Source of the DNA: Cupriavidus respiraculi | GTDB taxonomy: Bacteria > Pseudomonadota > Gammaproteobacteria > Burkholderiales > Burkholderiaceae | DNA: 64,000 bases | Assembly (NCBI RefSeq): GCF_914271545.1 | Contig: NZ_CAJZAH010000008.1 | Span: 114,696 to 178,695, forward strand | Direction: 5' to 3' | Part shown: positions 1 to 64,000 of the stretch, one piece after another | How positions within the stretch are numbered: position 1 is the stretch's first letter | How the letters are laid out: each line of letters opens with the position of its first letter | The notes under the pieces: model-generated | The model's input: the letters and a program-made list of their open reading frames with translations, nothing else | What the model was told of the DNA's origin: nothing | The model's database searches: none | Made by a program: the position numbers and the translations under genes

Positions 1-59
<59 letters not shown>

Positions 60-107
60 GACTCTATGGGGCGGAAGCGACAACGAAACGCATCAGTCCA
101 CCACTGA

Positions 108-543
108 TCGCGGCACGGTCGCTTCGGGTCGGGAAGAGACGATTGAGAAGCGGCAAACCAAGCTCTGGTGCGCACTGCGCCTTGCTGCACCCATAGGGGC
201 CGGCGAAAACAAGGCCTCGCGGGAAGCCCGCTACCCCTTCCGGTTCGATCCACTGGAAGCTCTGGACCCGCGGATCGTGCTTCCCAGCTCGGCGCTCAAT
301 ACCGATCATGTAATACGATGAACCAGGTCCGGCTAGTCCCGCCGTCTCGGTATCGCAATCTCATCGGCAGCGAGCTCCACTAATTCATTTCCCGACACCA
401 AAGATGGCCGTGGCAAGCGGCCCTGGGACGATCACGCGTTGCCGAAGGGAAGCGTAGCCGGCCCGATCCGAGCTGGTCTGTCGGAGGATCTTCGGTACGC
501 TTGCGGTACACCGATGCGTTTTTTCTGCTTACATTCAATTACG
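108..543. other. Non-coding or decayed stretch at the end of the left-hand element
   Basis: About 435 bases with no ORF I can support. Overlapping open frames of 60-90 codons exist on both strands but carry no recognisable motif, ribosome site or family resemblance. The stretch becomes AT-rich after about 510, approaching the tRNA-derived attachment site. It may contain the remains of element genes; nothing specific is seen. Confidence 0.4.
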
Positions 544-617
544 CTAAGTTATTGAAGTTAAAGTGTTTTGTATTGCGGAACGTTATTGCCAATTTCCTTT
601 GCGTATCAGTAACTTAG
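544..617. repeat. Separated inverted repeat beside the attachment site
   Basis: CTAAGTTA at 544-551 is matched by its exact reverse complement TAACTTAG at 610-617, in an AT-rich block ending 15 bases before the tRNA-derived repeat. Short repeated sites next to an attachment core are typical of integrase arm-type or excisionase binding sites. The match is seen; the role is inferred. Confidence 0.35.
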
Positions 618-631
618 TGATTTACAAGGGA

Positions 632-677
632 ATTTGTAATCATCAGGTGGCGGGTTCGAGTCCTGCAGCCGGCACCA
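632..677 (+). other. Attachment site: displaced 3' half of tRNA-Thr(UGU)
   Basis: The sequence runs from the anticodon loop (TTTGTAA, anticodon TGT) through the 3' anticodon strand, variable loop, an intact T-arm (GCGGG TTCGAGT CCTGC), the 3' acceptor strand AGCCGGC and ACCA. No D-arm or 5' acceptor strand precedes it; the bases before 632 do not pair with TCATC. This is the footprint of tyrosine-integrase insertion at an anticodon-loop site: the intact tRNA gene should lie to the left, outside the window, with the element between. The fragment is therefore a right-hand att site, not a functional tRNA. Confidence 0.8.
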
Positions 678-710
678 GATTCCCTTCCAACGCTTCCGAG
701 CGTTGCCTAG

Positions 711-748
711 AAAACCCCGCGCAGCCTTGCTCCGCGGGGTTTTTGTTT
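711..748 (+). terminator. Rho-independent terminator, probably the original tRNA-Thr terminator
   Basis: An 8-bp stem (ACCCCGCG at 714-721 with CGCGGGGT at 733-740) has an 11-base loop and is followed by TTTTGTTT. It sits 36 bases after the displaced tRNA 3' half, where the native tRNA gene would have ended. This supports the view that DNA right of 678 belonged to the chromosome before the left-hand element inserted. Confidence 0.8.
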
Positions 749-816
749 GCAACGTAGCCAAGCCATGTCGCATCGCACAAAGTCACCAAGCGCAGAAGTG
801 GGTGATTTCCCAAGTT

Positions 817-833
817 GTAACTTATCGTAACTT
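817..833. promoter_or_regulatory. Two direct GTAACTT repeats upstream of the defence operon
   Basis: GTAACTT occurs at 817-823 and 827-833, spaced ten bases start to start (one helical turn), with an AAGTT half-site just before the first. The same heptamer is present at 609-615 next to the attachment site. The repeats lie about 140 bases before the sigma-factor start, so they could be an operator for the operon or integrase/recombination accessory sites. No clear -35/-10 pair could be assigned in 749-972. Confidence 0.3.
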
Positions 834-972
834 GTGATGGAATCGAAAGATCGCTCTTCTGTCGGCCCTTGAGCAGCAACGGTCAGGGGCGGAATAGCGC
901 CGGTAGGGGACAGTGTTCTGTCGAATAGCGGTAACCCGTCCGCCGGGACGTCATAGATTATGTAGAAGACAG

Positions 973-3486
973 ATGAGCACTTGGGAGCCGGCAAAGCTGC
1001 ATCCAATGCTGAAGCTTGCGCTGAAAAGCGGCGTGACAGCCGCCGTGGCGTTCCAGCTTCGCAGGTCCGATTGCGCTAACGCGCGTGACGCAAATGGTGA
1101 CACGCCGCTAATGATCGCCGCAGCCAACGGCCATCTGGATGTCTGCAAGCTGCTTGTCGAAAACGGTGCGGATCCGTTAGCCACCGACCAGATGGGCGCG
1201 ACCGCCTACTCCAAAGCGCTAGCTTCCAAGAAATTGGACGTGGTCGAGTTACTCGCATCCATCGTGCAACAGTCGACGCCCGTGCCGGCACCCATGATCG
1301 TTCGCGGGGCGGAAAACCTATCCTGCGTTTCCGATTTCCCAAAAATTCCCTCGGCCGGGTATGTCGATATCCGTCCCAGTCTCGCTACGGAAGCCATCGC
1401 TCAGAGCATTGACGAGGGGGCAACGCAAGTTGGTTCGGCCACTTCCAACTTGATTGCTGATGAAGGGGAATTGTTCGGATGGGCCCCCGAGGAAATCTCT
1501 GCGATCCCTTCAAACGACGCTGTTTGTCGAGCGGTAGCGGAAGAGGAGCAGAAAGCGATCAGCCGGCATAAGCCGCAAGATAGCGATGCGGATTGGACGG
1601 ACGTGTCCTTTGACTTGCCCGAAGGGCAGGGTGTCTTCGTCCCCCAATCGGGCGATCTGTCACTCATCGCTGACCTCATCCATGAAGGTTTGGCCGTCGG
1701 GAGGTTGTCTTCTTCTTCAATCGCTGCTGCGTGCGATTCGCAATTTGGAGATGCAGGGAAAGATGTTGTTCCCCTGCTTATCGCCATCCTGCTTGATCTG
1801 CCCATCATCATTGACGCGGAAGACCTTTCGCCGAGACACGGAACTCCTGAGCCAAATGCTTTTGATGCAGACCTCGCCGCGGCCGCGCTTGCACGCCTGC
1901 AGGAGAGACTCAATAGCACCGCGGACCGCGTCGGTGCGTTGTACTTCCGTGATATCGGTGCGGTCGATCTGCTAACGCGCCAAGAGGAAGTTGCGACAGC
2001 TAAACGCATCGAAGCGGGGCTCAGGGACACAGTCCTTGCCTTATGTGATTGTCCATCGATCATTGCAGATTTACTAGCCGCAGCCGAACGCGTCGCCAAT
2101 GACGAAGCTCGCATCGATGAGCTCATTGATGGCCTGATCGATCTGGATGTCGGCGATGAGATATCTATTAGCGATGAGAATTACTTTCCGTCGGGCGTAA
2201 CGCGCGCAATTGACGACGAACGTGTCGATGAAGACGACGACTCCGCCGATGACTCTTCGTCGCAAGAACTCGTGGTGCTCAAGCAGAACGCGTTGGAAAT
2301 ATTTCGTGCAATCGCGCCGCACTTCGAAGCAATGGAACAGGCGCTGGAGAACGATGGATATGGATCCGCTCCATACGACCGCGCGCGCGACGCCATTCGC
2401 ACGGAGTTGGGCAAGATTCGCATTGCGAATCGCGCCGTGGCGCAACTGTGCGACACGTTGCATGGATGTGTCGTCCGGTGCAGCGAGCTGGAAAGCGAGA
2501 TCCGTCGCATTGCAGTGGATAAATGCGGCATCCCAGCCGCCGTCTTCGAGATGCATTTTGTCGGGAACGAGATCGGTCTCGACTGGTTTTCGAAGGCCAG
2601 TGCTGCGGGCGTACCGGACCAGCAACTGCTCAAGCGCCAAGCCCCTGCTTTGCTGGAACTACGGCAACAACTTGTTGCTTTGCAGTCCAAGGTGAGACTG
2701 CCACTAAGGGAGCTCAAGAACGTTCACGCCAGGGTGCAGGCGAGCGAATCGCGCACGCTACGAGCAAAGCATGAGATGACAAACGCCAACTTGCGGCTTG
2801 TCGTCTCGATTGCAAAGAAGTATTCGACCTCCGGCCTCGATTTCCTTGATGTTGTTCAGGAGGGGAATATTGGTTTGATGAAAGCCGTGGACAAGTTCGA
2901 GTATCGACGCGGCTTCAAGTTCTCTACTTACGCCACCTGGTGGATCCGGCAAGCAATCACGCGCGCAATTTCGGATCAGGCTCGGACGATTCGCGTTCCA
3001 GTGCACATGATGGAGTCGATCAACCGCTTGAATCGCATCTCCCGACAGATCGAGCAGCGTACGGGTTCCTTGCCCAATGTGACGACTCTTGCCAGAGAGC
3101 TGGATGCTTCCGAGGATAAGGTCCAGCAGTACCTCCGGATTGCTGGGGGGGAGCCTACGTCTCTGGACATTAGTTCGGATGGCGCAATTGAGGAGAGCAT
3201 TGGCGATGGCTTGATGGACCCTTCTCCCACTCCCGAACAATCCCTGTTCAAAGCCCAGATGGCTCAAGCGATCGACTACGCCCTCTCCAACCTGCCGCCG
3301 CGATCGGCGAAAGTCTTGAAGCTGCGATTCGGACTCGAGACGAAGACCGATTTCACCTTGGAGGAGGTTGGGAGATTGTTCGATGTCACGCGCGAGCGCA
3401 TTCGGCAGATAGAGAGCAAGGCGCTACGCACATTGAAGCATCCCAATCGGTCCACCGCCTTAGCCGCTTTTCTGGACGCAGATTGA
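973..3486 (+). CDS. Ankyrin-repeat, RpoD-type sigma-70 factor
   Basis: Encodes 837 aa. Residues about 41-96 form two to three ankyrin repeats ([21 protein letters not shown] followed by a second helical pair). A sigma 1.1-like segment lies near 230-300, region 1.2 starts near 318 ([17 protein letters not shown]), an acidic non-conserved insert lies near 410-430, regions 2-3 start near 600 ([33 protein letters not shown]) and region 4 spans about 768-826 with the helix [10 protein letters not shown]. The DNA-contacting parts match housekeeping RpoD closely, so it should recognise ordinary -10/-35 promoters. ATG at 973 is preferred over 913 because ankyrin homology begins soon after it. It is first in the operon, 40 nt before the ATPase gene. 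It is not the chromosomal rpoD: it is longer, carries ankyrin repeats and sits in an island. Sigma identity is certain; its job with the defence genes is inferred. Confidence 0.9.
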
Positions 3487-3526
3487 GTGCGGCGTCTTGA
3501 TAGATAGAAAGAGCCAACACTAAAAG

Positions 3527-5032
3527 ATGGAAACATCGACGAAGTCTGCCCCGCCTCCGTTCTCCCGCCATGCTCCACCGAAGGCGGCGGCCATGATTGA
3601 AGCGCTCCGCGGGTTAGGTTACAGCACGGCAACTGCTTTGGCGGATATCGTCGATAACAGCATTGCCGCCGATGCGACTCACGTCGCAATCCGGTTCGAA
3701 TGGGCCGGCGGCGAAAGTCGGGTTTCCATTCAGGACGACGGTAGCGGTATGAATGCCGAGGCGATCGACAAGGCCATGCGCCTAGGAGAGCGCAATCCGC
3801 TTGAGGAGCGTGCGGCGGCTGATCTCGGCCGATTCGGGCTTGGCCTGAAAACCGCATCGTTCTCCCAATGCCGACGGCTGACCGTCGCATCTTGTGGACA
3901 GGATGGTTTTCACTGTCTGCGGTGGGATCTCGATGTGTTGGCAAAATCCACTGGCGACGGATGGTACTTGCTTGAGGGGCCATCACCAGGATCGGAGCCT
4001 TGGTTAGAGCCTGTCAAAGAAGCACGGCACGGCACACTCGTGCTATGGGAAAGTCTCGATCGAATCGTGACGGACGGCTTCAAAGAACAGGACTTCCTCG
4101 AACTCATCGATCGCGTAGAGCTGCACCTGTCGATGGTTTTCCATCGCTACCTCGAAGGCACGCGTCCATCTCTGAAAATCACTATCAACGGCAAGCGACT
4201 GGTGCCTTGGGACCCGTTCCTCGCTGGCCATCCTGCCAAAGCATGGGAATCGCCCCTTTCGCGCTCACCACACGGGAACGGCGTCGAGGCGAAGTGCCAT
4301 GTGCTGCCGCACAAGGACAGGCTGAGTCCCAAGGAATATGAAGATGCGCAGGGACCCGATGGCTGGACGTCGCAGCAGGGCTTCTACGTCTATCGGAATC
4401 GGCGCCTGTTGGTGGCCGGGAGCTGGCTCGGACTTGGCCAGGGGCGCTCATGGACGAAGGATGAAGCGCATCGACTTGCCCGTATCCGGCTGGACATTCC
4501 GAACTCTGCTGATGCAGATTGGAAGATCGATATCCGCAAGTCAACGGCTCGCCCACCCGTGGCGCTGCGGGCTTGGTTGATCCAACTCGCCGAGAACACA
4601 CGCTCGCGTGCGCGTCGGGCCTTCGTGCATCGGGGTATGGGGCCTCGTACCGCAGACAACAAGCCTGTGGAACAAGCCTGGCGCGCTGAACACTTCGCCG
4701 GCGGAATGCGATATCGGATCGATCTCGACCACGCGGCTGTGCGCGGAGTCCTCGACGAAGCAGGAGGCTTGCTGCCCCAAGTGAAAGCGATGCTGAGGGT
4801 CATCGAGGAGACCATCCCCGTTCAGCGTATCTGGCTAGATACGGCCGAGAACCGGGAAAGTCCGCGGACCGGGTTTGGCGGCTCGCCTCCAGAAGAAGTT
4901 GCAGACGTTTTGCGAGTGCTATTCCGCACCATGGTTCAGCACAAGGGGATGTCTGTCGAGATGGCGCGCGAGCGGCTCCTGCATACAGATCCCTTCTGTA
5001 ACTACCCGCAACTGATATCGACCCTGTCGTAG
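3527..5032 (+). CDS. GHKL (MutL/MORC-like) ATPase of a defence module
   Basis: Encodes 501 aa. The Bergerat-fold ATP site is plain: N-box ALADIVDNSIA (residues 37-47, Asn44), G1 box DDGSGM (70-75) and G2 box GRFGLGLKTAS (101-111). Asp40 occupies the usual catalytic Glu position, which I believe is common in this subfamily. The middle resembles the S5/transducer half of HATPase_c_3 proteins; the C-terminal part is unassigned. In MutL and MORC proteins ATP binding closes a dimer clamp around DNA, and a similar clamp is the likely role here, possibly with the neighbouring Z1 protein and nuclease. It is 40 nt after the sigma gene and 21 nt before the Z1 gene. Family assignment is strong, mechanism is inferred. 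Confidence 0.9.
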   Translation: METSTKSAPPPFSRHAPPKAAAMIEALRGLGYSTATALADIVDNSIAADATHVAIRFEWAGGESRVSIQDDGSGMNAEAIDKAMRLGERNPLEERAAADLGRFGLGLKTASFSQCRRLTVASCGQDGFHCLRWDLDVLAKSTGDGWYLLEGPSPGSEPWLEPVKEARHGTLVLWESLDRIVTDGFKEQDFLELIDRVELHLSMVFHRYLEGTRPSLKITINGKRLVPWDPFLAGHPAKAWESPLSRSPHGNGVEAKCHVLPHKDRLSPKEYEDAQGPDGWTSQQGFYVYRNRRLLVAGSWLGLGQGRSWTKDEAHRLARIRLDIPNSADADWKIDIRKSTARPPVALRAWLIQLAENTRSRARRAFVHRGMGPRTADNKPVEQAWRAEHFAGGMRYRIDLDHAAVRGVLDEAGGLLPQVKAMLRVIEETIPVQRIWLDTAENRESPRTGFGGSPPEEVADVLRVLFRTMVQHKGMSVEMARERLLHTDPFCNYPQLISTLS

Positions 5033-5053
5033 CGACGGGTTGGAAGGCATCCA

Positions 5054-7879
5054 ATGCTCAACGAAGCGAACAGCCTGAATGTACTGAAAGTCGTCCAGAT
5101 GCTCTTGCAGGAAGAGCAGGACAAGTCCTGCATCACGCCGGCAGTGATCGAGCAGAAGATTTCGCTCGCCTTGATGCTCAACCGCGGCTGGGTGGAGGGT
5201 CTGGATCGCGAATGGGTCGTGGAAGAGCTGATTCGCCGGTTCAGTGTCTGGATTGGCAAGGATACGTCGCTCGTCGATAACGTTGGTCACAAGCCATGGC
5301 TGACTCCCGAGCGGAAGAATAACTGGCGCTATTGGCAACGCTATCGTGAATGGCAGGAGGCGAAGCTGCCTTGGTCGGCCATTGACGGCCTTGATGCTTC
5401 GACCGACGATGTACTGGGTTCGCTCGAGGATCCTCTTCGTCCCGGAAGCTGGGACCGTCGTGGCTTGGTAGTCGGGCACGTGCAGTCGGGGAAGACCGGA
5501 AACTACACGGGTCTGATCAGCAAGGCTGCGGATGCAGGCTACAAGATCATCGTGGTCCTCGCCGGCATGCATAACAACCTGCGGTCGCAAACGCAGATGC
5601 GACTCGACGAAGGCTTCCTTGGTTATGCCACCAGCGCCTTCCAGGATGGAGCACTTAACGTCATCGGAGTGGGGGTGATTGACGGCGACCCTGCAATTCG
5701 GCCGAACTACGCGACCAATCGATCGGATAACGGGGATTTCAGCGCAAAGGTTGCCAAGAATTTGGGCATCACACCCGAGCAGCGCCCCTGGCTCTTCGTC
5801 ATCAAGAAGAACAAGTCGGTCTTGCAGCGACTGCTGCATTGGATCACCAGTCATGTTGCGAATGCATCGGATCCAGATACGGGGCGCCGCATCGTTACGA
5901 ACCTTCCCCTGCTCGTCATCGACGATGAGGCGGATCACGCGTCTGTGGATACGGGCGAGCAGCTGATTGGCGAGGATGGCGTCCCTGATCCCGAGCATCA
6001 GCCTACAGCAATCAACAGCCTGATACGCAGGATCCTGCATGCCTTCACAAGAAAGGCGTACGTGGGCTACACGGCCACTCCTTTTGCCAACATCTTCATT
6101 CACGAGCGTGGTGCTACGCATGACGAGGGCCGGGACCTGTTTCCGTCGAGCTTCATTGTGAATCTCGGAGCCCCGTCCAACTACATTGGTCCGACGAAGG
6201 TATTCGGGCTTGCAGGGCCAGATGGGCGGGAGGGCGGCTTGCCGCTGGTGCGAGTGGTTTCCGATCACTGCTCCGAGGATGGCAAGTCAGGTTGGATGCC
6301 GGTTTCTCACAAGGCAACCTATCGTCCGCATGACCCCTCAACCGAGTCGGGCTTGCCCGAGTCTCTCGCCGAGGCGATCGATGCGTTCATCCTCACCTGT
6401 GCGATTCGCCAACTGAGAGGTCAAGGAGGGGAGCACTCCTCCATGCTCGTACACGTGACGAGATTCAATGCCGTGCAACAGGTGGTCCATCAATGCATCG
6501 ACAGCTATGTGCGCCACATGCGCCAGCGCGTGTTGCGACAGATTGGGAGTGAACCCATCCTGGCGCGGTTGAAAGACCTCTGGCGGAACGACTTCGTGCC
6601 GACCACAGAGGCAATGGCTGCATCGTCTCTGTCAGCCACCGGTACGAGCGAGACCTGGGAACACATCGTAGAAGCTCTGCCCGTTGTCCTGGAAGCTATC
6701 AGTGTTCGGATGATCAATGGCACGGCCAAGGATGCGCTCGATTACGCAGATAGTGCGACCGGGCTGAAAGTGATTGCCGTGGGCGGGGACAAGCTTGCGC
6801 GCGGGCTTACTCTCGAAGGCCTTTGCACCAGCTATTTCCTCCGGGCGTCTCGCATGTATGACACGCTGATGCAGATGGGGCGCTGGTTCGGGTACCGCCC
6901 TGGCTACCTGGATGTGTGCCGGCTCTATACGACTAGTGAGCTGGTGGAGTGGTTCGAACACATCGCAGATGCTGCGGAGGAGTTGAGGGAAGAGTTCGAC
7001 GAGATGGTGGCTAGCGGTGGAAAGCCGATTGATTTCGGCCTAAAGGTCAAGTCCCATCCGGTGCTCATGGTGACCTCTCGCTTGAAAATGCGCTCGGCCA
7101 AATCGCTTTACCTATCGTTTAGCGGGAGCGTCGTGGAAACCGTGACTCTCTTCCGAGATCCCGTAAAGCATAAAAGCAATCTGGACGCGTTCCGTCGTCT
7201 ATCCGCGACGCTAGGCCCGTCGCGAGGGAAGCCCTCTCAGAAGCGAAATGGCACGACGGAGTCTTGGGCTGCGGCCATGTGGAAAGACGTGTCCTGGGAG
7301 GCTGTGGTCGCCTTCCTGCAGGACTACGAGACTCATCCTGAAGCCCTTAAAGTAAACTCGCGAGTGATTGCAGAGTTCGTCGCCGCGATGGCAAGAGCGG
7401 GTGAGTTGACGTCTTGGACGGTTGCAGTGATCGGAGGTAGTGTGAACGAGCGAGTGGAGGAGGTTGGAGGACAACCTGTCCCGCGAATGGTGCGTACGGC
7501 GAAACCAAAGCACGACGATCGCTATTCAATCGGCCGCCTGCTGTCACCGAGGGACGAAGGTCTCGATATCGAAGAGACCGCTTGGCTTTCGGCTTTGAAT
7601 GCTACTCGCAAAAAGTGGCACAAGGATCCCGGAAGAAACTCCAGCACCGAAGCACCGACTGTGCCAAGCGGCATATCGCTGCGAGCTGCGCGTCGTCCTG
7701 AAACGGCACTATTGCTACTTTATCTGCTAGACCCGGAAGAATCGAAGGTCGATTCATTGAAGGGCAAGGGGCCGGTGATTGCGTTCGGCATCAGCTTCCC
7801 TGGCAGCGAATCTGGCACCAAGGTGGAATACAAGGTGAACAATGTCCTCTGGGAGCAGCAGTATGGCGCTTCAGAGTAA
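5054..7879 (+). CDS. Z1-domain superfamily II helicase-like ATPase
   Basis: Encodes 941 aa. Walker A is GHVQSGKT (residues 141-148), the Walker B/DEAD-type motif is LLVIDDEADHA (286-296), motif III-like GYTATPF is at 338-344, the Z1 signature GGDKLARG is at 577-584, and an arginine-finger motif QMGRWFGYRPGY lies near 606. These are the hallmarks of the Z1 (PF10593-type) proteins found next to predicted restriction genes. The protein probably translocates on or remodels DNA during recognition of foreign DNA. Its 3' end overlaps the next gene by 17 bases, which suggests translational coupling. The C-terminal 250 residues carry no motif I recognise. Confidence 0.92.
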   Translation: MLNEANSLNVLKVVQMLLQEEQDKSCITPAVIEQKISLALMLNRGWVEGLDREWVVEELIRRFSVWIGKDTSLVDNVGHKPWLTPERKNNWRYWQRYREWQEAKLPWSAIDGLDASTDDVLGSLEDPLRPGSWDRRGLVVGHVQSGKTGNYTGLISKAADAGYKIIVVLAGMHNNLRSQTQMRLDEGFLGYATSAFQDGALNVIGVGVIDGDPAIRPNYATNRSDNGDFSAKVAKNLGITPEQRPWLFVIKKNKSVLQRLLHWITSHVANASDPDTGRRIVTNLPLLVIDDEADHASVDTGEQLIGEDGVPDPEHQPTAINSLIRRILHAFTRKAYVGYTATPFANIFIHERGATHDEGRDLFPSSFIVNLGAPSNYIGPTKVFGLAGPDGREGGLPLVRVVSDHCSEDGKSGWMPVSHKATYRPHDPSTESGLPESLAEAIDAFILTCAIRQLRGQGGEHSSMLVHVTRFNAVQQVVHQCIDSYVRHMRQRVLRQIGSEPILARLKDLWRNDFVPTTEAMAASSLSATGTSETWEHIVEALPVVLEAISVRMINGTAKDALDYADSATGLKVIAVGGDKLARGLTLEGLCTSYFLRASRMYDTLMQMGRWFGYRPGYLDVCRLYTTSELVEWFEHIADAAEELREEFDEMVASGGKPIDFGLKVKSHPVLMVTSRLKMRSAKSLYLSFSGSVVETVTLFRDPVKHKSNLDAFRRLSATLGPSRGKPSQKRNGTTESWAAAMWKDVSWEAVVAFLQDYETHPEALKVNSRVIAEFVAAMARAGELTSWTVAVIGGSVNERVEEVGGQPVPRMVRTAKPKHDDRYSIGRLLSPRDEGLDIEETAWLSALNATRKKWHKDPGRNSSTEAPTVPSGISLRAARRPETALLLLYLLDPEESKVDSLKGKGPVIAFGISFPGSESGTKVEYKVNNVLWEQQYGASE

Positions 7880-8870
7880 GTCTGAGATTGCTCTTGCCTG
7901 GCGCGCGTTGTCCGATACGGGGCAGCAATCCGGCTGGCGGTGCATCCCCATTTCGACGGCCGGCACCGTCGGCGCCCTTGCGGGCCGACACTTTCCAGAT
8001 AACGCGGAGGCGATCCTCGTTGGATTTCGTACGCTGAGCCAAGCAAACAGTGCAGCGTTTCCCAAGGGCAATGGGTTTCGTGTGGAGCGCGCAGAGCTAG
8101 AAGCTGATGGAAAGACCTGGGTCGCGTTGATTCGCGAAGCGTCGGCCTCGCTCGATATGTTCACGTTGATGGCGGAGGACGTATCGTCCGTGCTCGCCTC
8201 TCGCGGAGCGGCTCACGATGGTGCTCTCTTTCAAGCTTTCTTGGGCCGCATTCGCGCGTGGCAATCGTTCATGAAGAACGGTGATCTGGCGCTAGGTCCG
8301 GAAGCGGAACTTGGGTTGGCAGGTGAACTCACTTGCCTCAATCAACTGTTGGCGAACGGTGTTCCAGCGCAAATTGCTTTGAACGCTTGGGTGGGTCCCT
8401 TGGACGGGCTTCAAGACTTCGAACTTGGCTCGGGTGCAATCGAGGTGAAGAGCACGCTAGCAATCGCCGGTTTCCCGGCGAAGATCCTCTCGCTTGAGCA
8501 ACTCGACGACTCTGTTCGGCAACCGCTTTACGTGTGCGCATGTCGATTCCGGCCATGCGAAGAAGGTATGACATTGCCGATGCTGGTGAAGACGCTTGAA
8601 GACGCACTGGCCGAGGCCGGTGCATCTGTGGCGGATCTCCGTGTCGCGCTGCTTCATGCAGGATACCTTGATTCGCAGGCCGACCGATATGTACGCAAGC
8701 TCGCCAACGTATCGTGCGATTTCCGACTGGTGACCGACGGGTTTCCTCGGCTCACGCCTGGTACGGTGCCCCCAGGCGTACGCGCCGCTCGTTACGACAT
8801 TGACCTGGACCAAGTGGTAGGGGACACGACTCCGATCACCCAGATGCTTTCAATCCTTATGGGGCGGTGA
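7863..8870 (+). CDS. PD-(D/E)XK nuclease-fold protein (DUF4420 type)
   Basis: Encodes 335 aa. A helix with GLAGEL (Glu155) precedes the core, and the active-site pattern is Asp181/Asp185, then GAIEVKST with Glu194 and Lys196, followed by a QLDDS helix. This fits the PF14390 proteins that accompany Z1 and AIPR genes and predicts a metal-dependent DNA endonuclease. ATG 7863 is preferred over 7842 because GGGAGCAG stands just before it; the start lies inside the end of the Z1 gene. The stop is followed after one base by the AIPR start, so the products are probably made together. Family assignment is good; nuclease activity is inferred from the intact residues. Confidence 0.85.
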   Translation: MALQSKSEIALAWRALSDTGQQSGWRCIPISTAGTVGALAGRHFPDNAEAILVGFRTLSQANSAAFPKGNGFRVERAELEADGKTWVALIREASASLDMFTLMAEDVSSVLASRGAAHDGALFQAFLGRIRAWQSFMKNGDLALGPEAELGLAGELTCLNQLLANGVPAQIALNAWVGPLDGLQDFELGSGAIEVKSTLAIAGFPAKILSLEQLDDSVRQPLYVCACRFRPCEEGMTLPMLVKTLEDALAEAGASVADLRVALLHAGYLDSQADRYVRKLANVSCDFRLVTDGFPRLTPGTVPPGVRAARYDIDLDQVVGDTTPITQMLSILMGR

Positions 8871-8871
8871 G

Positions 8872-10656
8872 ATGGAACTGCTGGAATTCCTTCATCAGAC
8901 ACAAGAACAAATTCGCGCAGAGATTGCCGACAGGACCGGTCCGGGGATCGACATGCCTTTTGGCGAGCTGGTCTTCACGGAAGTGGTGGCGAAACACATG
9001 GCGGATTCAGGTATGACGTGCGGAGACCCGGTGGCATGCCATTACACAGCGAAGGTCGGTAACTCCCCAGTCCGTTTGAGCGGGTATGCGGTTTCTGATG
9101 ATGGCGATCAGCTCGATCTTTTCGTCAACCTTTATCAGGGCGCTACTGAGCTCGCGACCATCTCGGATCCGGAAGTCGCGAAGGCAGCGGAGCATTGCTC
9201 GCGCTTCCTCTCCGCATGCGTGGAAGGAAAGCTCGGAACGAAGATGGACGAGTCCAATGACGCATATCCGATGGTCCTCACCATCGAGAAAGTCTATAGC
9301 GATCTCGATCAGATAAGAATCTATGTGCTAACCGACGCGCAAGTGAAAACTCGCGTGTTCCGTCCACGAGAAATTGCCGGAAAGACCGTCAAGCTCGAAG
9401 TGATGGATATCGTTCGCCTCTACAACCATTGGCAAGAAGGCAAGCCTCGCGACGAGCTTGTTGTGAACTTCGAGGAAGTGTGTGGTCAAGCGCTGCCTTG
9501 CGTCTGGGTGCCAGGGGAGAACGGGGAGTACGACTACGCAATGACCGTGGTCCCTGGCGAGGCCCTGCGTTTTATCTACGAGAAATTTGGCACGCGGGTA
9601 CTGGAAGCCAACGTGCGATCTTTTCTGAGCCCGAGCAAGGAAGTCAACAAAGGAATCAGTAACACCCTGCGAGAATCCCCCGGACGTTTCATGGCTTTCA
9701 ACAACGGAATCGTCATCGTTGCCGACGAAGCCCGTATCGGCCGTGTTGAAGGCGGTGCAGGTATATCGTGGCTGAAGGGCATGCAGATCGTGAATGGTGG
9801 ACAGACGACGGCCTCCATGTTCTTCACGAAAAAGAAGTATCCATCGACCGATCTCGGGCCGGTTCGTGTCCCCGCGAAAATCATTGTCTTGGGTGAACTT
9901 GACCAGTCGCGTGAGGAAGAACTGATCGCCGATATATCCAAGTACGCAAATTCACAGAACAAAGTGAACGCGTCGGATCTTTCGGCCAACAAGCCCTTCC
10001 ACGTCGCAATCGAGAAGCTCGCATTGACGACATATTGCCCCGATGGATACGGACGCTGGTTCTACGAGCGCGCCGCGGGCAGTTACAAGGTCATGCTTGA
10101 GCGAGAGGGGAAAACAGCGGCAGGCATCAAGCGCCTGCAGGAATCAATGCCACCTGCGCGCAAGATCACGAAAACCGATCTTGCAAAGTATGTTTGTGCA
10201 TGGAAGCGCCGTCCAGATCTTGTAAGCTTGGGGGGACAAAAGAACTTCAAGGCATTCATGGAAGAGATGGTGGACGCTCCCGGCGACGGAGAAGAGTCAA
10301 TTCCGGATGCGGCCGAGTACAAGAAGATGATCGCCTGTGCCATTGTCTTCAAGGCTGCGGAGAAGGCGATACGGGTGAGCAAGGAGTTTCCGGCCTTCCA
10401 AGCGAACATCACAGCGTATACCGTTGCTATGCTGTCTGTGCTGAGAGGCGAAGCGATTGACCTTGGCATCATCTGGCAAAAGCAAGATATCAGCCACGAT
10501 CTGTCACGCGAGATCTTGGCGTTGGCGACGGAAGTGAGTGCGTGTCTGCATCAGACTTCCGGCGGCCGAATGATCTCCGAGTGGGCTAAAAGGGCAGAGT
10601 GCTGGCATAGCGTTTCAACTGCCACGTTTGGTACACGTTTGACTTCCACTTACTAG
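8872..10656 (+). CDS. AIPR-family (abortive phage resistance) protein
   Basis: Encodes 594 aa. The central block FMAFNNGIVIVAD followed by KGMQIVNGGQTTAS (NGGQTT at residues 308-313), then ISKYANSQNKVNASDL, is diagnostic of the AIPR domain (PF10592). The N-terminal segment around 70-90 (GYAVSDDGDQLDLFV) resembles the acidic core of a nuclease-like fold but was not assigned. It ends the + strand operon, one base after the PD-(D/E)XK gene. AIPR proteins are linked to abortive infection and restriction-like systems; the biochemical activity is not settled. The short C-terminal tail after about 570 looks unstructured. Confidence 0.88.
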   Translation: MELLEFLHQTQEQIRAEIADRTGPGIDMPFGELVFTEVVAKHMADSGMTCGDPVACHYTAKVGNSPVRLSGYAVSDDGDQLDLFVNLYQGATELATISDPEVAKAAEHCSRFLSACVEGKLGTKMDESNDAYPMVLTIEKVYSDLDQIRIYVLTDAQVKTRVFRPREIAGKTVKLEVMDIVRLYNHWQEGKPRDELVVNFEEVCGQALPCVWVPGENGEYDYAMTVVPGEALRFIYEKFGTRVLEANVRSFLSPSKEVNKGISNTLRESPGRFMAFNNGIVIVADEARIGRVEGGAGISWLKGMQIVNGGQTTASMFFTKKKYPSTDLGPVRVPAKIIVLGELDQSREEELIADISKYANSQNKVNASDLSANKPFHVAIEKLALTTYCPDGYGRWFYERAAGSYKVMLEREGKTAAGIKRLQESMPPARKITKTDLAKYVCAWKRRPDLVSLGGQKNFKAFMEEMVDAPGDGEESIPDAAEYKKMIACAIVFKAAEKAIRVSKEFPAFQANITAYTVAMLSVLRGEAIDLGIIWQKQDISHDLSREILALATEVSACLHQTSGGRMISEWAKRAECWHSVSTATFGTRLTSTY

Positions 10657-10720
10657 CCGTGGTGGGCTGGCAATGCTGTCGCGCAATCCCGATGCCGATC
10701 CCAGTCTGAAAACCCGGGCC

Positions 10721-10743
10721 CCCGCCGAAGCTCTCTTGGCGGG
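10721..10743. terminator. Hairpin between convergent AIPR and methyltransferase genes
   Basis: CCCGCC (10721-10726) pairs with GGCGGG (10738-10743), with an additional inner AAG/CTT pairing around a four-base loop. It lies in the 112-base gap between two converging genes. No U-tract follows on either strand, so termination would be weak or Rho-assisted. Confidence 0.4.
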
Positions 10744-10768
10744 CTCATCTCTATAGCATGGATCTCTG

Positions 10769-12361
10769 CTATTCGCCAACTCGAGCGAGTAATGTCAGTT
10801 CCGAGTCGAGCTCCATTGCAGCTATCACCTTCGCAATTTTGTACGCCAGCAGTGGAGGGACGGCATTGCCAACTTGGTGGAACTGTTCGGTGCGGTTCCC
10901 CTGAAAAAAATAGTTGTCGGGGAACGTCTGTAATCGTGCGGCCTCCCGTACCGTAAGACTTCGGCACTGGCTGGGATCAGGATGGATGAAGTAGTGCCCA
11001 TCCTTCGCGATATGACTGGTGATCGTGGTGGACGGACGGTCGTACGCTTGCACCCTGAACCGGTCGGCAAACTTGCCAGACTCCCAGTTGCGATGCTCGG
11101 GGCGAAGTCCGCTCAGTAACGAGAAGTCTTCGTGCCCCTTGGGCGAACGTTCGAAGGCTTTAGCGAACGCAGCCGAAAAGGCATATCGCCTGAGGTCGCT
11201 GCTCATATGGCCCCTCGTTTCTGAATTTAGCCAGACGCGAAGGTTGTCGTCGTGGTACCACTTCTGCAACGGTGTGCAGGGTGTGAAATCGAACTTCGTT
11301 CGCGGCAGTCGAACGTCTCCGGTGCCAAGATCGTCCGAGAGGCCGCTAATCGCTTCCTTCAACTCCACCCGCAGCCGTTTTAGATCAGCACGGCCCTTGG
11401 TTTCGTTCAACAGCTCGGTGAGATGTTGTTTCACGATTTGATCCCAAGGGGCCACCTGCTCGGAACGCCGACTCAAGTCGCTTCGTAGTCTTGGCAATCC
11501 ATACAAGGCCTCTTCGAGATGCGCTTCTTCAGCACGCTGAAGCTGTGCCGGAGTTGCTTCTATGTCTTTGCGAACTCCCAGCAGGATTACGCGATGGCGT
11601 GCCTGCGGTACACCGTAGTCCTCGGCTCGAACGACGAATTCGCGAGCATCAATGTCATCCGGAGACATGTCGCCATGGAAAGCCGTTTGCGACGCCAGCG
11701 AGTGAATCGCATATTCGTGCTTTGCTTGCTTCCCCAGTGCGGAGTCGGGGGAGGCGAGATCGGCGAGGATATCGTGGAAGATTCTCTGTTCGCCTACTCG
11801 CGAAGTCAGAATACCCTTGACGTTCTCCATAACGAAGACGGCAGGCTTGTATTTCTGAATGATTTGGAGATATTCGCGATAGAGAAAATGCCGGTAATCT
11901 TCCTCGGGCTTGTAGCTGGCTTTACCGCGATTACGCGAACGGCCGACCAGCGAATATGCCTGGCAGGGTGGCCCCCCAATGAGAACCCAAGGCTTGTCCG
12001 GACCTAGGCCGGCGTCCCGGATGGCACGCTCCAGCTCAGCATTGCCTTCCGGCGTCCCAAGTGTGATCCGGCGCGCTTCCTGTTCCGCTTCCTCCCATGC
12101 AGCCAGCGTCGCCATGTCCCATGGCGTGTCGCTTCGCCCATTGCAGAACTGGTAGTATGATTTCAGGGCGGCGGGACCTTCCCGCTTGAGCAGGCGGTAG
12201 AATGCGCGCAATCGGAGCGTCTCGTGCGCAGGCTCGCTCATCTCCGCAGAAACGATGATGCGAAATGCCCTGCCATCATCGAGAGCCGAGAAACCTTCGC
12301 CTAGGCCCCCAGGGCCCGCAAACAAGTCGACGACGGGTATTGGTGGTGTTGACCTACGCAT
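10769..12361 (-). CDS. dcm: DNA (cytosine-5) methyltransferase
   Basis: Encodes 530 aa. Motif I is VVDLFAGPGGLGEGF (residues 10-24), motif IV GGPPCQAYS has catalytic Cys133, motif VI is VMENVKG (178-183), motif VIII is QARHR (253-257), and motifs IX-X are REAARLQTFPDNY and QVGNAVPP near the C-terminus. All catalytic parts are present, so it should methylate C5 of cytosine, presumably protecting host DNA from the adjacent nuclease or marking self. It converges on the AIPR gene and diverges from vsr across 138 bases. The target sequence cannot be read from the protein. Confidence 0.95.
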   Translation of the reverse strand: MRRSTPPIPVVDLFAGPGGLGEGFSALDDGRAFRIIVSAEMSEPAHETLRLRAFYRLLKREGPAALKSYYQFCNGRSDTPWDMATLAAWEEAEQEARRITLGTPEGNAELERAIRDAGLGPDKPWVLIGGPPCQAYSLVGRSRNRGKASYKPEEDYRHFLYREYLQIIQKYKPAVFVMENVKGILTSRVGEQRIFHDILADLASPDSALGKQAKHEYAIHSLASQTAFHGDMSPDDIDAREFVVRAEDYGVPQARHRVILLGVRKDIEATPAQLQRAEEAHLEEALYGLPRLRSDLSRRSEQVAPWDQIVKQHLTELLNETKGRADLKRLRVELKEAISGLSDDLGTGDVRLPRTKFDFTPCTPLQKWYHDDNLRVWLNSETRGHMSSDLRRYAFSAAFAKAFERSPKGHEDFSLLSGLRPEHRNWESGKFADRFRVQAYDRPSTTITSHIAKDGHYFIHPDPSQCRSLTVREAARLQTFPDNYFFQGNRTEQFHQVGNAVPPLLAYKIAKVIAAMELDSELTLLARVGE

Positions 12362-12499
12362 CTGTTACCACGGAAAGAGCTTGGAAGAGCGGCACCTTAC
12401 CAGGAACGGAGCTTGCAGTCGAGTATGGGCGATCAGGAGTTCCCCCGCTTGGCCATATTGCAGCAGGTCCGAGCGACTTCACTATTGCAGTCATCGCTC
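12362..12499. promoter_or_regulatory. Divergent dcm/vsr intergenic region with ATTGCAG repeats
   Basis: This region must hold promoters for both the methyltransferase (leftward) and vsr (rightward). ATTGCAG occurs at 12457-12463 and 12484-12490, 27 bases apart in the same orientation, with a related TTGCAG near 12412. They could be an operator. No convincing -35/-10 pairs were identified. Confidence 0.35.
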
Positions 12500-12952
12500 A
12501 TGGTGGATGTAGTTTCGGCCGAAACGCGGTCCCGCATGATGTCCGGTATCCGAGGCAAGAACACTCGCCCGGAGATGCGCTTACGGAGCTTTCTTCATAA
12601 GGCAGGCTTTCGATATCGGCTGCACGATCGCTCTCTTCCGGGCAGTCCAGATCTGGTACTGCCAAGGTACCGCACTGTCATATTGGTTCACGGCTGCTTT
12701 TGGCATCGGCATTTAAATTGCCGGCTTGCAACAACACCCGGCACCAATGTTGAGTTTTGGCAGCGCAAGTTCTCCTCCAACGTCGAACGAGATTCCCTTG
12801 CGGTCCAAAAGCTACTCTCGGAAGAGTGGCGCGTAATCGTAGTCTGGGAGTGTGGCCTTAAATCAGCGGCCGCTGAGCAGTCGCTCGATTGGCTTCCGGG
12901 CTATATCAGGGATAGCTTCGAGCCGTATTTGGAATGGCCGGCCACGACGTAA
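12500..12952 (+). CDS. vsr: Very short patch repair (Vsr) mismatch endonuclease
   Basis: Encodes 150 aa. It starts MVDVVSAETRSRMMSGIRGKNT, as Vsr proteins do, then has GSPDLVLP with Asp51, VHGCFWH with His64 and His69, EFWQRKF and SNVERD. The numbering coincides with E. coli Vsr catalytic residues; position 63 is Val where E. coli has Thr, which should matter little if only its backbone binds metal. It nicks at T:G mismatches created when 5-methylcytosine deaminates at the partner methylase site. ATG 12500 is chosen over 12413 because family homology begins there. Its presence beside the methyltransferase fits a cytosine-5 mark. Confidence 0.94.
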   Translation: MVDVVSAETRSRMMSGIRGKNTRPEMRLRSFLHKAGFRYRLHDRSLPGSPDLVLPRYRTVILVHGCFWHRHLNCRLATTPGTNVEFWQRKFSSNVERDSLAVQKLLSEEWRVIVVWECGLKSAAAEQSLDWLPGYIRDSFEPYLEWPATT

Positions 12953-13315
12953 GTGCGAGATCGTTAGCGCCTCTCTCCGCGCCCACCAGCGCAAGAACTC
13001 CCTCTTTGTGACGCCTCGTGCGCATGGGTGTGGGCTTTCAATCACCTCACCCTTCTAGAGCCCGCCGCCAGTTCGGCCGCGGCTTTCCGCTAGCCCGGCC
13101 GCGCCATGGTTGCCTCGGCTTAGCGATTGCGGTCGCCGTCATGTTGCTCAGTGAGGTCGTGGTCTTTGACGCCGTGATGAAGCTGGGCGTGAGCGTCGCT
13201 GTGGACATCCGGGTGGGCGCCTCGCCAGAAAGATTGCCATCAAGGACGAGGGCAGTGTGCTCGACAAAGACAGGAGTTTGGCGTCATCGCGCTGATGCCC
13301 GCGGCCAATCGCGTC
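12953..13315. other. Non-coding junction between the defence island and the chromosome
   Basis: About 360 bases without a gene I can support. Open frames crossing it have no family resemblance. GC rises towards chromosomal level across this stretch, so the island's right edge probably lies here. I looked for a copy of the tRNA-Thr 3' end or another clear direct repeat and found none. Confidence 0.4.
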
Positions 13316-13903
13316 TCAGGCCTCGCCGCTGGAAGCCGGGGCGCACGCCTTCAAATCCCGCCAGATCAAAAACAACCGCGCATCGAACTCCAGCTGGTGA
13401 TACGACGGCTCCATGTACTCGCACAGTCGATAGAACGCCTTGCCATGCTCGCTCTCCTTCAGATGCGCCAGCTCGTGCACGACGATCATCCGCAGGAATT
13501 CCGGCGGCGCCTCCTTGAACAGCGACGCCACGCGAATTTCCTTCTTGGCCTTCAGCTTGCCGCCCTGCACGCGCGAGATCGCGGTGTGCAGGCCGAGCGC
13601 GAGATGGACGACGTCGAGCTTGGGGTCGTAGCCGACCTTGTGCAGCGGCGGGGCGCTGCGCAGGAATTCCTGTTTCAGCGCGGCGGTGTAGTCGTACAGC
13701 GCGCGGTCGGTCTGGATGGTATGGCGGTCCGGGTATCTGCTGGCGAGATGTTCGCCGAGGCGATCGGCGGCGATCAGCTTGCGGACCTGATCGATGACGT
13801 GATCGGGATAGCCGCCAAGGTAGCGCAACGGGTCGCCGGGCGCGGGCCGCCAGGAAGGCGCGCTCGGTGGCACGAAGGAGCCGGCGGACGGCGGTGTGTT
13901 CAT
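13316..13903 (-). CDS. YgjP-like zinc metallopeptidase domain protein
   Basis: Encodes 195 aa. The zinc site HELAHLKESEHGKAFY supplies the HExxH pair and a third histidine within the next ten residues, the pattern of the YgjP/WLM (DUF45-type M48-like) family. The RVQGGKLKAKKEIRVAS block before it is also typical of this group. The substrate is unknown. The N-terminal 25 residues are Pro/Ala rich and probably disordered. It is the first chromosomal gene right of the island; the zinc-ribbon gene upstream ends 32 bases before its start and could be co-transcribed. Confidence 0.8.
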   Translation of the reverse strand: MNTPPSAGSFVPPSAPSWRPAPGDPLRYLGGYPDHVIDQVRKLIAADRLGEHLASRYPDRHTIQTDRALYDYTAALKQEFLRSAPPLHKVGYDPKLDVVHLALGLHTAISRVQGGKLKAKKEIRVASLFKEAPPEFLRMIVVHELAHLKESEHGKAFYRLCEYMEPSYHQLEFDARLFLIWRDLKACAPASSGEA

Positions 13904-13935
13904 GGCCGGTCCTCGATCACCGAGTTGGGCTCAGC

Positions 13936-14160
13936 TTAGTGATGATGGTGATGGTGGGTCCAGTTGGCATCCACAGAATTCACATACGAGGCGACGGCGT
14001 TCTCATCGCCGGTGGCATGACGCATCAGCTCGCCGCACTTGCACCAGCCCTGGTACGGGGTGATATGCGAGCAGGCCGACACCTTTTGCAGGAACAGGGT
14101 GACGGGCTTTGCGCATTTCTTGCACTTGAAGGTGAGGGTGCGGGTGGGTTTGGGGCTCAT
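13936..14160 (-). CDS. Small zinc-ribbon protein with natural C-terminal six-histidine tail
   Basis: Encodes 74 aa. Two Cys pairs (CKKC at about residues 13-16 and CKC near 41-43, with an extra Cys at about 30) suggest one zinc ribbon. The last residues are WTHHHHHH followed by TAA, encoded by mixed CAC and CAT codons, so the histidines are natural. The basic N-terminus may bind nucleic acid. No precise family is recognised. It lies upstream of the YgjP-like gene in the same orientation and divergent from ettA. The histidine tail could bind or store metal ions. Confidence 0.7.
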   Translation of the reverse strand: MSPKPTRTLTFKCKKCAKPVTLFLQKVSACSHITPYQGWCKCGELMRHATGDENAVASYVNSVDANWTHHHHHH

Positions 14161-14323
14161 GACGTATCTCGAAGCGGCAGGGCGCCGACAAAAGCGCCCT
14201 CGGGCAAAGGCGGAATGATACCGCGCACGGCGTTTTGCCGCGGCGTCGAGGCCGTTCGCGGGCCTTTGCGGGCAGGGGGTTTGCTACACTGCCGCCATTC
14301 CCAATCACACACCGGTGCGCCGC

Positions 14324-15991
14324 ATGGCACAGTACGTTTTCACGATGAATCGCGTGGGCAAGATCGTTCCGCCCAAGCGTCAGATCCTCAAGGACATTTC
14401 CCTGTCCTTCTTTCCCGGTGCCAAGATCGGCGTGCTCGGTCTCAACGGCTCCGGCAAATCCACGCTGCTGAAAATCATGTCGGGCCTCGACAAGGACATC
14501 GAGGGCGAAGCCACGCCGATGCCGAACCTGAACATCGGCTATCTGCAGCAGGAGCCGCAGCTCGATCCCGAGCAGACGGTGCGCGAGGCGGTCGAAGGTG
14601 GCCTCGGCGAGGTGATGGAGGCGCGCAAGAAGCTGGACGAGATCTATGCCGCCTACGCCGAGCCGGATGCGGACTTCGATGCGCTGGCCGCCGATCAGGC
14701 CAAGTACGAGGCAATCCTGGCGGCGAGCGACGGCAACAATGCCGAGCAGCAGCTGGAGATCGCCGCCGACGCGCTGCGTCTGCCGCCCTGGGATGCCAAG
14801 GTGGGCCATCTGTCCGGCGGCGAGAAGCGCCGCGTGGCGCTGTGCCGGCTGCTGCTGTCGCGCCCCGACATGCTGCTGCTGGATGAGCCGACCAACCACC
14901 TGGACGCCGAATCGGTGGACTGGCTGGAGCAGTTCCTGACCCGCTTCCCGGGCACGGTCGTCGCGGTGACCCACGATCGCTACTTCCTCGACAACGCAGC
15001 CGAGTGGATTCTCGAACTGGACCGCGGCCATGGCATTCCGTGGAAGGGCAACTACAGCTCGTGGCTGGACCAGAAGGAAGCGCGCCTGAAGCAGGAAGAG
15101 GCGACCGAGTCCGCCCGCCAGAAGGCGCTGAACAAGGAACTGGAGTGGGTGCGCCAGAACCCCAAGGGCCGGCAGGCCAAGTCGAAGGCGCGTCTGGCGC
15201 GTTTCGACGAGCTGAACAGCCAGGACTACCAGAAGCGCAACGAGACCCAGGAGATCTTTATCCCGGTGGGCGAGCGCCTGGGCAACGAGGTGATCGAGTT
15301 CAACAACGTCAGCAAAGCCTACGGCGACCGCCTGCTGATCGACAATCTGAGCTTCAAGGTGCCGCCGGGCGCCATCGTCGGCATCATCGGTCCGAACGGC
15401 GCCGGCAAGTCGACGCTGTTCCGCATGCTGACCGGCAAGGAGCAGCCGGACAGCGGCGAGATCAAGATCGGGCCGACCGTGAAGCTGGCCTATGTCGACC
15501 AGAGCCGCGACGCGCTCGATGGCAGCAAGACGGTGTTCGAGGAAATCTCCGGCGGCGCCGATGTGCTGACCGTGGGCCGCTACGAAACGCCCTCGCGCGC
15601 TTATATCGGCCGTTTCAACTTCAAGGGCGGCGACCAGCAGAAGCATGTGGGCACGCTGTCGGGCGGTGAACGCGGGCGCCTGCATCTGGCCAAGACGCTG
15701 ATCGCCGGCGGCAATGTGCTGCTGCTCGATGAGCCGTCGAACGACCTGGATGTGGAAACGCTGCGCGCGCTGGAGGATGCGCTGCTGGAATTCGCCGGCT
15801 GCGTGATGGTGATCTCGCACGACCGCTGGTTCCTGGACCGTATCGCGACCCACATCCTGGCTTTCGAGGGCGACTCGCACGTCGAGTTCTTCCCGGGCAA
15901 CTACCAGGAATACGAGGCGGACAAGAAGAAGCGCCTGGGCGAGGAAGCGGCCAAGCCCAAGCGCATCCGCTACAAGCCGATCGCGCGCTGA
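14324..15991 (+). CDS. ettA: Energy-dependent translational throttle protein EttA (ABC-F)
   Basis: Encodes 555 aa, the same length as E. coli EttA. Two ABC cassettes are visible: Walker [10 protein letters not shown] (39-47) with signature LSGGEKRR and [11 protein letters not shown], then GPNGAGKST with LSGGERGR and [11 protein letters not shown]. Between them is the charged P-site tRNA interaction linker ([14 protein letters not shown] and following). It has no membrane segments. It gates the first elongation steps of 70S ribosomes according to ATP/ADP. ATG 14324 matches the family N-terminus [13 protein letters not shown]; the ORF itself opens three codons earlier. A TACACT -10-like box lies about 35 bases upstream. 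Confidence 0.97.
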
Positions 15992-16011
15992 GCCAGGCGG
16001 CGGGCGGTAAG

Positions 16012-16050
16012 AACGAGGCAGCGGTCCGCACGGGGCCGCTGCCTCGTTTG
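16012..16050 (+). terminator. Rho-independent terminator of ettA
   Basis: A 13-bp perfect stem, AACGAGGCAGCGG (16012-16024) with its complement at 16036-16048, follows ettA by 20 bases and ends in TTTG. The arrangement also serves the converging metallophosphoesterase gene, since the 5' arm begins with AA preceded by purines. Confidence 0.8.
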
Positions 16051-16052
16051 CT

Positions 16053-17192
16053 TTACGGGGCCGCTTTGACCAGCCGGACCAGCGTGATCTCGGACGGTGC
16101 GCCGAAGCGCTTGGGCGGGCCCCAGTAGCCGGTGCCGCGGCTCACATAGACCTGCATCGTTTCATGGCGGTTCAGGCCCGCGACGAAGGGCTGCTGCATC
16201 GGCACGAACAGGTTCCACGGCCAGAACTGGCCGCCGTGGGTGTGGCCCGACAGCTGCAGGTCGAAGCCGGCCGGCGCCGCGGCGAACGCGCTGCGGGGCT
16301 GGTGGGCCAGCAGGATGCGCAGCGCCGCGTGGGCCGGCGCGCCGGCGATGGCGCGCTCCGGGTCGCTGCGATGCGCGGGGTCGAACTGCCCGGCCGAATA
16401 ATCGGTGACGCCGGCGAGCACCAGCGCCGCGCTGCCCCGCTCGATCACCACATGCTCGTTCATCAGCACGCGTAGGCCGAGCCGGCGCAGTTCGGCGATC
16501 CAGGCCGGCGCGCCCGAGTAGTACTCGTGATTGCCGGTGACGACGTAGACGCCATCCGGTGCCGACAGCTGCCCCAGCGGCGCGGTATGCGCGGCGAGCT
16601 CGCGCACGGTCCCGTCGACCAGGTCGCCGGTCACCGCGATGGCATCCGGCCGCAGGCCATTGACGCGTTCGACGATGCGCTCCAGGTAGGGCCGCTTGAT
16701 GGTGGGCCCGACATGGATATCGCTGATCTGCGCGATGGTGAAGCCGTGCAGCGCGTCGGGCAGGCTGGCGATCGGCACGTCGACCGTCTTGACCCGCGCC
16801 AAGCGGCGGGCGTTGAAGAATCCGGCCAGCGTCACCAGCAGCGCCAGCGCCAGCGTGGCCGCGGCGCTCATCCATGTCAGCGCGGGCGGATGCCAGCCGG
16901 CCAGCGCGCAGATCGCCAGCACCAGGTCGCGCGCGACGGTCAGGATCAGCAGCGACGAGAACAAGCCCATCGCCAGCATGCCCGCCCATGACAGCCGGTC
17001 CGACCACGGTTGGCTGACGCGCCGCGCCATCAAGGCGGCCGGCAGCAGAACGCTGGAAACCACCAGCCACAGTGCGCCGAGGATTTTGACCGCCAGCGGG
17101 ATGGGCAAGGGCGGCAACAGGCGCAGGCCGATATACGCGTGCAGCAGGGCGACGATGACGGCGGCGAAGCGGATCGTGATGCGGGGGGCCAT
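16053..17192 (-). CDS. Membrane-anchored metallophosphoesterase (YaeI/YkuE type)
   Basis: Encodes 379 aa. The first ~130 residues carry about four hydrophobic segments. The catalytic domain follows: SDIHVGP (Asp-x-His), GDLVDG, GNHEYYSG, and LSGHTHGGQFWP, the full dinuclear-metal calcineurin-like set. Enzymes of this type act at the membrane, some on lipid pyrophosphates such as UDP-diacylglucosamine-like substrates; the substrate here is unknown. ATG 17192 is preferred over the upstream in-frame ATG at 17282 because GAAGGC precedes it and membrane homology begins there. It converges on ettA and follows the MATE gene on the same strand. Confidence 0.88.
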   Translation of the reverse strand: MAPRITIRFAAVIVALLHAYIGLRLLPPLPIPLAVKILGALWLVVSSVLLPAALMARRVSQPWSDRLSWAGMLAMGLFSSLLILTVARDLVLAICALAGWHPPALTWMSAAATLALALLVTLAGFFNARRLARVKTVDVPIASLPDALHGFTIAQISDIHVGPTIKRPYLERIVERVNGLRPDAIAVTGDLVDGTVRELAAHTAPLGQLSAPDGVYVVTGNHEYYSGAPAWIAELRRLGLRVLMNEHVVIERGSAALVLAGVTDYSAGQFDPAHRSDPERAIAGAPAHAALRILLAHQPRSAFAAAPAGFDLQLSGHTHGGQFWPWNLFVPMQQPFVAGLNRHETMQVYVSRGTGYWGPPKRFGAPSEITLVRLVKAAP

Positions 17193-17314
17193 GATGCCTT
17201 CGGGAAGGAGGGCCGCCTTCGGTGCGAGGGCGGCGGGGGTAACGTCCCGAGTGTAGCTGAGGGCATACGCGCCCCGCTTCAAGACTCACCCCGCGCCGCA
17301 GATGCCGCGCTTGG

Positions 17315-18796
17315 CTATCGCACCGACCACACCGCGCGCCGCACTCCCATGGCGGTAAAGGCGCCATACGCGGTGATGCCCAGCGCCACGCCGAGGAAAT
17401 GGCCGTCGAGCCCCATGCCGGCCACGTGGGCGAGCACCCAGCCGCCGCCCGCCGCCAGCGCGATGCGCGCAAGCCCGGCCGCGATGGGATAGCCCATGCG
17501 GCCCGCGCCCATCGAGGCGAAGTACAGCGCCATGCCCAGGCCGAAGCCGCCAAAGGCCGGGGCGACCCACGACAGCGCGCGCGCCGCGATCGCGGCCACT
17601 TCGGCGTCGCTGGTGAACCACCTCGCGAACGTCATGGGCGCGAGCCCGACCGCCGCGCCGATGCTGCCGGCGATGGCCAGGGCCACCAGCGCGCCGACCC
17701 AGGCGATGCGGCGCGCGCTGTCCCAGTCGCCCGCGCCCACCGCGCGGCCCACCAGCGCGGTCAGCGCCGAGCCCACGCCGAAGGCCAGCGGGATCATCAG
17801 GAATTCCAGCCGCGCGGAAATGCCGTAGGCGGCCACCGCCGCGGTGCCGTAGTCGCGCAGCTGCGCGGTCACCAGGATCGTGGACAGGTTGGCCACCGCG
17901 GCGAGCGCGCAGGCCACCAGCCCGACCGACAGGATGCGCCAGAACAGCGCGCGCGAGGGCCGCAGCCGCAGCACCGGCACGAAACCCGCCCCGCCGCGCA
18001 GCACCACCACGGACATGGCGATGGCCGCGGCCCACGATACCAGCGCAAGCGACGCCCCGATGCCGGCCAGCCCCATGCCGGCGGGCTCGGCCAGCGCCCA
18101 TGCCAGCACCGGAAAGACGATCCACATCGACGCCAGTACGCGCGCGGCCAGCGCATGGCGCCCACCGCCGCGCAGCACCGAGGCGAGCGTGTTGGCGAGC
18201 CAGGCCGGCACCGCGCCCGCGCCGAACAGCCAGATCGCGTAGGTGGCGGCGGCCTGGGCCGCGGTTTCGCCGCCGACGGCGCCGAGGATGGCATGCGGGA
18301 AGCCGGCCAGCGCGATGGCGAAGGCCAGCCCGGCCGCCACGGCGATCAGGATGGCGTGCAGCACCAGCGACGAGGCGTCCTCGCGCTTGCCCGCGCCCAG
18401 CGCGCGGGCGATGGCGGCCACCACGCCGCCGCCCATCGCGCCGGTCGACATCTGCTGCAGCAGCAGGGCGAAGGGCAGCACGACGGCCCAGCCGGCCAGC
18501 GCGGCGGTGCCCTGGCGCGCCGCGAGCCAGGTTTCGACCAGCTGGCCGGCGGCCTGCAGCAGCGCAATCAGGCTGGTGGGCGCGGCCAGGCTGGCGATAC
18601 GGCGTAGCACGTCGCCAAAAGGGGCGGTGGAGGCGGGCAGCGGCGCGGCAGCGGCAGCCGGGGACCGGGACGGGGACGGGGACGGGGCGGGCGGCGCGAT
18701 GGCCTTGGGCAGCGGGTCGGCGATGGCCTCGCGCACCGGCGGCGCGGCCGGATCGGCAACCAGCGCGGCGGCCCCGGTTTGGCTGGCGTCAGTCAT
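17315..18796 (-). CDS. MATE-family multidrug/toxin exporter
   Basis: Encodes 493 aa. After a Pro/Ala/Ser-rich N-terminal stretch of about 70 residues there are twelve hydrophobic segments in two similar halves, with MATE features such as QMSTGAMGGGVVAAIARALG and PLAFGVGSALTALVGRAVGAG. It would export cationic or other toxic compounds using a Na+ or H+ gradient at the inner membrane. The start at 18796 overlaps the end of the HxlR regulator gene by eight bases, so the two form an operon and the regulator probably responds to an exporter substrate. The N-terminal extension is unusual for the family. Confidence 0.88.
   Translation of the reverse strand: MTDASQTGAAALVADPAAPPVREAIADPLPKAIAPPAPSPSPSRSPAAAAAPLPASTAPFGDVLRRIASLAAPTSLIALLQAAGQLVETWLAARQGTAALAGWAVVLPFALLLQQMSTGAMGGGVVAAIARALGAGKREDASSLVLHAILIAVAAGLAFAIALAGFPHAILGAVGGETAAQAAATYAIWLFGAGAVPAWLANTLASVLRGGGRHALAARVLASMWIVFPVLAWALAEPAGMGLAGIGASLALVSWAAAIAMSVVVLRGGAGFVPVLRLRPSRALFWRILSVGLVACALAAVANLSTILVTAQLRDYGTAAVAAYGISARLEFLMIPLAFGVGSALTALVGRAVGAGDWDSARRIAWVGALVALAIAGSIGAAVGLAPMTFARWFTSDAEVAAIAARALSWVAPAFGGFGLGMALYFASMGAGRMGYPIAAGLARIALAAGGGWVLAHVAGMGLDGHFLGVALGITAYGAFTAMGVRRAVWSVR
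18664..18688. repeat. GACGGG hexanucleotide microsatellite in the MATE N-terminus
   Basis: Four tandem GGGACG-type units encode the Ser-Pro-Ser-Pro stretch in the exporter's N-terminal extension. Because the unit is six bases, copy-number change would add or remove two residues without a frameshift. Confidence 0.6.
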
Positions 18797-19298
18797 GGCT
18801 GCCCTCCAGTTCGGCGGATTCGGCCTCGGCGAAGCGCTGCCGCAGATGGCGGCCGGCGCCCGGGCCGGGCACGACGCGCAGATCGTCCAGCGACAGCGCC
18901 GAGCCATCGTCGCGCGCCAGCGTCGGCGCGGTGATCTCGCGGCCGGTCTGCCGGTCCTGCAGCACCGTCATCGCGCCGCGCTCATCGGTCATCCAGCGGT
19001 CGGCCCACGCTTTCAGCGCGACGAAGGCCGGAAAGAAGTCGCGTGCCTTGTCGGTGAGCACGTAGCGGTGCCGGGCGCCGCCATCGGCCGGCACGCGCTC
19101 GAACATGCCGTGCGCGACCAGTGTGCGCAGGCGGGCACTGAGGATATTCGGCGCGATGCCCAGATGCCGCTGGAATTCCTCGAATCGCGTGCTGCCGTAG
19201 TACGCCTCGCGCAGCAGCAGGATCGCCCAGCGCTCGCCCAGTACCGCCATCGAGCGCGCGATCGGGCACGCCATGCTGGCAAAGTCGGTATGTCCCAT
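18789..19298 (-). CDS. HxlR-family winged-helix transcriptional regulator
   Basis: Encodes 169 aa. The N-terminal MACPIARSMAVLGERWAILLLREAYYG, then FEEFQRHLGIAPNILSARLRTLVAHGM and YVLTDKARDF form the HxlR winged helix with its N-terminal Cys (about residue 10). HxlR proteins often sense aldehydes or redox-active compounds. ATG 19298 is preceded by GGAGGAGAG; an earlier in-frame ATG exists at 19331. The C-terminal 50 residues are extra relative to minimal HxlR proteins. It overlaps the MATE exporter gene and lies under a perfect palindrome, so autoregulation is likely. Confidence 0.9.
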   Translation of the reverse strand: MGHTDFASMACPIARSMAVLGERWAILLLREAYYGSTRFEEFQRHLGIAPNILSARLRTLVAHGMFERVPADGGARHRYVLTDKARDFFPAFVALKAWADRWMTDERGAMTVLQDRQTGREITAPTLARDDGSALSLDDLRVVPGPGAGRHLRQRFAEAESAELEGSHD

Positions 19299-19313
19299 GC
19301 CTGTGTCTCTCCT

Positions 19314-19359
19314 CCAACTTTCAATTTGCAAGCAGTGTAGCTTGCAAATTGAAAGTTGG
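19314..19359. promoter_or_regulatory. Perfect palindromic operator upstream of the HxlR gene
   Basis: CCAACTTTCAATTTGCAAGC (19314-19333) is followed by a six-base spacer and its exact reverse complement (19340-19359), so every one of 20 positions pairs. On the minus strand the spacer reads TACACT, a -10-like hexamer, so bound repressor would cover the promoter of the HxlR-MATE operon. The left edge touches the ribosome site. It also lies 141 bases before the divergent acid-CoA ligase gene and may control it too. Confidence 0.8.
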
Positions 19360-19499
19360 GAAAGGAATCGATGGGCGGCGCGGCCGGCGTCTCGGGCTAA
19401 GCGCGCATTGACCCGCTTGTCGGGTCGTCGTTACAGTGGCCCGGAGCAGCGCCGACACGACAAGAACGCGACAGGAACGCACAAGACAGGAGACATGCG

Positions 19500-21008
19500 A
19501 TGGCAGCCGACCTCTGGTTCGAGAACCTTCACCGCACCGGCGACGTCCTGCTGGATCGCGGCAGCCGCCTGGCCGGAGGCCTGCGCCGGCTCGGCGTGGC
19601 CGAAGGCGACGTGGTCGCCGTGCTGCTGCGCAACGACCCCGTCTTCGCGGACGTGGTCCATGCCTGCCGCACGGCCGGCTGCTATTACTGCCCCATCAAC
19701 TGGCACTTCACCGCGGAGGAGATCCGCTTCCTGCTGGCGGACAGCGGCGCAAAGGTGCTGATCGCGCACGACGATCTGCTGCCGGCGCTGGAGGGCGTGA
19801 TTCCCGCCAAGGTTTCCGTGCTCACCGTGCGCGCGGGCGAGACTGCCGCGCCGCTCGGCAAGGCGCTGGACTACGAGACGTGGCTGGCGGACCAGCGCGC
19901 CTACGACGGGCCGCGGGTCGCTCCGCGCGGCCACATGGCCTACACGTCGGGCACCACCGGACGGCCCAAGGGCGTGCTGCGCGCCGCGGTGCCGCTGGAC
20001 CAGCTGGACGCGCAGCTGGCGCGCATGCGCTCGGTGGTGGCCCAGACCATGGGTGTCGTCGAGGGGTGCCGCGCGCTGATGTCGGCGCCGCTGTACCACA
20101 GCGCGCCGGGCGTATTCATCCAGAACGTGCTCCAGATCGGCGAGCGGCTGGTGGTGACGCCGCGCTTCGATCCCGAGCAGGTGCTGTCCCTGGTGCAGCA
20201 GCACCGCATCGACGTGCTGTACCTGGTGCCGATCATGTACGTGCGCATGCTCAAGCTCGCGCCCGAGGTGCGCGCGCGCTACGACCTGTCGTCGCTGCGC
20301 TTCGTCGCCTCCACCGGCGCGCCGTGCGCGCCGGAGGTCAAGCGCGCGATGCTCGACTGGCTCGGGCCCGTGATCCACGAGACGTACGCGTCCAGCGAGG
20401 CCGGCATGATCACGGTCGCCACGCCGGCCGACGCCGCGGCCAGACCCGGCACGGCTGGCCGGACCGTCGACGAGGCCCGCGTGAAGATCCTCGACGAGAG
20501 CGGCCGCGAATGCGCGGTGGGAGAGGTTGGCCTGATCTACGTGCGCCAGCCCGCTTATCCCGACTTCACCTACCGCAACAACGACGCGGCGCGCCGCGCC
20601 ATCGAGCGCGACGGCCTGGTTAGCCTCGGCGACATGGGCTACCTCGATGCCGAGGGCTATCTCTTCGTGTGCGACCGCGCCTCGGACATGGTGATCTCCG
20701 GCGGCGTCAATATCTACCCGGCCGAAATCGAGCACGAGCTGGTGCGCTATCCCGGCGTGGCGGACTGCGTGGTGTTCGGCGTGCCCGACGACGAATATGG
20801 CGAGCGCCTGCTGGCCATGGTGGAGCCGATGCCCGGCGAACACATCACGCAGGACGACGTGATCGCCTTCCTGCGGGAGCGGCTGTCCGGCTTCAAGGTG
20901 CCGCGCACCGTGGTGATCGCCGACAAGCTGCCGCGCGACGAAACCGGCAAGCTGGCCAAGCGGCGCCTGCGCGACCAGTACTGGCAGGGGCGCGAACGGC
21001 GCGTGTGA
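19500..21008 (+). CDS. AMP-forming acyl/aryl-CoA ligase
   Basis: Encodes 502 aa. The adenylate motif is YTSGTTGRPKGV (about 142-153), followed by YASSEAGM, the hinge region GDMGYLDAEGYLFVCDRASDMVISGG, and the C-terminal PRDETGKLAKRRLR lysine loop. It would activate a carboxylic acid to its CoA thioester through an acyl-adenylate in the cytoplasm; long-chain or aromatic substrates are equally possible. AGGAGA stands before the ATG. It is divergent from the HxlR gene and 77 bases before a Bug receptor, a pairing typical of uptake and activation of an organic acid in this group. Confidence 0.88.
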   Translation: MAADLWFENLHRTGDVLLDRGSRLAGGLRRLGVAEGDVVAVLLRNDPVFADVVHACRTAGCYYCPINWHFTAEEIRFLLADSGAKVLIAHDDLLPALEGVIPAKVSVLTVRAGETAAPLGKALDYETWLADQRAYDGPRVAPRGHMAYTSGTTGRPKGVLRAAVPLDQLDAQLARMRSVVAQTMGVVEGCRALMSAPLYHSAPGVFIQNVLQIGERLVVTPRFDPEQVLSLVQQHRIDVLYLVPIMYVRMLKLAPEVRARYDLSSLRFVASTGAPCAPEVKRAMLDWLGPVIHETYASSEAGMITVATPADAAARPGTAGRTVDEARVKILDESGRECAVGEVGLIYVRQPAYPDFTYRNNDAARRAIERDGLVSLGDMGYLDAEGYLFVCDRASDMVISGGVNIYPAEIEHELVRYPGVADCVVFGVPDDEYGERLLAMVEPMPGEHITQDDVIAFLRERLSGFKVPRTVVIADKLPRDETGKLAKRRLRDQYWQGRERRV

Positions 21009-21085
21009 GCCGCGTCTCCGATCCCGTTTTTCGTTTCACCGCAGTGCAGACTGACGATACAGAAAGACAACGACAAGGAGACGCT

Positions 21086-22063
21086 ATGAAACGCTGGATA
21101 TCAGGATGGCGCGCCGGCCTCGGCGCGGCGGCGCTGGCCTGCGCGCAACTCGCGGGCGCGGCTTACCCCGACCGGCCCATCAAGCTCGTCGTGCCCTACA
21201 CGCCGGGCGGCTCGACCGACCAGTTCGGGCGGGCGCTGGCCGAAGGCATGAGCCGGGAGCTCAAGCAGACCGTGGTGGTGGAGAACAAGCCCGGCGGCGC
21301 CACGCAGGTGGGCACCAACCTCGTCGCCAAGGCGCCGGCCGACGGCTACACCATCGTGTTCGCCACCAACGGCAGCATGGTGCTCAACCCGATGCTGTAC
21401 AAGAAGATCGCCTACGACCCGCCGCGCGACTTCAAGATCTTCAGCATCGGCGCGGAGGCGCCACTGGTGGTAGTGACCAATACGCAGGTGCCGGCCAGCA
21501 CCATTCGCGACTTCGCCGCCTACGCGAAGTCGGCCGACGGCAAGCTGAACTACTCCTCCGTGGGTTTGGGCAACGCGCTGCAGCTTGCCACGGAGATGCT
21601 CAAGTCGGACCTGGGCATCAAGGTCACGCACGTGCCCTACAACGGCAGCGCGCCGGCGCTCGCGGCGCTGCTCGCCAACGACGTGCAACTGATGGTGGAT
21701 GTGGTCAGCACCTCGCTGCCGCATATCAAGGCGGGCAAGCTCAAGCCGCTGGCGGTGACCTCGCGCAACCGCCTCGAAGTCCTGCCCAATGTGCCGACCG
21801 TGGCGGAAAGCGGCTACCCCGACTTCCACGCGGCCACGTGGTTCGGCCTCGCCGCGCCGGCGGACACGCCGCCCGAGGTGATCGCCCGCCTGCGCGCCGC
21901 CGCGGATAGCGCGGTGCGCGATCCCAAGTTCCGCGCCACGTTCGACGGGCTCGGGCTGGTGGTGCAGCAGCCGCGCAGCCAGGCCGAGATCGATCGCTAT
22001 ATCGAGGCCGATCGCGCGCACTGGGGCAAGGTGATCCGCGCCAACAATATCAGCCTGGATTGA
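21086..22063 (+). CDS. Bug-type (TctC) periplasmic solute-binding protein
   Basis: Encodes 325 aa. A signal peptide of about 25 residues ends near AGA-AYPDRPI. Then PIKLVVPYTPGGSTDQFGRALAEGM, VVENKPGGATQVG and APADGYTIVFATNGS are diagnostic of the Bug family, which is expanded in Burkholderiales. It binds small carboxylates in the periplasm; no TctA/TctB membrane genes are present here. AAGGAG lies seven bases before the start. It probably shares transcription and substrate class with the upstream CoA ligase. Confidence 0.93.
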   Translation: MKRWISGWRAGLGAAALACAQLAGAAYPDRPIKLVVPYTPGGSTDQFGRALAEGMSRELKQTVVVENKPGGATQVGTNLVAKAPADGYTIVFATNGSMVLNPMLYKKIAYDPPRDFKIFSIGAEAPLVVVTNTQVPASTIRDFAAYAKSADGKLNYSSVGLGNALQLATEMLKSDLGIKVTHVPYNGSAPALAALLANDVQLMVDVVSTSLPHIKAGKLKPLAVTSRNRLEVLPNVPTVAESGYPDFHAATWFGLAAPADTPPEVIARLRAAADSAVRDPKFRATFDGLGLVVQQPRSQAEIDRYIEADRAHWGKVIRANNISLD

Positions 22064-22254
22064 GCTCGCGCCGGGCGGCGGCGCCGAACGACGACGGGCC
22101 GCCGCCTTGGGGACCGGGCGGGCGATGCGGGTATAGTTGGGGGCACCCTGCTATGGGCGGCATCGGCTGCACAGGCCGAACGCCGCCGTAGCGCACGCGG
22201 CGCGCGGGCCCAAGGCGCCGCCGCCGCCATGCCGCCACACGCCCCGCTGCATCG

Positions 22255-23823
22255 ATGACAGACTCGACTCCCGACCCGCGCGGAGACGCCGGCAAACCGG
22301 CGCCGCCGTCCTCTGCCGCCTCCGCCTCCGCCGACTCGCCGCAACACCCGTCCGCCCCGGATTCGCCCGACGCCGGACCCGTCCCCGAAGTCCCCGCCGT
22401 CTCTCCCGCCGTCTCCCCGGCCGAAGCCGCCGCCAGTCCCGCCGACCCCGGCCGCCTGCGTGCGCTGCGCCACCGCGCGCGCCGGGCGGCCTGGCGCAAG
22501 TCGCGCCAGGCGGGGCGCATTTCGCGCACGACGCTGCGCTATGCGGTGTTCATGTGCGGCGCCGGCCTGGTCGCGCTGTTCTCCCTGCTGTTCGCGTGGA
22601 TCGCCGAGCTGGCGCTCGAATGGAACCGCCACCTGACCGCGTCCACGCCTTGGCTGGCCTTCGTGATGCTGCCGTTCGGCCTGCCCGCGCTGCGCTGGCT
22701 GACGATCCGCGTCGCGCCCCAGGCCCGCGGCAGCGGCATTCCGCAGGTGATCGCGGCGGTCACATTGCCGCCGGGCGGCGCCGCCCAGACGGTGCTGGTG
22801 TCGTTGCGGCAATCGATGTGGAAGGTGCTGCTGACTACCGGCGGGCTGCTGGCCGGCGCTTCGATCGGCCGCGAAGGTCCGTCCGTGCAGGTGGGCGCCG
22901 CCGCCATGCTGGCGTGGGGACGCTGGTGCCATCAGCGGTTGCGCTTTCGCATCGGCTTCCATCCCAACGCGCTGATCGCCGCGGGGGCCGCGGGCGGGCT
23001 CGCCGCCGCCTTCAACACTCCGCTCGCGGGCGTGGTCTTCGCGATCGAGGAACTGGGCCGGGGCACCGCGGTGCGGTGGGACCGGCTGGTGCTGTCCGGC
23101 GTGCTGACGGCGGGTTTTCTGTCGCTCGCGCTGTTGGGCAACAATCCGTATTTCCGTGTCGACACGCCGATCCTGGCGCTGCAGGAGGCCTGGGGTCCTG
23201 TGCTGCTGTCCGCCCTCGTCAACGGCGTGCTGGGCGGGCTGTTCGCGCGCGCGCTGATCGGCGGCGTGCCGGGCCTGCTGCCCGCGCCCTGGCGCGCCTG
23301 GCCGGGCGAGCATCCCATCGCGGTGGCGTTCCTGTGCGGGCTGGTGGCGGCGGCCATCGGCTGGGCCACCGGCGGCGCCACCTTCGGGACCGGCTACGAG
23401 CAGGCGTCGGGGCTGATCAACGGCGAGGCGCACACCACCTTGTGGTTCGGGGTCGCGAAGCTGGTCAGCACGGTGGTGTCATACTTCGCCGGGGTGCCGG
23501 GCGGCATCTTCACGCCCGCGCTGGCGATCGGCGCGGGGCTGGGCGACAACGCCGCCCATCTGGCGAGCGGGCTGGTCGAGCCGCGGGTACTGGCGCTGGT
23601 GTCGATGGCGGCATTTCTCGCCGCGGCCACGCAGGCGCCGATCACCGCCAGCGTGATCGTGATGGAAATGACGCGTTCGCAGGACCTGACGCTGTTCCTG
23701 CTGGCGGCGTCGCTGCTGGCGTCGTTCGTGTCGCGGCAGTTCTGTCCGCATCCGTTCTATCACCGCGTTGGCCACGCCTTCCGGCGCGAGGCCCTCGCGC
23801 TCGAGCGCAACAGTCTCCATTGA
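22255..23823 (+). CDS. ClC-family chloride channel or Cl-/H+ antiporter
   Basis: Encodes 522 aa. Selectivity-filter motifs are complete: GSGIPQV, GREGPSVQ (with the gating Glu), AAGGLAAAFNTPLAGVVFAIEE and GVPGGIFTPALAIGAGLG, within about ten membrane helices. The first ~85 residues are Pro/Ala/Ser-rich and cytosolic. The Glu in IEE suggests an antiporter rather than a pure channel. No CBS domain follows. There is no good ribosome site before ATG 22255, so a later start is possible. It appears monocistronic. Confidence 0.9.
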   Translation: MTDSTPDPRGDAGKPAPPSSAASASADSPQHPSAPDSPDAGPVPEVPAVSPAVSPAEAAASPADPGRLRALRHRARRAAWRKSRQAGRISRTTLRYAVFMCGAGLVALFSLLFAWIAELALEWNRHLTASTPWLAFVMLPFGLPALRWLTIRVAPQARGSGIPQVIAAVTLPPGGAAQTVLVSLRQSMWKVLLTTGGLLAGASIGREGPSVQVGAAAMLAWGRWCHQRLRFRIGFHPNALIAAGAAGGLAAAFNTPLAGVVFAIEELGRGTAVRWDRLVLSGVLTAGFLSLALLGNNPYFRVDTPILALQEAWGPVLLSALVNGVLGGLFARALIGGVPGLLPAPWRAWPGEHPIAVAFLCGLVAAAIGWATGGATFGTGYEQASGLINGEAHTTLWFGVAKLVSTVVSYFAGVPGGIFTPALAIGAGLGDNAAHLASGLVEPRVLALVSMAAFLAAATQAPITASVIVMEMTRSQDLTLFLLAASLLASFVSRQFCPHPFYHRVGHAFRREALALERNSLH

Positions 23824-23914
23824 GCGCCGCACCCGCCGCCCGGGGCGGCGGTGCCTGCGCGGGCGGAACATAACCGGCCCGGCAGGCTCCAACGGAGCGT
23901 TTTCAGGAGTTTGA

Positions 23915-24679
23915 ATGAGATTGACATTTGTCGGGCCTGGCATCGCCGGCCTTATGCTGGCGGCTTCCCTGGCCCATGCGGCACCCGGCGGCAATACCGC
24001 CGGCGCCGCGAATGGCACTGGCGCCACCAAGTCCACGGCCAGCGCCACCGTTGCCCCGGCCGGGCCGGCCGCTCCCACCGCCGGCGACGCGCTGGCCCCC
24101 ATGCTCAAGATGCTGGAAATCGGCAACCCGTTGCCGCGCCTGCCGGACTGCGCGGACAGCCGCACGCCGGACGGGCGCGAAGTCACCGCGTTCTGCGTGG
24201 AGCTGCGCGGCGACGGCGTGATGCGCCAGGTCGGCGTGCCGCGCGACAAGCGCCCGGCCTTCATGGATGGCCCGCATGCGCTGGCGCTGGTGGACCGCAA
24301 CGCGCTGGTCGGGCTGATCGTGCCCACCGATGGCGTGCGTTCCGAACAGGCCGCGCTGCAGGCGCTGAACGCCCGCTACGGCCAGCCCTTCCGGCAGGAA
24401 CAGGTCAGCCTCGCGGACAAGGCCGGCAAGGCCGTCAACACGGTGCATGCGGGCTGGATGCCAAAGCCGCTGACCGTCGAGCTGTACGCCATCCCGGACG
24501 ATCCCAACACCGGCACCATCGAACTGCTGCTGCCGCGCGCCCGCGCGCTGATGGCCGAGCAGGACGCCGCGGTGGAAAAGCAGCTCAATCCGCAGGCCGC
24601 GTCCGCGCCCAAGGCGACGGCGAAGGCCGCGCCAGCGGCCAAGGAGCCGCCGAAGAAGGGCCCGCCGGGAAGCTGGTAA
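23915..24679 (+). CDS. Secreted protein of unknown function
   Basis: Encodes 254 aa. A signal peptide (MRLTFVGPGIAGLMLAASLAHA) is followed by an Ala/Thr/Gly-rich linker to about residue 55, a compact domain with two Cys (CADS and FCVEL) at about 88-102, and a Lys/Ala/Pro-rich tail ending in PPGSW. CAGGAG precedes the ATG. No family is recognised; the two cysteines probably form a disulfide in the periplasm. It lies alone between the ClC gene and the convergent DapB-like gene. Confidence 0.75.
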   Translation: MRLTFVGPGIAGLMLAASLAHAAPGGNTAGAANGTGATKSTASATVAPAGPAAPTAGDALAPMLKMLEIGNPLPRLPDCADSRTPDGREVTAFCVELRGDGVMRQVGVPRDKRPAFMDGPHALALVDRNALVGLIVPTDGVRSEQAALQALNARYGQPFRQEQVSLADKAGKAVNTVHAGWMPKPLTVELYAIPDDPNTGTIELLLPRARALMAEQDAAVEKQLNPQAASAPKATAKAAPAAKEPPKKGPPGSW

Positions 24680-24715
24680 GGGCTTGCCGGCCCCGGCGAG
24701 GATGGTGATGGCGGG

Positions 24716-25525
24716 CTACAGGCCCTCCATCACCTTGTCCAGCCCGCGCACCACGCCGCGCACGGTATGCACCTTCCGGATCGCGAGCAGCGCACCGGCC
24801 ACATAGGGTTTGGCGCCGTCGCCGGCTTCGTGCCGCAGATGCAGCCGCTGGCCGTCGGCGCCGAAGATCACCTCGACGCCGAGCTGGTAGCCGGGCAGGC
24901 GCACCGCGTGGACCTGCGTGCCGGACATCGTCGCGCCGCGCGTTTGCACCGGGCCGTTGACCTTGTCGATGGGCACCACCTGGCTGGCCTGCTTGATCTG
25001 CCCCAGGCGATAGGCCAGTTCCCGCACCGTGCCCGACGGCACGTCGACCTTGCCGGCCTTGGCGTAGTCGATGATTTCCCAATGCTCCAGATGGCGCGCG
25101 GCCATCTCGGCGAATTTCTGCAGCAGCACCACCGTGATCGCGAAGTTGCCGCAGGCGAGCACGCCGCGGTCGGCCTCGCGCGCGGCGGCATCGATCTGCG
25201 CATAGTCGTCGTCCGACAGGCCCGAGGTGCCGACCACCACGTGCGCTCCTTGCCGCAGCGCGGTCAGGATGTTGCGCTTGGCCACGTCCGGCTTCGTGTA
25301 TTCGACATAGACGTCGTATGGCGTGCCCGCCAGATCGTCCAGGCTCGCCACTGCCTTGCCCGGGGTGCCGGCATGCCCGGTCAGCTGCGCCAGCGTCTGG
25401 CCCGCCGCGCCGCGCGACAGGCCGGCCACCAGTTCCATATCGTCGGCGTGCGCCACGCCGCGGGCCAGCTCGCCGCCCGCCCAACCCGTGACGCCGCCCA
25501 CCGCGACGCGAATGCGATTGCTCAT
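24716..25525 (-). CDS. DapB-like dehydrogenase lacking the catalytic histidine pair
   Basis: Encodes 269 aa, the usual DapB length. The dinucleotide motif GGVTGWAGGEL is near residue 9, VEYTKPDVAKRN and GTSGLSDDD match the DapB body, and the C-terminal domain has IIDYAKAGKVDVPSGTV. In E. coli DapB the matching segment is EAHHRHKVDAPSGT; here the two histidines are Ala and Lys while the substrate Lys and PSGT remain. It is therefore probably not the biosynthetic tetrahydrodipicolinate reductase. It lies 26 bases after an Lrp gene in a lysine-catabolic neighbourhood, so a reaction on a cyclic lysine intermediate is conceivable. Fold is sure, reaction is not. Confidence 0.8.
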   Translation of the reverse strand: MSNRIRVAVGGVTGWAGGELARGVAHADDMELVAGLSRGAAGQTLAQLTGHAGTPGKAVASLDDLAGTPYDVYVEYTKPDVAKRNILTALRQGAHVVVGTSGLSDDDYAQIDAAAREADRGVLACGNFAITVVLLQKFAEMAARHLEHWEIIDYAKAGKVDVPSGTVRELAYRLGQIKQASQVVPIDKVNGPVQTRGATMSGTQVHAVRLPGYQLGVEVIFGADGQRLHLRHEAGDGAKPYVAGALLAIRKVHTVRGVVRGLDKVMEGL

Positions 25526-25551
25526 GGATACGTTCTCCCTGTTGAAGTCGT

Positions 25552-26001
25552 TCAGCCGGCCGCCCGCCGCCGGTCGATCTTGCGCGCCAGTACGATCGAC
25601 GTGCTGGTGTGGTTGACGCCGTCGAGCGCGCCGATCTCGTCCAGCAGCTGATCCAGCCGCGCGTGGGTATCGCAGCGGATCACGGCCAGATAGTCGACCG
25701 CGCCGCTGACGGAATTGAGCTCCACCACTTCGGGCAGCCGCTGCAGGGCGCGCAGCAGCGCGGGCGCGGCCTTGGGCAGCACCGACAGGCCGCAGAAGGC
25801 GAGGATCGCATGGTCTTCCATTTCCTTGCCGAGCCGCACGCCGTAGCCGGCGATCACGCCCTCGCGCTCGAGCCGGGCGATGCGGGCGACCACCGTGGTC
25901 CGGGCGATGCCCAGCTTGCGGGCAAGGTTCGCTGCGCTCTCGCGCGCATTGGCCTGCAGTAGCGAGAGCAGGTGGCGGTCGGTGGTGTCGAGGTCGGTCA
26001 T
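25552..26001 (-). CDS. Lrp/AsnC-family transcriptional regulator
   Basis: Encodes 149 aa. The N-terminal helix-turn-helix (LLSLLQANARESAANLARKLGIARTTVVARIARLEREGVI) and C-terminal RAM ligand-binding domain (LNSVSGAVDYLAVIRC, HTSTSIVLARKI) are typical and full length. Lrp proteins sense amino acids; position next to lysine-degrading enzymes suggests lysine or an intermediate. It is divergent from the dehydrogenase pair across 144 bases that contain two dyads, and is followed by the DapB-like gene. Confidence 0.93.
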   Translation of the reverse strand: MTDLDTTDRHLLSLLQANARESAANLARKLGIARTTVVARIARLEREGVIAGYGVRLGKEMEDHAILAFCGLSVLPKAAPALLRALQRLPEVVELNSVSGAVDYLAVIRCDTHARLDQLLDEIGALDGVNHTSTSIVLARKIDRRRAAG

Positions 26002-26013
26002 GGATCGGGCCTT

Positions 26014-26052
26014 TTGACGATCCGTCAAATTGGTTCGTCGGATCGACCAATT
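26014..26052. promoter_or_regulatory. Two overlapping dyads between the lrp-type gene and the lysine-catabolic genes
   Basis: TTGACGATCCGTCAA (26014-26028) is a 6-3-6 inverted repeat of Lrp-box size. The second, with AATTGGT (26028-26034) and ACCAATT (26046-26052), starts at its last base. The block begins 13 bases upstream of the regulator start, so it probably covers that promoter, and it reads upstream of the divergent operon. Confidence 0.6.
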
Positions 26053-26145
26053 ATGTAGGCTTTTCGTCGACTTTGCCGCTTCATTCCGACTGTCACGCAA
26101 ACCATACTGCTTGCAGAACCTACCTGGACACAAGGAGAAGAAGCC

Positions 26146-27311
26146 ATGCTGCAAGCCGTCGCCCCTTCGCATCTGGCGCCCCTCGGGGCGCCGCCCGGTC
26201 CACGCGCCGTCGTCGTGCTCGGCGCCGGCAAGATCGGCCGCACCATCGCACGCATGCTGCACGGCACCGGCGACTATGCGGTCACGGTGGTCGACCGCGA
26301 CGCGCCGCAGCTTGCCGGCATGCCCGCCGGCATCGCGGTCCGCCAGGCCGATCCGACCGCCGCGGGCGCGTGTATCGCGCTGCTCGATGGCGCCTGGGCC
26401 GTGCTCAACGCGCTGCCCTTCCATGCCGCCACGGCGGTTGCCACTGCCGCGGCCGAACTTGGCGTGCACTATTTCGACCTTACCGAGGACGTGGCGGCCA
26501 CGCACGCTATCCGCCAGCTCGCGCCGGGCGCGCGCTCGGTGCTGATGCCGCAGTGCGGCCTGGCCCCCGGCTTTATCGGGGTGGTGGGGCACGACCTGGC
26601 GCGACGCTTCCTGCGCGACGGCGGCGAACTGCTGTCCCTGCGCATGCGCGTGGGCGCGCTGCCGCGCTATCCCAGCAACGCGCTGAAGTACAACCTGACC
26701 TGGAGCACCGAAGGGTTGATCAACGAGTATTGCAACCCGTGCGAGGCCATCGTCGGCGGGCGGCGCGTCGAGGTGCCGGCGCTGGAGGGGCTTGAGAGCT
26801 TCGCACTGGACGGCATCGAATACGAGGCGTTCAATACCTCGGGAGGACTCGGCACGCTGCCGGAAACGCTGGCCGGACGGGCGCGCGACGTGGACTACAA
26901 GTCGATCCGCTACCCGGGCCACTGCGCGGCGATGAAACTGTTGCTGGACGACCTGCGGCTGCGCGAGCGGCGCGACTGGCTGCGGGACATCTTCGACAGC
27001 GCGATCCCGCAGACCGAGCAGGACGTCGTGGTGATCTTCGCCACCGCCACCGGGCGCACGCGGGCGGGGCAGGGCCCGCTCGTGCAGGCCTCGTTCTCGG
27101 CGCGCATCGGCGGCACGGAGACGGACGCCGGCCATGTCAATGCGATCCAGCTCACCACCGCTGCGGGCATCTGCACGGCGCTGGATCTGGTGGCCACGGG
27201 CGTGCTGCCGCAGAGCGGCTTCGTGCGGCAGGAGGCGATGCCGCTGGATGCCTTCCTGGCCAACCGCTTTGGCCGGCAATACACCTGCCACCCACTGGAG
27301 GAGACCGCAGC

Positions 27312-27315
<4 letters not shown>
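26146..27315 (+). CDS. Saccharopine dehydrogenase-family oxidoreductase, probable lysine 6-dehydrogenase
   Basis: Encodes 389 aa. The Rossmann motif VVVLGAGKIGRTIA is at residues 23-36. Later blocks (LNALPFHAATAVATAAAELGVHYFDLTED and MPQCGLAPGFIGVVGHDLA) match saccharopine dehydrogenase and lysine 6-dehydrogenase proteins. Its length is close to known lysine 6-dehydrogenases (about 385 aa). The likely reaction is oxidation of the lysine epsilon-amino group to allysine, which cyclises to piperideine-6-carboxylate. AAGGAGAAG precedes the ATG. The stop overlaps the next gene's start by four bases, so the two are coupled. Confidence 0.85.
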
Positions 27316-28847
<1,532 letters not shown>

Positions 28848-28963
28848 GGCTGGGCCGGGCGGCGGCCGTGTATTTATTCGTAACTCGGGTTACAGAGGGA
28901 TGACCCCGTATTACCGCTGCGCCCCGTATAACCTCGGCATGAACACCAGTCAGAGGTAAGGCG

Positions 28964-29245
28964 ATGAAAGCCGCGTGGAAGGGGTTGGTTGCAGTGGGAG
29001 CGACGGCGCTGCTCGGCGGCTGTGCCGTGTATCCCGCGCCGTATGACGTGGGATACGGCCCCGGCTACGATCCGGGCTATGCCGTCGCGCCGGCGCCGGT
29101 CTACGTGCAGCCGGCCCCTGTCGTGGTCGCGCCGCGGCCGTACTTCTACGGTGGGTGGGGATACTACAGGGGAGGGGGCGGCCACGGCCATCATCATGGC
29201 CACCACCGAGGTCATCGGGGCCACGGGCGCGGGCACCACCGCTAG
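28964..29245 (+). CDS. Small lipoprotein with Tyr/Pro-rich middle and His/Gly-rich tail
   Basis: Encodes 93 aa. The lipobox LLGGC puts the lipidated Cys at about residue 20. The middle has VGYGPGYDPGYAVAP repeats rich in Tyr and Pro, and the last 22 residues alternate Gly and His with Arg. Such a tail could bind Ni, Cu or Zn at the envelope. A TATAAC -10-like box and the inverted repeat GTAAC-N4-GTTAC (28879-28892) lie upstream, so expression may be controlled. No family function is known to me. Confidence 0.75.
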   Translation: MKAAWKGLVAVGATALLGGCAVYPAPYDVGYGPGYDPGYAVAPAPVYVQPAPVVVAPRPYFYGGWGYYRGGGGHGHHHGHHRGHRGHGRGHHR

Positions 29246-29267
29246 GCGCTGCCCGCGGCAGCCTGCC

Positions 29268-29867
29268 TCAGGCCTGGCCGTTCAGTCCGTCCCAGCTCGG
29301 GGCGAGCGTTTGCGGAATATCGATCAAGTCGAGCACGCGGCCCACGGTGTGATCGACCAGTTCGGCGATGCTGCCGGGCTTCTGGTAGAACCCCGGCACG
29401 GGCGGAAAGACAATGCCGCCCATTTCCGTGACCGCGGTCATGTTGCGCAGGTGCGCCAGGTTCAGCGGCGTCTCGCGCACCATCAGCACCAGGCGGCGCC
29501 GCTCCTTCAGCGTGACGTCCGCCGCGCGCGTGATCAGATTGTCGGACAGGCCATGCGCGACCGCCGCCAGCGTGCGCATCGAGCACGGCGCCACCACCAT
29601 CGCATGCGCGCGGAACGAGCCGCTGGCAATGGTGGCGCCGATATCGCGCACGTTGTGCACGACGTGCGCCAGCGCCTCGACCTCGGCCTTGCCGATGTCC
29701 ATTTCGTGCTGCAGGTTCATCACGCCCGCCGGCGAGACCAGCAGGTGGGTCTCGACGTCTGGCGCGGCGCGCAGCACCTGCGCCAGCCGCACGCCATAGA
29801 CGGCACCGGTGGCGCCGGTGATGGCGACGATTACCCGCCGCGGGGTCGCGCCGCCGGCTGCGGACAT
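29268..29867 (-). CDS. ubiX: Flavin prenyltransferase UbiX
   Basis: Encodes 199 aa. VIVAITGATGAVYGVRLAQ, then VVAPCSMRTLAAVAHG and RETPLNLAHLRNMTAVTEMGGIVFPP are the UbiX family blocks. It prenylates FMN to give the cofactor of UbiD decarboxylases in ubiquinone synthesis. It starts eight bases after grxD ends and is the last gene of the hemA-prfA-prmC-grxD-ubiX run. Confidence 0.96.
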   Translation of the reverse strand: MSAAGGATPRRVIVAITGATGAVYGVRLAQVLRAAPDVETHLLVSPAGVMNLQHEMDIGKAEVEALAHVVHNVRDIGATIASGSFRAHAMVVAPCSMRTLAAVAHGLSDNLITRAADVTLKERRRLVLMVRETPLNLAHLRNMTAVTEMGGIVFPPVPGFYQKPGSIAELVDHTVGRVLDLIDIPQTLAPSWDGLNGQA

Positions 29868-29875
29868 GGCGCCGC

Positions 29876-30187
29876 TCAGCCCTTGAGCAGTGTTTGCAGT
29901 TCGCCGTTCTGGTACATCTCCATCATGATGTCCGAGCCGCCGACGAATTCGCCGTTGACGTAGAGCTGGGGAATTGTCGGCCAGTTGGCGTATTCCTTGA
30001 TGCCCTGGCGGATGCCGTCGTCGTCCAGCACGTTGACGGTGGTGGGAGCGTCCACGCCGCAGGCCTTCAGGATCTGGATGGCGCGGCCCGAGAAGCCGCA
30101 CATCGGGAACTGAGCCGTTCCCTTCATGAACAGCACGACGGGATGGCCTTTCACGATCTGGTCGATCTGTTGTTGCACTTCGCTCAT
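29876..30187 (-). CDS. grxD: Monothiol glutaredoxin Grx4
   Basis: Encodes 103 aa. The active site is CGFS in FPMCGFSGRAIQIL, with WPTIPQLYVNGEFVGGSDI for glutathione binding. Such proteins carry a shared [2Fe-2S] cluster and pass it to client proteins. It lies between prmC and ubiX on the same strand. Confidence 0.97.
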   Translation of the reverse strand: MSEVQQQIDQIVKGHPVVLFMKGTAQFPMCGFSGRAIQILKACGVDAPTTVNVLDDDGIRQGIKEYANWPTIPQLYVNGEFVGGSDIMMEMYQNGELQTLLKG

Positions 30188-30310
30188 GATTTCGCTTGTC
30201 AGTGTGGCGCGAGTGGATGGCCGAAAAGGCCGGTCGCGCCTTGGGGATCAGATGCGCACCTTGCCGGCGCGCGTGGAATGAGGCGATTTTACCGGATTCG
30301 GCAAGCCGCT

Positions 30311-31183
30311 TCAGGCGCCATCATCGCCCGCAGCGGGCCGGCGGCCGGCGGTGCAGCGCTCGTTGCCGCCGAGGTCGCGCAGGGTGGCCACATCGGCGAA
30401 GCCCGCTTGCGCGAACAGCCCGCGCACGGCCTCGCCTTGGTCGTAGCCGTGTTCCACCAGCAGCCAGCCGTCCGCCTCCAGCCTTTCCCCAGCGCCGGCG
30501 GCGATGATCGCCACGTCGCCCAGGCCATCGCCGTGGTCGGTCAGCGCGTCCAGCGGTTCGAAGCGCAGGTCGCCCTGGCCCAGATGGGGATCGCCCGCGG
30601 CGATATAGGGCGGGTTGCTCACGATCAGCGCAAAACGCCGGGCCGGCACCGCGCCATACCAGTCCGACAGCAGAAATCGCACATTGGCCGCGCCCAGCGC
30701 GTCGGCGTTCCGTTGCGCCACGGCCAGTGCCGCTGGCGAGATATCGGTGGCCCAGACGCGCGCATCGGGCCGTTCGCACGCGATCGTGACCGCCAGGATG
30801 CCCGATCCCGTGCCCAGGTCCAGCACGGCCGGCGAGTCCTTGCCGGCGAGGCGGACGAGCGCCGCTTCGACGGCCACCTCGGTATCCGGGCGGGGTATCA
30901 GCACGTCGGGCGTGACGATGAACTGCCGGCCGAAGAATTCGCGGTTGCCCACCAGGTGCGCCATGGGCTCGCCAGCCAGCCGCCGCCCCACCAGCGCGGC
31001 CAGCGCGTCGCTCGCGGCGGTGTCCAGCACCTCGGTGTCCCGGGTGATCAGTTGGGTGCGCGTCAGGCCCGTAACATGGGTCAGCAGCATCCGCGCTTCC
31101 AGCGCCGGCAGGCCGGCGCGCAGGGCGGACGCCAGCGCCTCGCGGACGGACTGGCCAGATGGTTGCGCGGGAAGGGAAGGCAT
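30311..31183 (-). CDS. prmC: Release-factor glutamine methyltransferase PrmC (HemK)
   Basis: Encodes 290 aa. The SAM motif is VLDLGTGSGILAVTIA, the catalytic motif NPPYIA, and the N-terminal helical domain has the family's EARMLLTHVTGLTRTQLI. It methylates the Gln of the GGQ motif in release factors, including the product of prfA upstream. A lipoprotein gene with its own terminator lies between the two. The last 15 residues are less conserved. Confidence 0.95.
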   Translation of the reverse strand: MPSLPAQPSGQSVREALASALRAGLPALEARMLLTHVTGLTRTQLITRDTEVLDTAASDALAALVGRRLAGEPMAHLVGNREFFGRQFIVTPDVLIPRPDTEVAVEAALVRLAGKDSPAVLDLGTGSGILAVTIACERPDARVWATDISPAALAVAQRNADALGAANVRFLLSDWYGAVPARRFALIVSNPPYIAAGDPHLGQGDLRFEPLDALTDHGDGLGDVAIIAAGAGERLEADGWLLVEHGYDQGEAVRGLFAQAGFADVATLRDLGGNERCTAGRRPAAGDDGA

Positions 31184-31245
31184 CAGGGAACGGAAAGGAA
31201 AGCGAAGGTCAGGCGGTGGCGCAGACGTTGGTGCGCCCTTTTACA

Positions 31246-31279
31246 TGAAAACGCCCCGCCGGTGTGAACCGGCGGGGCG
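31246..31279 (-). terminator. Rho-independent terminator of the Ala-rich lipoprotein gene
   Basis: On the minus strand a 12-bp perfect stem (CGCCCCGCCGGT, 31279-31268, with its complement at 31263-31252) and a four-base loop are followed by TTTTC. It lies 42 bases past the lipoprotein stop and 63 bases before prmC, so prmC probably relies on readthrough or its own promoter. Confidence 0.8.
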
Positions 31280-31320
31280 GGGCGCATGCCGAGGACTCGC
31301 CAGTCCGGCGACGGCCCGGC

Positions 31321-31647
31321 TTACTTGTTGACGGCGTCGCGCGTCTTGTCCGCGGTGGTGTTCGCAGCGTCCTTCGCGGCATCGCGGGCGTTCGCCATGG
31401 CGGCGCCGGCTTCGTCCTTGGCCTTCTCGGCCGCGGCCGAGACATCGGAGGCGGCGTTGCTGGCGGCGGCCTTGGCCGCATCGGCGGCCGATTCGGCGGC
31501 CGCGGCGGCATTGCTCGCCGCAGCCTTGGCGGACTCCGCGGCATTCTGCATCGCGGTGTCGGCGCTCGTCGCGGGAGCGTCTTCCTTCTTGCTACAGGCG
31601 GTCAGTGCGGCGGTCAGCATCAACAACGCAAGCAGTTTCTTCATCAT
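31321..31647 (-). CDS. Ala-rich helical lipoprotein
   Basis: Encodes 108 aa. Signal sequence with lipobox LTAALTAC puts the lipid-modified Cys at about residue 18. The mature part is an almost uninterrupted Ala/Lys/Asp/Glu-rich amphipathic helix with repeating ASNAA, SAADAAK and AAKDAAN units, like small outer-membrane-attached coiled proteins or LEA-like proteins. AGGAC precedes the double ATG; either may be used. Such low-complexity lipoproteins have no established function. It interrupts the usual prfA-prmC adjacency. Confidence 0.8.
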   Translation of the reverse strand: MMKKLLALLMLTAALTACSKKEDAPATSADTAMQNAAESAKAAASNAAAAAESAADAAKAAASNAASDVSAAAEKAKDEAGAAMANARDAAKDAANTTADKTRDAVNK

Positions 31648-31823
31648 GTCGTCCTTTTTGTCCGTTTCGAGAGAGACGCCGGCCTTGTCTCGGCGGGTAT
31701 TCGGTCTCGATTATAGCCAGCGAGACTGCGCCGGCCATCGCTGTTTCATGGACTTACAAGAAATAAGCCGCATTTGTCAGATAAACGCGGACAGATGTCG
31801 CCCGAATCGCCGGTGAGCGGACC

Positions 31824-32906
31824 TTAGCCGTCCTCGCCGAGCGCGGCCAGCTGGTCGGCCTGGTGCTCGGCGGCAAGCGTCGACAGCAGTTCGTCCATGT
31901 CGCCGTCCATGATCATGTCGATCTTGTACAGCGTCAGGTTGATGCGATGGTCCGTCACGCGGCCCTGGGGGAAGTTGTACGTGCGGATGCGGTCGCTGCG
32001 ATCGCCGGAGCCAATCAAGTTGCGGCGCGTGCTCGCTTCCTTGGCCTGCGCCGCGCGCAGCTGCGCGTCCTTCAGGCGCGCGGCCAGCACCTTCATCGCC
32101 TTGTCCTTGTTGCGGTGCTGGCTGCGGTCGTCCTGGCATTCCACCACGATGCCGGTCGGCAGGTGGGTCAGGCGCACCGCGGAATCGGTCTTGTTGATGT
32201 GCTGCCCGCCGGCGCCCGAGGCGCGGAAGGTATCGACGCGCAGGTCCGACGGATTGATCTCGATCTCGGTCAGTTCGTCGGCCTCCGGCATGACCACCAC
32301 CGTGCAGGCCGAGGTATGGATGCGGCCCTGCGCCTCGGTGGCCGGCACGCGCTGCACGCGGTGTCCGCCGGATTCGAACTTCAGACGCGAGAAGGCCGCG
32401 TCGCCGGCGATCCGCACGATCACTTCCTTGTAGCCGCCCAGGTCCGACGGCGACTCGCTCATGATCTCGACCTGCCAGCGCTGGCGCTCAGCGTAGCGCG
32501 TGTACATGCGCAGCAGGTCGGCCGCGAACAGCGCGCTCTCCTCGCCGCCCGTGCCGGCGCGGATCTCCAGCAGCAGATTGCGGTCGTCGTTCGGGTCCTT
32601 GGGCAGCAGCAGCTTCTGCAGGCTGTCTTCCAGCGTCTCCAGGCCGGCGCGGGCGCTGGCGATCTCGTCGGCGGCGAACTCCTTCATCTCCGGATCGTCC
32701 AGCAGCGCCTGCGCGGTGGCGAGGTCCTCCTGGGCCTGGCGGTAGCGCCCGAACTGCTCCGCGACCGGCGTCAGCTCGGCATGCTCGCGCGTGAGCTTGC
32801 GGTACTGGTCCATATTGGCCGTGGCGCCTTCGTGCGACAGCAGCGCGTTGACCTCGTCGAGTCGCTCGACCAATTGCTCGAGCTTGGCTTGCATGCTGGG
32901 TTTCAT
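31824..32906 (-). CDS. prfA: Peptide chain release factor 1
   Basis: Encodes 360 aa, the same as E. coli RF1. The codon-recognition tripeptide is PAT in [16 protein letters not shown] and the catalytic GGQ lies in [16 protein letters not shown]. It terminates translation at UAA and UAG. ATG 32906 gives the family start [12 protein letters not shown]; a much longer upstream open frame is not coding. It follows hemA by 116 bases on the same strand. Confidence 0.98.
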
Positions 32907-33022
32907 GGGATTCACGGATCGGGTTCGTGCGGCGGGAGGAAGGACCGCCAGCTGGAAAGGCGTGCCACCGGGTGCGCCCGGCGGAGAGGGGGCGCGCGCA
33001 GGTGCGCGCGGCGCGAGCGCGG

Positions 33023-34327
33023 CTAGCGCTCGGAGTGGCTGCTCTGGCGGAACAGGCCAGGCATCAGGCGCAGCAGCGCCTCGCGGTCTTCGCCCTGGGT
33101 GTGGTTCAGCGCGTGGGTCGGGCCGTGCAGGAACTTGCGGGTCAGCGCGCCGGACAGCGCTTCGAGCACCGCTTCGGGATCGTCGCCGCGTGCCAGCATG
33201 CGGCGGGCGCGGTCGAGCTCGGCCTGGCGCAGCGCCTCGCCCTGGCTCTGCAGGTCGCGGATCACCGGCACCACGCTGCGCGTTTCCAGCCAGTGCATGA
33301 AGTTCTGCACGCGCGATTCGATGATGGCCTCCGCCTGTGCCACCGCGGCTTGGCGCAGCGCGTTGCCCTCGCGCACGATGGCGCCGAGGTCGTCCACGGT
33401 ATAGAGGAAGACGTCGTCCAGCCGCGCCACCTCGGGCTCCACGTCGCGCGGCACAGCGAGGTCGACCATCATGATCGGGCGGTGCTTGCGCAGCTTGACC
33501 GCCCGCTCCACGGCGCCCAGGCCGAGGATGGGCAGCGAGCTGGCGGTGCAGGAGACGACGATATCGAACTCGTGCAGGCGGCTGCCCAGTTCGGACAGGC
33601 GGATCGCCTCGGTATTCAGGCCCTGGCCGGCCAGCTGCTCGGCCAGCTTCTCGCCGCGCTCGACGGTACGGTTGGCGACCACGATCTGGCGCGGCGTCTG
33701 CGCGGCGAAGTGCGTGGCGCACAGTTCGATCATCTCGCCCGCGCCGATGAACAGCACGCGTTGGCTGGCGATGCTCTCGAAGATCCGCTGGCCCAGCCGC
33801 ACGGCCGCCGCCGCCATCGACACCGAGTGCGCGCCGATCTCGGTCTGGCCGCGCACTTCCTTGGCCACCGCGAAGGTGCGCTGGAACAGCTGGTTCAGGT
33901 AGGTGCCCAACGCGCCGGCCTCGCCGGCGGTGCGCACGGCATCCTTCAGTTGCCCGAGGATCTGGGTTTCGCCGAGCACCATCGAGTCCAGCCCGCTGGC
34001 GACGCGGAAGGCATGGCGCACCGCTTCGGACTGCGGCAACGCATACAGGTGCGGCGCGAGTTCGCCGGCCGGCACGTTGTGGTGCTGGGCCAGCCAGCGC
34101 AGGGTGTCCTCGAAACCGTCCGAGCCCGACACCAGCAGTTCGGTGGCGCAGTAGATCTCGGTGCGGTTGCAGGTGGAGAGGATGGCGGCTTCGGTGCCGT
34201 TGCGGCCGGCGAAGTGCGTGCGCAGGGCACCCAGGGCCGGCTTGATCTGCTCGAGCGGAAACGCCACGCGCTCGCGGAGCGAGACGGGTGCCGTGGTGTG
34301 ATTGATTCCGACTGCGAGCAGTTGCAT
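33023..34327 (-). CDS. hemA: Glutamyl-tRNA reductase
   Basis: Encodes 434 aa. The catalytic Cys lies in [10 protein letters not shown], the N-terminal domain starts [19 protein letters not shown], and the NADPH domain has GAGEMIEL and [13 protein letters not shown]. It reduces Glu-tRNA(Glu) to glutamate-1-semialdehyde, the first committed step of tetrapyrrole synthesis. A minus-strand TATAAT (34423-34428) about 100 bases upstream is a likely -10 box. The hemA-prfA order is widely conserved. Confidence 0.98.
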
Positions 34328-34562
34328 TGTGGGGATTTGATATGGGGTCCCGGCTCCAGACGCGCCTTGGGGGCGCTGTGCGTGGGCACTGGGAAGCGCA
34401 ATGCGCCGCCGGACCGGCTTGCATTATACCTTCGGGCGTGGCAGTTTGCCCGGGCCCGGTGTGGCGCGCATACCGCATTCCGGGGCCTTTTCGGGTAATG
34501 TCGGGGCGCATTGCGGCAGGTCAATACGCGTCTCGTGCGGGCGCAATCAGGGAGACAGAGTC

Positions 34563-34808
34563 ATGCTGGGCACGTTTGTCGTCGGGATGGTGGTGGGCTT
34601 GGTCGGGCGCCTGTGGCACCCCGCCGGCCGCGTCCTGTCGATTCCCATGGCGCTGCTGCTGGGCGGCGTCGGCGCGCTCGCGGCGTTCTACGGCGGGCGG
34701 GCGCTGCGCCTGTTCATCGACGGACAGCTGATCGGCTGGGCCGTCGCGATCCTTGGCGCGGCCCTGCTGGTGGGAGTCTGGGGCGCCTTCGCCCGCGGCT
34801 TGCGCTAG
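34563..34808 (+). CDS. Small integral membrane protein (transglycosylase-associated-like)
   Basis: Encodes 81 aa with three hydrophobic helices and glycine-rich packing motifs (VGMVVGLVGRLW, LLLGGVGALAAFYGG). It resembles the GlsB/YeaQ/YmgE group, whose role in stress is unclear; the match is by character rather than by a strict motif. GGGAGA precedes ATG 34563. It is divergent from hemA and converges on mtnN. Confidence 0.65.
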   Translation: MLGTFVVGMVVGLVGRLWHPAGRVLSIPMALLLGGVGALAAFYGGRALRLFIDGQLIGWAVAILGAALLVGVWGAFARGLR

Positions 34809-34817
34809 GTTCCCGGG

Positions 34818-35585
34818 CTAGGCCCGCGCGGCCAGGAAGCGCCGCAGGATGCCGGCCGAATAGTGGCTGGCGACTTCGCCCAGGAACGCGGGGAAATCGA
34901 GATGGGCGCTGTCGTCCGCCCGGTCGGACACCGTGCGCATCAGCGCATGGCGCACGCCGTACTCGTGGCAGACCTGCGCCACCGCGGCGCCTTCCATCTC
35001 CACCGCGAGCAACCCCGGCAGCCGCGCGGGCAATTCCGCCGCGATTGCCGGCGCGTTGATGAACTGGTCGCCGCTGGCGATCATGCCGCGGTGCAGGGCG
35101 GGCGCGCTGACGCCGAAGCGGGCGCGGACGGCCGCCGGCACCGCCGTTGCCAGATCGTCGCGCAGAAAGCCCGCCGCGGCGTCGTACAGCGCGTCGGTCA
35201 GCGCCGGATCGGCCGCGAATTCGGCGCGTCCCAGCAGCGGCACCTCATGGCGGGGAAACAGCGGCCGGGCATCCATGTCGTGCTGCACGGTGCGATCCGC
35301 GATCACGACATCGCCCACACGCGTGTGCGGCCCGACTCCGCCCGCGAGGCCCGTGAACACCAGTTCCCGCACGCCGAACTGATGGACCAGCGTCACCGTC
35401 GTCGCGGCCGCGGCGACCTTGCCGATCCGCGCCAGCACCAGCACGCAGCGCTGGCCGAACAGTTCGCCGACATGGTAGTCGCGCATGCCGATGTGATGGA
35501 CGGTGGCGCGGGCGTCCTCGTGCCGCATCGCGGCGACCAGGTCGTCGACTTCGTCGTGCATGGCGGCGAGGATGCCGAGGGTCAT
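34818..35585 (-). CDS. mtnN: 5'-methylthioadenosine/S-adenosylhomocysteine nucleosidase
   Basis: Encodes 255 aa from ATG 35585 (MTLGILAAMHDEV, the family start). The nucleoside site is VEMEGAAVAQVC and the catalytic Asp is in RTVSDRAD. It hydrolyses MTA and SAH to adenine plus the thioribose, recycling SAM by-products. An in-frame ATG at 35630 with GGACGG before it would add 15 residues and is possible. It is divergent from the DUF2157 operon. Confidence 0.93.
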   Translation of the reverse strand: MTLGILAAMHDEVDDLVAAMRHEDARATVHHIGMRDYHVGELFGQRCVLVLARIGKVAAAATTVTLVHQFGVRELVFTGLAGGVGPHTRVGDVVIADRTVQHDMDARPLFPRHEVPLLGRAEFAADPALTDALYDAAAGFLRDDLATAVPAAVRARFGVSAPALHRGMIASGDQFINAPAIAAELPARLPGLLAVEMEGAAVAQVCHEYGVRHALMRTVSDRADDSAHLDFPAFLGEVASHYSAGILRRFLAARA

Positions 35586-35698
35586 GGCGGTGAGGGCGGC
35601 AATGGCCGCGAACGGGAAAGGCGACAGCATACCGTCCCGGGTCCGCCATGCGTCACTCTTTGCTAGAGTGCGCACACATCGTTCCGACAGGAAGGACC

Positions 35699-36724
35699 AT
35701 GGCCCACACCGAGCTGCAAGGTTTTGACGCGCGCCGCGCCCTCCGGCAGGCGCTGTGCGCATGGCGCGAGCGCGGCGCCATCGGTGCGCCGCGTGCGATG
35801 CAGGCGTGGCGCGCGACGGAGCCCACCGCGGCCAGCTGGGCGGCGTGGCTGGACCGCGCCTTGCTCATCCTTGGCGCCGCGTTGCTGTGCGCGGGCGTCG
35901 TCGTATTCTTCGCCTTCAACTGGCAGGCGCTGCACAAGTTCGCCCGCTTCGGCGTGCTGGCCGCCCTGGTGACCGCGCTGGCCGGCTTCGCCGCGCTGCG
36001 GCCTCCGAACGATGCGCTCGGACGGGCGGCGCTGTTCGGCGCGTCCGTCAGCACCGGCGTACTGCTGGCGGTGATCGGCCAGGTCTACCAGACCGGGGCC
36101 GACGCCTGGCAGCTGTTCGCGCTATGGGCGGCGCTGTCGATACCGTGGGCGCTGGCCGCAAGGGCCGCGCCGCACTGGTGGCTGGTTATCGTGCTGGCCA
36201 ATGTCGCGCTGCTGCGCTGGTTCAGCCTGCGGCCCGGCGTGTCCGGCATGTTCGAGCTGATGTTCGGCAGCGCCGACAAGCTCGCGCCCTTGCTGCTGAC
36301 GGCCGGTGCGATGGCACAGCTCGCGCTGTGGTTCGCGCTCTGCCGCTGGGCGCCGGGACTGGGCTTTCGCGGCAGGGCAGGCGCGCGCATTCTCGCGGCG
36401 CTGGCATGCGGGTACGCGGGCGCGTTGGGCATGGGCGCGGTCGTTGTTCGCGAATTCGATATCGGCTTGTTCATCGCCGCCCTGCTGATCCTCGGCCTGC
36501 TGACATGGTGGTTCCGCGCGCGGACCTTCGATGTGCTCGTGCTGAGTCTTGCGGCATTCGCCGGCATCGCGGTCACGGTGGCCGCCATCGGGCGGCTGGT
36601 CTTCGAGGGGCGCTCGGAGACCGGCGGTTTCCTGGTGCTCGGCATGGTGACCATCGGCTTGTCGGCCGCCGCCGCGACCTGGCTTACCCGCGCCTACCGG
36701 CGCAGCGTCGCGGAGGCATCGTGA
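35699..36724 (+). CDS. DUF2157 multi-pass membrane protein
   Basis: Encodes 341 aa. A short cytosolic N-terminus precedes about ten hydrophobic segments; the start of the first block (LIILGAALLCAGVVVFFAFNWQAL-like) is the DUF2157 signature. AAGGACC stands before ATG 35699. Its stop overlaps the next gene's GTG start by four bases. DUF2157, DUF4401 and GDYXXLXY proteins are repeatedly neighbours, so they probably form one inner-membrane complex of unknown function. Confidence 0.85.
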   Translation: MAHTELQGFDARRALRQALCAWRERGAIGAPRAMQAWRATEPTAASWAAWLDRALLILGAALLCAGVVVFFAFNWQALHKFARFGVLAALVTALAGFAALRPPNDALGRAALFGASVSTGVLLAVIGQVYQTGADAWQLFALWAALSIPWALAARAAPHWWLVIVLANVALLRWFSLRPGVSGMFELMFGSADKLAPLLLTAGAMAQLALWFALCRWAPGLGFRGRAGARILAALACGYAGALGMGAVVVREFDIGLFIAALLILGLLTWWFRARTFDVLVLSLAAFAGIAVTVAAIGRLVFEGRSETGGFLVLGMVTIGLSAAAATWLTRAYRRSVAEAS

Positions 36725-37845
36725 GCGGCGGCGAGCGCGCGGTGCGGGCACTTTGGGATCAGCTCGTCGCGGAGGGACACGCCAGCGGCGGCTTCGCCGG
36801 ACAAGCGGTCGCGCCCTGGCCGATCCGGCTGCTGATGGGCCTCGCCGGCTGGCTCGGCGCGCTGTTCTTTCAGGTCTTCGTGCTGGCCTCGGTGTTCCTG
36901 TCGGCGCGGGAGAACGGCGCCATCGTGGCGGCTTGCGGCGCGGCGCTGCTCGCGCTGGCCGCGCTGCTGTACCGGCGCCGTGCCGGACATACCGCCTCCG
37001 AACAGTTCGCCCTCGCCAGCAGTCTCACCGGCCAGGCGCTGGCCTTGTACGGCGCGGCGCAGATGCTGGGCGGCGAGGCGGCATTGCAGTGGCCGGGGTT
37101 CTGGGCCGCTATCGCGGCGCTGCAGGTCGCGCTGTATCTGCTGATGGGCAACCGGCTGCACCGCTTCGTCGTCGCGCTGTTTGCGCTCGTGGCGGTTGCG
37201 GCCTGCGTCAGCGTCGCCATGGCGCCGCTGGAATATTTCGCGTGGAGCGCCGCGCTGGTCGTCGCGCTGTCGTGGCTCGCCCCGGCGGTGGCGCTGCTGG
37301 TCACGGCGTTCGTGCTGGCGGAGCCGGCGCTGTGCGCCGCCGGTAGACAGGGCCGGCTCGAACCCGCGGCCGACGGCGGGCTCTGCTTTGCGCTGTCGGC
37401 CGCGTTGCTGCTGACGGGCGCCGGCCATCCGCTGGCGATGGTCTGGTCGCCCGGCGAAGGCGCGGCGGGTACGGGCCACTGGATCGCCGGCGCGTTGTTC
37501 GGCGCGGTATTGGTTGCTTTTGCCGCCGCCGAGGCCCGGCGGCTGCGGTTGCCGGCGGCATGGATGATTGCGTCGCCGCTGGGCGCGGCGGTACTCGCCA
37601 GCCTGCTGGCCGGCGCCCCCGCCGTCGTGGCGGGACTGCTCGCACTCGGTCTGGCACTGCGCCGTGGCTCACTGCCCTGGCTCGGGCTGGCGATCGCCAC
37701 CATCGGCATCGGCTTCATCTGGTACTACAGCGCGCTGCACTGGACGCTGCTGATCAAATCCGCCACGCTGGTCGCGGCGGGCGCCGCCGTCCTGGCCATG
37801 CGGCTATGGCTGCTGCGTTCGACCGCCCGGGAGCAAAGATCATGA
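36721..37845 (+). CDS. DUF4401 multi-pass membrane protein
   Basis: Encodes 374 aa from a GTG at 36721 that overlaps the previous stop (GTGA). About eleven hydrophobic helices, with LLMGLAGWLGALFFQVFV early and GIGFIWYYSALHWTLLIKSATL near the end, match DUF4401. The end overlaps the next start (ATGA at 37842-37845). Overlaps on both sides show a tightly coupled three-gene operon. Function unknown. Confidence 0.85.
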   Translation: MSGGERAVRALWDQLVAEGHASGGFAGQAVAPWPIRLLMGLAGWLGALFFQVFVLASVFLSARENGAIVAACGAALLALAALLYRRRAGHTASEQFALASSLTGQALALYGAAQMLGGEAALQWPGFWAAIAALQVALYLLMGNRLHRFVVALFALVAVAACVSVAMAPLEYFAWSAALVVALSWLAPAVALLVTAFVLAEPALCAAGRQGRLEPAADGGLCFALSAALLLTGAGHPLAMVWSPGEGAAGTGHWIAGALFGAVLVAFAAAEARRLRLPAAWMIASPLGAAVLASLLAGAPAVVAGLLALGLALRRGSLPWLGLAIATIGIGFIWYYSALHWTLLIKSATLVAAGAAVLAMRLWLLRSTAREQRS

Positions 37846-38348
37846 AGCGATGGATCGTGGTGGCATGGGCGCTCACCATCGGCGTGGCGCTTGCCGGCAT
37901 CCTCGGCAAGGAACGCCTGCTGGCGCAGGGCAACGTGATCTTCCTCAAGCTCGCGCCGGTGGACCCGCGCTCGCTGATGCAGGGCGACTACATGGCCCTG
38001 CATTTCGCCGTGGCCGACGCCATCGCCCGCGCCCGCGAGGACGAAGTCAAGGCCGGCACGGCGGCGCAAGATGGCGTCGCGGTGATCCATGTCGACGCCC
38101 GCGGCGAAGCCACCTTCGTGCGCCTGCACCGCGGCGAGCCGCTCGCGGCCGGCGAAGCGCTGCTGCGCTTCCAGCAACGCACCGCGCGCTGGGGGAGGGC
38201 GCAAACGCAGATTTCGACGGATGCGTACTTCTTCGAGGAGGGGCAGGCCAAGCGCTACGAGGCGGCGCAGTTCGGGGAGTTCCGCGTCGGGGCGGATGGT
38301 CAGGCCGTGCTGGTCGGACTGCGGGGCCGGGATCTCGCGCCCCTGTGA
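37842..38348 (+). CDS. GDYXXLXY-domain membrane-anchored protein
   Basis: Encodes 168 aa. One N-terminal membrane helix (WIVVAWALTIGVALAGIL) is followed by DPRSLMQGDYMALHF, the family signature; here the final Tyr of GDYXXLXY is Phe. A basic, extracytoplasmic domain follows. It is the last gene of the DUF2157-DUF4401 operon and may be its external partner. Confidence 0.88.
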   Translation: MKRWIVVAWALTIGVALAGILGKERLLAQGNVIFLKLAPVDPRSLMQGDYMALHFAVADAIARAREDEVKAGTAAQDGVAVIHVDARGEATFVRLHRGEPLAAGEALLRFQQRTARWGRAQTQISTDAYFFEEGQAKRYEAAQFGEFRVGADGQAVLVGLRGRDLAPL

Positions 38349-38360
38349 GTGCGCAAACAA

Positions 38361-38400
38361 AAAGGCCCGCGCATCTGTGTCGATGCGCGGGCCCTTTTTT
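38361..38400. terminator. Bidirectional terminator between the GDYXXLXY operon and ychF
   Basis: AAAGGCCCGCGCATC (38361-38375) pairs with GATGCGCGGGCCCTTTT around a short loop and is followed by six Ts on the + strand. The run of As before the stem supplies a U-tract for the converging ychF transcript. Confidence 0.92.
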
Positions 38401-38414
38401 AGTCAGGGACGACG

Positions 38415-39506
38415 TCAGACGTTGAACAGGAAGTTCAACACATCCCCATCCTTGACCACATACTCCTTGCCTTCCGCCCGCATCTTGCCGGCTTCCTTCG
38501 CGCCCTGTTCGCCCTTGTACGCGATGTAGTCCTCGTAGGCGATGGTCTGCGCGCGGATGAAGCCGCGTTCGAAGTCGGTGTGGATCACGCCGGCCGCCTT
38601 GGGGGCGGTGTCGCCGACGTGGATGGTCCAGGCGCGCACTTCCTTGACGCCCGCGGTGAAGTAGGTTTGCAGGCCGAGCAGCTTGAAGCCGGCGCGGATC
38701 ACGCGGTCCAGGCCCGGTTCTTCCATGCCGAGGTCGGCGAGGAACACGGCCTTGTCCTCGTCGTCGAGGTCGGCGATCTCGGCTTCGATCGCGGCGCACA
38801 CGGCGACCACCGGCGACTTGGTCTGCTCGGCGTAGCCGCGCACGGCGTCCAGGTGCGGGTTGTTCTCGAAGCCGTCCTCGCGCACGTTGGCCACGTACAT
38901 CGTCGGCTTGGCGGTGATCAGGCAGAACGGCTTGATGGCGTCCCATTCCTCGGGGGCGAGGTCCAGGGTGCGCACGGCCTTGGCCTGGTCGAGCACGGCC
39001 TGGGCTTTTTCCAGCACGGCGACCAGGCGCTGGGCTTCCTTGTCGCCGGCGCGGGCCGGCTTGACGTAGCGGGCGATGGCCTTTTCGACGGTGGCCAGGT
39101 CGGCCAGCGCCAGTTCGGTATTGATGACCTCGATGTCCGACAGCGGATCGACCTTGCCCGCGACGTGAATCACGTTGGGGTCTTCGAAGCAGCGCACCAC
39201 GTGCGTGATGGCGTCGGTCTCGCGGATATTGGCGAGGAACTGGTTCCCCAGGCCTTCGCCTTTGGAGGCGCCGGCGACCAGGCCGGCGATGTCGACGAAC
39301 TCGACCGTGGCCGGGAGGATGCGCTCAGGCTTGACGATCTCGGCCAGCGCCTGGAGCCTCGGATCCGGCACTTCCACCACGCCCACATTGGGTTCGATGG
39401 TGCAGAACGGATAGTTTTCGGCGGCGATGCCGGCCTTGGTAAGGGCATTGAACAACGTCGACTTGCCGACGTTGGGCAGGCCGACGATGCCGCATTTGAG
39501 GCTCAT
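38415..39506 (-). CDS. ychF: Redox-regulated ATPase YchF (OBG family)
   Basis: Encodes 363 aa. G1 is [10 protein letters not shown]2-G3 includes [19 protein letters not shown], and the C-terminal TGS-like domain contains [30 protein letters not shown]. The usual G4 NKxD specificity motif is absent ([10 protein letters not shown] instead), in line with its known ATP preference. It binds ribosomes and modulates oxidative stress responses. A small + strand gap of 130 bases separates it from the divergent hydroxylase gene. Confidence 0.97.
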
Positions 39507-39636
39507 GGTATCTGGCGGTAAATAGCAAAGCCGATATTCTAGCGGATGGGCGCTTCCCGGCCGTTCCCGGCGACGCGCGCGCCGGGCCGCGCCGGCCGTG
39601 CCCGGGAGCGCGGGCACGCGTGGCTATAATCGCCCC

Positions 39637-40917
39637 ATGACTCGACCCAGCGCCTCCATGCGGACCTCTCCTTCCGGTTTCCAGATTGCCGTGGTCGGCG
39701 GCGGCATCGTCGGCAAGACGTGCGCGCTGCTGCTGGCGCAGCAGGGCATGCAGGTGGCGCTGATCGCGCCGCGCCCCGCGGGGGCGGCCCAGCCCCCGGG
39801 CGAAGGCCAGTGGGACAGCCGCGTCTACGCGTTCTCCTCCAGTTCGCAGGCTCTGCTGGAGCGGCTGCGCGTGTGGGAGGCGCTGGATCCCTCGCGCGTG
39901 CAGCCCGTCCGCGACATGCGCGTGTTCGGCGACGACAGCGCGAACCGGCCCGATGCGGGCCACGACGGCGACCTGCATTTCTCCGCCTACGCGGCGGCGG
40001 TGCCGCAGCTGGCCTGGATCGTCGAATCGGGCCATGTCGAGCGCGTGCTCGATACCGCGCTGCGCTTCCAGCACCAGCTGCAGTGGTTCGACCAAACCGC
40101 GACGGCGTTCGTGCGCGACGAGACCGGCGCGACGCTCACCCTGGAAGACGGCACGCGTGTGCGCGCCGCCTGTGTGGTGGGCGCGGACGGGGCCCGCTCG
40201 TGGCTGCGTACCCAGTGCCATATTCCGGTCATCACGCGCCGCTACCGGCAACTGGGCGTGGTGGCCAATTTCCAGTGCGAACTGCCGCACGACGAGACCG
40301 CCTGGCAGTGGTTCCTCGGCACGCCACCCAAGCTGATGGCGGACGAAGAGCCCGCCAACGGCGAGATCCTGGCGATGCTGCCTCTGCCCGGCCAATACTT
40401 GTCGATGGTCTGGTCCGCGGACGAGGCGCATGCGCGGGACCTGCTGGCGCTCTCGCCCGAGGCGCTGGCGGCAACCGTGATGGAAGCGGCCAGCGGCGCG
40501 GTCGGCCGGCGCTTCGGCGCGCTGCGCTGCGTGACGCCGGCGCAGGGCTTCCCGCTGGTGCTGCAGCGCGCCGAGCAGTTCGTGCAGCCGCACGTGGCGC
40601 TGGTGGGCGACGCGGCCCATGTCGTGCATCCGCTCGCCGGCCAGGGCATGAACCTGGGCCTGCGCGATGTCGCGGAACTCGGCCGCGTGATGGCCGACAA
40701 AGAGTCGTTCCGCGGCGAGGGCGACCTGCGCCTGCTGCGGCGCTACGAGCGCGCGCGGGCCACCGACCTGCTGTCGCTGACCGCCGCCACCGATGGCCTG
40801 CACCGCCTGTTCTCGCTGCCCGGCGGCGTGGCGCGCTCGGTGCGCAATACCGGCATGCGCGTGGTGGGCGGCCAGTCGCTGCTCAAGCGCTTCCTGGTGG
40901 GCCGGGCGCTCGGCTAG
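39637..40917 (+). CDS. UbiH/UbiF/VisC-family FAD monooxygenase
   Basis: Encodes 426 aa. The FAD motif GGGIVGKTCALLLAQQG lies near residue 18, CVVGADGARSWLR follows, and the second FAD motif is VALVGDAAHVVHPLAGQGMNLGLRD, diagnostic of the ubiquinone hydroxylase group. It probably hydroxylates the ubiquinone ring; which position cannot be told. ATG 39637 is used; ATG 39658 would remove seven residues. The dsbC gene follows after about 100 bases. Confidence 0.9.
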   Translation: MTRPSASMRTSPSGFQIAVVGGGIVGKTCALLLAQQGMQVALIAPRPAGAAQPPGEGQWDSRVYAFSSSSQALLERLRVWEALDPSRVQPVRDMRVFGDDSANRPDAGHDGDLHFSAYAAAVPQLAWIVESGHVERVLDTALRFQHQLQWFDQTATAFVRDETGATLTLEDGTRVRAACVVGADGARSWLRTQCHIPVITRRYRQLGVVANFQCELPHDETAWQWFLGTPPKLMADEEPANGEILAMLPLPGQYLSMVWSADEAHARDLLALSPEALAATVMEAASGAVGRRFGALRCVTPAQGFPLVLQRAEQFVQPHVALVGDAAHVVHPLAGQGMNLGLRDVAELGRVMADKESFRGEGDLRLLRRYERARATDLLSLTAATDGLHRLFSLPGGVARSVRNTGMRVVGGQSLLKRFLVGRALG

Positions 40918-41014
40918 CGAGACGGCGAGCGGGGCTGCCCCGCCGCCTCGCACCCGCAGCGCGACGCATTTTCGACGGCCTGGGGCCGTACCTCTCAACG
41001 CATTCGGAGACAAC

Positions 41015-41764
41015 ATGCTTGAACTCATCCGGCGCCGCGCCCTGATGCCCGCCATGGTCGCCTGCGGCATCGTGGCGGCCGGCCTGGCGCTGCACGCCGC
41101 GGCGGCCGCCGACCCCACTACCGAGCGCATCAAGGCCTCGGTACAGAAGATGCTGGGCGGCCGTGCCGAGGTGAAGAGCGTCGAGAAGACGCCCATTGCC
41201 GGCCTGTTCGAAGTCAATATCGGCGGCCAGCTGGTCTATACGGACGCCTCGGGCCGCTACATCCTCAACGGCGAGATGGTCGACACGCGCACCGGCACCA
41301 ACCTGACCGAGGATCGCGTGGCCGAGCTGAACCGCATCAAGTGGTCCGACCTGCCGCTCACCCGCGCCATCAAATGGACCAAGGGCGACGGCAGCCGGCA
41401 GATGGCGGTGTTCTCGGACCCCAACTGCGGCTACTGCAAGCGCATCGAGCAGACCTTCCAGCAGATGGACAACATCACCGTCTACACCTTCCTGTACCCG
41501 GTGCTGTCGCCGGACTCGGAGGTCAAGTCCAAACAGGTCTGGTGCGCCGCCGACCGTACCAAGGCGTGGCGCGACTGGATGCTGGGCAAGGGCACGCCGT
41601 CGGGCGCTGGCAACTGCAAGACCCCGCTGGAGGAGAACCTGGCGCTTGGCCACAGCCTGAATATCACCGGCACGCCGGCGGTGTTCTTCACCGACGGCAC
41701 GCGCATCCCCGGCGCGGCCGATGTCGCCACGCTGGAGCGCAAGCTCTCCAGCCTCAAGAAGTAA
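41015..41764 (+). CDS. dsbC: Periplasmic thiol:disulfide isomerase DsbC
   Basis: Encodes 249 aa. A signal peptide (to about residue 31) precedes the dimerisation domain, then the thioredoxin-like domain with active site SDPNCGYCKR and cis-Pro motif ITGTPAVFFTDG. A second Cys pair (WCAAD and GNCKTP) gives the structural disulfide. It reshuffles wrong disulfides in the periplasm. GGAG precedes the start. A terminator follows at once. Confidence 0.95.
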   Translation: MLELIRRRALMPAMVACGIVAAGLALHAAAAADPTTERIKASVQKMLGGRAEVKSVEKTPIAGLFEVNIGGQLVYTDASGRYILNGEMVDTRTGTNLTEDRVAELNRIKWSDLPLTRAIKWTKGDGSRQMAVFSDPNCGYCKRIEQTFQQMDNITVYTFLYPVLSPDSEVKSKQVWCAADRTKAWRDWMLGKGTPSGAGNCKTPLEENLALGHSLNITGTPAVFFTDGTRIPGAADVATLERKLSSLKK

Positions 41765-41767
41765 GCG

Positions 41768-41794
41768 AACGCCGGCCCCAGTTGCCGGCGTTTT
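41768..41794 (+). terminator. Rho-independent terminator of dsbC
   Basis: AACGCCGG (41768-41775) pairs with CCGGCGTT (41785-41792), giving an 8-bp stem that an added C-G extends, followed by TTTTG. It begins four bases after the dsbC stop. Confidence 0.85.
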
Positions 41795-41840
41795 GCTGTC
41801 CCCATCCGCATCCATCGATAGAAGAGCAAAGGAGACGACG

Positions 41841-42830
41841 ATGACTTTCCAGGCCTTGCTGCTGACCCAGGCCGACGGCGCCACGCAAGCAGAAATCGCC
41901 GCGCTGGACGAGGCGCAGTTGCCGGCAGACGGCGACGTGCTGGTCGCGCTGGACTATTCGACCATCAACTTCAAGGACGGGCTTGCGATCACCGGCCGCT
42001 CGCCGGTGGTGCGCAAGTGGCCGATGGTGGCGGGCATCGACGGCGCCGGCACCGTGCTGGAGTCTTCGCACCCGCGCTGGAAGGCCGGCGACAAGGTGGT
42101 GCTCAACGGCTATGGCGTGGGCGAGACGCACTGGGGCTGCCTCGCGCAGCGCGCGCGGCTCAAGGGCGACTGGCTGGTGGCGCTGCCGGACGCCTTCACC
42201 ACGCGGCAGGCCATGGCGATCGGCACCGCCGGCTATACCGCGATGCTGTCGGTGCTGGCGCTGGAGCGCGCGGGAGTGAAGCCCGGCGATGGCGAGGTGC
42301 TGGTCACCGGCGCCTCGGGCGGCGTCGGCTCGGTGGCCATCGCGGTGCTGGGCAAGCTCGGCTACCAGGTCGTCGCCTCCACCGGCAAGACCGGCGAGGC
42401 CGATTTCTTGAAGGCGCTCGGGGCAGCGGAGGTGATCGACCGCGCGCAGTTGAGCGCGCCCGGCAAGCCGATGCAGAAGGAGCGCTTCGCGGCGGTGGTC
42501 GACTCGGTCGGCTCCCACACGCTGGTCAACGCCTGCGCGCAGGTGCGCTACGGTGGCGCGGTGACCGCGTGCGGGCTGGCGCAGGGGCTGGACTTCCCGG
42601 CATCGGTCGCGCCGTTCATCCTGCGCGGCATCACGCTGTACGGCATCGACAGCGTGATGGCGCCGATGGCGCGGCGCGAAGAGGCGTGGGCGCGCCTCGC
42701 GCGGGATCTGGCGCCGGACCGGCTGGCCGCGATCACGCAAGAGATCGGGCTGGCCGAGGCCATCGACGCGGGCCGTCGAATCGTCGAAGGCGGCATGCGC
42801 GGGCGTGTGGTGGTCGACGTCAACGGCTGA
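41841..42830 (+). CDS. acuI: Acryloyl-CoA reductase / quinone oxidoreductase AcuI (YhdH)
   Basis: Encodes 329 aa. NAD(P) motif VTGASGGVGSVAIAVLGKLGY lies at about 155-175, with zinc-free MDR N-terminal FKDGLAITGRSPVVRKWPMVAGIDGAGTV and VGETHWGCLAQ, as in YhdH/AcuI. It reduces acryloyl-CoA to propionyl-CoA with NADPH and detoxifies acrylate. AAAGGAG precedes ATG 41841. It stands alone between dsbC and the peptidase gene. Confidence 0.92.
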   Translation: MTFQALLLTQADGATQAEIAALDEAQLPADGDVLVALDYSTINFKDGLAITGRSPVVRKWPMVAGIDGAGTVLESSHPRWKAGDKVVLNGYGVGETHWGCLAQRARLKGDWLVALPDAFTTRQAMAIGTAGYTAMLSVLALERAGVKPGDGEVLVTGASGGVGSVAIAVLGKLGYQVVASTGKTGEADFLKALGAAEVIDRAQLSAPGKPMQKERFAAVVDSVGSHTLVNACAQVRYGGAVTACGLAQGLDFPASVAPFILRGITLYGIDSVMAPMARREEAWARLARDLAPDRLAAITQEIGLAEAIDAGRRIVEGGMRGRVVVDVNG

Positions 42831-42895
42831 GTCCGCGGCCGGCACGCCGCGGCCGCATCGCGGTGCGCCGAGGATGTGACGCTACAATCTCGGCC

Positions 42896-44710
42896 ATGAA
42901 GCCGATCCGATACGCCATTGCCCCGCTTCAGCCCGAAGCGCACCTGTTCGCCGTCACCGTCACGGTCGACGTTCCCGATCCCGCCGGCCAGCGCTTCTTC
43001 CTGCCGGCGTGGATTCCCGGCAGCTACATGATCCGCGAGTTCGCCCGCAATATCGTGCGCATCCGCGCCGATGCGGGCGGCGAGCCGGTCGTGCTCACCA
43101 AGCTCGACAAGCAGAGCTGGCAGGCCGCGCCGGTCGATCCCGCGCTCGGTCCGCTGACGCTCAGCTACGAGGTCTATGCGTGGGACCTGTCGGTACGCGC
43201 GGCGCATCTGGACACGACCCACGGCTTCTTCAACGGCAGTTCGGTCTTTCTCTGCGTGGACGGCCAGGCCGACGCGCCCTGCACCGTCGACATCCATCCG
43301 CCGGCCGGCGAGGCCTACCGCGGCTGGCGCGTGGCCACCGCGATGCGCGAGGCGCCCGGCCGCGAGGGCGCCAAGCGCTACGGCTTCGGACGCTACCAGG
43401 TCGCCGACTACGACGAACTGGTGGATCACCCGGTGGAGATGGGCGAGTTCGCGCTGGCGACCTTCAAGGCCTGCGGCGCGCAGCATGACGTGGTCTTCAC
43501 CGGCCGCGTGCCCAACCTGGACCTGGACCGCGTCTGCCGCGACCTCAAGAAGATCTGCGAGGAGCAGATCCGCTTCTTCGAGCCGCGCACGGCGCAGGCG
43601 CCGTTCCTCGACAGCAACCGCCGCTACGTGTTCATGACCATGGTCACCAGCGACGGCTACGGCGGCCTTGAGCATCGTGCGAGCACCGCGCTGATGTGCG
43701 CGCGCGGCGATCTGCCGGTGCGCGGCAACGACGAGGCCGGCGAGGGCTATCGCACGTTTCTCGGACTGTGCAGCCACGAGTATTTCCATACCTGGAACGT
43801 CAAGCGGATCAAGCCGGCCGCGTTCGTGCCGTACCGGCTCGAGCGCGAAACCTACACGCCCCTGCTGTGGCTGTTCGAGGGCTTTACCAGCTACTACGAC
43901 GACCTGATGCTGGTGCGCAGCGGCTGCATCACCGAGGCGCAGTACGTCGAACTGCTGGCCAAGACCTGGAACGGCGTGCTGCGCGGCAGCGGCCGCACCA
44001 AGCAAAGCGTGGCCGACAGCTCGTTCGACGCCTGGACCAAGTACTACCGCCAGGACGAAAACGCCCCCAATGCGGTGGTCAGTTACTACACCAAGGGCTC
44101 GCTGGTGGCGCTGGCGCTGGACCTGACGATCCGCACCCGCACCGGCGGCAAGCGATCGCTGGACGACGTGATGCGCGCGCTGTGGCGCCGCTACGGCCGC
44201 GGCTTCTACGCCCCCGGCGCGGTGCAGCGCGGCGTCACCGAGGCCGACGTGCTGGCGCTGATCGACGAGGTATCGGGACTGCGGCTGGGCACGCTGGTGC
44301 GCGCGCTGACCGAAGGCACCGGCGAGATCCAGCTGGCCGCGATGTTCAAGCCGATGGGCATCGCCGCCGAAGTGCAGAAGGCCGACCGCCAGGCGGCGCT
44401 CGGCATCAAGACCCGGACCGACGACGGCTGGGTGCGCATCACCCATGTGCTGGACGGCGGCGCGGGGCAGGCGGCGGGCCTGTCGGCGCAGGACCTGTTG
44501 GTCGCGGTCGATGGCCTGCGGGTCGCGCCCGGACAACTGGACAAGCTGCTCGGCCGCTACCGCGCCGGCGACAGCGTGCCGCTGCACGTCTTCCGGCGCG
44601 ACGAATTGCACGTGCTGCCGGTCACGTTCGCGCGCGAGCCGGCGACGCAGTACCGGGTCACGCTGGAGCCGGGGCGCCACGCGATGCGGGCGCGCTGGCT
44701 GGGACAGTAA
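42896..44710 (+). CDS. M61-family peptidase with C-terminal PDZ domain
   Basis: Encodes 604 aa. The zinc motif is SHEYFHTWNVKRIKP with downstream Glu in LWLFEGFTSYYDDL, plus GGLEHRASTAL before it, the pattern of glycyl aminopeptidase-like M61 enzymes. A PDZ domain near residue 505-575 (WVRITHVLDGGAGQAAGLSAQDLLVAVDG) ends the protein. No signal peptide is evident, so it is probably cytoplasmic. The FUSC-type gene starts 36 bases later. Confidence 0.9.
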   Translation: MKPIRYAIAPLQPEAHLFAVTVTVDVPDPAGQRFFLPAWIPGSYMIREFARNIVRIRADAGGEPVVLTKLDKQSWQAAPVDPALGPLTLSYEVYAWDLSVRAAHLDTTHGFFNGSSVFLCVDGQADAPCTVDIHPPAGEAYRGWRVATAMREAPGREGAKRYGFGRYQVADYDELVDHPVEMGEFALATFKACGAQHDVVFTGRVPNLDLDRVCRDLKKICEEQIRFFEPRTAQAPFLDSNRRYVFMTMVTSDGYGGLEHRASTALMCARGDLPVRGNDEAGEGYRTFLGLCSHEYFHTWNVKRIKPAAFVPYRLERETYTPLLWLFEGFTSYYDDLMLVRSGCITEAQYVELLAKTWNGVLRGSGRTKQSVADSSFDAWTKYYRQDENAPNAVVSYYTKGSLVALALDLTIRTRTGGKRSLDDVMRALWRRYGRGFYAPGAVQRGVTEADVLALIDEVSGLRLGTLVRALTEGTGEIQLAAMFKPMGIAAEVQKADRQAALGIKTRTDDGWVRITHVLDGGAGQAAGLSAQDLLVAVDGLRVAPGQLDKLLGRYRAGDSVPLHVFRRDELHVLPVTFAREPATQYRVTLEPGRHAMRARWLGQ

Positions 44711-44746
44711 GCGGGGCCCTCGCTCCCGCCGCCACCGCCGGCCCGC

Positions 44747-47098
44747 ATGCAATACGCCCACGATCCACGGACCTTCGTCTTCTCCCACTACGTCTATCGC
44801 GGGCTGCGCTCCGCCACGGGCGTGATCGGCGCCACGCTGATCGCGCTGCATTTCTCCGACCTGCCCACCGCGATGGTGGTGTCGATGGGCGCGCTGTGCG
44901 TGAGCCTGATGGACCTGCCCAGCCCGCTGAACCACAAGTTCAACGAGATGCTGGCCGCCGTGCTGCTGTCCACGGCGGTGACGTTGGTGGTGGCGCTGGC
45001 CACGCCGTTTCCGCGGCTGCTGCCGGTGGTGCTGGTGGTGGTCACGTTCCTGGCCGGCATGATGACGGTCTACGGCAACAAGACCATGCCGCTGCAGTTC
45101 TCGGCGCTGTTCGTGATGACGCTCACGATCAACGAGGACTTCGTGGTGCGCCGCGCGTTCGAGCATGCGCTGCTGTTCGGCGCCGGCGCGAGCGCCTATC
45201 TGCTCTATGCGATGCCGGTGAGCTGGCTGCTGGAGCGGCGCACCAAGCAGCAGGTGCTGGCCGAATCGCTGTACGAGCTGGCCGGTTATCTGGAGATCAA
45301 GGCCGGCTTCTACGACGCGGGCAACGACTACGACGAACAGTTCAATGCGCTGGTGCGCCAGCAGATCGTGGTGGCCGAACGGCAGCAGGCCGCGCGCGAC
45401 CTCGTGCTGCGCGCCAACCGCACCACCCGCGACGGGCTGCTGGTGCAGGTGCATCTGCGCATGCTGGACCTGTACGAGTACATCCTGTCGACCAATACCG
45501 ACTACCCGCAGTTGCGCGACACCTTCGGCGGCACGCCGGTGCTCGATCATCTGCGGCGCCTGGTGCTGCTGATGTGCGAGGACGTCGAGGCCATCGCGTT
45601 CGACATCACGCGCGGGCGGCCGTCCTATGCCGAGGTGGACTACCGGCAGCCGCTGCGCGACGTGGCGGCCGAGATCGCCGCGCTCAAGCGCCACCATATC
45701 CCGCCGGCCGCGATGACGGCGCTGGACGAAACCCTGGACGTGATCCGCGGCGCCATCGCGCTGATGGCGCAGCTGCACGAGGCCTCGCGCACGCCGGTGG
45801 AGCCCGGCAAGGTCATGCCGGGCCCGGACATGGCGCCGTTCCTGACGCGCCAGAAGTACGAGTGGAGCGCGATGCGGCAGAACCTGAACTGGCGCTCGCC
45901 GGCGTTCCGCTTCTCGCTGCGGATCACACTGGCGGTGGCGGCGGGGCTGTGGCTCACCCACGTGCTGCCCTATGCCTCGCACGGCTACTGGATCCTGCTG
46001 ACGATCATCGTCATCCTGAAGCCCAACTTCAGCATGACCAAGCAGCGCTACAACGACCGCCTGATCGGCACGCTGATCGGCTGCATCATCTCGGTGGTGG
46101 TGCTGCGCGTGGTGCACGAGCCGCTGGTGCTGCTGGGCGTGCTGTTCGTCGCGCTGGTGGCAAGCGCGGCCTTCGTGACCATCAAGTACCGCTATACGGC
46201 GATCGCGGCCTGCGTGCAGGTGCTGATCCAGATCAACCTGCTGATGCCGGGCAGCCAGACGGTGGTGGAAGAGCGGCTGATCGATACGGTGATCGGCGGC
46301 ATCATCGCCTCGATCTTCAGCTTCGTTTTGCCCAGCTGGGAGTACCGCGCCATCCCCAAGCTGGTGGAGAACGTGCTGGAGGCCAACCGGCGCTACATCG
46401 CGGCCACGCGCGACCTGCTGCTGCGCCGCACGGACGACGACTTCGTCTACCGCGTCGAGCGCAAGCGCTTCATGGACGGCCTGTCGGCGCTGATCTCGTC
46501 GTTCCAGCGCATGCTGGACGAACCTCGCAGCCGCCACCGGGCGGTGGACAACCTGAACCGCTTCATCGTGCAGAACTACCTGGTGGCCGCCCATGTGGCC
46601 GCGGCGCGCATCCAGGTGCGCCAGCACTATGACGAGCTGGATCTGCCCGCCGCCGAGGCGGCCATCGTGGAAGCCACCGATGCCGCCACGCGCAGCCTGC
46701 TGCAGGCCAGCGAACGCCTGAAGGAAGACGAGGACCGCGAGCTGCGGGGGGTGGGCTTCGTGCGCGAGGTCGCGGTCGAGCCGCTGACCGGCACGCCGGT
46801 GCCGGTGCCCGAAGCAGCCGGGGCGACCACGGAAGCGGCTGCCGGGGGGGCGGCGGAGGCCGCGGCGGAAGATGACGCCAGCGAGCGCCGCGTGCGCCTG
46901 GCGGACTCCGCGGACCGCTGGCAGACCGAATCGCTGGTCCAGCAGGCCCAGGCGCCGGAACCTGGCCCCGCGGCCAGTTCCACCGGACGCGCGGCCAACG
47001 CGGTGCTGGAGCGCCGCCTGCGCGCGCTGCGCGCCGACGCTGCCAAGATCGCGCTGCGCACGGGCGCCATCGGGCGCGCCATCCGGCAGCGGGCGTAG
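44747..47098 (+). CDS. FUSC-family inner-membrane transporter (YccS-like)
   Basis: Encodes 783 aa. Two clusters of about six membrane helices (roughly residues 15-165 and 390-530) flank and precede soluble domains; the second cluster holds GYWILLTIIVILKPNFSMTKQRYNDRLIGTLIGC, the FUSC signature also present in aromatic acid exporters such as AaeB. The C-terminal 110 residues are Ala/Glu-rich and probably disordered. Substrate unknown. It may share transcription with the M61 gene upstream. Confidence 0.88.
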   Translation: MQYAHDPRTFVFSHYVYRGLRSATGVIGATLIALHFSDLPTAMVVSMGALCVSLMDLPSPLNHKFNEMLAAVLLSTAVTLVVALATPFPRLLPVVLVVVTFLAGMMTVYGNKTMPLQFSALFVMTLTINEDFVVRRAFEHALLFGAGASAYLLYAMPVSWLLERRTKQQVLAESLYELAGYLEIKAGFYDAGNDYDEQFNALVRQQIVVAERQQAARDLVLRANRTTRDGLLVQVHLRMLDLYEYILSTNTDYPQLRDTFGGTPVLDHLRRLVLLMCEDVEAIAFDITRGRPSYAEVDYRQPLRDVAAEIAALKRHHIPPAAMTALDETLDVIRGAIALMAQLHEASRTPVEPGKVMPGPDMAPFLTRQKYEWSAMRQNLNWRSPAFRFSLRITLAVAAGLWLTHVLPYASHGYWILLTIIVILKPNFSMTKQRYNDRLIGTLIGCIISVVVLRVVHEPLVLLGVLFVALVASAAFVTIKYRYTAIAACVQVLIQINLLMPGSQTVVEERLIDTVIGGIIASIFSFVLPSWEYRAIPKLVENVLEANRRYIAATRDLLLRRTDDDFVYRVERKRFMDGLSALISSFQRMLDEPRSRHRAVDNLNRFIVQNYLVAAHVAAARIQVRQHYDELDLPAAEAAIVEATDAATRSLLQASERLKEDEDRELRGVGFVREVAVEPLTGTPVPVPEAAGATTEAAAGGAAEAAAEDDASERRVRLADSADRWQTESLVQQAQAPEPGPAASSTGRAANAVLERRLRALRADAAKIALRTGAIGRAIRQRA

Positions 47099-47183
47099 CA
47101 CCGGCCGTGGCGGCCGGGACCGTGCTGGCGGCCGCCGCCACATCGGCCTACCTTGAAGTCAGGAGCAGCCGCGGGAGAGGCAA

Positions 47184-47456
47184 ATGGAAACTTGGCACAT
47201 CACCGTCAGAGGCAGGGTGCAGGGCGTGGGCTATCGCGCGGCGTGCGAAGGGCACGCGATCCGCCTGGGCCTGGGCGGCTGGGTACGCAACCGCTCGGAC
47301 GGCTCGGTGGAGGTGATGGCCTACGGGTCGCCGGAGCGCCTGGAGCGCCTGCGCGAATGGATGCTGGCCGGACCGCCGGCCGCGCGGGTCGACGAACTTC
47401 AGGTCGCGCCCGGCAAGGGCAAGTTCGCGGACTTCGAGATGCGGCCCACGCTGTAA
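47184..47456 (+). CDS. Acylphosphatase
   Basis: Encodes 90 aa. The substrate loop VRGRVQGVGYRAACEGHA with its Arg, and GWVRNRSDGSVEV with its Asn, are complete. It hydrolyses acyl phosphates such as carbamoyl phosphate. Small, monocistronic, with GAGAGG before the start. It converges on ung. Confidence 0.96.
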   Translation: METWHITVRGRVQGVGYRAACEGHAIRLGLGGWVRNRSDGSVEVMAYGSPERLERLREWMLAGPPAARVDELQVAPGKGKFADFEMRPTL

Positions 47457-47481
47457 GCGGTGGATGCCGGACGCCGGCCCT

Positions 47482-48291
47482 TCAGTGGTCGAGCCAGTCG
47501 ATCGCCGCGCGCCCGTGCGCCTGCAGCCAGTCGTTGGCGAGCCGGAAGTGGCCGCAGCCCAGAAAGCCGCGGTGGGCGGACAGCGGGGAAGGGTGGGGCG
47601 CCTCCAGCACGCAGTGCGCGCCTTCGATCAGCGCCTTCTTGGCCTGCGCATGGCTGCCCCACAGCAGGAACACCAGGTTCGGCCGGCTGGCGGCCAGCGA
47701 CGAGATCAGGCAGTCGGTGACCGCTTCCCAGCCGCGCTTGGCATGGCTCGCGGCCTGGCCCTGTTCCACGGTCAGCACCGTGTTCAGCAGCAGCACGCCC
47801 TGGCGCGCCCAGCCTTCCAGGTTGCCCGACACCGACGTGCGGGCGGCATTGGCATCGCCGTATTCCGCGGCGATCTCCTTGAACATGTTGCGCAGGCTCG
47901 GCGGCACCCGCACGCCGTTCGGCACCGAGAAGGCCAGGCCGTGCGCCTGCGGGATTTCCTCGCCGGCGACCACGCCGGTGCCGTGGTAGGGATCCTGGCC
48001 CAGGATCACCACCTTGACCGCATCGGGCGGCGTCAGGTGCAGCGCGTGGAAGACACGATGCGGGAAAACCGGCTTGCCGGCCGCGCGTTCGCCGTCGACG
48101 AAGCCCGCGAGGTTGCGCCAGGCCGGGGTCGCCAGGCACGGCACGAGCAGTTCGCGCCAGGCCGCGGGCAGGGCGGCCGCCTGGGTGTCCAGCGGTTCGG
48201 CCAGCACGGCGGGGGCGCCGGCCGGCGGTGCGGCCACGGCGTCCAGGCCGAACAGATCGGCTTGCGCCACGTCGGGCGTTCGCTTGCGCAT
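47482..48291 (-). CDS. ung: Uracil-DNA glycosylase
   Basis: Encodes 269 aa. The water-activating motif GQDPYHGTG, the uracil-binding LLLNTVLTV and the minor-groove loop HPSPLSAHRGF are intact. The first ~45 residues are an Ala/Pro-rich extension relative to E. coli Ung. It excises uracil from DNA. Its ATG overlaps the stop of the CYTH gene by one base (TGATG), so the two are coupled. Confidence 0.96.
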   Translation of the reverse strand: MRKRTPDVAQADLFGLDAVAAPPAGAPAVLAEPLDTQAAALPAAWRELLVPCLATPAWRNLAGFVDGERAAGKPVFPHRVFHALHLTPPDAVKVVILGQDPYHGTGVVAGEEIPQAHGLAFSVPNGVRVPPSLRNMFKEIAAEYGDANAARTSVSGNLEGWARQGVLLLNTVLTVEQGQAASHAKRGWEAVTDCLISSLAASRPNLVFLLWGSHAQAKKALIEGAHCVLEAPHPSPLSAHRGFLGCGHFRLANDWLQAHGRAAIDWLDH

Positions 48292-48935
48292 CAGGGTTGT
48301 CCGTGGTCGTTGCCGTCCGTGCCGATGCCGGCAAGGCGGTAGCCGCGCGCGGCCTTGCTCGCGTCCGCGGGGGTCAGCGGTGCGATCGCGCGAAGCCGCT
48401 CGCCCAGCGCCTGCAGCGCCTGCGCGGCGCGGCCGGCATCGCCGGACAGCCATTCGAGTTCGAGCTCCTGGATCGGTTCGCTGGCGCCCGGCCGCGCGGG
48501 CACGCTGATGGTGCCCTGGTCCAGCGCCGCCTCGATCTCGCCGTCTTCCGTGCGGATCAGCCACGTGCGGCGACGAAAGTCGGTGCGGAACACCGGCGCC
48601 AGCCGTGCGGCCAGTGGCGCGAGCAGCGTGCGCGCGTCGGCCGGCAGTCGCGACAGGTCGATGGCCTCGCCCTCGACCGGCATCTCCCACTCGTTGCGCA
48701 CTGCCAGTCCGCCCGCGCTGCTGCCGGCGGTCTTGAGCGTCTGCAGCCACTGCGCGCCCTTGCGGCGCAGCCGCAGCGCGGCGCGCGAGCGCGCCAGCGC
48801 GTGGTCGGGCGTGTCCAGGTAGATGTTGAGCAGTTCGAATTCGCCGCGCGGCAGCGCGTTCGCGTCCAGCCAGCCGGCCAGCGGAGCGAGCGCGCCATCG
48901 GGCACGGCGAGCTTCAGTTCGATTTCGCGTGCCAT
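48291..48935 (-). CDS. CYTH-domain inorganic triphosphatase-like protein
   Basis: Encodes 214 aa. The N-terminal ExExK motif is REIELKL, followed by paired basic strands (RAALRLRRKG, FRTDFRRRTW) and acidic strands (EIEAALDQG, ELELEWLSG) that line the CYTH tunnel. It likely hydrolyses tripolyphosphate or similar metal-bound triphosphates. The C-terminal CHAD domain of larger relatives is missing. The coupling with ung is probably incidental. Confidence 0.88.
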   Translation of the reverse strand: MAREIELKLAVPDGALAPLAGWLDANALPRGEFELLNIYLDTPDHALARSRAALRLRRKGAQWLQTLKTAGSSAGGLAVRNEWEMPVEGEAIDLSRLPADARTLLAPLAARLAPVFRTDFRRRTWLIRTEDGEIEAALDQGTISVPARPGASEPIQELELEWLSGDAGRAAQALQALGERLRAIAPLTPADASKAARGYRLAGIGTDGNDHGQP

Positions 48936-48959
48936 CGCCGCCTCGCTCCGTGGTGCTGG

Positions 48960-49763
48960 TCAGCCAAACAGCCGCGTCAGTTCCACGCCGGGCTCGGGCG
49001 CGCGCATGAACGCCTCGCCCACCAGGAACGCATGCACGTTGGCCTGGCGCATCTGCTGCACGTCGGCCGGCGACAGGATGCCGGACTCGGTGACCACCAG
49101 CCGGTCGGACGGCATCGACGGCAGCAGGTTCAGCGTGTTTTCCAGCGACACGTCGAACGTGCGCAGGCTGCGGTTGTTCACGCCCACCAGCGGCGTGGCC
49201 AGGCGCAGCGCCGAGTTCAGCTCGACCGCGTCGTGCACTTCCACCAGCACGTCCATGCCCAGCTCGTGCGCGCACGCTTCCAGGTCGGCCATCAACCCGG
49301 TATCGAGCGCGGCGACGATCAGCAGGATCGCGTCGGCGCCCCAGGTGCGGGCCTCGTAGACCTGGTACAGGTCCACCACGAAGTCCTTGCGCAACACCGG
49401 CAGCGGGCACGCGCCGCGCGCCCGCTTCAGGTAGTCGGCATGGCCCTGGAAGAAGTTGACGTCGGTCAGCACCGAGAGGCAGGCCGCCCCGTGCTTGGCA
49501 TAGCTTTCGGCGATCTCCTCGGGCACGAACGGCTCGCGCAGCACGCCCTTGGAGGGTGAGGCCTTCTTGACCTCGGCGATGACACCGGCATTGCCGTTGC
49601 CGATCTTGGTGCGCAGCGCGTCGATGAAGCCGCGCGGCGCGAGGCCCGCTTCGTTGCGCAGGCTCTCCGCTTCGTTGCGCAGGCTGGCGAGATCGCGTTT
49701 CTTCTGCGCGGCGTTGACTTCGTCGACTTTGACCGCGAGGATTTTCTGCAGGATGTCTGACAT
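48960..49763 (-). CDS. trpC: Indole-3-glycerol phosphate synthase
   Basis: Encodes 267 aa. [35 protein letters not shown] and VTESGI are the TIM-barrel active-site blocks. It makes indole-3-glycerol phosphate. A seven-residue near duplication (SLRNEAE then SLRNEAG) occurs at about residues 26-39, from a tandem repeat at about 49,659-49,690. ATG 49763 is preferred over 49787. It is the last gene of trpE-G-D-C in this window; trpF, trpB and trpA are not here. Confidence 0.96.
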
Positions 49764-49783
49764 GCTGGCTCTGGGTACGGGGC

Positions 49784-50812
49784 TCAATGGAATTGCTGGG
49801 TGGCGCGCACGAACTGATCCAGCTTTTCGCGTGCGGCACCGCTGGCAATCGCCTCACGCGCCCGCAGGATTCCGTCTTCGATGGAAGTGGCCACATTCGC
49901 CGCATACAACGCGGTGCCGGCGTTCAGCGTGACAATCTCGCGAGGGGTGCCGGGCACATCGGTCAGCGCCTCGAGCAGCATGTCGCGCGATTCCATCGCG
50001 TCGGTAACCTTCAGGCCGCGATTGGAGATCATCTGTAGCCCAAAGTCCTCCGGATGAATTTCATATTCGCGCACTTCGCCGTCTTTTAGTTCACCTACGA
50101 GGGTCGCGGCACCCAGCGAGACCTCGTCCATGCCGTCCTTGCCGTAGACCACCAGCGCATGGCGCGCGCCCAGCCGCTGCATCACGCGCACCTGGATGCC
50201 GACGAGATCGGGGTGGAATACGCCCATCAGGATATTGGGCGCGTCGGCGGGATTGGTCAGCGGACCCAGAATATTGAAGATGGTGCGCACGCCCATTTCC
50301 TTGCGGATCGGCGCCACGTTCTTCATGGCCGGATGATGCGTCGGCGCGAACATGAAGCCGATGCCGGTCTGTTCGATGCACTGGCCGACCTGCTCCGGCG
50401 TCAGCATGATGTTCACGCCCAGCGCCTCCAGCACGTCCGCGCTGCCCGACTTGGAGCTGACGCCGCGGTTGCCGTGCTTGGCGATGCGCGCGCCCGCGGC
50501 GGCGGCCACGAACATCGAAGCCGTGGAGATATTGAAGGTGTGCGAGCCGTCGCCGCCGGTGCCGACGATGTCCACGAAATTCTCGCGGTCGGCCACGGGC
50601 ACCTTGTTGGCGAACTCGCGCATGACCTGCGCCGCCGCCGAGATCTCGCCGATGGTTTCCTTCTTGACCCGCAGCCCGGTCAGGATCGCCGCGGCCATCA
50701 CGGGCGAGATCTGCGCCTGCATGATCTGGCGCATCAGATGGAGCATTTCGTCGTGGAAAATCTCGCGGTGTTCGATGCAGCGCGTGAGCGCTTCCTGCGG
50801 CGTGATGGACAT
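49784..50812 (-). CDS. trpD: Anthranilate phosphoribosyltransferase
   Basis: Encodes 342 aa. PRPP-binding [35 protein letters not shown] and [14 protein letters not shown] are complete. It joins anthranilate to PRPP. It lies 92 bases after trpG and 20 before trpC. Confidence 0.97.
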
Positions 50813-50904
50813 GGCGGAGTCCTGGTGAGAGCGGTCGGATTCGGGAATGGCGGGCGAGGCGGTCGATACAGTCGATACGGTCGAGAGCGGTGCGTCAAGG
50901 CGTC

Positions 50905-51474
50905 TCATCGCGGCGCCTTGATGAAGTTTGCCAGCAGCGCATGGCCGTGCTCGGACAGGATCGACTCCGGATGGAACTGCACGCCCTCGACCGCCAGCGT
51001 CTTGTGCCGCACGCCCATGATCTCGCCGTCCGGCGTCCACGCCGTCACCTCGAGGCAGTCGGGCAGCGTCTCCCGCTCGATCGCCAGCGAATGATAGCGG
51101 GTCACGTCGAACTGCTTCGGCAAGCCGGCGAACACGCCCTGCTGCGTGGTCTCGATGCGGCTGACCTTGCCGTGCATCACCTGCTGCGCGCGGACGACCT
51201 CGCCGCCGAAGGCTTCCCCGATGGCCTGGTGGCCCAGGCACACGCCCAGCAGCGGCACCTTGCCGGCGAAGTGCTGCAGCACCGCGACCGAGATGCCGGC
51301 CTCCTTGGGGCTGCACGGACCGGGCGAGACGCAGATATGGTCAGGCTTGAGCGCCTCGATCTCTTCCAGCGTGATTTCGTCGTTGCGATAGGTGCGCACG
51401 TCGGCGCCAAGTTCGCCGAAGTACTGGACGAGGTTGTAAGTAAACGAATCGTAGTTGTCGATCATCAGCAGCAT
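50905..51474 (-). CDS. trpG: Anthranilate synthase glutamine amidotransferase subunit
   Basis: Encodes 189 aa. [24 protein letters not shown], the catalytic Cys in [17 protein letters not shown] and the His-Glu pair in FHPES make a complete class I amidotransferase. It supplies ammonia to TrpE and may also serve PabB. It starts 32 bases after trpE ends. Confidence 0.97.
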
Positions 51475-51506
51475 GGCCGTTCCTCGCTTGTCTTGACTGG
51501 TCCGGA

Positions 51507-53018
51507 TCAGAAGTCGGAGTCCAGGCCGTCCTGGACCTGTTCCGCCGCGCGGATCACCGCGCGCGCCTTGGCTTCGGTCTCCCTCCATTCCGCCTCGGGG
51601 TCCGAGTCGGCGACGATGCCGGCGGCCGCCTGCACGTAGAGATTGCCGTCCTTGACGATGCCGGTGCGGATGGCGATGGCCAGATCCATCTCGCCGCCGA
51701 AGGACAGATAGCCGACCGCGCCGCCGTAGATGCCGCGCTTGCGCGGCTCCAGTTCGTCGATGATCTCCATCGCGCGCACCTTCGGCGCGCCCGACAGCGT
51801 GCCGGCCGGGAAGGTGGCGCGCAGCACGTCAAGGTTGCTCATGCCGTCCTTGAGCGTGCCTTCCACGGAGCTGACGATGTGCTGCACGTGCGAGTATTTC
51901 TCGATCACCATCTTGTCGGTGACCTTGACCGTGCCGGTCTGGGCGATGCGCCCGATATCGTTGCGCGCCAGGTCGATCAGCATCACGTGCTCGGCGATCT
52001 CCTTGGGGTCGTTCAGCAGCTCGGTGGCAAGCTGGGCGTCGCGCTCGGGCGTGTTGCCGCGCGGGCGGGTGCCGGCCAGGGGACGGATGGTGACGATGTG
52101 GTCTTCGCGCGCTTCCGCCGCGGTGCGCCGCGTTTCCTGCCGCACCAGGATCTCCGGCGAGGCGCCCACGATCTGGAAGTCGCCGAAGTTGTAGAAGTAC
52201 ATATAGGGCGACGGGTTCAGCGAGCGCAGCGCGCGGTACAGCGACAGCGGGGCGTCGCGGTAGGGCTTCATCAGGCGCTGGCCGATCTGCACCTGCATCA
52301 TGTCCCCGGCCACGATGTATTCCTTGGCCTTGTGCACGGCCGCCAGATAGTCGGCCTTGTCGAATTCCCGATAGACCTCCGTCTGCACCGAGGGGCTCGT
52401 CACCGGCACGTCCACCGGCTGGCGCAGCTTCATGCGCAGCTCGCGCAGGCGCTGGCGGGCGCGCGCATACGCCTCGGGCGTGGTCGGGTCGGCGTAGACG
52501 ATCAGATAGAGCTTGCCGGACAGGTTGTCGATGACGGCCAGCTCCTCGCACAGCAGCAGCTGGATGTCGGGCAGGCCCAGGTCGTCGGGCTTCTGCGTGC
52601 CGGCGAGCTTCTTCTCGATATAGCGCACCGCGTCGTAGCCGAAGTAGCCCGCCAGGCCGCCGCAGAAGCGCGGCAGGCCCGGCCGCAGTGCGACCTTGAA
52701 GCGCTTCTCGAAGGCGGCGATGAAGTCCAGCGCATTGCCTTCGTGGGTCTCGACGACCTTGCCGTCGGTCACCACCTCGGTGCGCTCGCCGTAGGCGCGC
52801 AGCAGCGTGCGCGCATGCAGCCCGATAAAGGAATAGCGGCCGAAGCGCTCGCCGCCCACCACCGATTCGAGCAGGAAGGTGTTGACGCCGCGCGTCTGCG
52901 ACTGCGCCAGCTTCAGATAGAGCGAGAGCGGCGTTTCGAGGTCCGCGAGGGCCTCCGCGATCAGGGGGATGCGGTTGTAGCCCTGGTCCGCCAGCGATTT
53001 GAATTCCAGTTCGGTCAT
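51507..53018 (-). CDS. trpE: Anthranilate synthase component I
   Basis: Encodes 503 aa. The N-terminal LLES motif ([19 protein letters not shown]) belongs to the Trp feedback site, and the chorismate domain has [41 protein letters not shown] and [14 protein letters not shown]. It converts chorismate to anthranilate and is likely inhibited by tryptophan. A Trp-rich leader ORF lies 354 bases upstream. Confidence 0.97.
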
Positions 53019-53372
53019 GTCGATCCTCTTGAGCCGCGTCGCAAGCGCCGCGGCAATGTCGGCAAAGGGGCTGGAAGGTCTGTGACCCGCCCCGCAGGTG
53101 GCCGTGGCGCGGACATCCGCGCGCGGCCGTTGGGGGCGTAGAAGTACGTCGTGGGCGCCGGCAGGGCGCGCCGTTCGCTCGGGCCGGACGCCGACGCTGT
53201 GGTTGGCACGGCCGCGGGCTGGCGCCTTGCGGACTGGTATGCGAACTGCGGAAGAGGGCGGGACGGATGCCGGCGGTGTGCCGGCGAGCTACCGGTCCGC
53301 CGGCCCGGCCCCGCGGCCCATGGCTGGGCTGGTGCGGGGTTCAGGAACCGTCAGCAAACTCGCGAACGTACT
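53019..53372 (-). promoter_or_regulatory. trpE leader with GC-rich hairpins (candidate attenuator)
   Basis: This untranslated stretch joins the Trp-rich leader ORF to trpE. It can fold into several GC-rich hairpins, including the exact palindrome GCGCGGA-CA-TCCGCGC at 53107-53122 and others around GCCGGC near 53265-53300. I could not find a stem followed by a U-tract, so the termination step is not shown, and Rho-dependent termination or translational control is possible. A 64-codon frame overlapping trpE's start region (53209-53015) shows no resemblance to any family. Confidence 0.5.
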
Positions 53373-53459
53373 TTACGCCTTTTGGAAGGCACGCCAGCGA
53401 CGCCAGGGCCAGGCCTGCCGATCACTGTCAGTAAAGATACGCTTGCGGTTCAGAAACAT
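53373..53459 (-). CDS. trpL: Putative trp operon leader peptide TrpL
   Basis: A 28-codon minus-strand ORF between gph and trpE begins MFLNRKRIF and contains WPWRRW at residues 17-22, three Trp codons in six. TGGACA lies about ten bases before the ATG. Trp is rare, so such a cluster ahead of trpE is the expected form of an attenuator leader peptide that senses charged tRNA-Trp by ribosome stalling. The stop (TAA at 53375-53373) is 354 bases before trpE. The frame is also open upstream, so the start is a choice. Function is inferred. Confidence 0.7.
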   Translation of the reverse strand: MFLNRKRIFTDSDRQAWPWRRWRAFQKA

Positions 53460-53527
53460 GAAATCGTGTCCAGCGACGGGTTCAGCGATTTGGTGGGAGG
53501 TGCGTCGTCGGTGCCTTGAGCCGGGGC

Positions 53528-54268
53528 TCAATGTGCGGCCAGCAGCTCTGCGGCCTTGACGAGCGAGTCGACTATACCATCGGCGTCGACGGCTTGTACA
53601 GGATTGCCGTGGTTGTATCCATATGGCACCAGCAGCACTCCCATGCCCGCCGCGCGGGCGGCCTGCGCGTCGTTTTCGGAGTCGCCGATGGCCAGCATGT
53701 CCGCCGGCTGCAGGCGGAAGGCCTCGCAGACCTTGAGCAGCGGCAGGGGATCGGGCTTGCGGAAGGCGAAGGCGTCGCCCCCGTAGACCAGCTCGAAATA
53801 CGGCGCCAGGCCGGTCTTGGCCAGCAGCGGTTCGGTGAAGCTGTGGGGCTTGTTGGTGACGCACGCCAGCCGCAGGCCGGCGCCCTTGAGCGCCGCCAGG
53901 CCTTCCTGCACGCCGGGATAGACCGCGGCGAACTGGCCGTTGATGCGCAGGTACTCGCGGTTGTAGTGCGCCAGCGCGTCGGCGAACAGCCCATTGGCCT
54001 GCGCGGGCGGAAAGCGCGCGTCGAGCACGCGGCGGATCAGGTTTTCCGATCCCTTGCCGACGAAGCTGACGATCTCCTGCTGCGACATCGGCGCGATCTC
54101 GCCGTGGCCCGGATGCTGGTGCATCAGCGCCAGCAGCATCGCGTTGACCGCCGCGTGGAAGTCCCCCGCGGTGTCCACCATGGTGCCGTCCAGGTCGACG
54201 ATCACCCCGCGCACGCCGCTCCAGCGGCCGCGTCCGGCCGTGCGCTCCACCGCCGCGCCGCCGATCAT
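53528..54268 (-). CDS. gph: Phosphoglycolate phosphatase
   Basis: Encodes 246 aa. HAD motifs: [12 protein letters not shown] (nucleophile Asp), [19 protein letters not shown] and [15 protein letters not shown]. It dephosphorylates 2-phosphoglycolate. Its start overlaps the rpe stop by four bases (ATGA). A 16-base palindrome (TTGAGCC-GG-GGCTCAA, 53516-53531) covers its stop codon and could slow transcription before the trp leader. Confidence 0.95.
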
Positions 54269-54966
54269 TGGCCGGCCTTGGCCAGTTCCGCGCGCAGCGC
54301 GGACAGGATGCCGCGGTAGCCGCCGTCGGCGTCGGGCTTGCCGAATACCGCGGAGCCGGCCACGAAGGTGTCTGCGCCGGCCGCGGCGATCTCGGCGATG
54401 TTGTCGACCTTCACCCCGCCGTCGACCTCCAGCAGGATGGTGCGGCCGGTGCGCGCGGTGTATTCGTCGATCCGCGTCCGCACGGCGCGCAGCTTGTTCA
54501 GCGTCTCGGGGATGAACGACTGGCCGCCGAAGCCCGGGTTGACCGACATCAGGAGGATGACGTCGAGCCGGTCCATCACGTGGTCCAGATGGTGCAGCGG
54601 CGTGGCCGGATTGAAGACCAGGCCGGCCTGGCAGCCGTGGTCGCGGATCAGCGCCAGCGAGCGGTCGATATGGTCGCTCGCCTCGGGGTGGAAGGTGATG
54701 ATGTTCGCGCCGGCCTTGGCGAAGTCCGGGATGATGCGGTCGACCGGGCGCACCATCAGGTGCACGTCGATGGGGGCGGTCACGTGGGGCCGGATCGCCT
54801 CGCACACCAGCGGGCCGACCGTGAGGTTGGGCACGTAGTGGTTGTCCATCACGTCGAAGTGGATCCAGTCGGCGCCGGCCTCGGTGACGCGGCGTACCTC
54901 CTCGCCCAGGCGGGCAAAGTCGGCGGAGAGGATGGACGGGGCGATGCGAAAGGCGGGCGTGCTCAT
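54265..54966 (-). CDS. rpe: Ribulose-phosphate 3-epimerase
   Basis: Encodes 233 aa. [51 protein letters not shown] and [10 protein letters not shown] are all family blocks with the catalytic Asp residues and metal-binding His. It interconverts ribulose-5-phosphate and xylulose-5-phosphate. Coupled by overlap to gph, with trp genes downstream. Confidence 0.97.
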
Positions 54967-55247
54967 GGCGTGTTCCGGGCGTGATGGCGTGTGTCGCGGT
55001 ATTCGGGGAAATGCGGTGGTTGAACGTTGTCGCGGCGGCGCGGTATCGGCTCGGCGAGGGCGGGCCTGCCGTGCCCCGGCCGGCCGGATTTCCGGCGCTC
55101 GGCCAGATTCCGGACAAGGCTTGCCGCGAAAGGGCGGTATTTTACGCCGCCTCGGGCCCGGCCTGCCGGCGGGCCGCGCGACTTGCCGCACCCCAGCCCT
55201 TGCCGCACAATGCGGCTACCCATACGAAGCCCCAAGCCCCCACCGCC

Positions 55248-55622
55248 ATGAGCGAGTACGCCTTCTCCGTGTCCGTGCGCACGCAGTACCTGCCGGACCA
55301 GTCCGAACCCGACCGCGGACGCCATGCCTTCGCTTATACGATCACGATCCGCAACACCGGTGAAGTGGCCGCGCAGCTGATCTCGCGGCACTGGGTGATT
55401 ACCGACAGCGACAACGCCACGCAGGAAGTGGCCGGGCTCGGCGTGGTGGGGCATCAGCCCCTGCTCAAGCCGGGCGAGCATTTCGAATACACCAGCTGGG
55501 CCACCATCTCCACGCCGGTCGGGTCCATGAAGGGCGAGTATTTCTGCGTGGCCGAGGACGGCCATCGCTTCGAAGTCCCCATTCCGGAATTCGCGCTGGT
55601 GCTGCCGCGCATGCTCCATTGA
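55248..55622 (+). CDS. apaG: ApaG (Co2+/Mg2+ efflux-associated protein)
   Basis: Encodes 124 aa. VSVRTQYLPDQSEPDRGRHAFAYTITIRN, LISRHWVITDSDN, VVGHQPLLKPGEHFEYTSW and MKGEYFCV are nearly textbook ApaG. It is a fibronectin-III-like fold; its precise biochemical role is unsettled. Divergent from rpe. Confidence 0.96.
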   Translation: MSEYAFSVSVRTQYLPDQSEPDRGRHAFAYTITIRNTGEVAAQLISRHWVITDSDNATQEVAGLGVVGHQPLLKPGEHFEYTSWATISTPVGSMKGEYFCVAEDGHRFEVPIPEFALVLPRMLH

Positions 55623-55654
55623 GCCTGCGCCGTGGCGAGCGCCGCGCGCGGAAC

Positions 55655-55900
55655 CTACGGCGCGGGCGGGCTGTCCTGCTTCTGGGCCGGCTGCGCCTCC
55701 GTGCCGCTCCCGGTGTCGCCGGCGGCGTTGGGCGCGCCCTCGGCGCGGCGCGACGGATGATCGGCCGGCGCCCGCGAGGGACGCGGGTTCTTCTTGGCGG
55801 TGCCCATGGTCCAGACCACGATAAAGACCAGCAGGCACAGCGCGATGAGGGCCTCCAGGCCGAACAGCAGCATCGGGTGCGCTTCGAAGAATTCGCTCAT
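55655..55900 (-). CDS. Small single-pass membrane protein of unknown function
   Basis: Encodes 81 aa. One hydrophobic helix (LLFGLEALIALCLLVFIVVWTMG) is followed by a basic, Pro/Ala/Gln-rich tail. GGAG six bases before ATG 55900 supports this start over the longer frame. No family recognised. It converges on apaG and is divergent from mltA. Confidence 0.65.
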   Translation of the reverse strand: MSEFFEAHPMLLFGLEALIALCLLVFIVVWTMGTAKKNPRPSRAPADHPSRRAEGAPNAAGDTGSGTEAQPAQKQDSPPAP

Positions 55901-56056
55901 GAGTACTCCGCGTCCGGGCGCGCCACGCACGCCTCTGGGCTGCCCCTTGGGGCGACGTCCGGCATTGTAGGGCATCGCCTGCCGGCATCCGCATGCGCGC
56001 ATGGCCGCGCGCGCCCCTTACCGAATCCGACTTAAAGCATCCTCGTATCGAGCAAG

Positions 56057-57214
56057 ATGGCAACTTCCGAACTGGCGAACTACCGCTGCGCATTCCCGCT
56101 TTCCACCTTCGTTCCGGGCCGACGCGCCCGCCGGTGCGCCGGCCTGGCGCTGTCCGTTGCCGCGGCCCTGCTGGCCGGTTGCATGAGCGGCCCCCCGCCG
56201 CGCATCGAGGGCGCGCCGGCTCCGACCACGCCGGTGCCGCCGGTGTCCGGGGCCAAGGGGCAACTGCAGCCCGCCACCTGGAACGAGATCGGCGGCTGGA
56301 CGCAGGACGACGTGCGCGCGGCCTGGCCCGCGCTGCAGGCGAGCTGCCACGCGCTGAAGAAGCGCGCGGAATGGGGGCGCGTCTGCGCGGCCGGGCTGAT
56401 GGTGGATGCCGGCGACCTGAACGCGATGCGCAGCTACTTCGAGTCGAATTTCCAGCCCTATCGCGTGCTCAACGGCGACGGCACCGACAGCGGACTGGTG
56501 ACCGGCTACTACGAGCCCGTGCTGCGCGGCTCGCGCACGCGCCAGGGCGCCTACCAGGTGCCGCTATACCGCAGGCCGGCGCAGCTGGGCAACAAGCCGC
56601 TGCCCCCGCGCGCCGCCCTGCTGCAGAACCCGGCGCTGCGCGGCCATGAACTGGTGTGGGTCGACGACGCGGTGGAGGCGGCCTTCCTGCAGATCCAGGG
56701 CTCTGGCCGCATCCGCCTGACCGATGGCACGGTGATGCGGGTCGGCTATGGCGGCACCAACGACCAGCCGTTCCGCTCCTTCGGCAAATGGCTGCTGGAC
56801 CGGGGCGAGATCACGCCGGCGCAGGCGACCATGCAGGGCATCAAGGCATGGGCCAGGGCCAACCCCGGCCGCGTGGAGGAGATGCTCAACGTGAACCCGC
56901 GCTTCGTGTTCTTCCGCGAGCTGCCCTCCAGCAACGATGGCCCGATCGGCGCGCTGGGCGTGCCGCTGACCGCGGAGCGCTCGATCGCCGTGGATCCGGC
57001 CACCATTCCGCTGGGCGTGCCGGTGTTCCTGTCCACCACCCGGCCGCTGTCGGCCGAGCCCATCCAGCGGCTGATGTTCGCGCAGGACACGGGCAGCGCG
57101 ATCAAGGGCGGCGTGCGCGCCGACTTCTTCTGGGGCGCGGGCGATGCCGCCGGCGAAACGGCCGGCCGCATGAAGCAGGGCGGCCGGATGTGGGTGCTGA
57201 TGCCGCGCGGCTGA
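56057..57214 (+). CDS. mltA: Membrane-bound lytic murein transglycosylase A
   Basis: Encodes 385 aa. Lipobox LLAGC places the lipidated Cys at about residue 42. LVTGYYEPVLRGSR, VEAAFLQIQGSGRIRL, NPRFVFFRE and the 3D-domain AQDTGSAIKGGVRADFFWGAGD with its Asp residues are present. It cleaves peptidoglycan to 1,6-anhydromuropeptides at the outer membrane. The N-terminus before the signal core is longer than usual. Confidence 0.95.
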   Translation: MATSELANYRCAFPLSTFVPGRRARRCAGLALSVAAALLAGCMSGPPPRIEGAPAPTTPVPPVSGAKGQLQPATWNEIGGWTQDDVRAAWPALQASCHALKKRAEWGRVCAAGLMVDAGDLNAMRSYFESNFQPYRVLNGDGTDSGLVTGYYEPVLRGSRTRQGAYQVPLYRRPAQLGNKPLPPRAALLQNPALRGHELVWVDDAVEAAFLQIQGSGRIRLTDGTVMRVGYGGTNDQPFRSFGKWLLDRGEITPAQATMQGIKAWARANPGRVEEMLNVNPRFVFFRELPSSNDGPIGALGVPLTAERSIAVDPATIPLGVPVFLSTTRPLSAEPIQRLMFAQDTGSAIKGGVRADFFWGAGDAAGETAGRMKQGGRMWVLMPRG

Positions 57215-57233
57215 GCTTCGGCGGCGCCGGCGC

Positions 57234-58538
57234 TCAGCGCGGGCGCTGATCGACGATGCGCCGCGCCTTGCCCACCGAGCGCTCGATCCCGCCCGAGGGC
57301 AGCACTTCGATGCCCACGCTCACGCCGATATAAGTCTTGATCTCGTGCGTGAGCGTGGCGCGCGCCTGATGGGCGCGGTCCGGCTCGCTGCCCTGCGCGC
57401 ATTCCACGCGCACCGTCAGCACGTCCAGATGACCGTCCTTGGTGAGCACGCACTGATAGTGCGGGGCGAGCTCGGCGTGCTTCAGGATCAGTTCCTCGAT
57501 CTGCGAGGGAAACACGTTGACCCCGCGGATGATCATCATGTCGTCGGAGCGGCCCGTGATCTTTTCCATCCGGCGGAAGGCCGCGCGCGCGGTGCCCGGC
57601 AGCAGGCGCGTCAGGTCCCGGGTGCGGTAGCGCACGATGGGCAGCGCTTCCTTGGTCAGCGAGGTGAACACGAGCTCGCCGAACTCGCCGTCCGGCAGCA
57701 CCTCGCCCGTGTTCGGGTCGATCACCTCGGGATAGAAGTGGTCTTCCCAGATCGTGGGCCCGTCCTTCGTCTCCGCGCACTCGTTGGCCACGCCCGGTCC
57801 CATCACTTCCGACAGCCCGTAGATATCGACCGCCGAGATGTTCATGCGCTTCTCGATGGCCGCGCGCATTTCCGGCGTCCACGGCTCGGCGCCGAAGATG
57901 CCCACGCGCAGCGACGTGGTGGCCGGGTCGATGCCCTGCCGCTCGAACTCGTCGGCGATCGCCAGCATGTAGCTGGGAGTCACCATGATGACCTCGGGCT
58001 TGAAGTCCTGGATCAGCTGCACCTGCCGCTCGGTCTGCCCGCCGCCGAACGGAATGGCGGTAAGCCCGGCCTTTTCCACGCCGTAGTGGGCGCCCAGGCC
58101 CCCGGTAAACAGCCCGTAGCCATAGCTGATATGCACCTTGTCGCCGCGGCGGGCGCCGGCCGCGCGGATCGAGCGCGCCATCACGGTGGCCCAGGTATCG
58201 ATGTCCTTCAGCGTATAGCCCACCACCGTGGGTTTGCCGGTGGTGCCGGAGGACGCGTGGATGCGCGCCACGCGGTCCTGCGGCACGGCAAACATGCCGA
58301 AGGGGTAGTTCTCGCGCAGATCGTGCTTGGTGGTGAAGGGAAAGCGCGCGAGGTCGGCCAGCGACCGCAGATCGCCGGGGTGCACGCCGGCGGCGTCGAA
58401 CTTGCGGCGGTACACCGGCGAATTCTCGTAGGCGTGGGTCAGCGACCATGTCAGGCGTTGCAGCTGCAATGCCTGCAGCTCGTCGCGGCTGGCGGTCTCG
58501 ATCGGCTCCAGGGGCAGATCGGTCAGGCGCGTGCTCAT
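57234..58538 (-). CDS. paaK: Phenylacetate-CoA ligase
   Basis: Encodes 434 aa. ASSGTTGKPTVVGYT (AMP loop), YGYGLFTGGLGAHYG, YGLSEVMGPGVA, GRSDDMMIIRGVNVFPSQIEE and GKARRIVD are diagnostic of PaaK. It activates phenylacetate to phenylacetyl-CoA. CAGGAGAC precedes the ATG. It ends the operon paaG-paaI-paaK. Confidence 0.96.
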   Translation of the reverse strand: MSTRLTDLPLEPIETASRDELQALQLQRLTWSLTHAYENSPVYRRKFDAAGVHPGDLRSLADLARFPFTTKHDLRENYPFGMFAVPQDRVARIHASSGTTGKPTVVGYTLKDIDTWATVMARSIRAAGARRGDKVHISYGYGLFTGGLGAHYGVEKAGLTAIPFGGGQTERQVQLIQDFKPEVIMVTPSYMLAIADEFERQGIDPATTSLRVGIFGAEPWTPEMRAAIEKRMNISAVDIYGLSEVMGPGVANECAETKDGPTIWEDHFYPEVIDPNTGEVLPDGEFGELVFTSLTKEALPIVRYRTRDLTRLLPGTARAAFRRMEKITGRSDDMMIIRGVNVFPSQIEELILKHAELAPHYQCVLTKDGHLDVLTVRVECAQGSEPDRAHQARATLTHEIKTYIGVSVGIEVLPSGGIERSVGKARRIVDQRPR

Positions 58539-58597
58539 CGATGTCTCCTGCGCGAAGGCGGTGTTGGTTGGTGTGGCTGGCGTTCCGGGCGTCCGGT

Positions 58598-59041
58598 TCA
58601 GGCCGGCTCGGGCCTTGCCACCACCTGTCCCTTGATCTGGGCGGACTTGCCGCGGAACATGGCGACGACGTCGCCGCCGCGGTTGGTGACCCGGATGTCG
58701 TAGATGCCGTGCCGCCCGGACAGGACCTGTTCCGTGGCCTCCGCGGTCAGCACGTCGCCGCCCTGCACGGGCTTGAGAAACTCGATGCTGCAGCCGGCGG
58801 CCACCGTGTTGATGTTGTGGCTGTTGCAGGCAAAGGCGAAGCACGAATCGGCCAGCGTGAACATCAGGCCGCCATGGCAGATGCCATGGCCATTGAGGAA
58901 TTCATCGCGCACCGGCATCGACAGTCGCGCGTAGCCGGGGCCGATCGCCTCGATCGTCATGCCCAGCCAGCGGCTGCACGTGTCGGCGTCATACATGCTC
59001 GCGGCCGCCGCCTGGGCCAGGGCTTGTGGATCTTCGGTCAA
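58598..59041 (-). CDS. paaI: Phenylacetic-acid-pathway hotdog thioesterase PaaI
   Basis: Encodes 147 aa. NGHGICHGGLMFTLADSCFAFACNSH is the PaaI hotdog helix with the catalytic Asp. It rescues CoA by hydrolysing dead-end acyl-CoA intermediates of phenylacetate breakdown. Lies between paaG and paaK with short gaps. Confidence 0.95.
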   Translation of the reverse strand: MTEDPQALAQAAAASMYDADTCSRWLGMTIEAIGPGYARLSMPVRDEFLNGHGICHGGLMFTLADSCFAFACNSHNINTVAAGCSIEFLKPVQGGDVLTAEATEQVLSGRHGIYDIRVTNRGGDVVAMFRGKSAQIKGQVVARPEPA

Positions 59042-59077
59042 GCTGGTCTCCTGCTGGATGTGGGCGAAGCGGCGGCG

Positions 59078-59890
59078 CTATCGGCCGGTGAAGCGGGGCG
59101 CGCGCTTCTCGAGAAAGGCGTTGACCCCTTCCGCGTAGTCCTGCGACTGGCCCAGCTCGCGCTGCAGGTCGCGCTCCATGTCGAGCTGCGCGTCCAGGGT
59201 TTGCGTGGCGCTGGCATACATTGACCGCTTGATCGCGGCGAGCGCCCGTGTGGGCTGGGCCGCCAGCTGGGCGGCCAGCGCCAGTGCCTGCTCGGGCAGC
59301 AGCGGATCGTCCATGGCCTCCCAGATCAGGCCCCATTTCTCGGCCTCATCTGCGCTGAGCTTGTCGCCGGTCATCGCCAGGCCAAGCGCGCGCGCCATGC
59401 CCAGCCGCTTGGGCAGGAACCAGGTCCCGCCCGAGTCCGGCACCAGCCCGATCTTGACGAAGGCCTGGATGAAGAAGGCCGAACGCGCGGCCAGCACGAT
59501 GTCGCAGGCGAGGGCCAGATTGGCGCCCGCGCCCGCGGCGGTGCCGTTGACGGCGGCGATCACCGGCAGCGGCATCGCCTGCAGGCGGCGGATCAGCGGA
59601 TTGAAATGCGAGTCGATCAGGTCGCCCAGGTCCGTCATGCGGCCGGGCGTGAAGTCCAGGTCGGCCAGGTCCTGGCCGGCGCAGAAGCCCCGGCCGGCGC
59701 CCGTCAGGATCAGCGCGCGGGCGCCACCGGCCTCGACGTGGTCCAGCGCGGTGCGCAGCGCGGCGTGCATCTCCCGGGTAAAGCTGTTGAGCTTTTCCGG
59801 GCGGTTCAGCGTGATGGTCGCAACGTGGTCCTGCCAGGCCAGCAGCACGGGGCCTGACGACAGGCTGGCTGGTGCGGGCGCTTCGTTCAT
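59078..59890 (-). CDS. paaG: PaaG: epoxy-phenylacetyl-CoA isomerase
   Basis: Encodes 270 aa. Crotonase blocks FCAGQDLADLD and NGTAAGAGANLALACDIVLAA form the oxyanion hole, and the isomerase Asp is in GLVPDSGGTW, as in E. coli PaaG. It converts ring-epoxyphenylacetyl-CoA to the oxepin. First gene of the operon behind a TetR-type operator. Confidence 0.93.
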   Translation of the reverse strand: MNEAPAPASLSSGPVLLAWQDHVATITLNRPEKLNSFTREMHAALRTALDHVEAGGARALILTGAGRGFCAGQDLADLDFTPGRMTDLGDLIDSHFNPLIRRLQAMPLPVIAAVNGTAAGAGANLALACDIVLAARSAFFIQAFVKIGLVPDSGGTWFLPKRLGMARALGLAMTGDKLSADEAEKWGLIWEAMDDPLLPEQALALAAQLAAQPTRALAAIKRSMYASATQTLDAQLDMERDLQRELGQSQDYAEGVNAFLEKRAPRFTGR

Positions 59891-59962
59891 GGCTTGTCTC
59901 CTGCCGATATCGATATGGTTCCGGGATGACGGTGTGCCGTCATCGGCCATATTCTTAATTAA

Positions 59963-59978
59963 CCGACCAGTCGGTCGG
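59963..59978. promoter_or_regulatory. TetR/PaaR-type operator upstream of paaG
   Basis: CCGACC-AGTC-GGTCGG is a perfect 6-4-6 inverted repeat about 72 bases before the paaG start. It is flanked by AATTAA, which on the minus strand could be the -10, with TTGCCC as -35, so a bound repressor would sit in the spacer. PaaR-type regulators bind ACCGACC-like repeats. No paaR gene is in the window. Confidence 0.7.
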
Positions 59979-60060
59979 GCAATCTTAGCATCAATCGCGA
60001 GGCCGTAGGGCGGGTTGTGCGGCCGCTCTTCCACCCCGGAATCTGCCCCCGGGCCCCCGC

Positions 60061-61080
60061 TCAGGCGCTTGCCCGCGGTCGGGAGGCGCCGGCGCTGGCG
60101 CGCCCGGCACGGACTCTCTCTGCAACCGGCGCCTGCGCCTCGCCTTGCCATTGCAGCTCTTCCGGCGTGACGGCCGGCGACAGGGTGAACGACTCGCGCA
60201 TGTCCCGCACCTCGTCCACGGGTGTCCGCCCGAACAGCCGCTTGAACTCGCGGCTGAACTGCGAGGCACTCTCGTAGCCGACGCGGGCCGCGGCCGAGGC
60301 CGCCGTCGCGCCATCGCGGATCATCAGCAGGCGGGCATGGTGCAGTCGCGTGGACTTGATGTACTGGATCGGCGAAGTCTGCGTGACGGCGCGGAAGTTG
60401 GCGTGGAAGGCCGGGACGCTCATGCCTGCTTCCTCGGCCAGTCCCGACACGTTCAGCGGGCCGGCGAATTCGGTATGGATCTTCTTCAGGGCCCGCGCCA
60501 CGCGGCCGAACCTGCCGTTGTGCGCGAGCGCCGCCCGCATCGCGCCGCCTTGTTCGCCGGTCAGGACCCGGTAGCAGATCTCCCGCACGATCGCGGGCCC
60601 GAGGATCTGCGCATCGACGGGCGAGGTCAGGGACTGCAGCAGCCGCAGGGTCGCATCGGCCAGCGCGCCGTCCAGCGGCGTGGACACGATGCCGGCGGCG
60701 GGCGCCGCGGCGTGATGCCCGGCGGCATCGATCTGGGAGATCAGTTCGGTCAGCTCGATCAGGTCCAGGCGCACGGAGACCGCCAGCATGGGTTCCGCGG
60801 GGGACGCCTGCGTCTCCGTCGAGAAGGGCAGCGGCACCGACAGCACGAGGTAGTGCTGGGCGTCATAGACGTAAACCTCCTCGCCCAGGAAGCCGATCTT
60901 GCGGCCCTGGCAAACGATGACGATGCTCGGCTCGTACAGCACGGGCGTGCGCCCCAGCGGACGGTCCGAGCGCATCAGCCGGACGCTGTCCAGCGCCGAC
61001 TGCGTATAGCCCTCGTTCGGGGCCAGCCGCTGGAGCAGCCTGATCATGCGCGCCTGTGCGGAGTCGATGACGGTCGACAC
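60061..61080 (-). CDS. AraC-family regulator with AraC_N cupin domain
   Basis: Encodes 339 aa from GTG 61080, chosen because GGGAGGA lies five bases upstream; ATG 61110 is the alternative. N-terminal PF06719-type segment (LYEPSIVIVCQGRKIGFLGEEVYVYDAQHYLVLS) and two C-terminal helix-turn-helices (NVSGLAEEAGMSVPAFHANFRAVTQTSPIQYIKSTRLHHARLLM and ASAAARVGYESASQFSREFKRLFGRTP) are complete. It is divergent from two dehydrogenases and likely controls them. Confidence 0.92.
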   Translation of the reverse strand: MSTVIDSAQARMIRLLQRLAPNEGYTQSALDSVRLMRSDRPLGRTPVLYEPSIVIVCQGRKIGFLGEEVYVYDAQHYLVLSVPLPFSTETQASPAEPMLAVSVRLDLIELTELISQIDAAGHHAAAPAAGIVSTPLDGALADATLRLLQSLTSPVDAQILGPAIVREICYRVLTGEQGGAMRAALAHNGRFGRVARALKKIHTEFAGPLNVSGLAEEAGMSVPAFHANFRAVTQTSPIQYIKSTRLHHARLLMIRDGATAASAAARVGYESASQFSREFKRLFGRTPVDEVRDMRESFTLSPAVTPEELQWQGEAQAPVAERVRAGRASAGASRPRASA

Positions 61081-61321
61081 GGTTCCTCCCTTCGCTTCGG
61101 TTGCCGCCATTCTAGCGGCACAACATCGCCGCGCACGGGCCTCGATAGAAATAGGCAATACCGGCATCGGACCGTGTATTTGCCCGCGCGGCTCCCGTAC
61201 CTACCATTGCATCACCGGGCGACGAACAGTCCCGCTCGCCCGACGGCAAGCCGGACACGAGGCCGGCGGCGGCCCGCTGTCCACGGTGCCGTCCCAACCG
61301 ATCCATCAATAGGAGTATGCA

Positions 61322-62062
61322 ATGGCAACCCAAACGGCAGAATCGAAGGTCATCCTGATCACCGGCGCCAGCAGCGGCATTGGGGAAGGCACGGCGCGCC
61401 TGCTCAGCGCACAGGGGCATCGCCTCGTCATCGGCGCCCGGCGCACCGAACGCCTCGAGGAACTCGCCGGCTCGCTGCAGGCCGCGGGCGGCACCGTGCT
61501 CTATCGGGCGCTGGATGTCACCTCCGCGCAAGACATGGACGCGTTCGCCCGCTTCGCGCTGGAATCGTTCGGCCGCATCGACGTGCTGGTCAACAACGCC
61601 GGGGTGATGCCGCTGTCGCCCCTGAACGCACTCAAGCTCGACGAGTGGGACCGGATGATCGACGTCAACGTGCGCGGCGTGCTGCACGGTATCGCTGCGG
61701 TGCTGCCGACGATGGAGCGGCAAGGCGTGGGCCAGATCGTCAACATCTCGTCCATCGGCGGCCACGCGGTCTCGCCCACGGCGGCCGTGTACTGCGCCAC
61801 CAAGTTCGCGGTCCGCGCCATCTCCGATGGCCTGCGCCAGGAGACCGACAAGATCCGCGTGACCGTCGTCAGCCCGGGCGTGGTCGAGTCCGAACTGGCC
61901 GACACCATCTCGGACGACGTCGCGCGCTCCGCGATGCGCGAATTCCGCCGCATCGCCATCACGCCGGATGCCATCGCCCGCGCCATCGCGTATGCGGTGG
62001 AGCAGCCGGCCGACGTCGACGTCAGCGAGATCATCGTGCGGCCGACGGCCAGCCCGTACTGA
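61322..62062 (+). CDS. Short-chain dehydrogenase/reductase (SDR)
   Basis: Encodes 246 aa. NAD(P) motif TGASSGIGEGTAR, VNNAG at about 92-96, catalytic Ser in NISSIGG and Tyr-Lys in VYCATK. The ARR after the second strand (VIGARRTERLEE) suggests NADPH. It resembles YdfG-like oxidoreductases; substrate unknown. AGGAG precedes the ATG. It is divergent from the AraC gene and 39 bases before a second SDR. Confidence 0.92.
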   Translation: MATQTAESKVILITGASSGIGEGTARLLSAQGHRLVIGARRTERLEELAGSLQAAGGTVLYRALDVTSAQDMDAFARFALESFGRIDVLVNNAGVMPLSPLNALKLDEWDRMIDVNVRGVLHGIAAVLPTMERQGVGQIVNISSIGGHAVSPTAAVYCATKFAVRAISDGLRQETDKIRVTVVSPGVVESELADTISDDVARSAMREFRRIAITPDAIARAIAYAVEQPADVDVSEIIVRPTASPY

Positions 62063-62101
62063 GCCATGCAGTTTCCTCTCAACGCACCCAGGAGCAACGC
62101 C

Positions 62102-62863
62102 ATGACATCCCCTCAGGAACAGACCGGCGCGTTCGCCGGCAAGGTCGCCATCATTACCGGCGCCGGCAGCGGCATCGGGCTCGCTACGGCCGAACTGCTG
62201 CACGGGCAGGGCGCCCGCGTCGTCGCGGTGGACCGCAGCGACGATATCGGCCGGCTCGAGCGGCCGGGTTTGGTGCCGCTAGCCGCCGACGTGGCGAAGG
62301 AAGAAAGCGCTAGCCGGGCGGTCGCCGCCGCCATGGAGCGGTTCGGCAGGCTGGACATCCTCGTCAACAACGCCGGCATCATCATCAACAAGCCGCTGAT
62401 CGACATGTCGCTCGACGACTGGAACGGCATCCAGGCGGTGAACGCGACCGGCGCGTTCCTGTTCTCGCGGGAGGCCATGCGGGCGATGGTCCCGGCCGGG
62501 TCCGGCGCCATCGTCAACGTCGGGTCCTACGCCTGCTATCAGGCGTTTCCGCAGATCGCCGCCTATGCCGCGTCCAAGGGCGCGCTGGCGCAACTGACGC
62601 GCGCGCTGTCGCTGGAGGCGATCGAGCACGGTATCCGCGTCAACGCGGTCGGCTCCGGCGATGTGGTGACCAACATCACCAATCATCTCGCGGGGGGCGG
62701 ACCGGCATTCCTGAGCGAGCACGGCAAGAAGGCGCCGATTCGGCGCGCCGCCCAGCCGCGGGAGATCGCCGAGGTGATCGCGTTCCTGGCATCGGAAAAG
62801 GCCAGCTATATCGTGGGCGCGGTCGTCATGGCCGATGGCGGCATGAGCGTCGCGTTGCCCTGA
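62102..62863 (+). CDS. Second short-chain dehydrogenase/reductase (FabG-like)
   Basis: Encodes 253 aa. [26 protein letters not shown], the Ser in NVGSYAC and the YAASK catalytic pair, with Asp in VVAVDRSDD after the second strand suggesting NAD. Ends with [15 protein letters not shown] as FabG/BDH-like enzymes do. AGGAGC before ATG 62102 argues against 62066. The AraC regulator probably controls both SDRs. Substrate unknown. Confidence 0.9.
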
Positions 62864-62951
62864 AACCGTGCCGGCCCCACCGGGTTCTATGCTCAAATAC
62901 CGCCACGCCGCGTCGGCGCCAGAACATCCGAACCAATCCAACGGAGAACGT

Positions 62952-63728
62952 ATGGCTTACGAAACGATCCTTGTGGAGACCCGGGACCGCGTGGGGCTCG
63001 TCACGCTCAATCGGCCAAAGGCGCTGAACGCGCTCAACGACACCCTGATGGACGAACTGGGCGCGGCGTTGATGGCATTCGACCAGGACGAGGCGATCGG
63101 CTGCATCGTGATCACCGGCAGCGAGCGGGCGTTCGCTGCCGGCGCGGACATCGGCATGATGGCCCAGTACACCTATATGGACGTGTACAAGGGGGACTAC
63201 ATCACCCGCAACTGGGAAACCATCCGCCGCATCCGCAAGCCCGTGATCGCGGCCGTCGCCGGCTATGCGCTGGGCGGGGGATGCGAGCTCGCCATGATGT
63301 GCGACATCGTGATCGCCGCGGAGACCGCCCGCTTCGGCCAGCCCGAAGTCAAGCTGGGCACCATGCCAGGCGCTGGCGGAACCCAGCGGTTGCCGCGGGC
63401 GGTGTCCAAGGCCAAGGCCATGGACCTGTGCCTGACCGCGCGCATGATGGACGCGGCGGAAGCCGAGCGCGCGGGGCTGGTGTCGCGCGTCGTGCCCGCC
63501 GACAAGCTGGTCGACGAGGCGCTGGAAGCGGCCAGGACCATCGCTACCTACTCGCTGCCGGTGGTCATGATGATCAAGGAATCGATCAACGCGGCGTACG
63601 AGACCAGCCTGGCCGAGGGTGTGCACTTCGAGCGCCGGCTATTCCATGCCACCTTCGCCACCGAAGACCAGAAGGAAGGCATGGCCGCTTTCGTCGAAAA
63701 GCGGGCCGCCAACTTCCGGCATCGGTGA
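62952..63728 (+). CDS. Enoyl-CoA hydratase (PaaF/FadB-like crotonase)
   Basis: Encodes 258 aa. Both catalytic glutamates are present, in [15 protein letters not shown] and [22 protein letters not shown], so it should hydrate 2-enoyl-CoA. [29 protein letters not shown] is a typical start. Closeness to paa genes suggests PaaF, but generic beta-oxidation use is equally possible. ACGGAGAAC precedes the ATG; it may be co-transcribed with the SDR genes. Confidence 0.92.
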
Positions 63729-63929
63729 CCGAAGTGGGCAATCCTGCGCCTCGCCATATTTCTGTGACAAAGGTATTGCCAAGGCCGCCAAAGTCCCCTA
63801 ATATTCGCCCCCTCGCAACACGACAGCGGGCCTGCAAGGCAGGCGCGGCGCGGGTTGCGGGGTTGGCAGGGGGTAGTGGCGGGGCAGTTTGACCGGCACT
63901 GCGGCGACGAAAAAAAGTGCGCTGCCCTG

Positions 63930-63958
63930 TTGACGGGAAACGAAAAGATCTACATAAT
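63930..63958 (+). promoter_or_regulatory. Strong sigma-70 promoter, probably of an rRNA operon
   Basis: TTGACG (63930-63935), a 17-base spacer and CATAAT (63953-63958), with an A-tract upstream (63909-63916) that could be an UP element. The following CTCGTTTCTCTGCTGCTGACG and a small GCTGCT/AGCAGC hairpin look like the leader of Burkholderiaceae rRNA operons. The rest lies outside the window. The 150 bases between the hydratase gene and this promoter hold nothing recognisable. Confidence 0.75.
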
Positions 63959-64000
63959 CTCGTTTCTCTGCTGCTGACGAAGCAGCGCCTGGCGAAGCAA

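What the first reader, a model, noticed from the sequence alone, without database searches (positions are those of the whole stretch)
973..10656. Five-gene defence operon led by an ankyrin-repeat sigma-70 factor
The ATPase, Z1, PD-(D/E)XK and AIPR proteins form a known type of predicted restriction-like module (as described in comparative genomics of MutL/MORC ATPases). Here a full-length primary-type sigma factor fused to ankyrin repeats is transcribed first, 40 nt ahead, with all later gaps under 25 nt or overlapping. A sigma factor inside a defence operon could switch transcription to the module on infection, or guard host RNA polymerase, with the ankyrin repeats sensing a phage protein. 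I know of no described system with this composition.
Basis: partly seen in the sequence, partly recalled or inferred. Interest (0 to 1): 0.8.

Follow-up and report, generated by a model that had tools for sequence, protein, structure and literature searches.

The report
MZA anti-phage operon with host-derived sigma
This is a member of a known bacterial anti-phage system (MZA), and comparison with related copies suggests that its leading protein has repeatedly swapped in a piece of the host's own main transcription factor, which hints that the defence works through the host's RNA polymerase.

Summary

What I did not find in print (searches listed) is that MzaA is a chimera with two histories. 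In the window copy the N-half (ankyrin, tryptophan-marked linker, degenerate region 1.1) follows the operon. In five of seven copies with an RpoD-type insert, this one included, the sigma half groups with RpoD; two could not be placed. In the four with a known host, the insert is most like that host's own RpoD. One origin of these sigma halves is rejected with regions 1.2-4, but not for all 36 MzaA with regions 2-4 alone. Regions 2-4 are under purifying selection in 4 of 5 pairs tested.

Best reading: a host-matched working sigma that times the restriction genes. A guard/decoy stays open. Role untested.

The parts
649..677 (+). 29-bp exact copy of the 3' end of the tRNA-Thr(TGT) gene at G000:C8:102042-102070; putative attachment-site repeat bounding a ~13 kb island (integrase, type I R-M, DarT-like gene) just upstream of the operon
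973..3486 (+). mzaA: ankyrin repeats + linker + full RpoD-type sigma factor
   Evidence: NCBIfam NF041931 841.6 bits (cut-off 800); Pfam
1015..1257 (+). ankyrin repeats of MzaA (residues 15-95)
   Evidence: Pfam Ank_2 3.8e-12; Ank_2 in 29 of 32 MzaA
1459..1620 (+). MzaA-specific linker with invariant Trp and Leu-Pro positions in the 25-row alignment A3
   Evidence: marks intact MzaA beside mzaB and mzaC in 8 of 8 genomes
1648..1833 (+). degenerate sigma region 1.1 (inferred)
   Evidence: this part of the A3 profile (positions about 59-124) weakly picks up RpoD-sized ORFs in other genomes
1939..3441 (+). sigma half, regions 1.2 to 4, with NCR most like the RpoD of the same genome
3527..5032 (+). 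mzaB, GHKL (MORC/MutL-like) ATPase
   Evidence: NF041932 859 bits (cut-off 850)
5054..7879 (+). [not shown]
   Evidence: NF041933 1419.7 bits (cut-off 1500), PADLOC MzaC 1408 bits; motifs
7842..8870 (+). mzaD, PD-(D/E)XK DUF4420 putative nuclease (likely start 7863)
   Evidence: Pfam; NF041934 397 bits (cut-off 420)
8872..10656 (+). mzaE, AIPR family protein
   Evidence: Pfam; NF041935 998.6 bits (cut-off 1050)
10769..12361 (-). Dcm-type C5 cytosine methyltransferase, probable partner of the module
   Evidence: partner in 30 of 32 sigma-bearing loci
12413..12952 (+). Vsr mismatch endonuclease, probable partner; the only Vsr match in the genome
   Evidence: 27 of 32 loci

Best explanation
Shown: the operon belongs to the MZA anti-phage system, with Dcm and Vsr as usual neighbours. 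Strongly supported: MzaA is a chimera whose N-half is inherited with mzaBCDE, and whose sigma half was replaced several times by a copy of the host's own rpoD; regions 2-4 remain under purifying selection in most pairs tested. Inferred: MzaA is a working, host-matched sigma factor, held back or tuned by its ankyrin/linker half, that drives transcription of its own operon. The methyltransferase is then made independently, and the restriction genes late or only under attack (controller-protein logic of restriction-modification systems). The effector step, also inferred: MzaB and MzaC remodel and translocate DNA that lacks the host 5mC mark, MzaD cuts it, MzaE (AIPR) completes interference or kills the cell, and Vsr repairs T:G mismatches caused by 5mC.
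For: Identity. Sigma gained once and nearly always kept: in the MzaC tree a 100* clade of 30 rows holds all 29 sigma-bearing rows; exception L113 below. Chimera: L025, L035 and L039 sigma halves are sister to their own host's RpoD at 100/99, 99/99 and 99/94; viral-contig L118 joins a beta RpoD at 100/94. One clade for the NCR-bearing MzaA sigma halves is rejected: p-AU 2.5e-93 (6 rows), 6.6e-6 (5 rows), 2.3e-4 (7 rows). The NCR is most identical to the own-host RpoD, rank 1 of 25, in 4 of 4 with a known host, the window included; an NCR + 1.2 tree agrees, the window with its own RpoD at 81. For the window copy the N-half, MzaC and MzaB+E trees agree instead on L033/L036 (94, 91, 99*; the N-half group also holds L022/L043). 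Function of the sigma half: region 2 is 80-90% identical to the paired RpoD; the promoter-helix motif RERIRQ is in 29 of 32, L064 and L056 having RERVRQ and L051 REGIRQ; dN/dS of regions 2-4 is 0.08-0.14 in 4 of 5 close pairs. Own-operon control: TGTAGAATT (a TAGAAT -10-like core) lies 107-165 nt before mzaA in 6 of 31 loci, with 16 copies in 5.7 Mnt overall and about 0.035 expected; no exact copy lies before dcm or vsr. The methyltransferase directly leads the operon in 5 of 28 sigma loci with room, against 31 of 73 without sigma.
Against: No expression data. The window shows no TGTAGAATT and no consensus sigma-70 promoter (0 found, 5.4 expected in shuffles); the element was seen in one subclade only, has no conserved -35 (my reading), and one 1-mismatch copy lies 12 nt before vsr in L039. 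L113, inside the sigma clade, has no MzaA match in the ~0.58 kb readable before mzaB, so the sigma may be dispensable there. With regions 2-4 alone, one origin of all 36 MzaA sigma domains is not rejected (p-AU 0.167), and the region 2-4 tree puts W and L025 together weakly (72) rather than with their hosts. By region 2-4 identity the own host is top in only 1 of 26 and ranks 21 of 29 for the window. L044 does not join its host's RpoD, and L042 could not be placed. The alpha subclade (L045-47, 50, 51, 53) has a degenerate region 2, L051 lacks most of it, and the L050/L051 pair has dN/dS 1.34, which does not fit an obligatory working sigma. Long branches throughout.
Confidence: 0.5

Rival explanations
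1. MzaA is a guard or decoy: a copy of the host's main sigma factor that sits on RNA polymerase or is bound by phage anti-sigma proteins; displacement or capture of it is read by the ankyrin/linker half, which releases the MzaB-E effector.
For: In the copies that carry it, the NCR is re-derived from the own host's rpoD, although 25 of 32 MzaA do not match the NCR model and so do not seem to need it. A decoy has to track its model. The sigma is present in 29 of 30 rows of the clade.
Against: Only 7 of 32 MzaA match the NCR model; 21 of 27 MzaA have a best RpoD identity of only 37-53% in regions 2-4, poor mimics. Promoter-contact residues are also conserved, which a pure decoy would not need.
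Confidence: 0.25
2. MzaA is a structural part of the nuclease complex: its sigma half tethers MzaB-E, through the ankyrin repeats, to RNA polymerase at strong sigma-70 promoters of incoming phage DNA, so that restriction is aimed at transcribed foreign DNA.
For: Ankyrin repeats usually bind protein partners (general knowledge); close co-occurrence with mzaBCDE; region 2 and 4 contacts conserved in most.
Against: No direct evidence; related modules without sigma presumably work (84 of 116 loci lack it; L023 and L054 branch just outside the sigma clade).
Confidence: 0.18
3. The own-rpoD signal is passive: homologous recombination between rpoD and mzaA overwrites the sigma half by chance, with no adaptive meaning. 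(Not exclusive of the three roles above.)
For: Long stretches of similarity between the two genes allow recombination; captured copies then drift (terminal branches about 5 to 15 times longer than the RpoD partner).
Against: Regions 2-4 stay under purifying selection (4 of 5 pairs), and region 2 stays at 80-90% identity.
Confidence: 0.3

Closest known systems
MZA (mzaABCDE) anti-phage system (Gao et al. 2020, recalled, not held; named in PMC9523054 and in PADLOC/NCBIfam)
   Different: MzaC, D and E fall 5-6% under NCBI's naming cut-offs; Dcm and Vsr neighbours are not part of the five-gene name; host-derived sigma half with NCR
[not shown]
   Different: Most lack the sigma (84 of 116 loci here); there the methyltransferase is often the leading gene (31 of 73 with room)
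paraMORC HEF_HK / Response_reg_2 elements (PMC8011034, passages read)
   Same: A regulator-like protein linked to a MORC-type ATPase, C5 methylase and Vsr
   Different: Response-regulator-like rather than a sigma factor
Housekeeping RpoD of the same genome (G000:C3:561696-563594)
   Same: Regions 1.2, NCR, 2, 3, 4; closest NCR match of the window MzaA
   Different: MzaA has N-terminal ankyrins and linker; region 3 only 34% identical

Membership tests
[not shown]
MZA system | best PADLOC model for each protein is MzaA, B, C, D, E | tested here: met
   (308, 694, 1408, 188, 862 bits)
MZA system | MzaC lies in the sigma-bearing clade | tested here: met
   100* clade
MZA system | protects against phages | not testable with these tools
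   mzaABCDE called 'validated' in PMC9523054; this copy untested
NCBIfam equivalogs MzaA and MzaB (naming cut-off) | score above curated cut-off | tested here: met
   841.6 vs 800; 859 vs 850
NCBIfam equivalogs MzaC, MzaD, MzaE (naming cut-off) | score above curated cut-off | tested here: not met
   1419.7 vs 1500; 397.1 vs 420; 998.6 vs 1050. I therefore do not give the three proteins those equivalog names in NCBI's sense; the system-level filing rests on gene order, PADLOC and the tree.
Restriction-modification-like (5mC) system | C5 methyltransferase gene beside the module | tested here: met
   window 10769-12361; 30 of 32 sigma loci; PF00145 in only 38 of 100 whole genomes of the order
Restriction-modification-like (5mC) system | methylation protects DNA from MzaB-E | not testable with these tools
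   needs experiment
Primary sigma factor (RpoD group) | regions 1.2, 2, 3, 4 with promoter- and core-contact motifs | tested here: met
   (window copy)
Primary sigma factor (RpoD group) | directs transcription with core RNA polymerase | not testable with these tools
   needs experiment

The most novel reading that the evidence does not exclude
MzaA is a self-updating mimic of the host's main sigma factor: lineages of the MZA system overwrite its sigma half with the current host's own rpoD because the defence must present, or sit on RNA polymerase as, an accurate copy of the cell's sigma-70. Phage seizure of sigma or RNA polymerase is then sensed through the ankyrin half and unleashes a 5mC-guided restriction module.
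Probability: 0.22. Interest if true: 0.85.

Novelty: new member of a known kind. Interest (0 to 1): 0.5.

Why it matters
The role of the sigma factor in MZA is not explained in any paper that my searches listed or that I read (open-licence PMC only). Evidence that its sigma half has been replaced, several times, by the host's own rpoD makes that question testable: either the system needs a sigma tuned to its host to control itself, or it uses the cell's main sigma as bait or sensor. It would be a case of a mobile immune system rebuilding one of its parts from an essential host gene. The Dcm/Vsr link also suggests that five-gene MZA annotations leave out the modification half.

Tried and rejected
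Rejected: 'no described system of this composition'. Rejected: ankyrin-sigma as an oddity of this genome (29 of 32 MzaA have Ank_2; the call does not name the three without; in the alignment L034 is cut by its contig and L045 and L053 have no alignable repeat, my reading). Rejected: ankyrin-sigma mostly elsewhere (8 of 8 intact linker hits beside mzaB and mzaC; of two further linker-bearing hits, G400 is a remnant with a stop and no MZA gene in the 19 kb read, and G443 has a truncated MzaA before mzaBC). The remaining hits are weak, cover only the region-1.1 part and lie in RpoD-sized ORFs; I read them as housekeeping RpoD by size and did not check each.

Corrected on recheck: my first ORF pass missed mzaB of L113; tblastn shows mzaB at 653-2071 and no MzaA match in the ~0.58 kb before it, and that stretch begins with what reads like an IS3-type transposase frame (my reading). 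So the sigma is present in 29 of 30 rows of the clade, not in all. tblastn of five MzaA against the 84 loci without sigma found only a sigma region-4-like stretch in L054.

Led nowhere: viral-contig search with MzaA (0 relatives); plasmid search with MzaA, whose 40 listed records of 182 align from region 1.2 on or later, so RpoD-like rather than MzaA; consensus promoter scan; strict match of region 2-4 identity to the own-host RpoD (top in 1 of 26, ranks from 1 to 29 of 29). The claim rests on regions 1.2-4 and the NCR of NCR-bearing copies.

Rows dropped: near-copies L021, L045, L051 and 70 of 84 non-sigma loci left out of the MzaC tree; L042 and L044 left out, L042 out; RpoD rows L230, L231 and L233 left out, and L234 also out; L051 left out; 8 MzaA left out of the N-half tree; 12 of 30 RpoD rows left out and 14 out. 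Only 5 of 29 plasmid MzaC hits were fetched. The viral record matched through MzaA itself.
Full report

IDENTITY. PADLOC's best models are MzaA-E. NCBIfam MzaA (841.6, cut-off 800) and MzaB (859, cut-off 850) pass; MzaC, D and E score 1419.7/1500, 397.1/420 and 998.6/1050, just under the naming cut-offs. The first ~96 positions of the MzaA model match ankyrin proteins elsewhere in the genome, so the ankyrin half belongs to the known family; Ank_2 is found in 29 of 32 MzaA. [quoted passage not shown] The original description (Gao et al. 2020) is recalled and was not held.

NEIGHBOURHOOD. A Dcm-type C5 methyltransferase (10769-12361, minus) and a Vsr (12413-12952, plus) follow directly. I classified 116 loci bearing MzaC: the window, 5 plasmid and 6 genome loci, 80 genome contigs (the best 80 of 430 relatives found, from a capped pattern list) and 24 viral contigs. 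Of these 32 carry the sigma before mzaB; 30 of the 32 also hold a Dcm-type gene and 27 a Vsr. Among 84 without sigma, 72 hold Dcm and 48 Vsr (absence of the sigma checked by tblastn); contig edges lower all counts. For comparison, a whole-genome search of 100 genomes of the order finds PF00145 in 38 and Vsr in 23, and the Vsr beside the operon is the only match in this genome. The association of MORC-type ATPases with methylases and Vsr is known (PMC2292703 and PMC8011034, passages read). It is not part of the five-gene MZA name. Upstream, an exact 29-bp copy of the tRNA-Thr(TGT) 3' end at window 649-677 bounds a ~13 kb stretch with an integrase beside the tRNA, a type I R-M system and a DarT-like gene. 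The MZA operon lies just outside that repeat.

THE SIGMA WAS GAINED ONCE AND NEARLY ALWAYS KEPT. In the MzaC tree (43 rows, quick method) a 100* clade of 30 rows contains all 29 sigma-bearing rows. The thirtieth, viral-contig L113, has mzaB but no MzaA match in the ~0.58 kb before it, so it may have lost the sigma. A MzaA-specific linker profile (A3) was searched in 399, 369 and 398 genomes of the order, class and phylum (overlapping draws). All 8 intact hits (own, G650, G360, G541, G535, G199, G898, G924) lie beside mzaB and mzaC. Two others are a remnant without MZA genes (G400) and a truncated MzaA before mzaBC (G443, L178). Weak hits limited to positions of about 54-128 of the profile fall in RpoD-sized ORFs, which I read as evidence that the second half of the linker is a degenerate region 1.1.

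MzaA IS A CHIMERA. Seven of 32 MzaA match the sigma non-essential region (NCR) model; from the alignment I take these to be W, L025, L035, L039, L042, L044 and L118. I fetched the RpoD of the host genomes of most MzaA carriers (27 of 29 genomes or records gave a match, the viral one through MzaA itself). In a tree of regions 1.2-4 (35 rows), L025 is sister to its own host's RpoD (100/99), L039 to its own (99/94), L035 to its own (99/99), viral-contig L118 to a beta RpoD (100/94), and the window copy falls inside the 18-row beta RpoD clade that holds its own RpoD (100/100), unresolved within it (the bootstrap had not fully settled). L044 stands alone on a very long branch there, and L042 was unplaceable. 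Holding the MzaA rows together is rejected: p-AU 2.5e-93 (6 rows), 6.6e-6 (5 rows, other RpoDs), 2.3e-4 (7 rows). By NCR alone the own-host RpoD ranks 1 of 25 in all 4 copies with a known host: window 108 identical residues (next 100), L025 104 (68), L039 119 (96), L035 130 (102); L118 has 170 (125) with L225. A tree of 1.2 + NCR gives the same five pairings, the window's at 81. In contrast the N-half places the window copy with L033/L036/L022/L043 (94), MzaC with L033/L036 (91), and MzaB+E with L033/L036 (99*). For the window copy, then, N-half and operon share one history and the sigma half another. The N-half tree is weak overall (2 of 21 branches starred) and differs from the MzaB+E tree for L022/L043. 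RpoD branches are short and MzaA branches long, so I infer the direction rpoD to mzaA.

LIMITS OF THAT CLAIM. With regions 2-4 only, one clade for all 36 MzaA is not rejected (p-AU 0.167). A region 2-4 tree supports L039 with its host (84) and L118 in the L225 group (99*), but leaves L035 unresolved and joins W with L025 weakly (72). By region 2-4 identity the own host is top in 1 of 26 (L025), second for L035 and L044, eighth for L039 and 21st of 29 for the window. Of 32 MzaA, 25 do not match the NCR model, and their sigma origin cannot be resolved. Branches are long.

FUNCTION OF THE SIGMA HALF. Region 2 is 80-90%, region 4 63-74%, NCR 46-70%, region 1.2 43-79% and region 3 34-62% identical to the paired RpoD in five pairs. 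In six pairs of host RpoDs those regions are 93-100%, 80-95%, 25-57%, 85-96% and 68-86%. So regions 3 and 1.2 have loosened most and region 2 least. RERIRQ is kept in 29 of 32, the other three differing by one residue, but the -10-facing WWIRQAITR block varies, and region 2 is degenerate in the alpha subclade L045-L047, L050, L051, L053. dN/dS of regions 2-4 is 0.14, 0.14, 0.13 and 0.08 in four close pairs and 1.34 in L050/L051; the N-part gives 0.19-0.51. One alpha member (L047) carries a C-terminal GcrA domain (Pfam 1.8e-17); GcrA is a sigma-70 partner that reads DNA methylation (general knowledge).

OPERON CONTROL. TGTAGAATT lies 107-165 nt before mzaA (start codons as I chose them) in L049, L052, L064, L111, L056 and L040: 6 of 31 loci examined, 16 copies in 5,709,300 nt of both strands of all DNA fetched by then, about 0.035 expected in the 31 upstream windows. 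These six share related upstream DNA in part, so they are not six independent events. No exact copy lies before dcm or vsr in the sigma loci; one 1-mismatch copy lies 12 nt before vsr in L039. It is absent from the window's upstream region. A Dcm gene directly leads the operon (same strand, within 900 nt) in 31 of 73 sigma-less loci with room, but in 5 of 28 sigma loci: the sigma tends to take the leading place and the methyltransferase to be transcribed apart.

MECHANISM. I favour a host-matched working sigma that times the restriction genes (0.5), over a guard/decoy of sigma-70 (0.25) and a tether of the nuclease to RNA polymerase (0.18). Passive recombination (0.3) could explain the captures under any of these. 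Steps supported by the calls: gene content, co-occurrence, chimera, purifying selection in most pairs. Steps inferred: sigma activity, ankyrin gating, 5mC self-recognition, DNA cleavage. The L113 correction was not large enough to move these odds.

NOVELTY. The locus is a new member of a known kind. The repeated replacement of MzaA's sigma half by the host's rpoD I did not find in print with the searches (PMC open-licence papers only; Gao et al. and most subscription papers not held). A 2026 BREX paper seen in passages mentions a sigma-like HTH in BrxL (PMC12839542).

Noticed in passing
L047:6040-8475 (Paracoccus sanguinis MzaA): MzaA fused at its C-terminus to a GcrA DNA-binding domain (Pfam 1.8e-17), a sigma-70 partner known for reading DNA methylation; hints at methylation-aware control.
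   Followed up: partly
C-termini of MzaA in L038, L040, L042, L049, L055, L056, L064, L111: A shared C-terminal extension ending in GKGYW-like residues, without a Pfam match in the one member (L049) scanned singly.
   Followed up: no
window 649-677 and G000:C8:102042-102070: Exact 29-bp tRNA-Thr 3'-end repeat bounding a ~13 kb island with integrase, type I R-M and a DarT-like gene; MZA lies just outside it.
   Followed up: partly
window 811-834: Repeat-rich stretch CAAGTTGTAACTTATCGTAACTTG (inverted CAAGTT/AACTTG, direct GTAACTT) ~138 nt before mzaA; possible operator.
   Followed up: no
L020:12640-13809: Thalassospira MZA is followed by an endonuclease with AspBHI-N and Mrr domains, probably modification-dependent, and then a Dcm.
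   Followed up: no
L033:15535-18333 and L036:14472-17123: A second, larger AIPR-like ORF directly after mzaE in the two loci whose MzaC is sister to the window's.
   Followed up: no
L045, L046, L047, L050, L051, L053: Alpha-type MzaA subclade with degenerate sigma region 2 but well conserved region 4 (one member, L046, in a Pseudomonas genome, suggesting recent transfer).
   Followed up: partly
L054:15938-19330 (minus): In a close relative without MzaA, an 1130-aa ORF just after mzaE holds a stretch similar to sigma region 4 (40% over 69 aa, E 1e-7).
   Followed up: no
L113:1-652 (viral contig): mzaB is preceded by ~0.58 kb without MzaA that begins with an IS3-like transposase frame; the sigma may have been lost or displaced.
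   Followed up: partly
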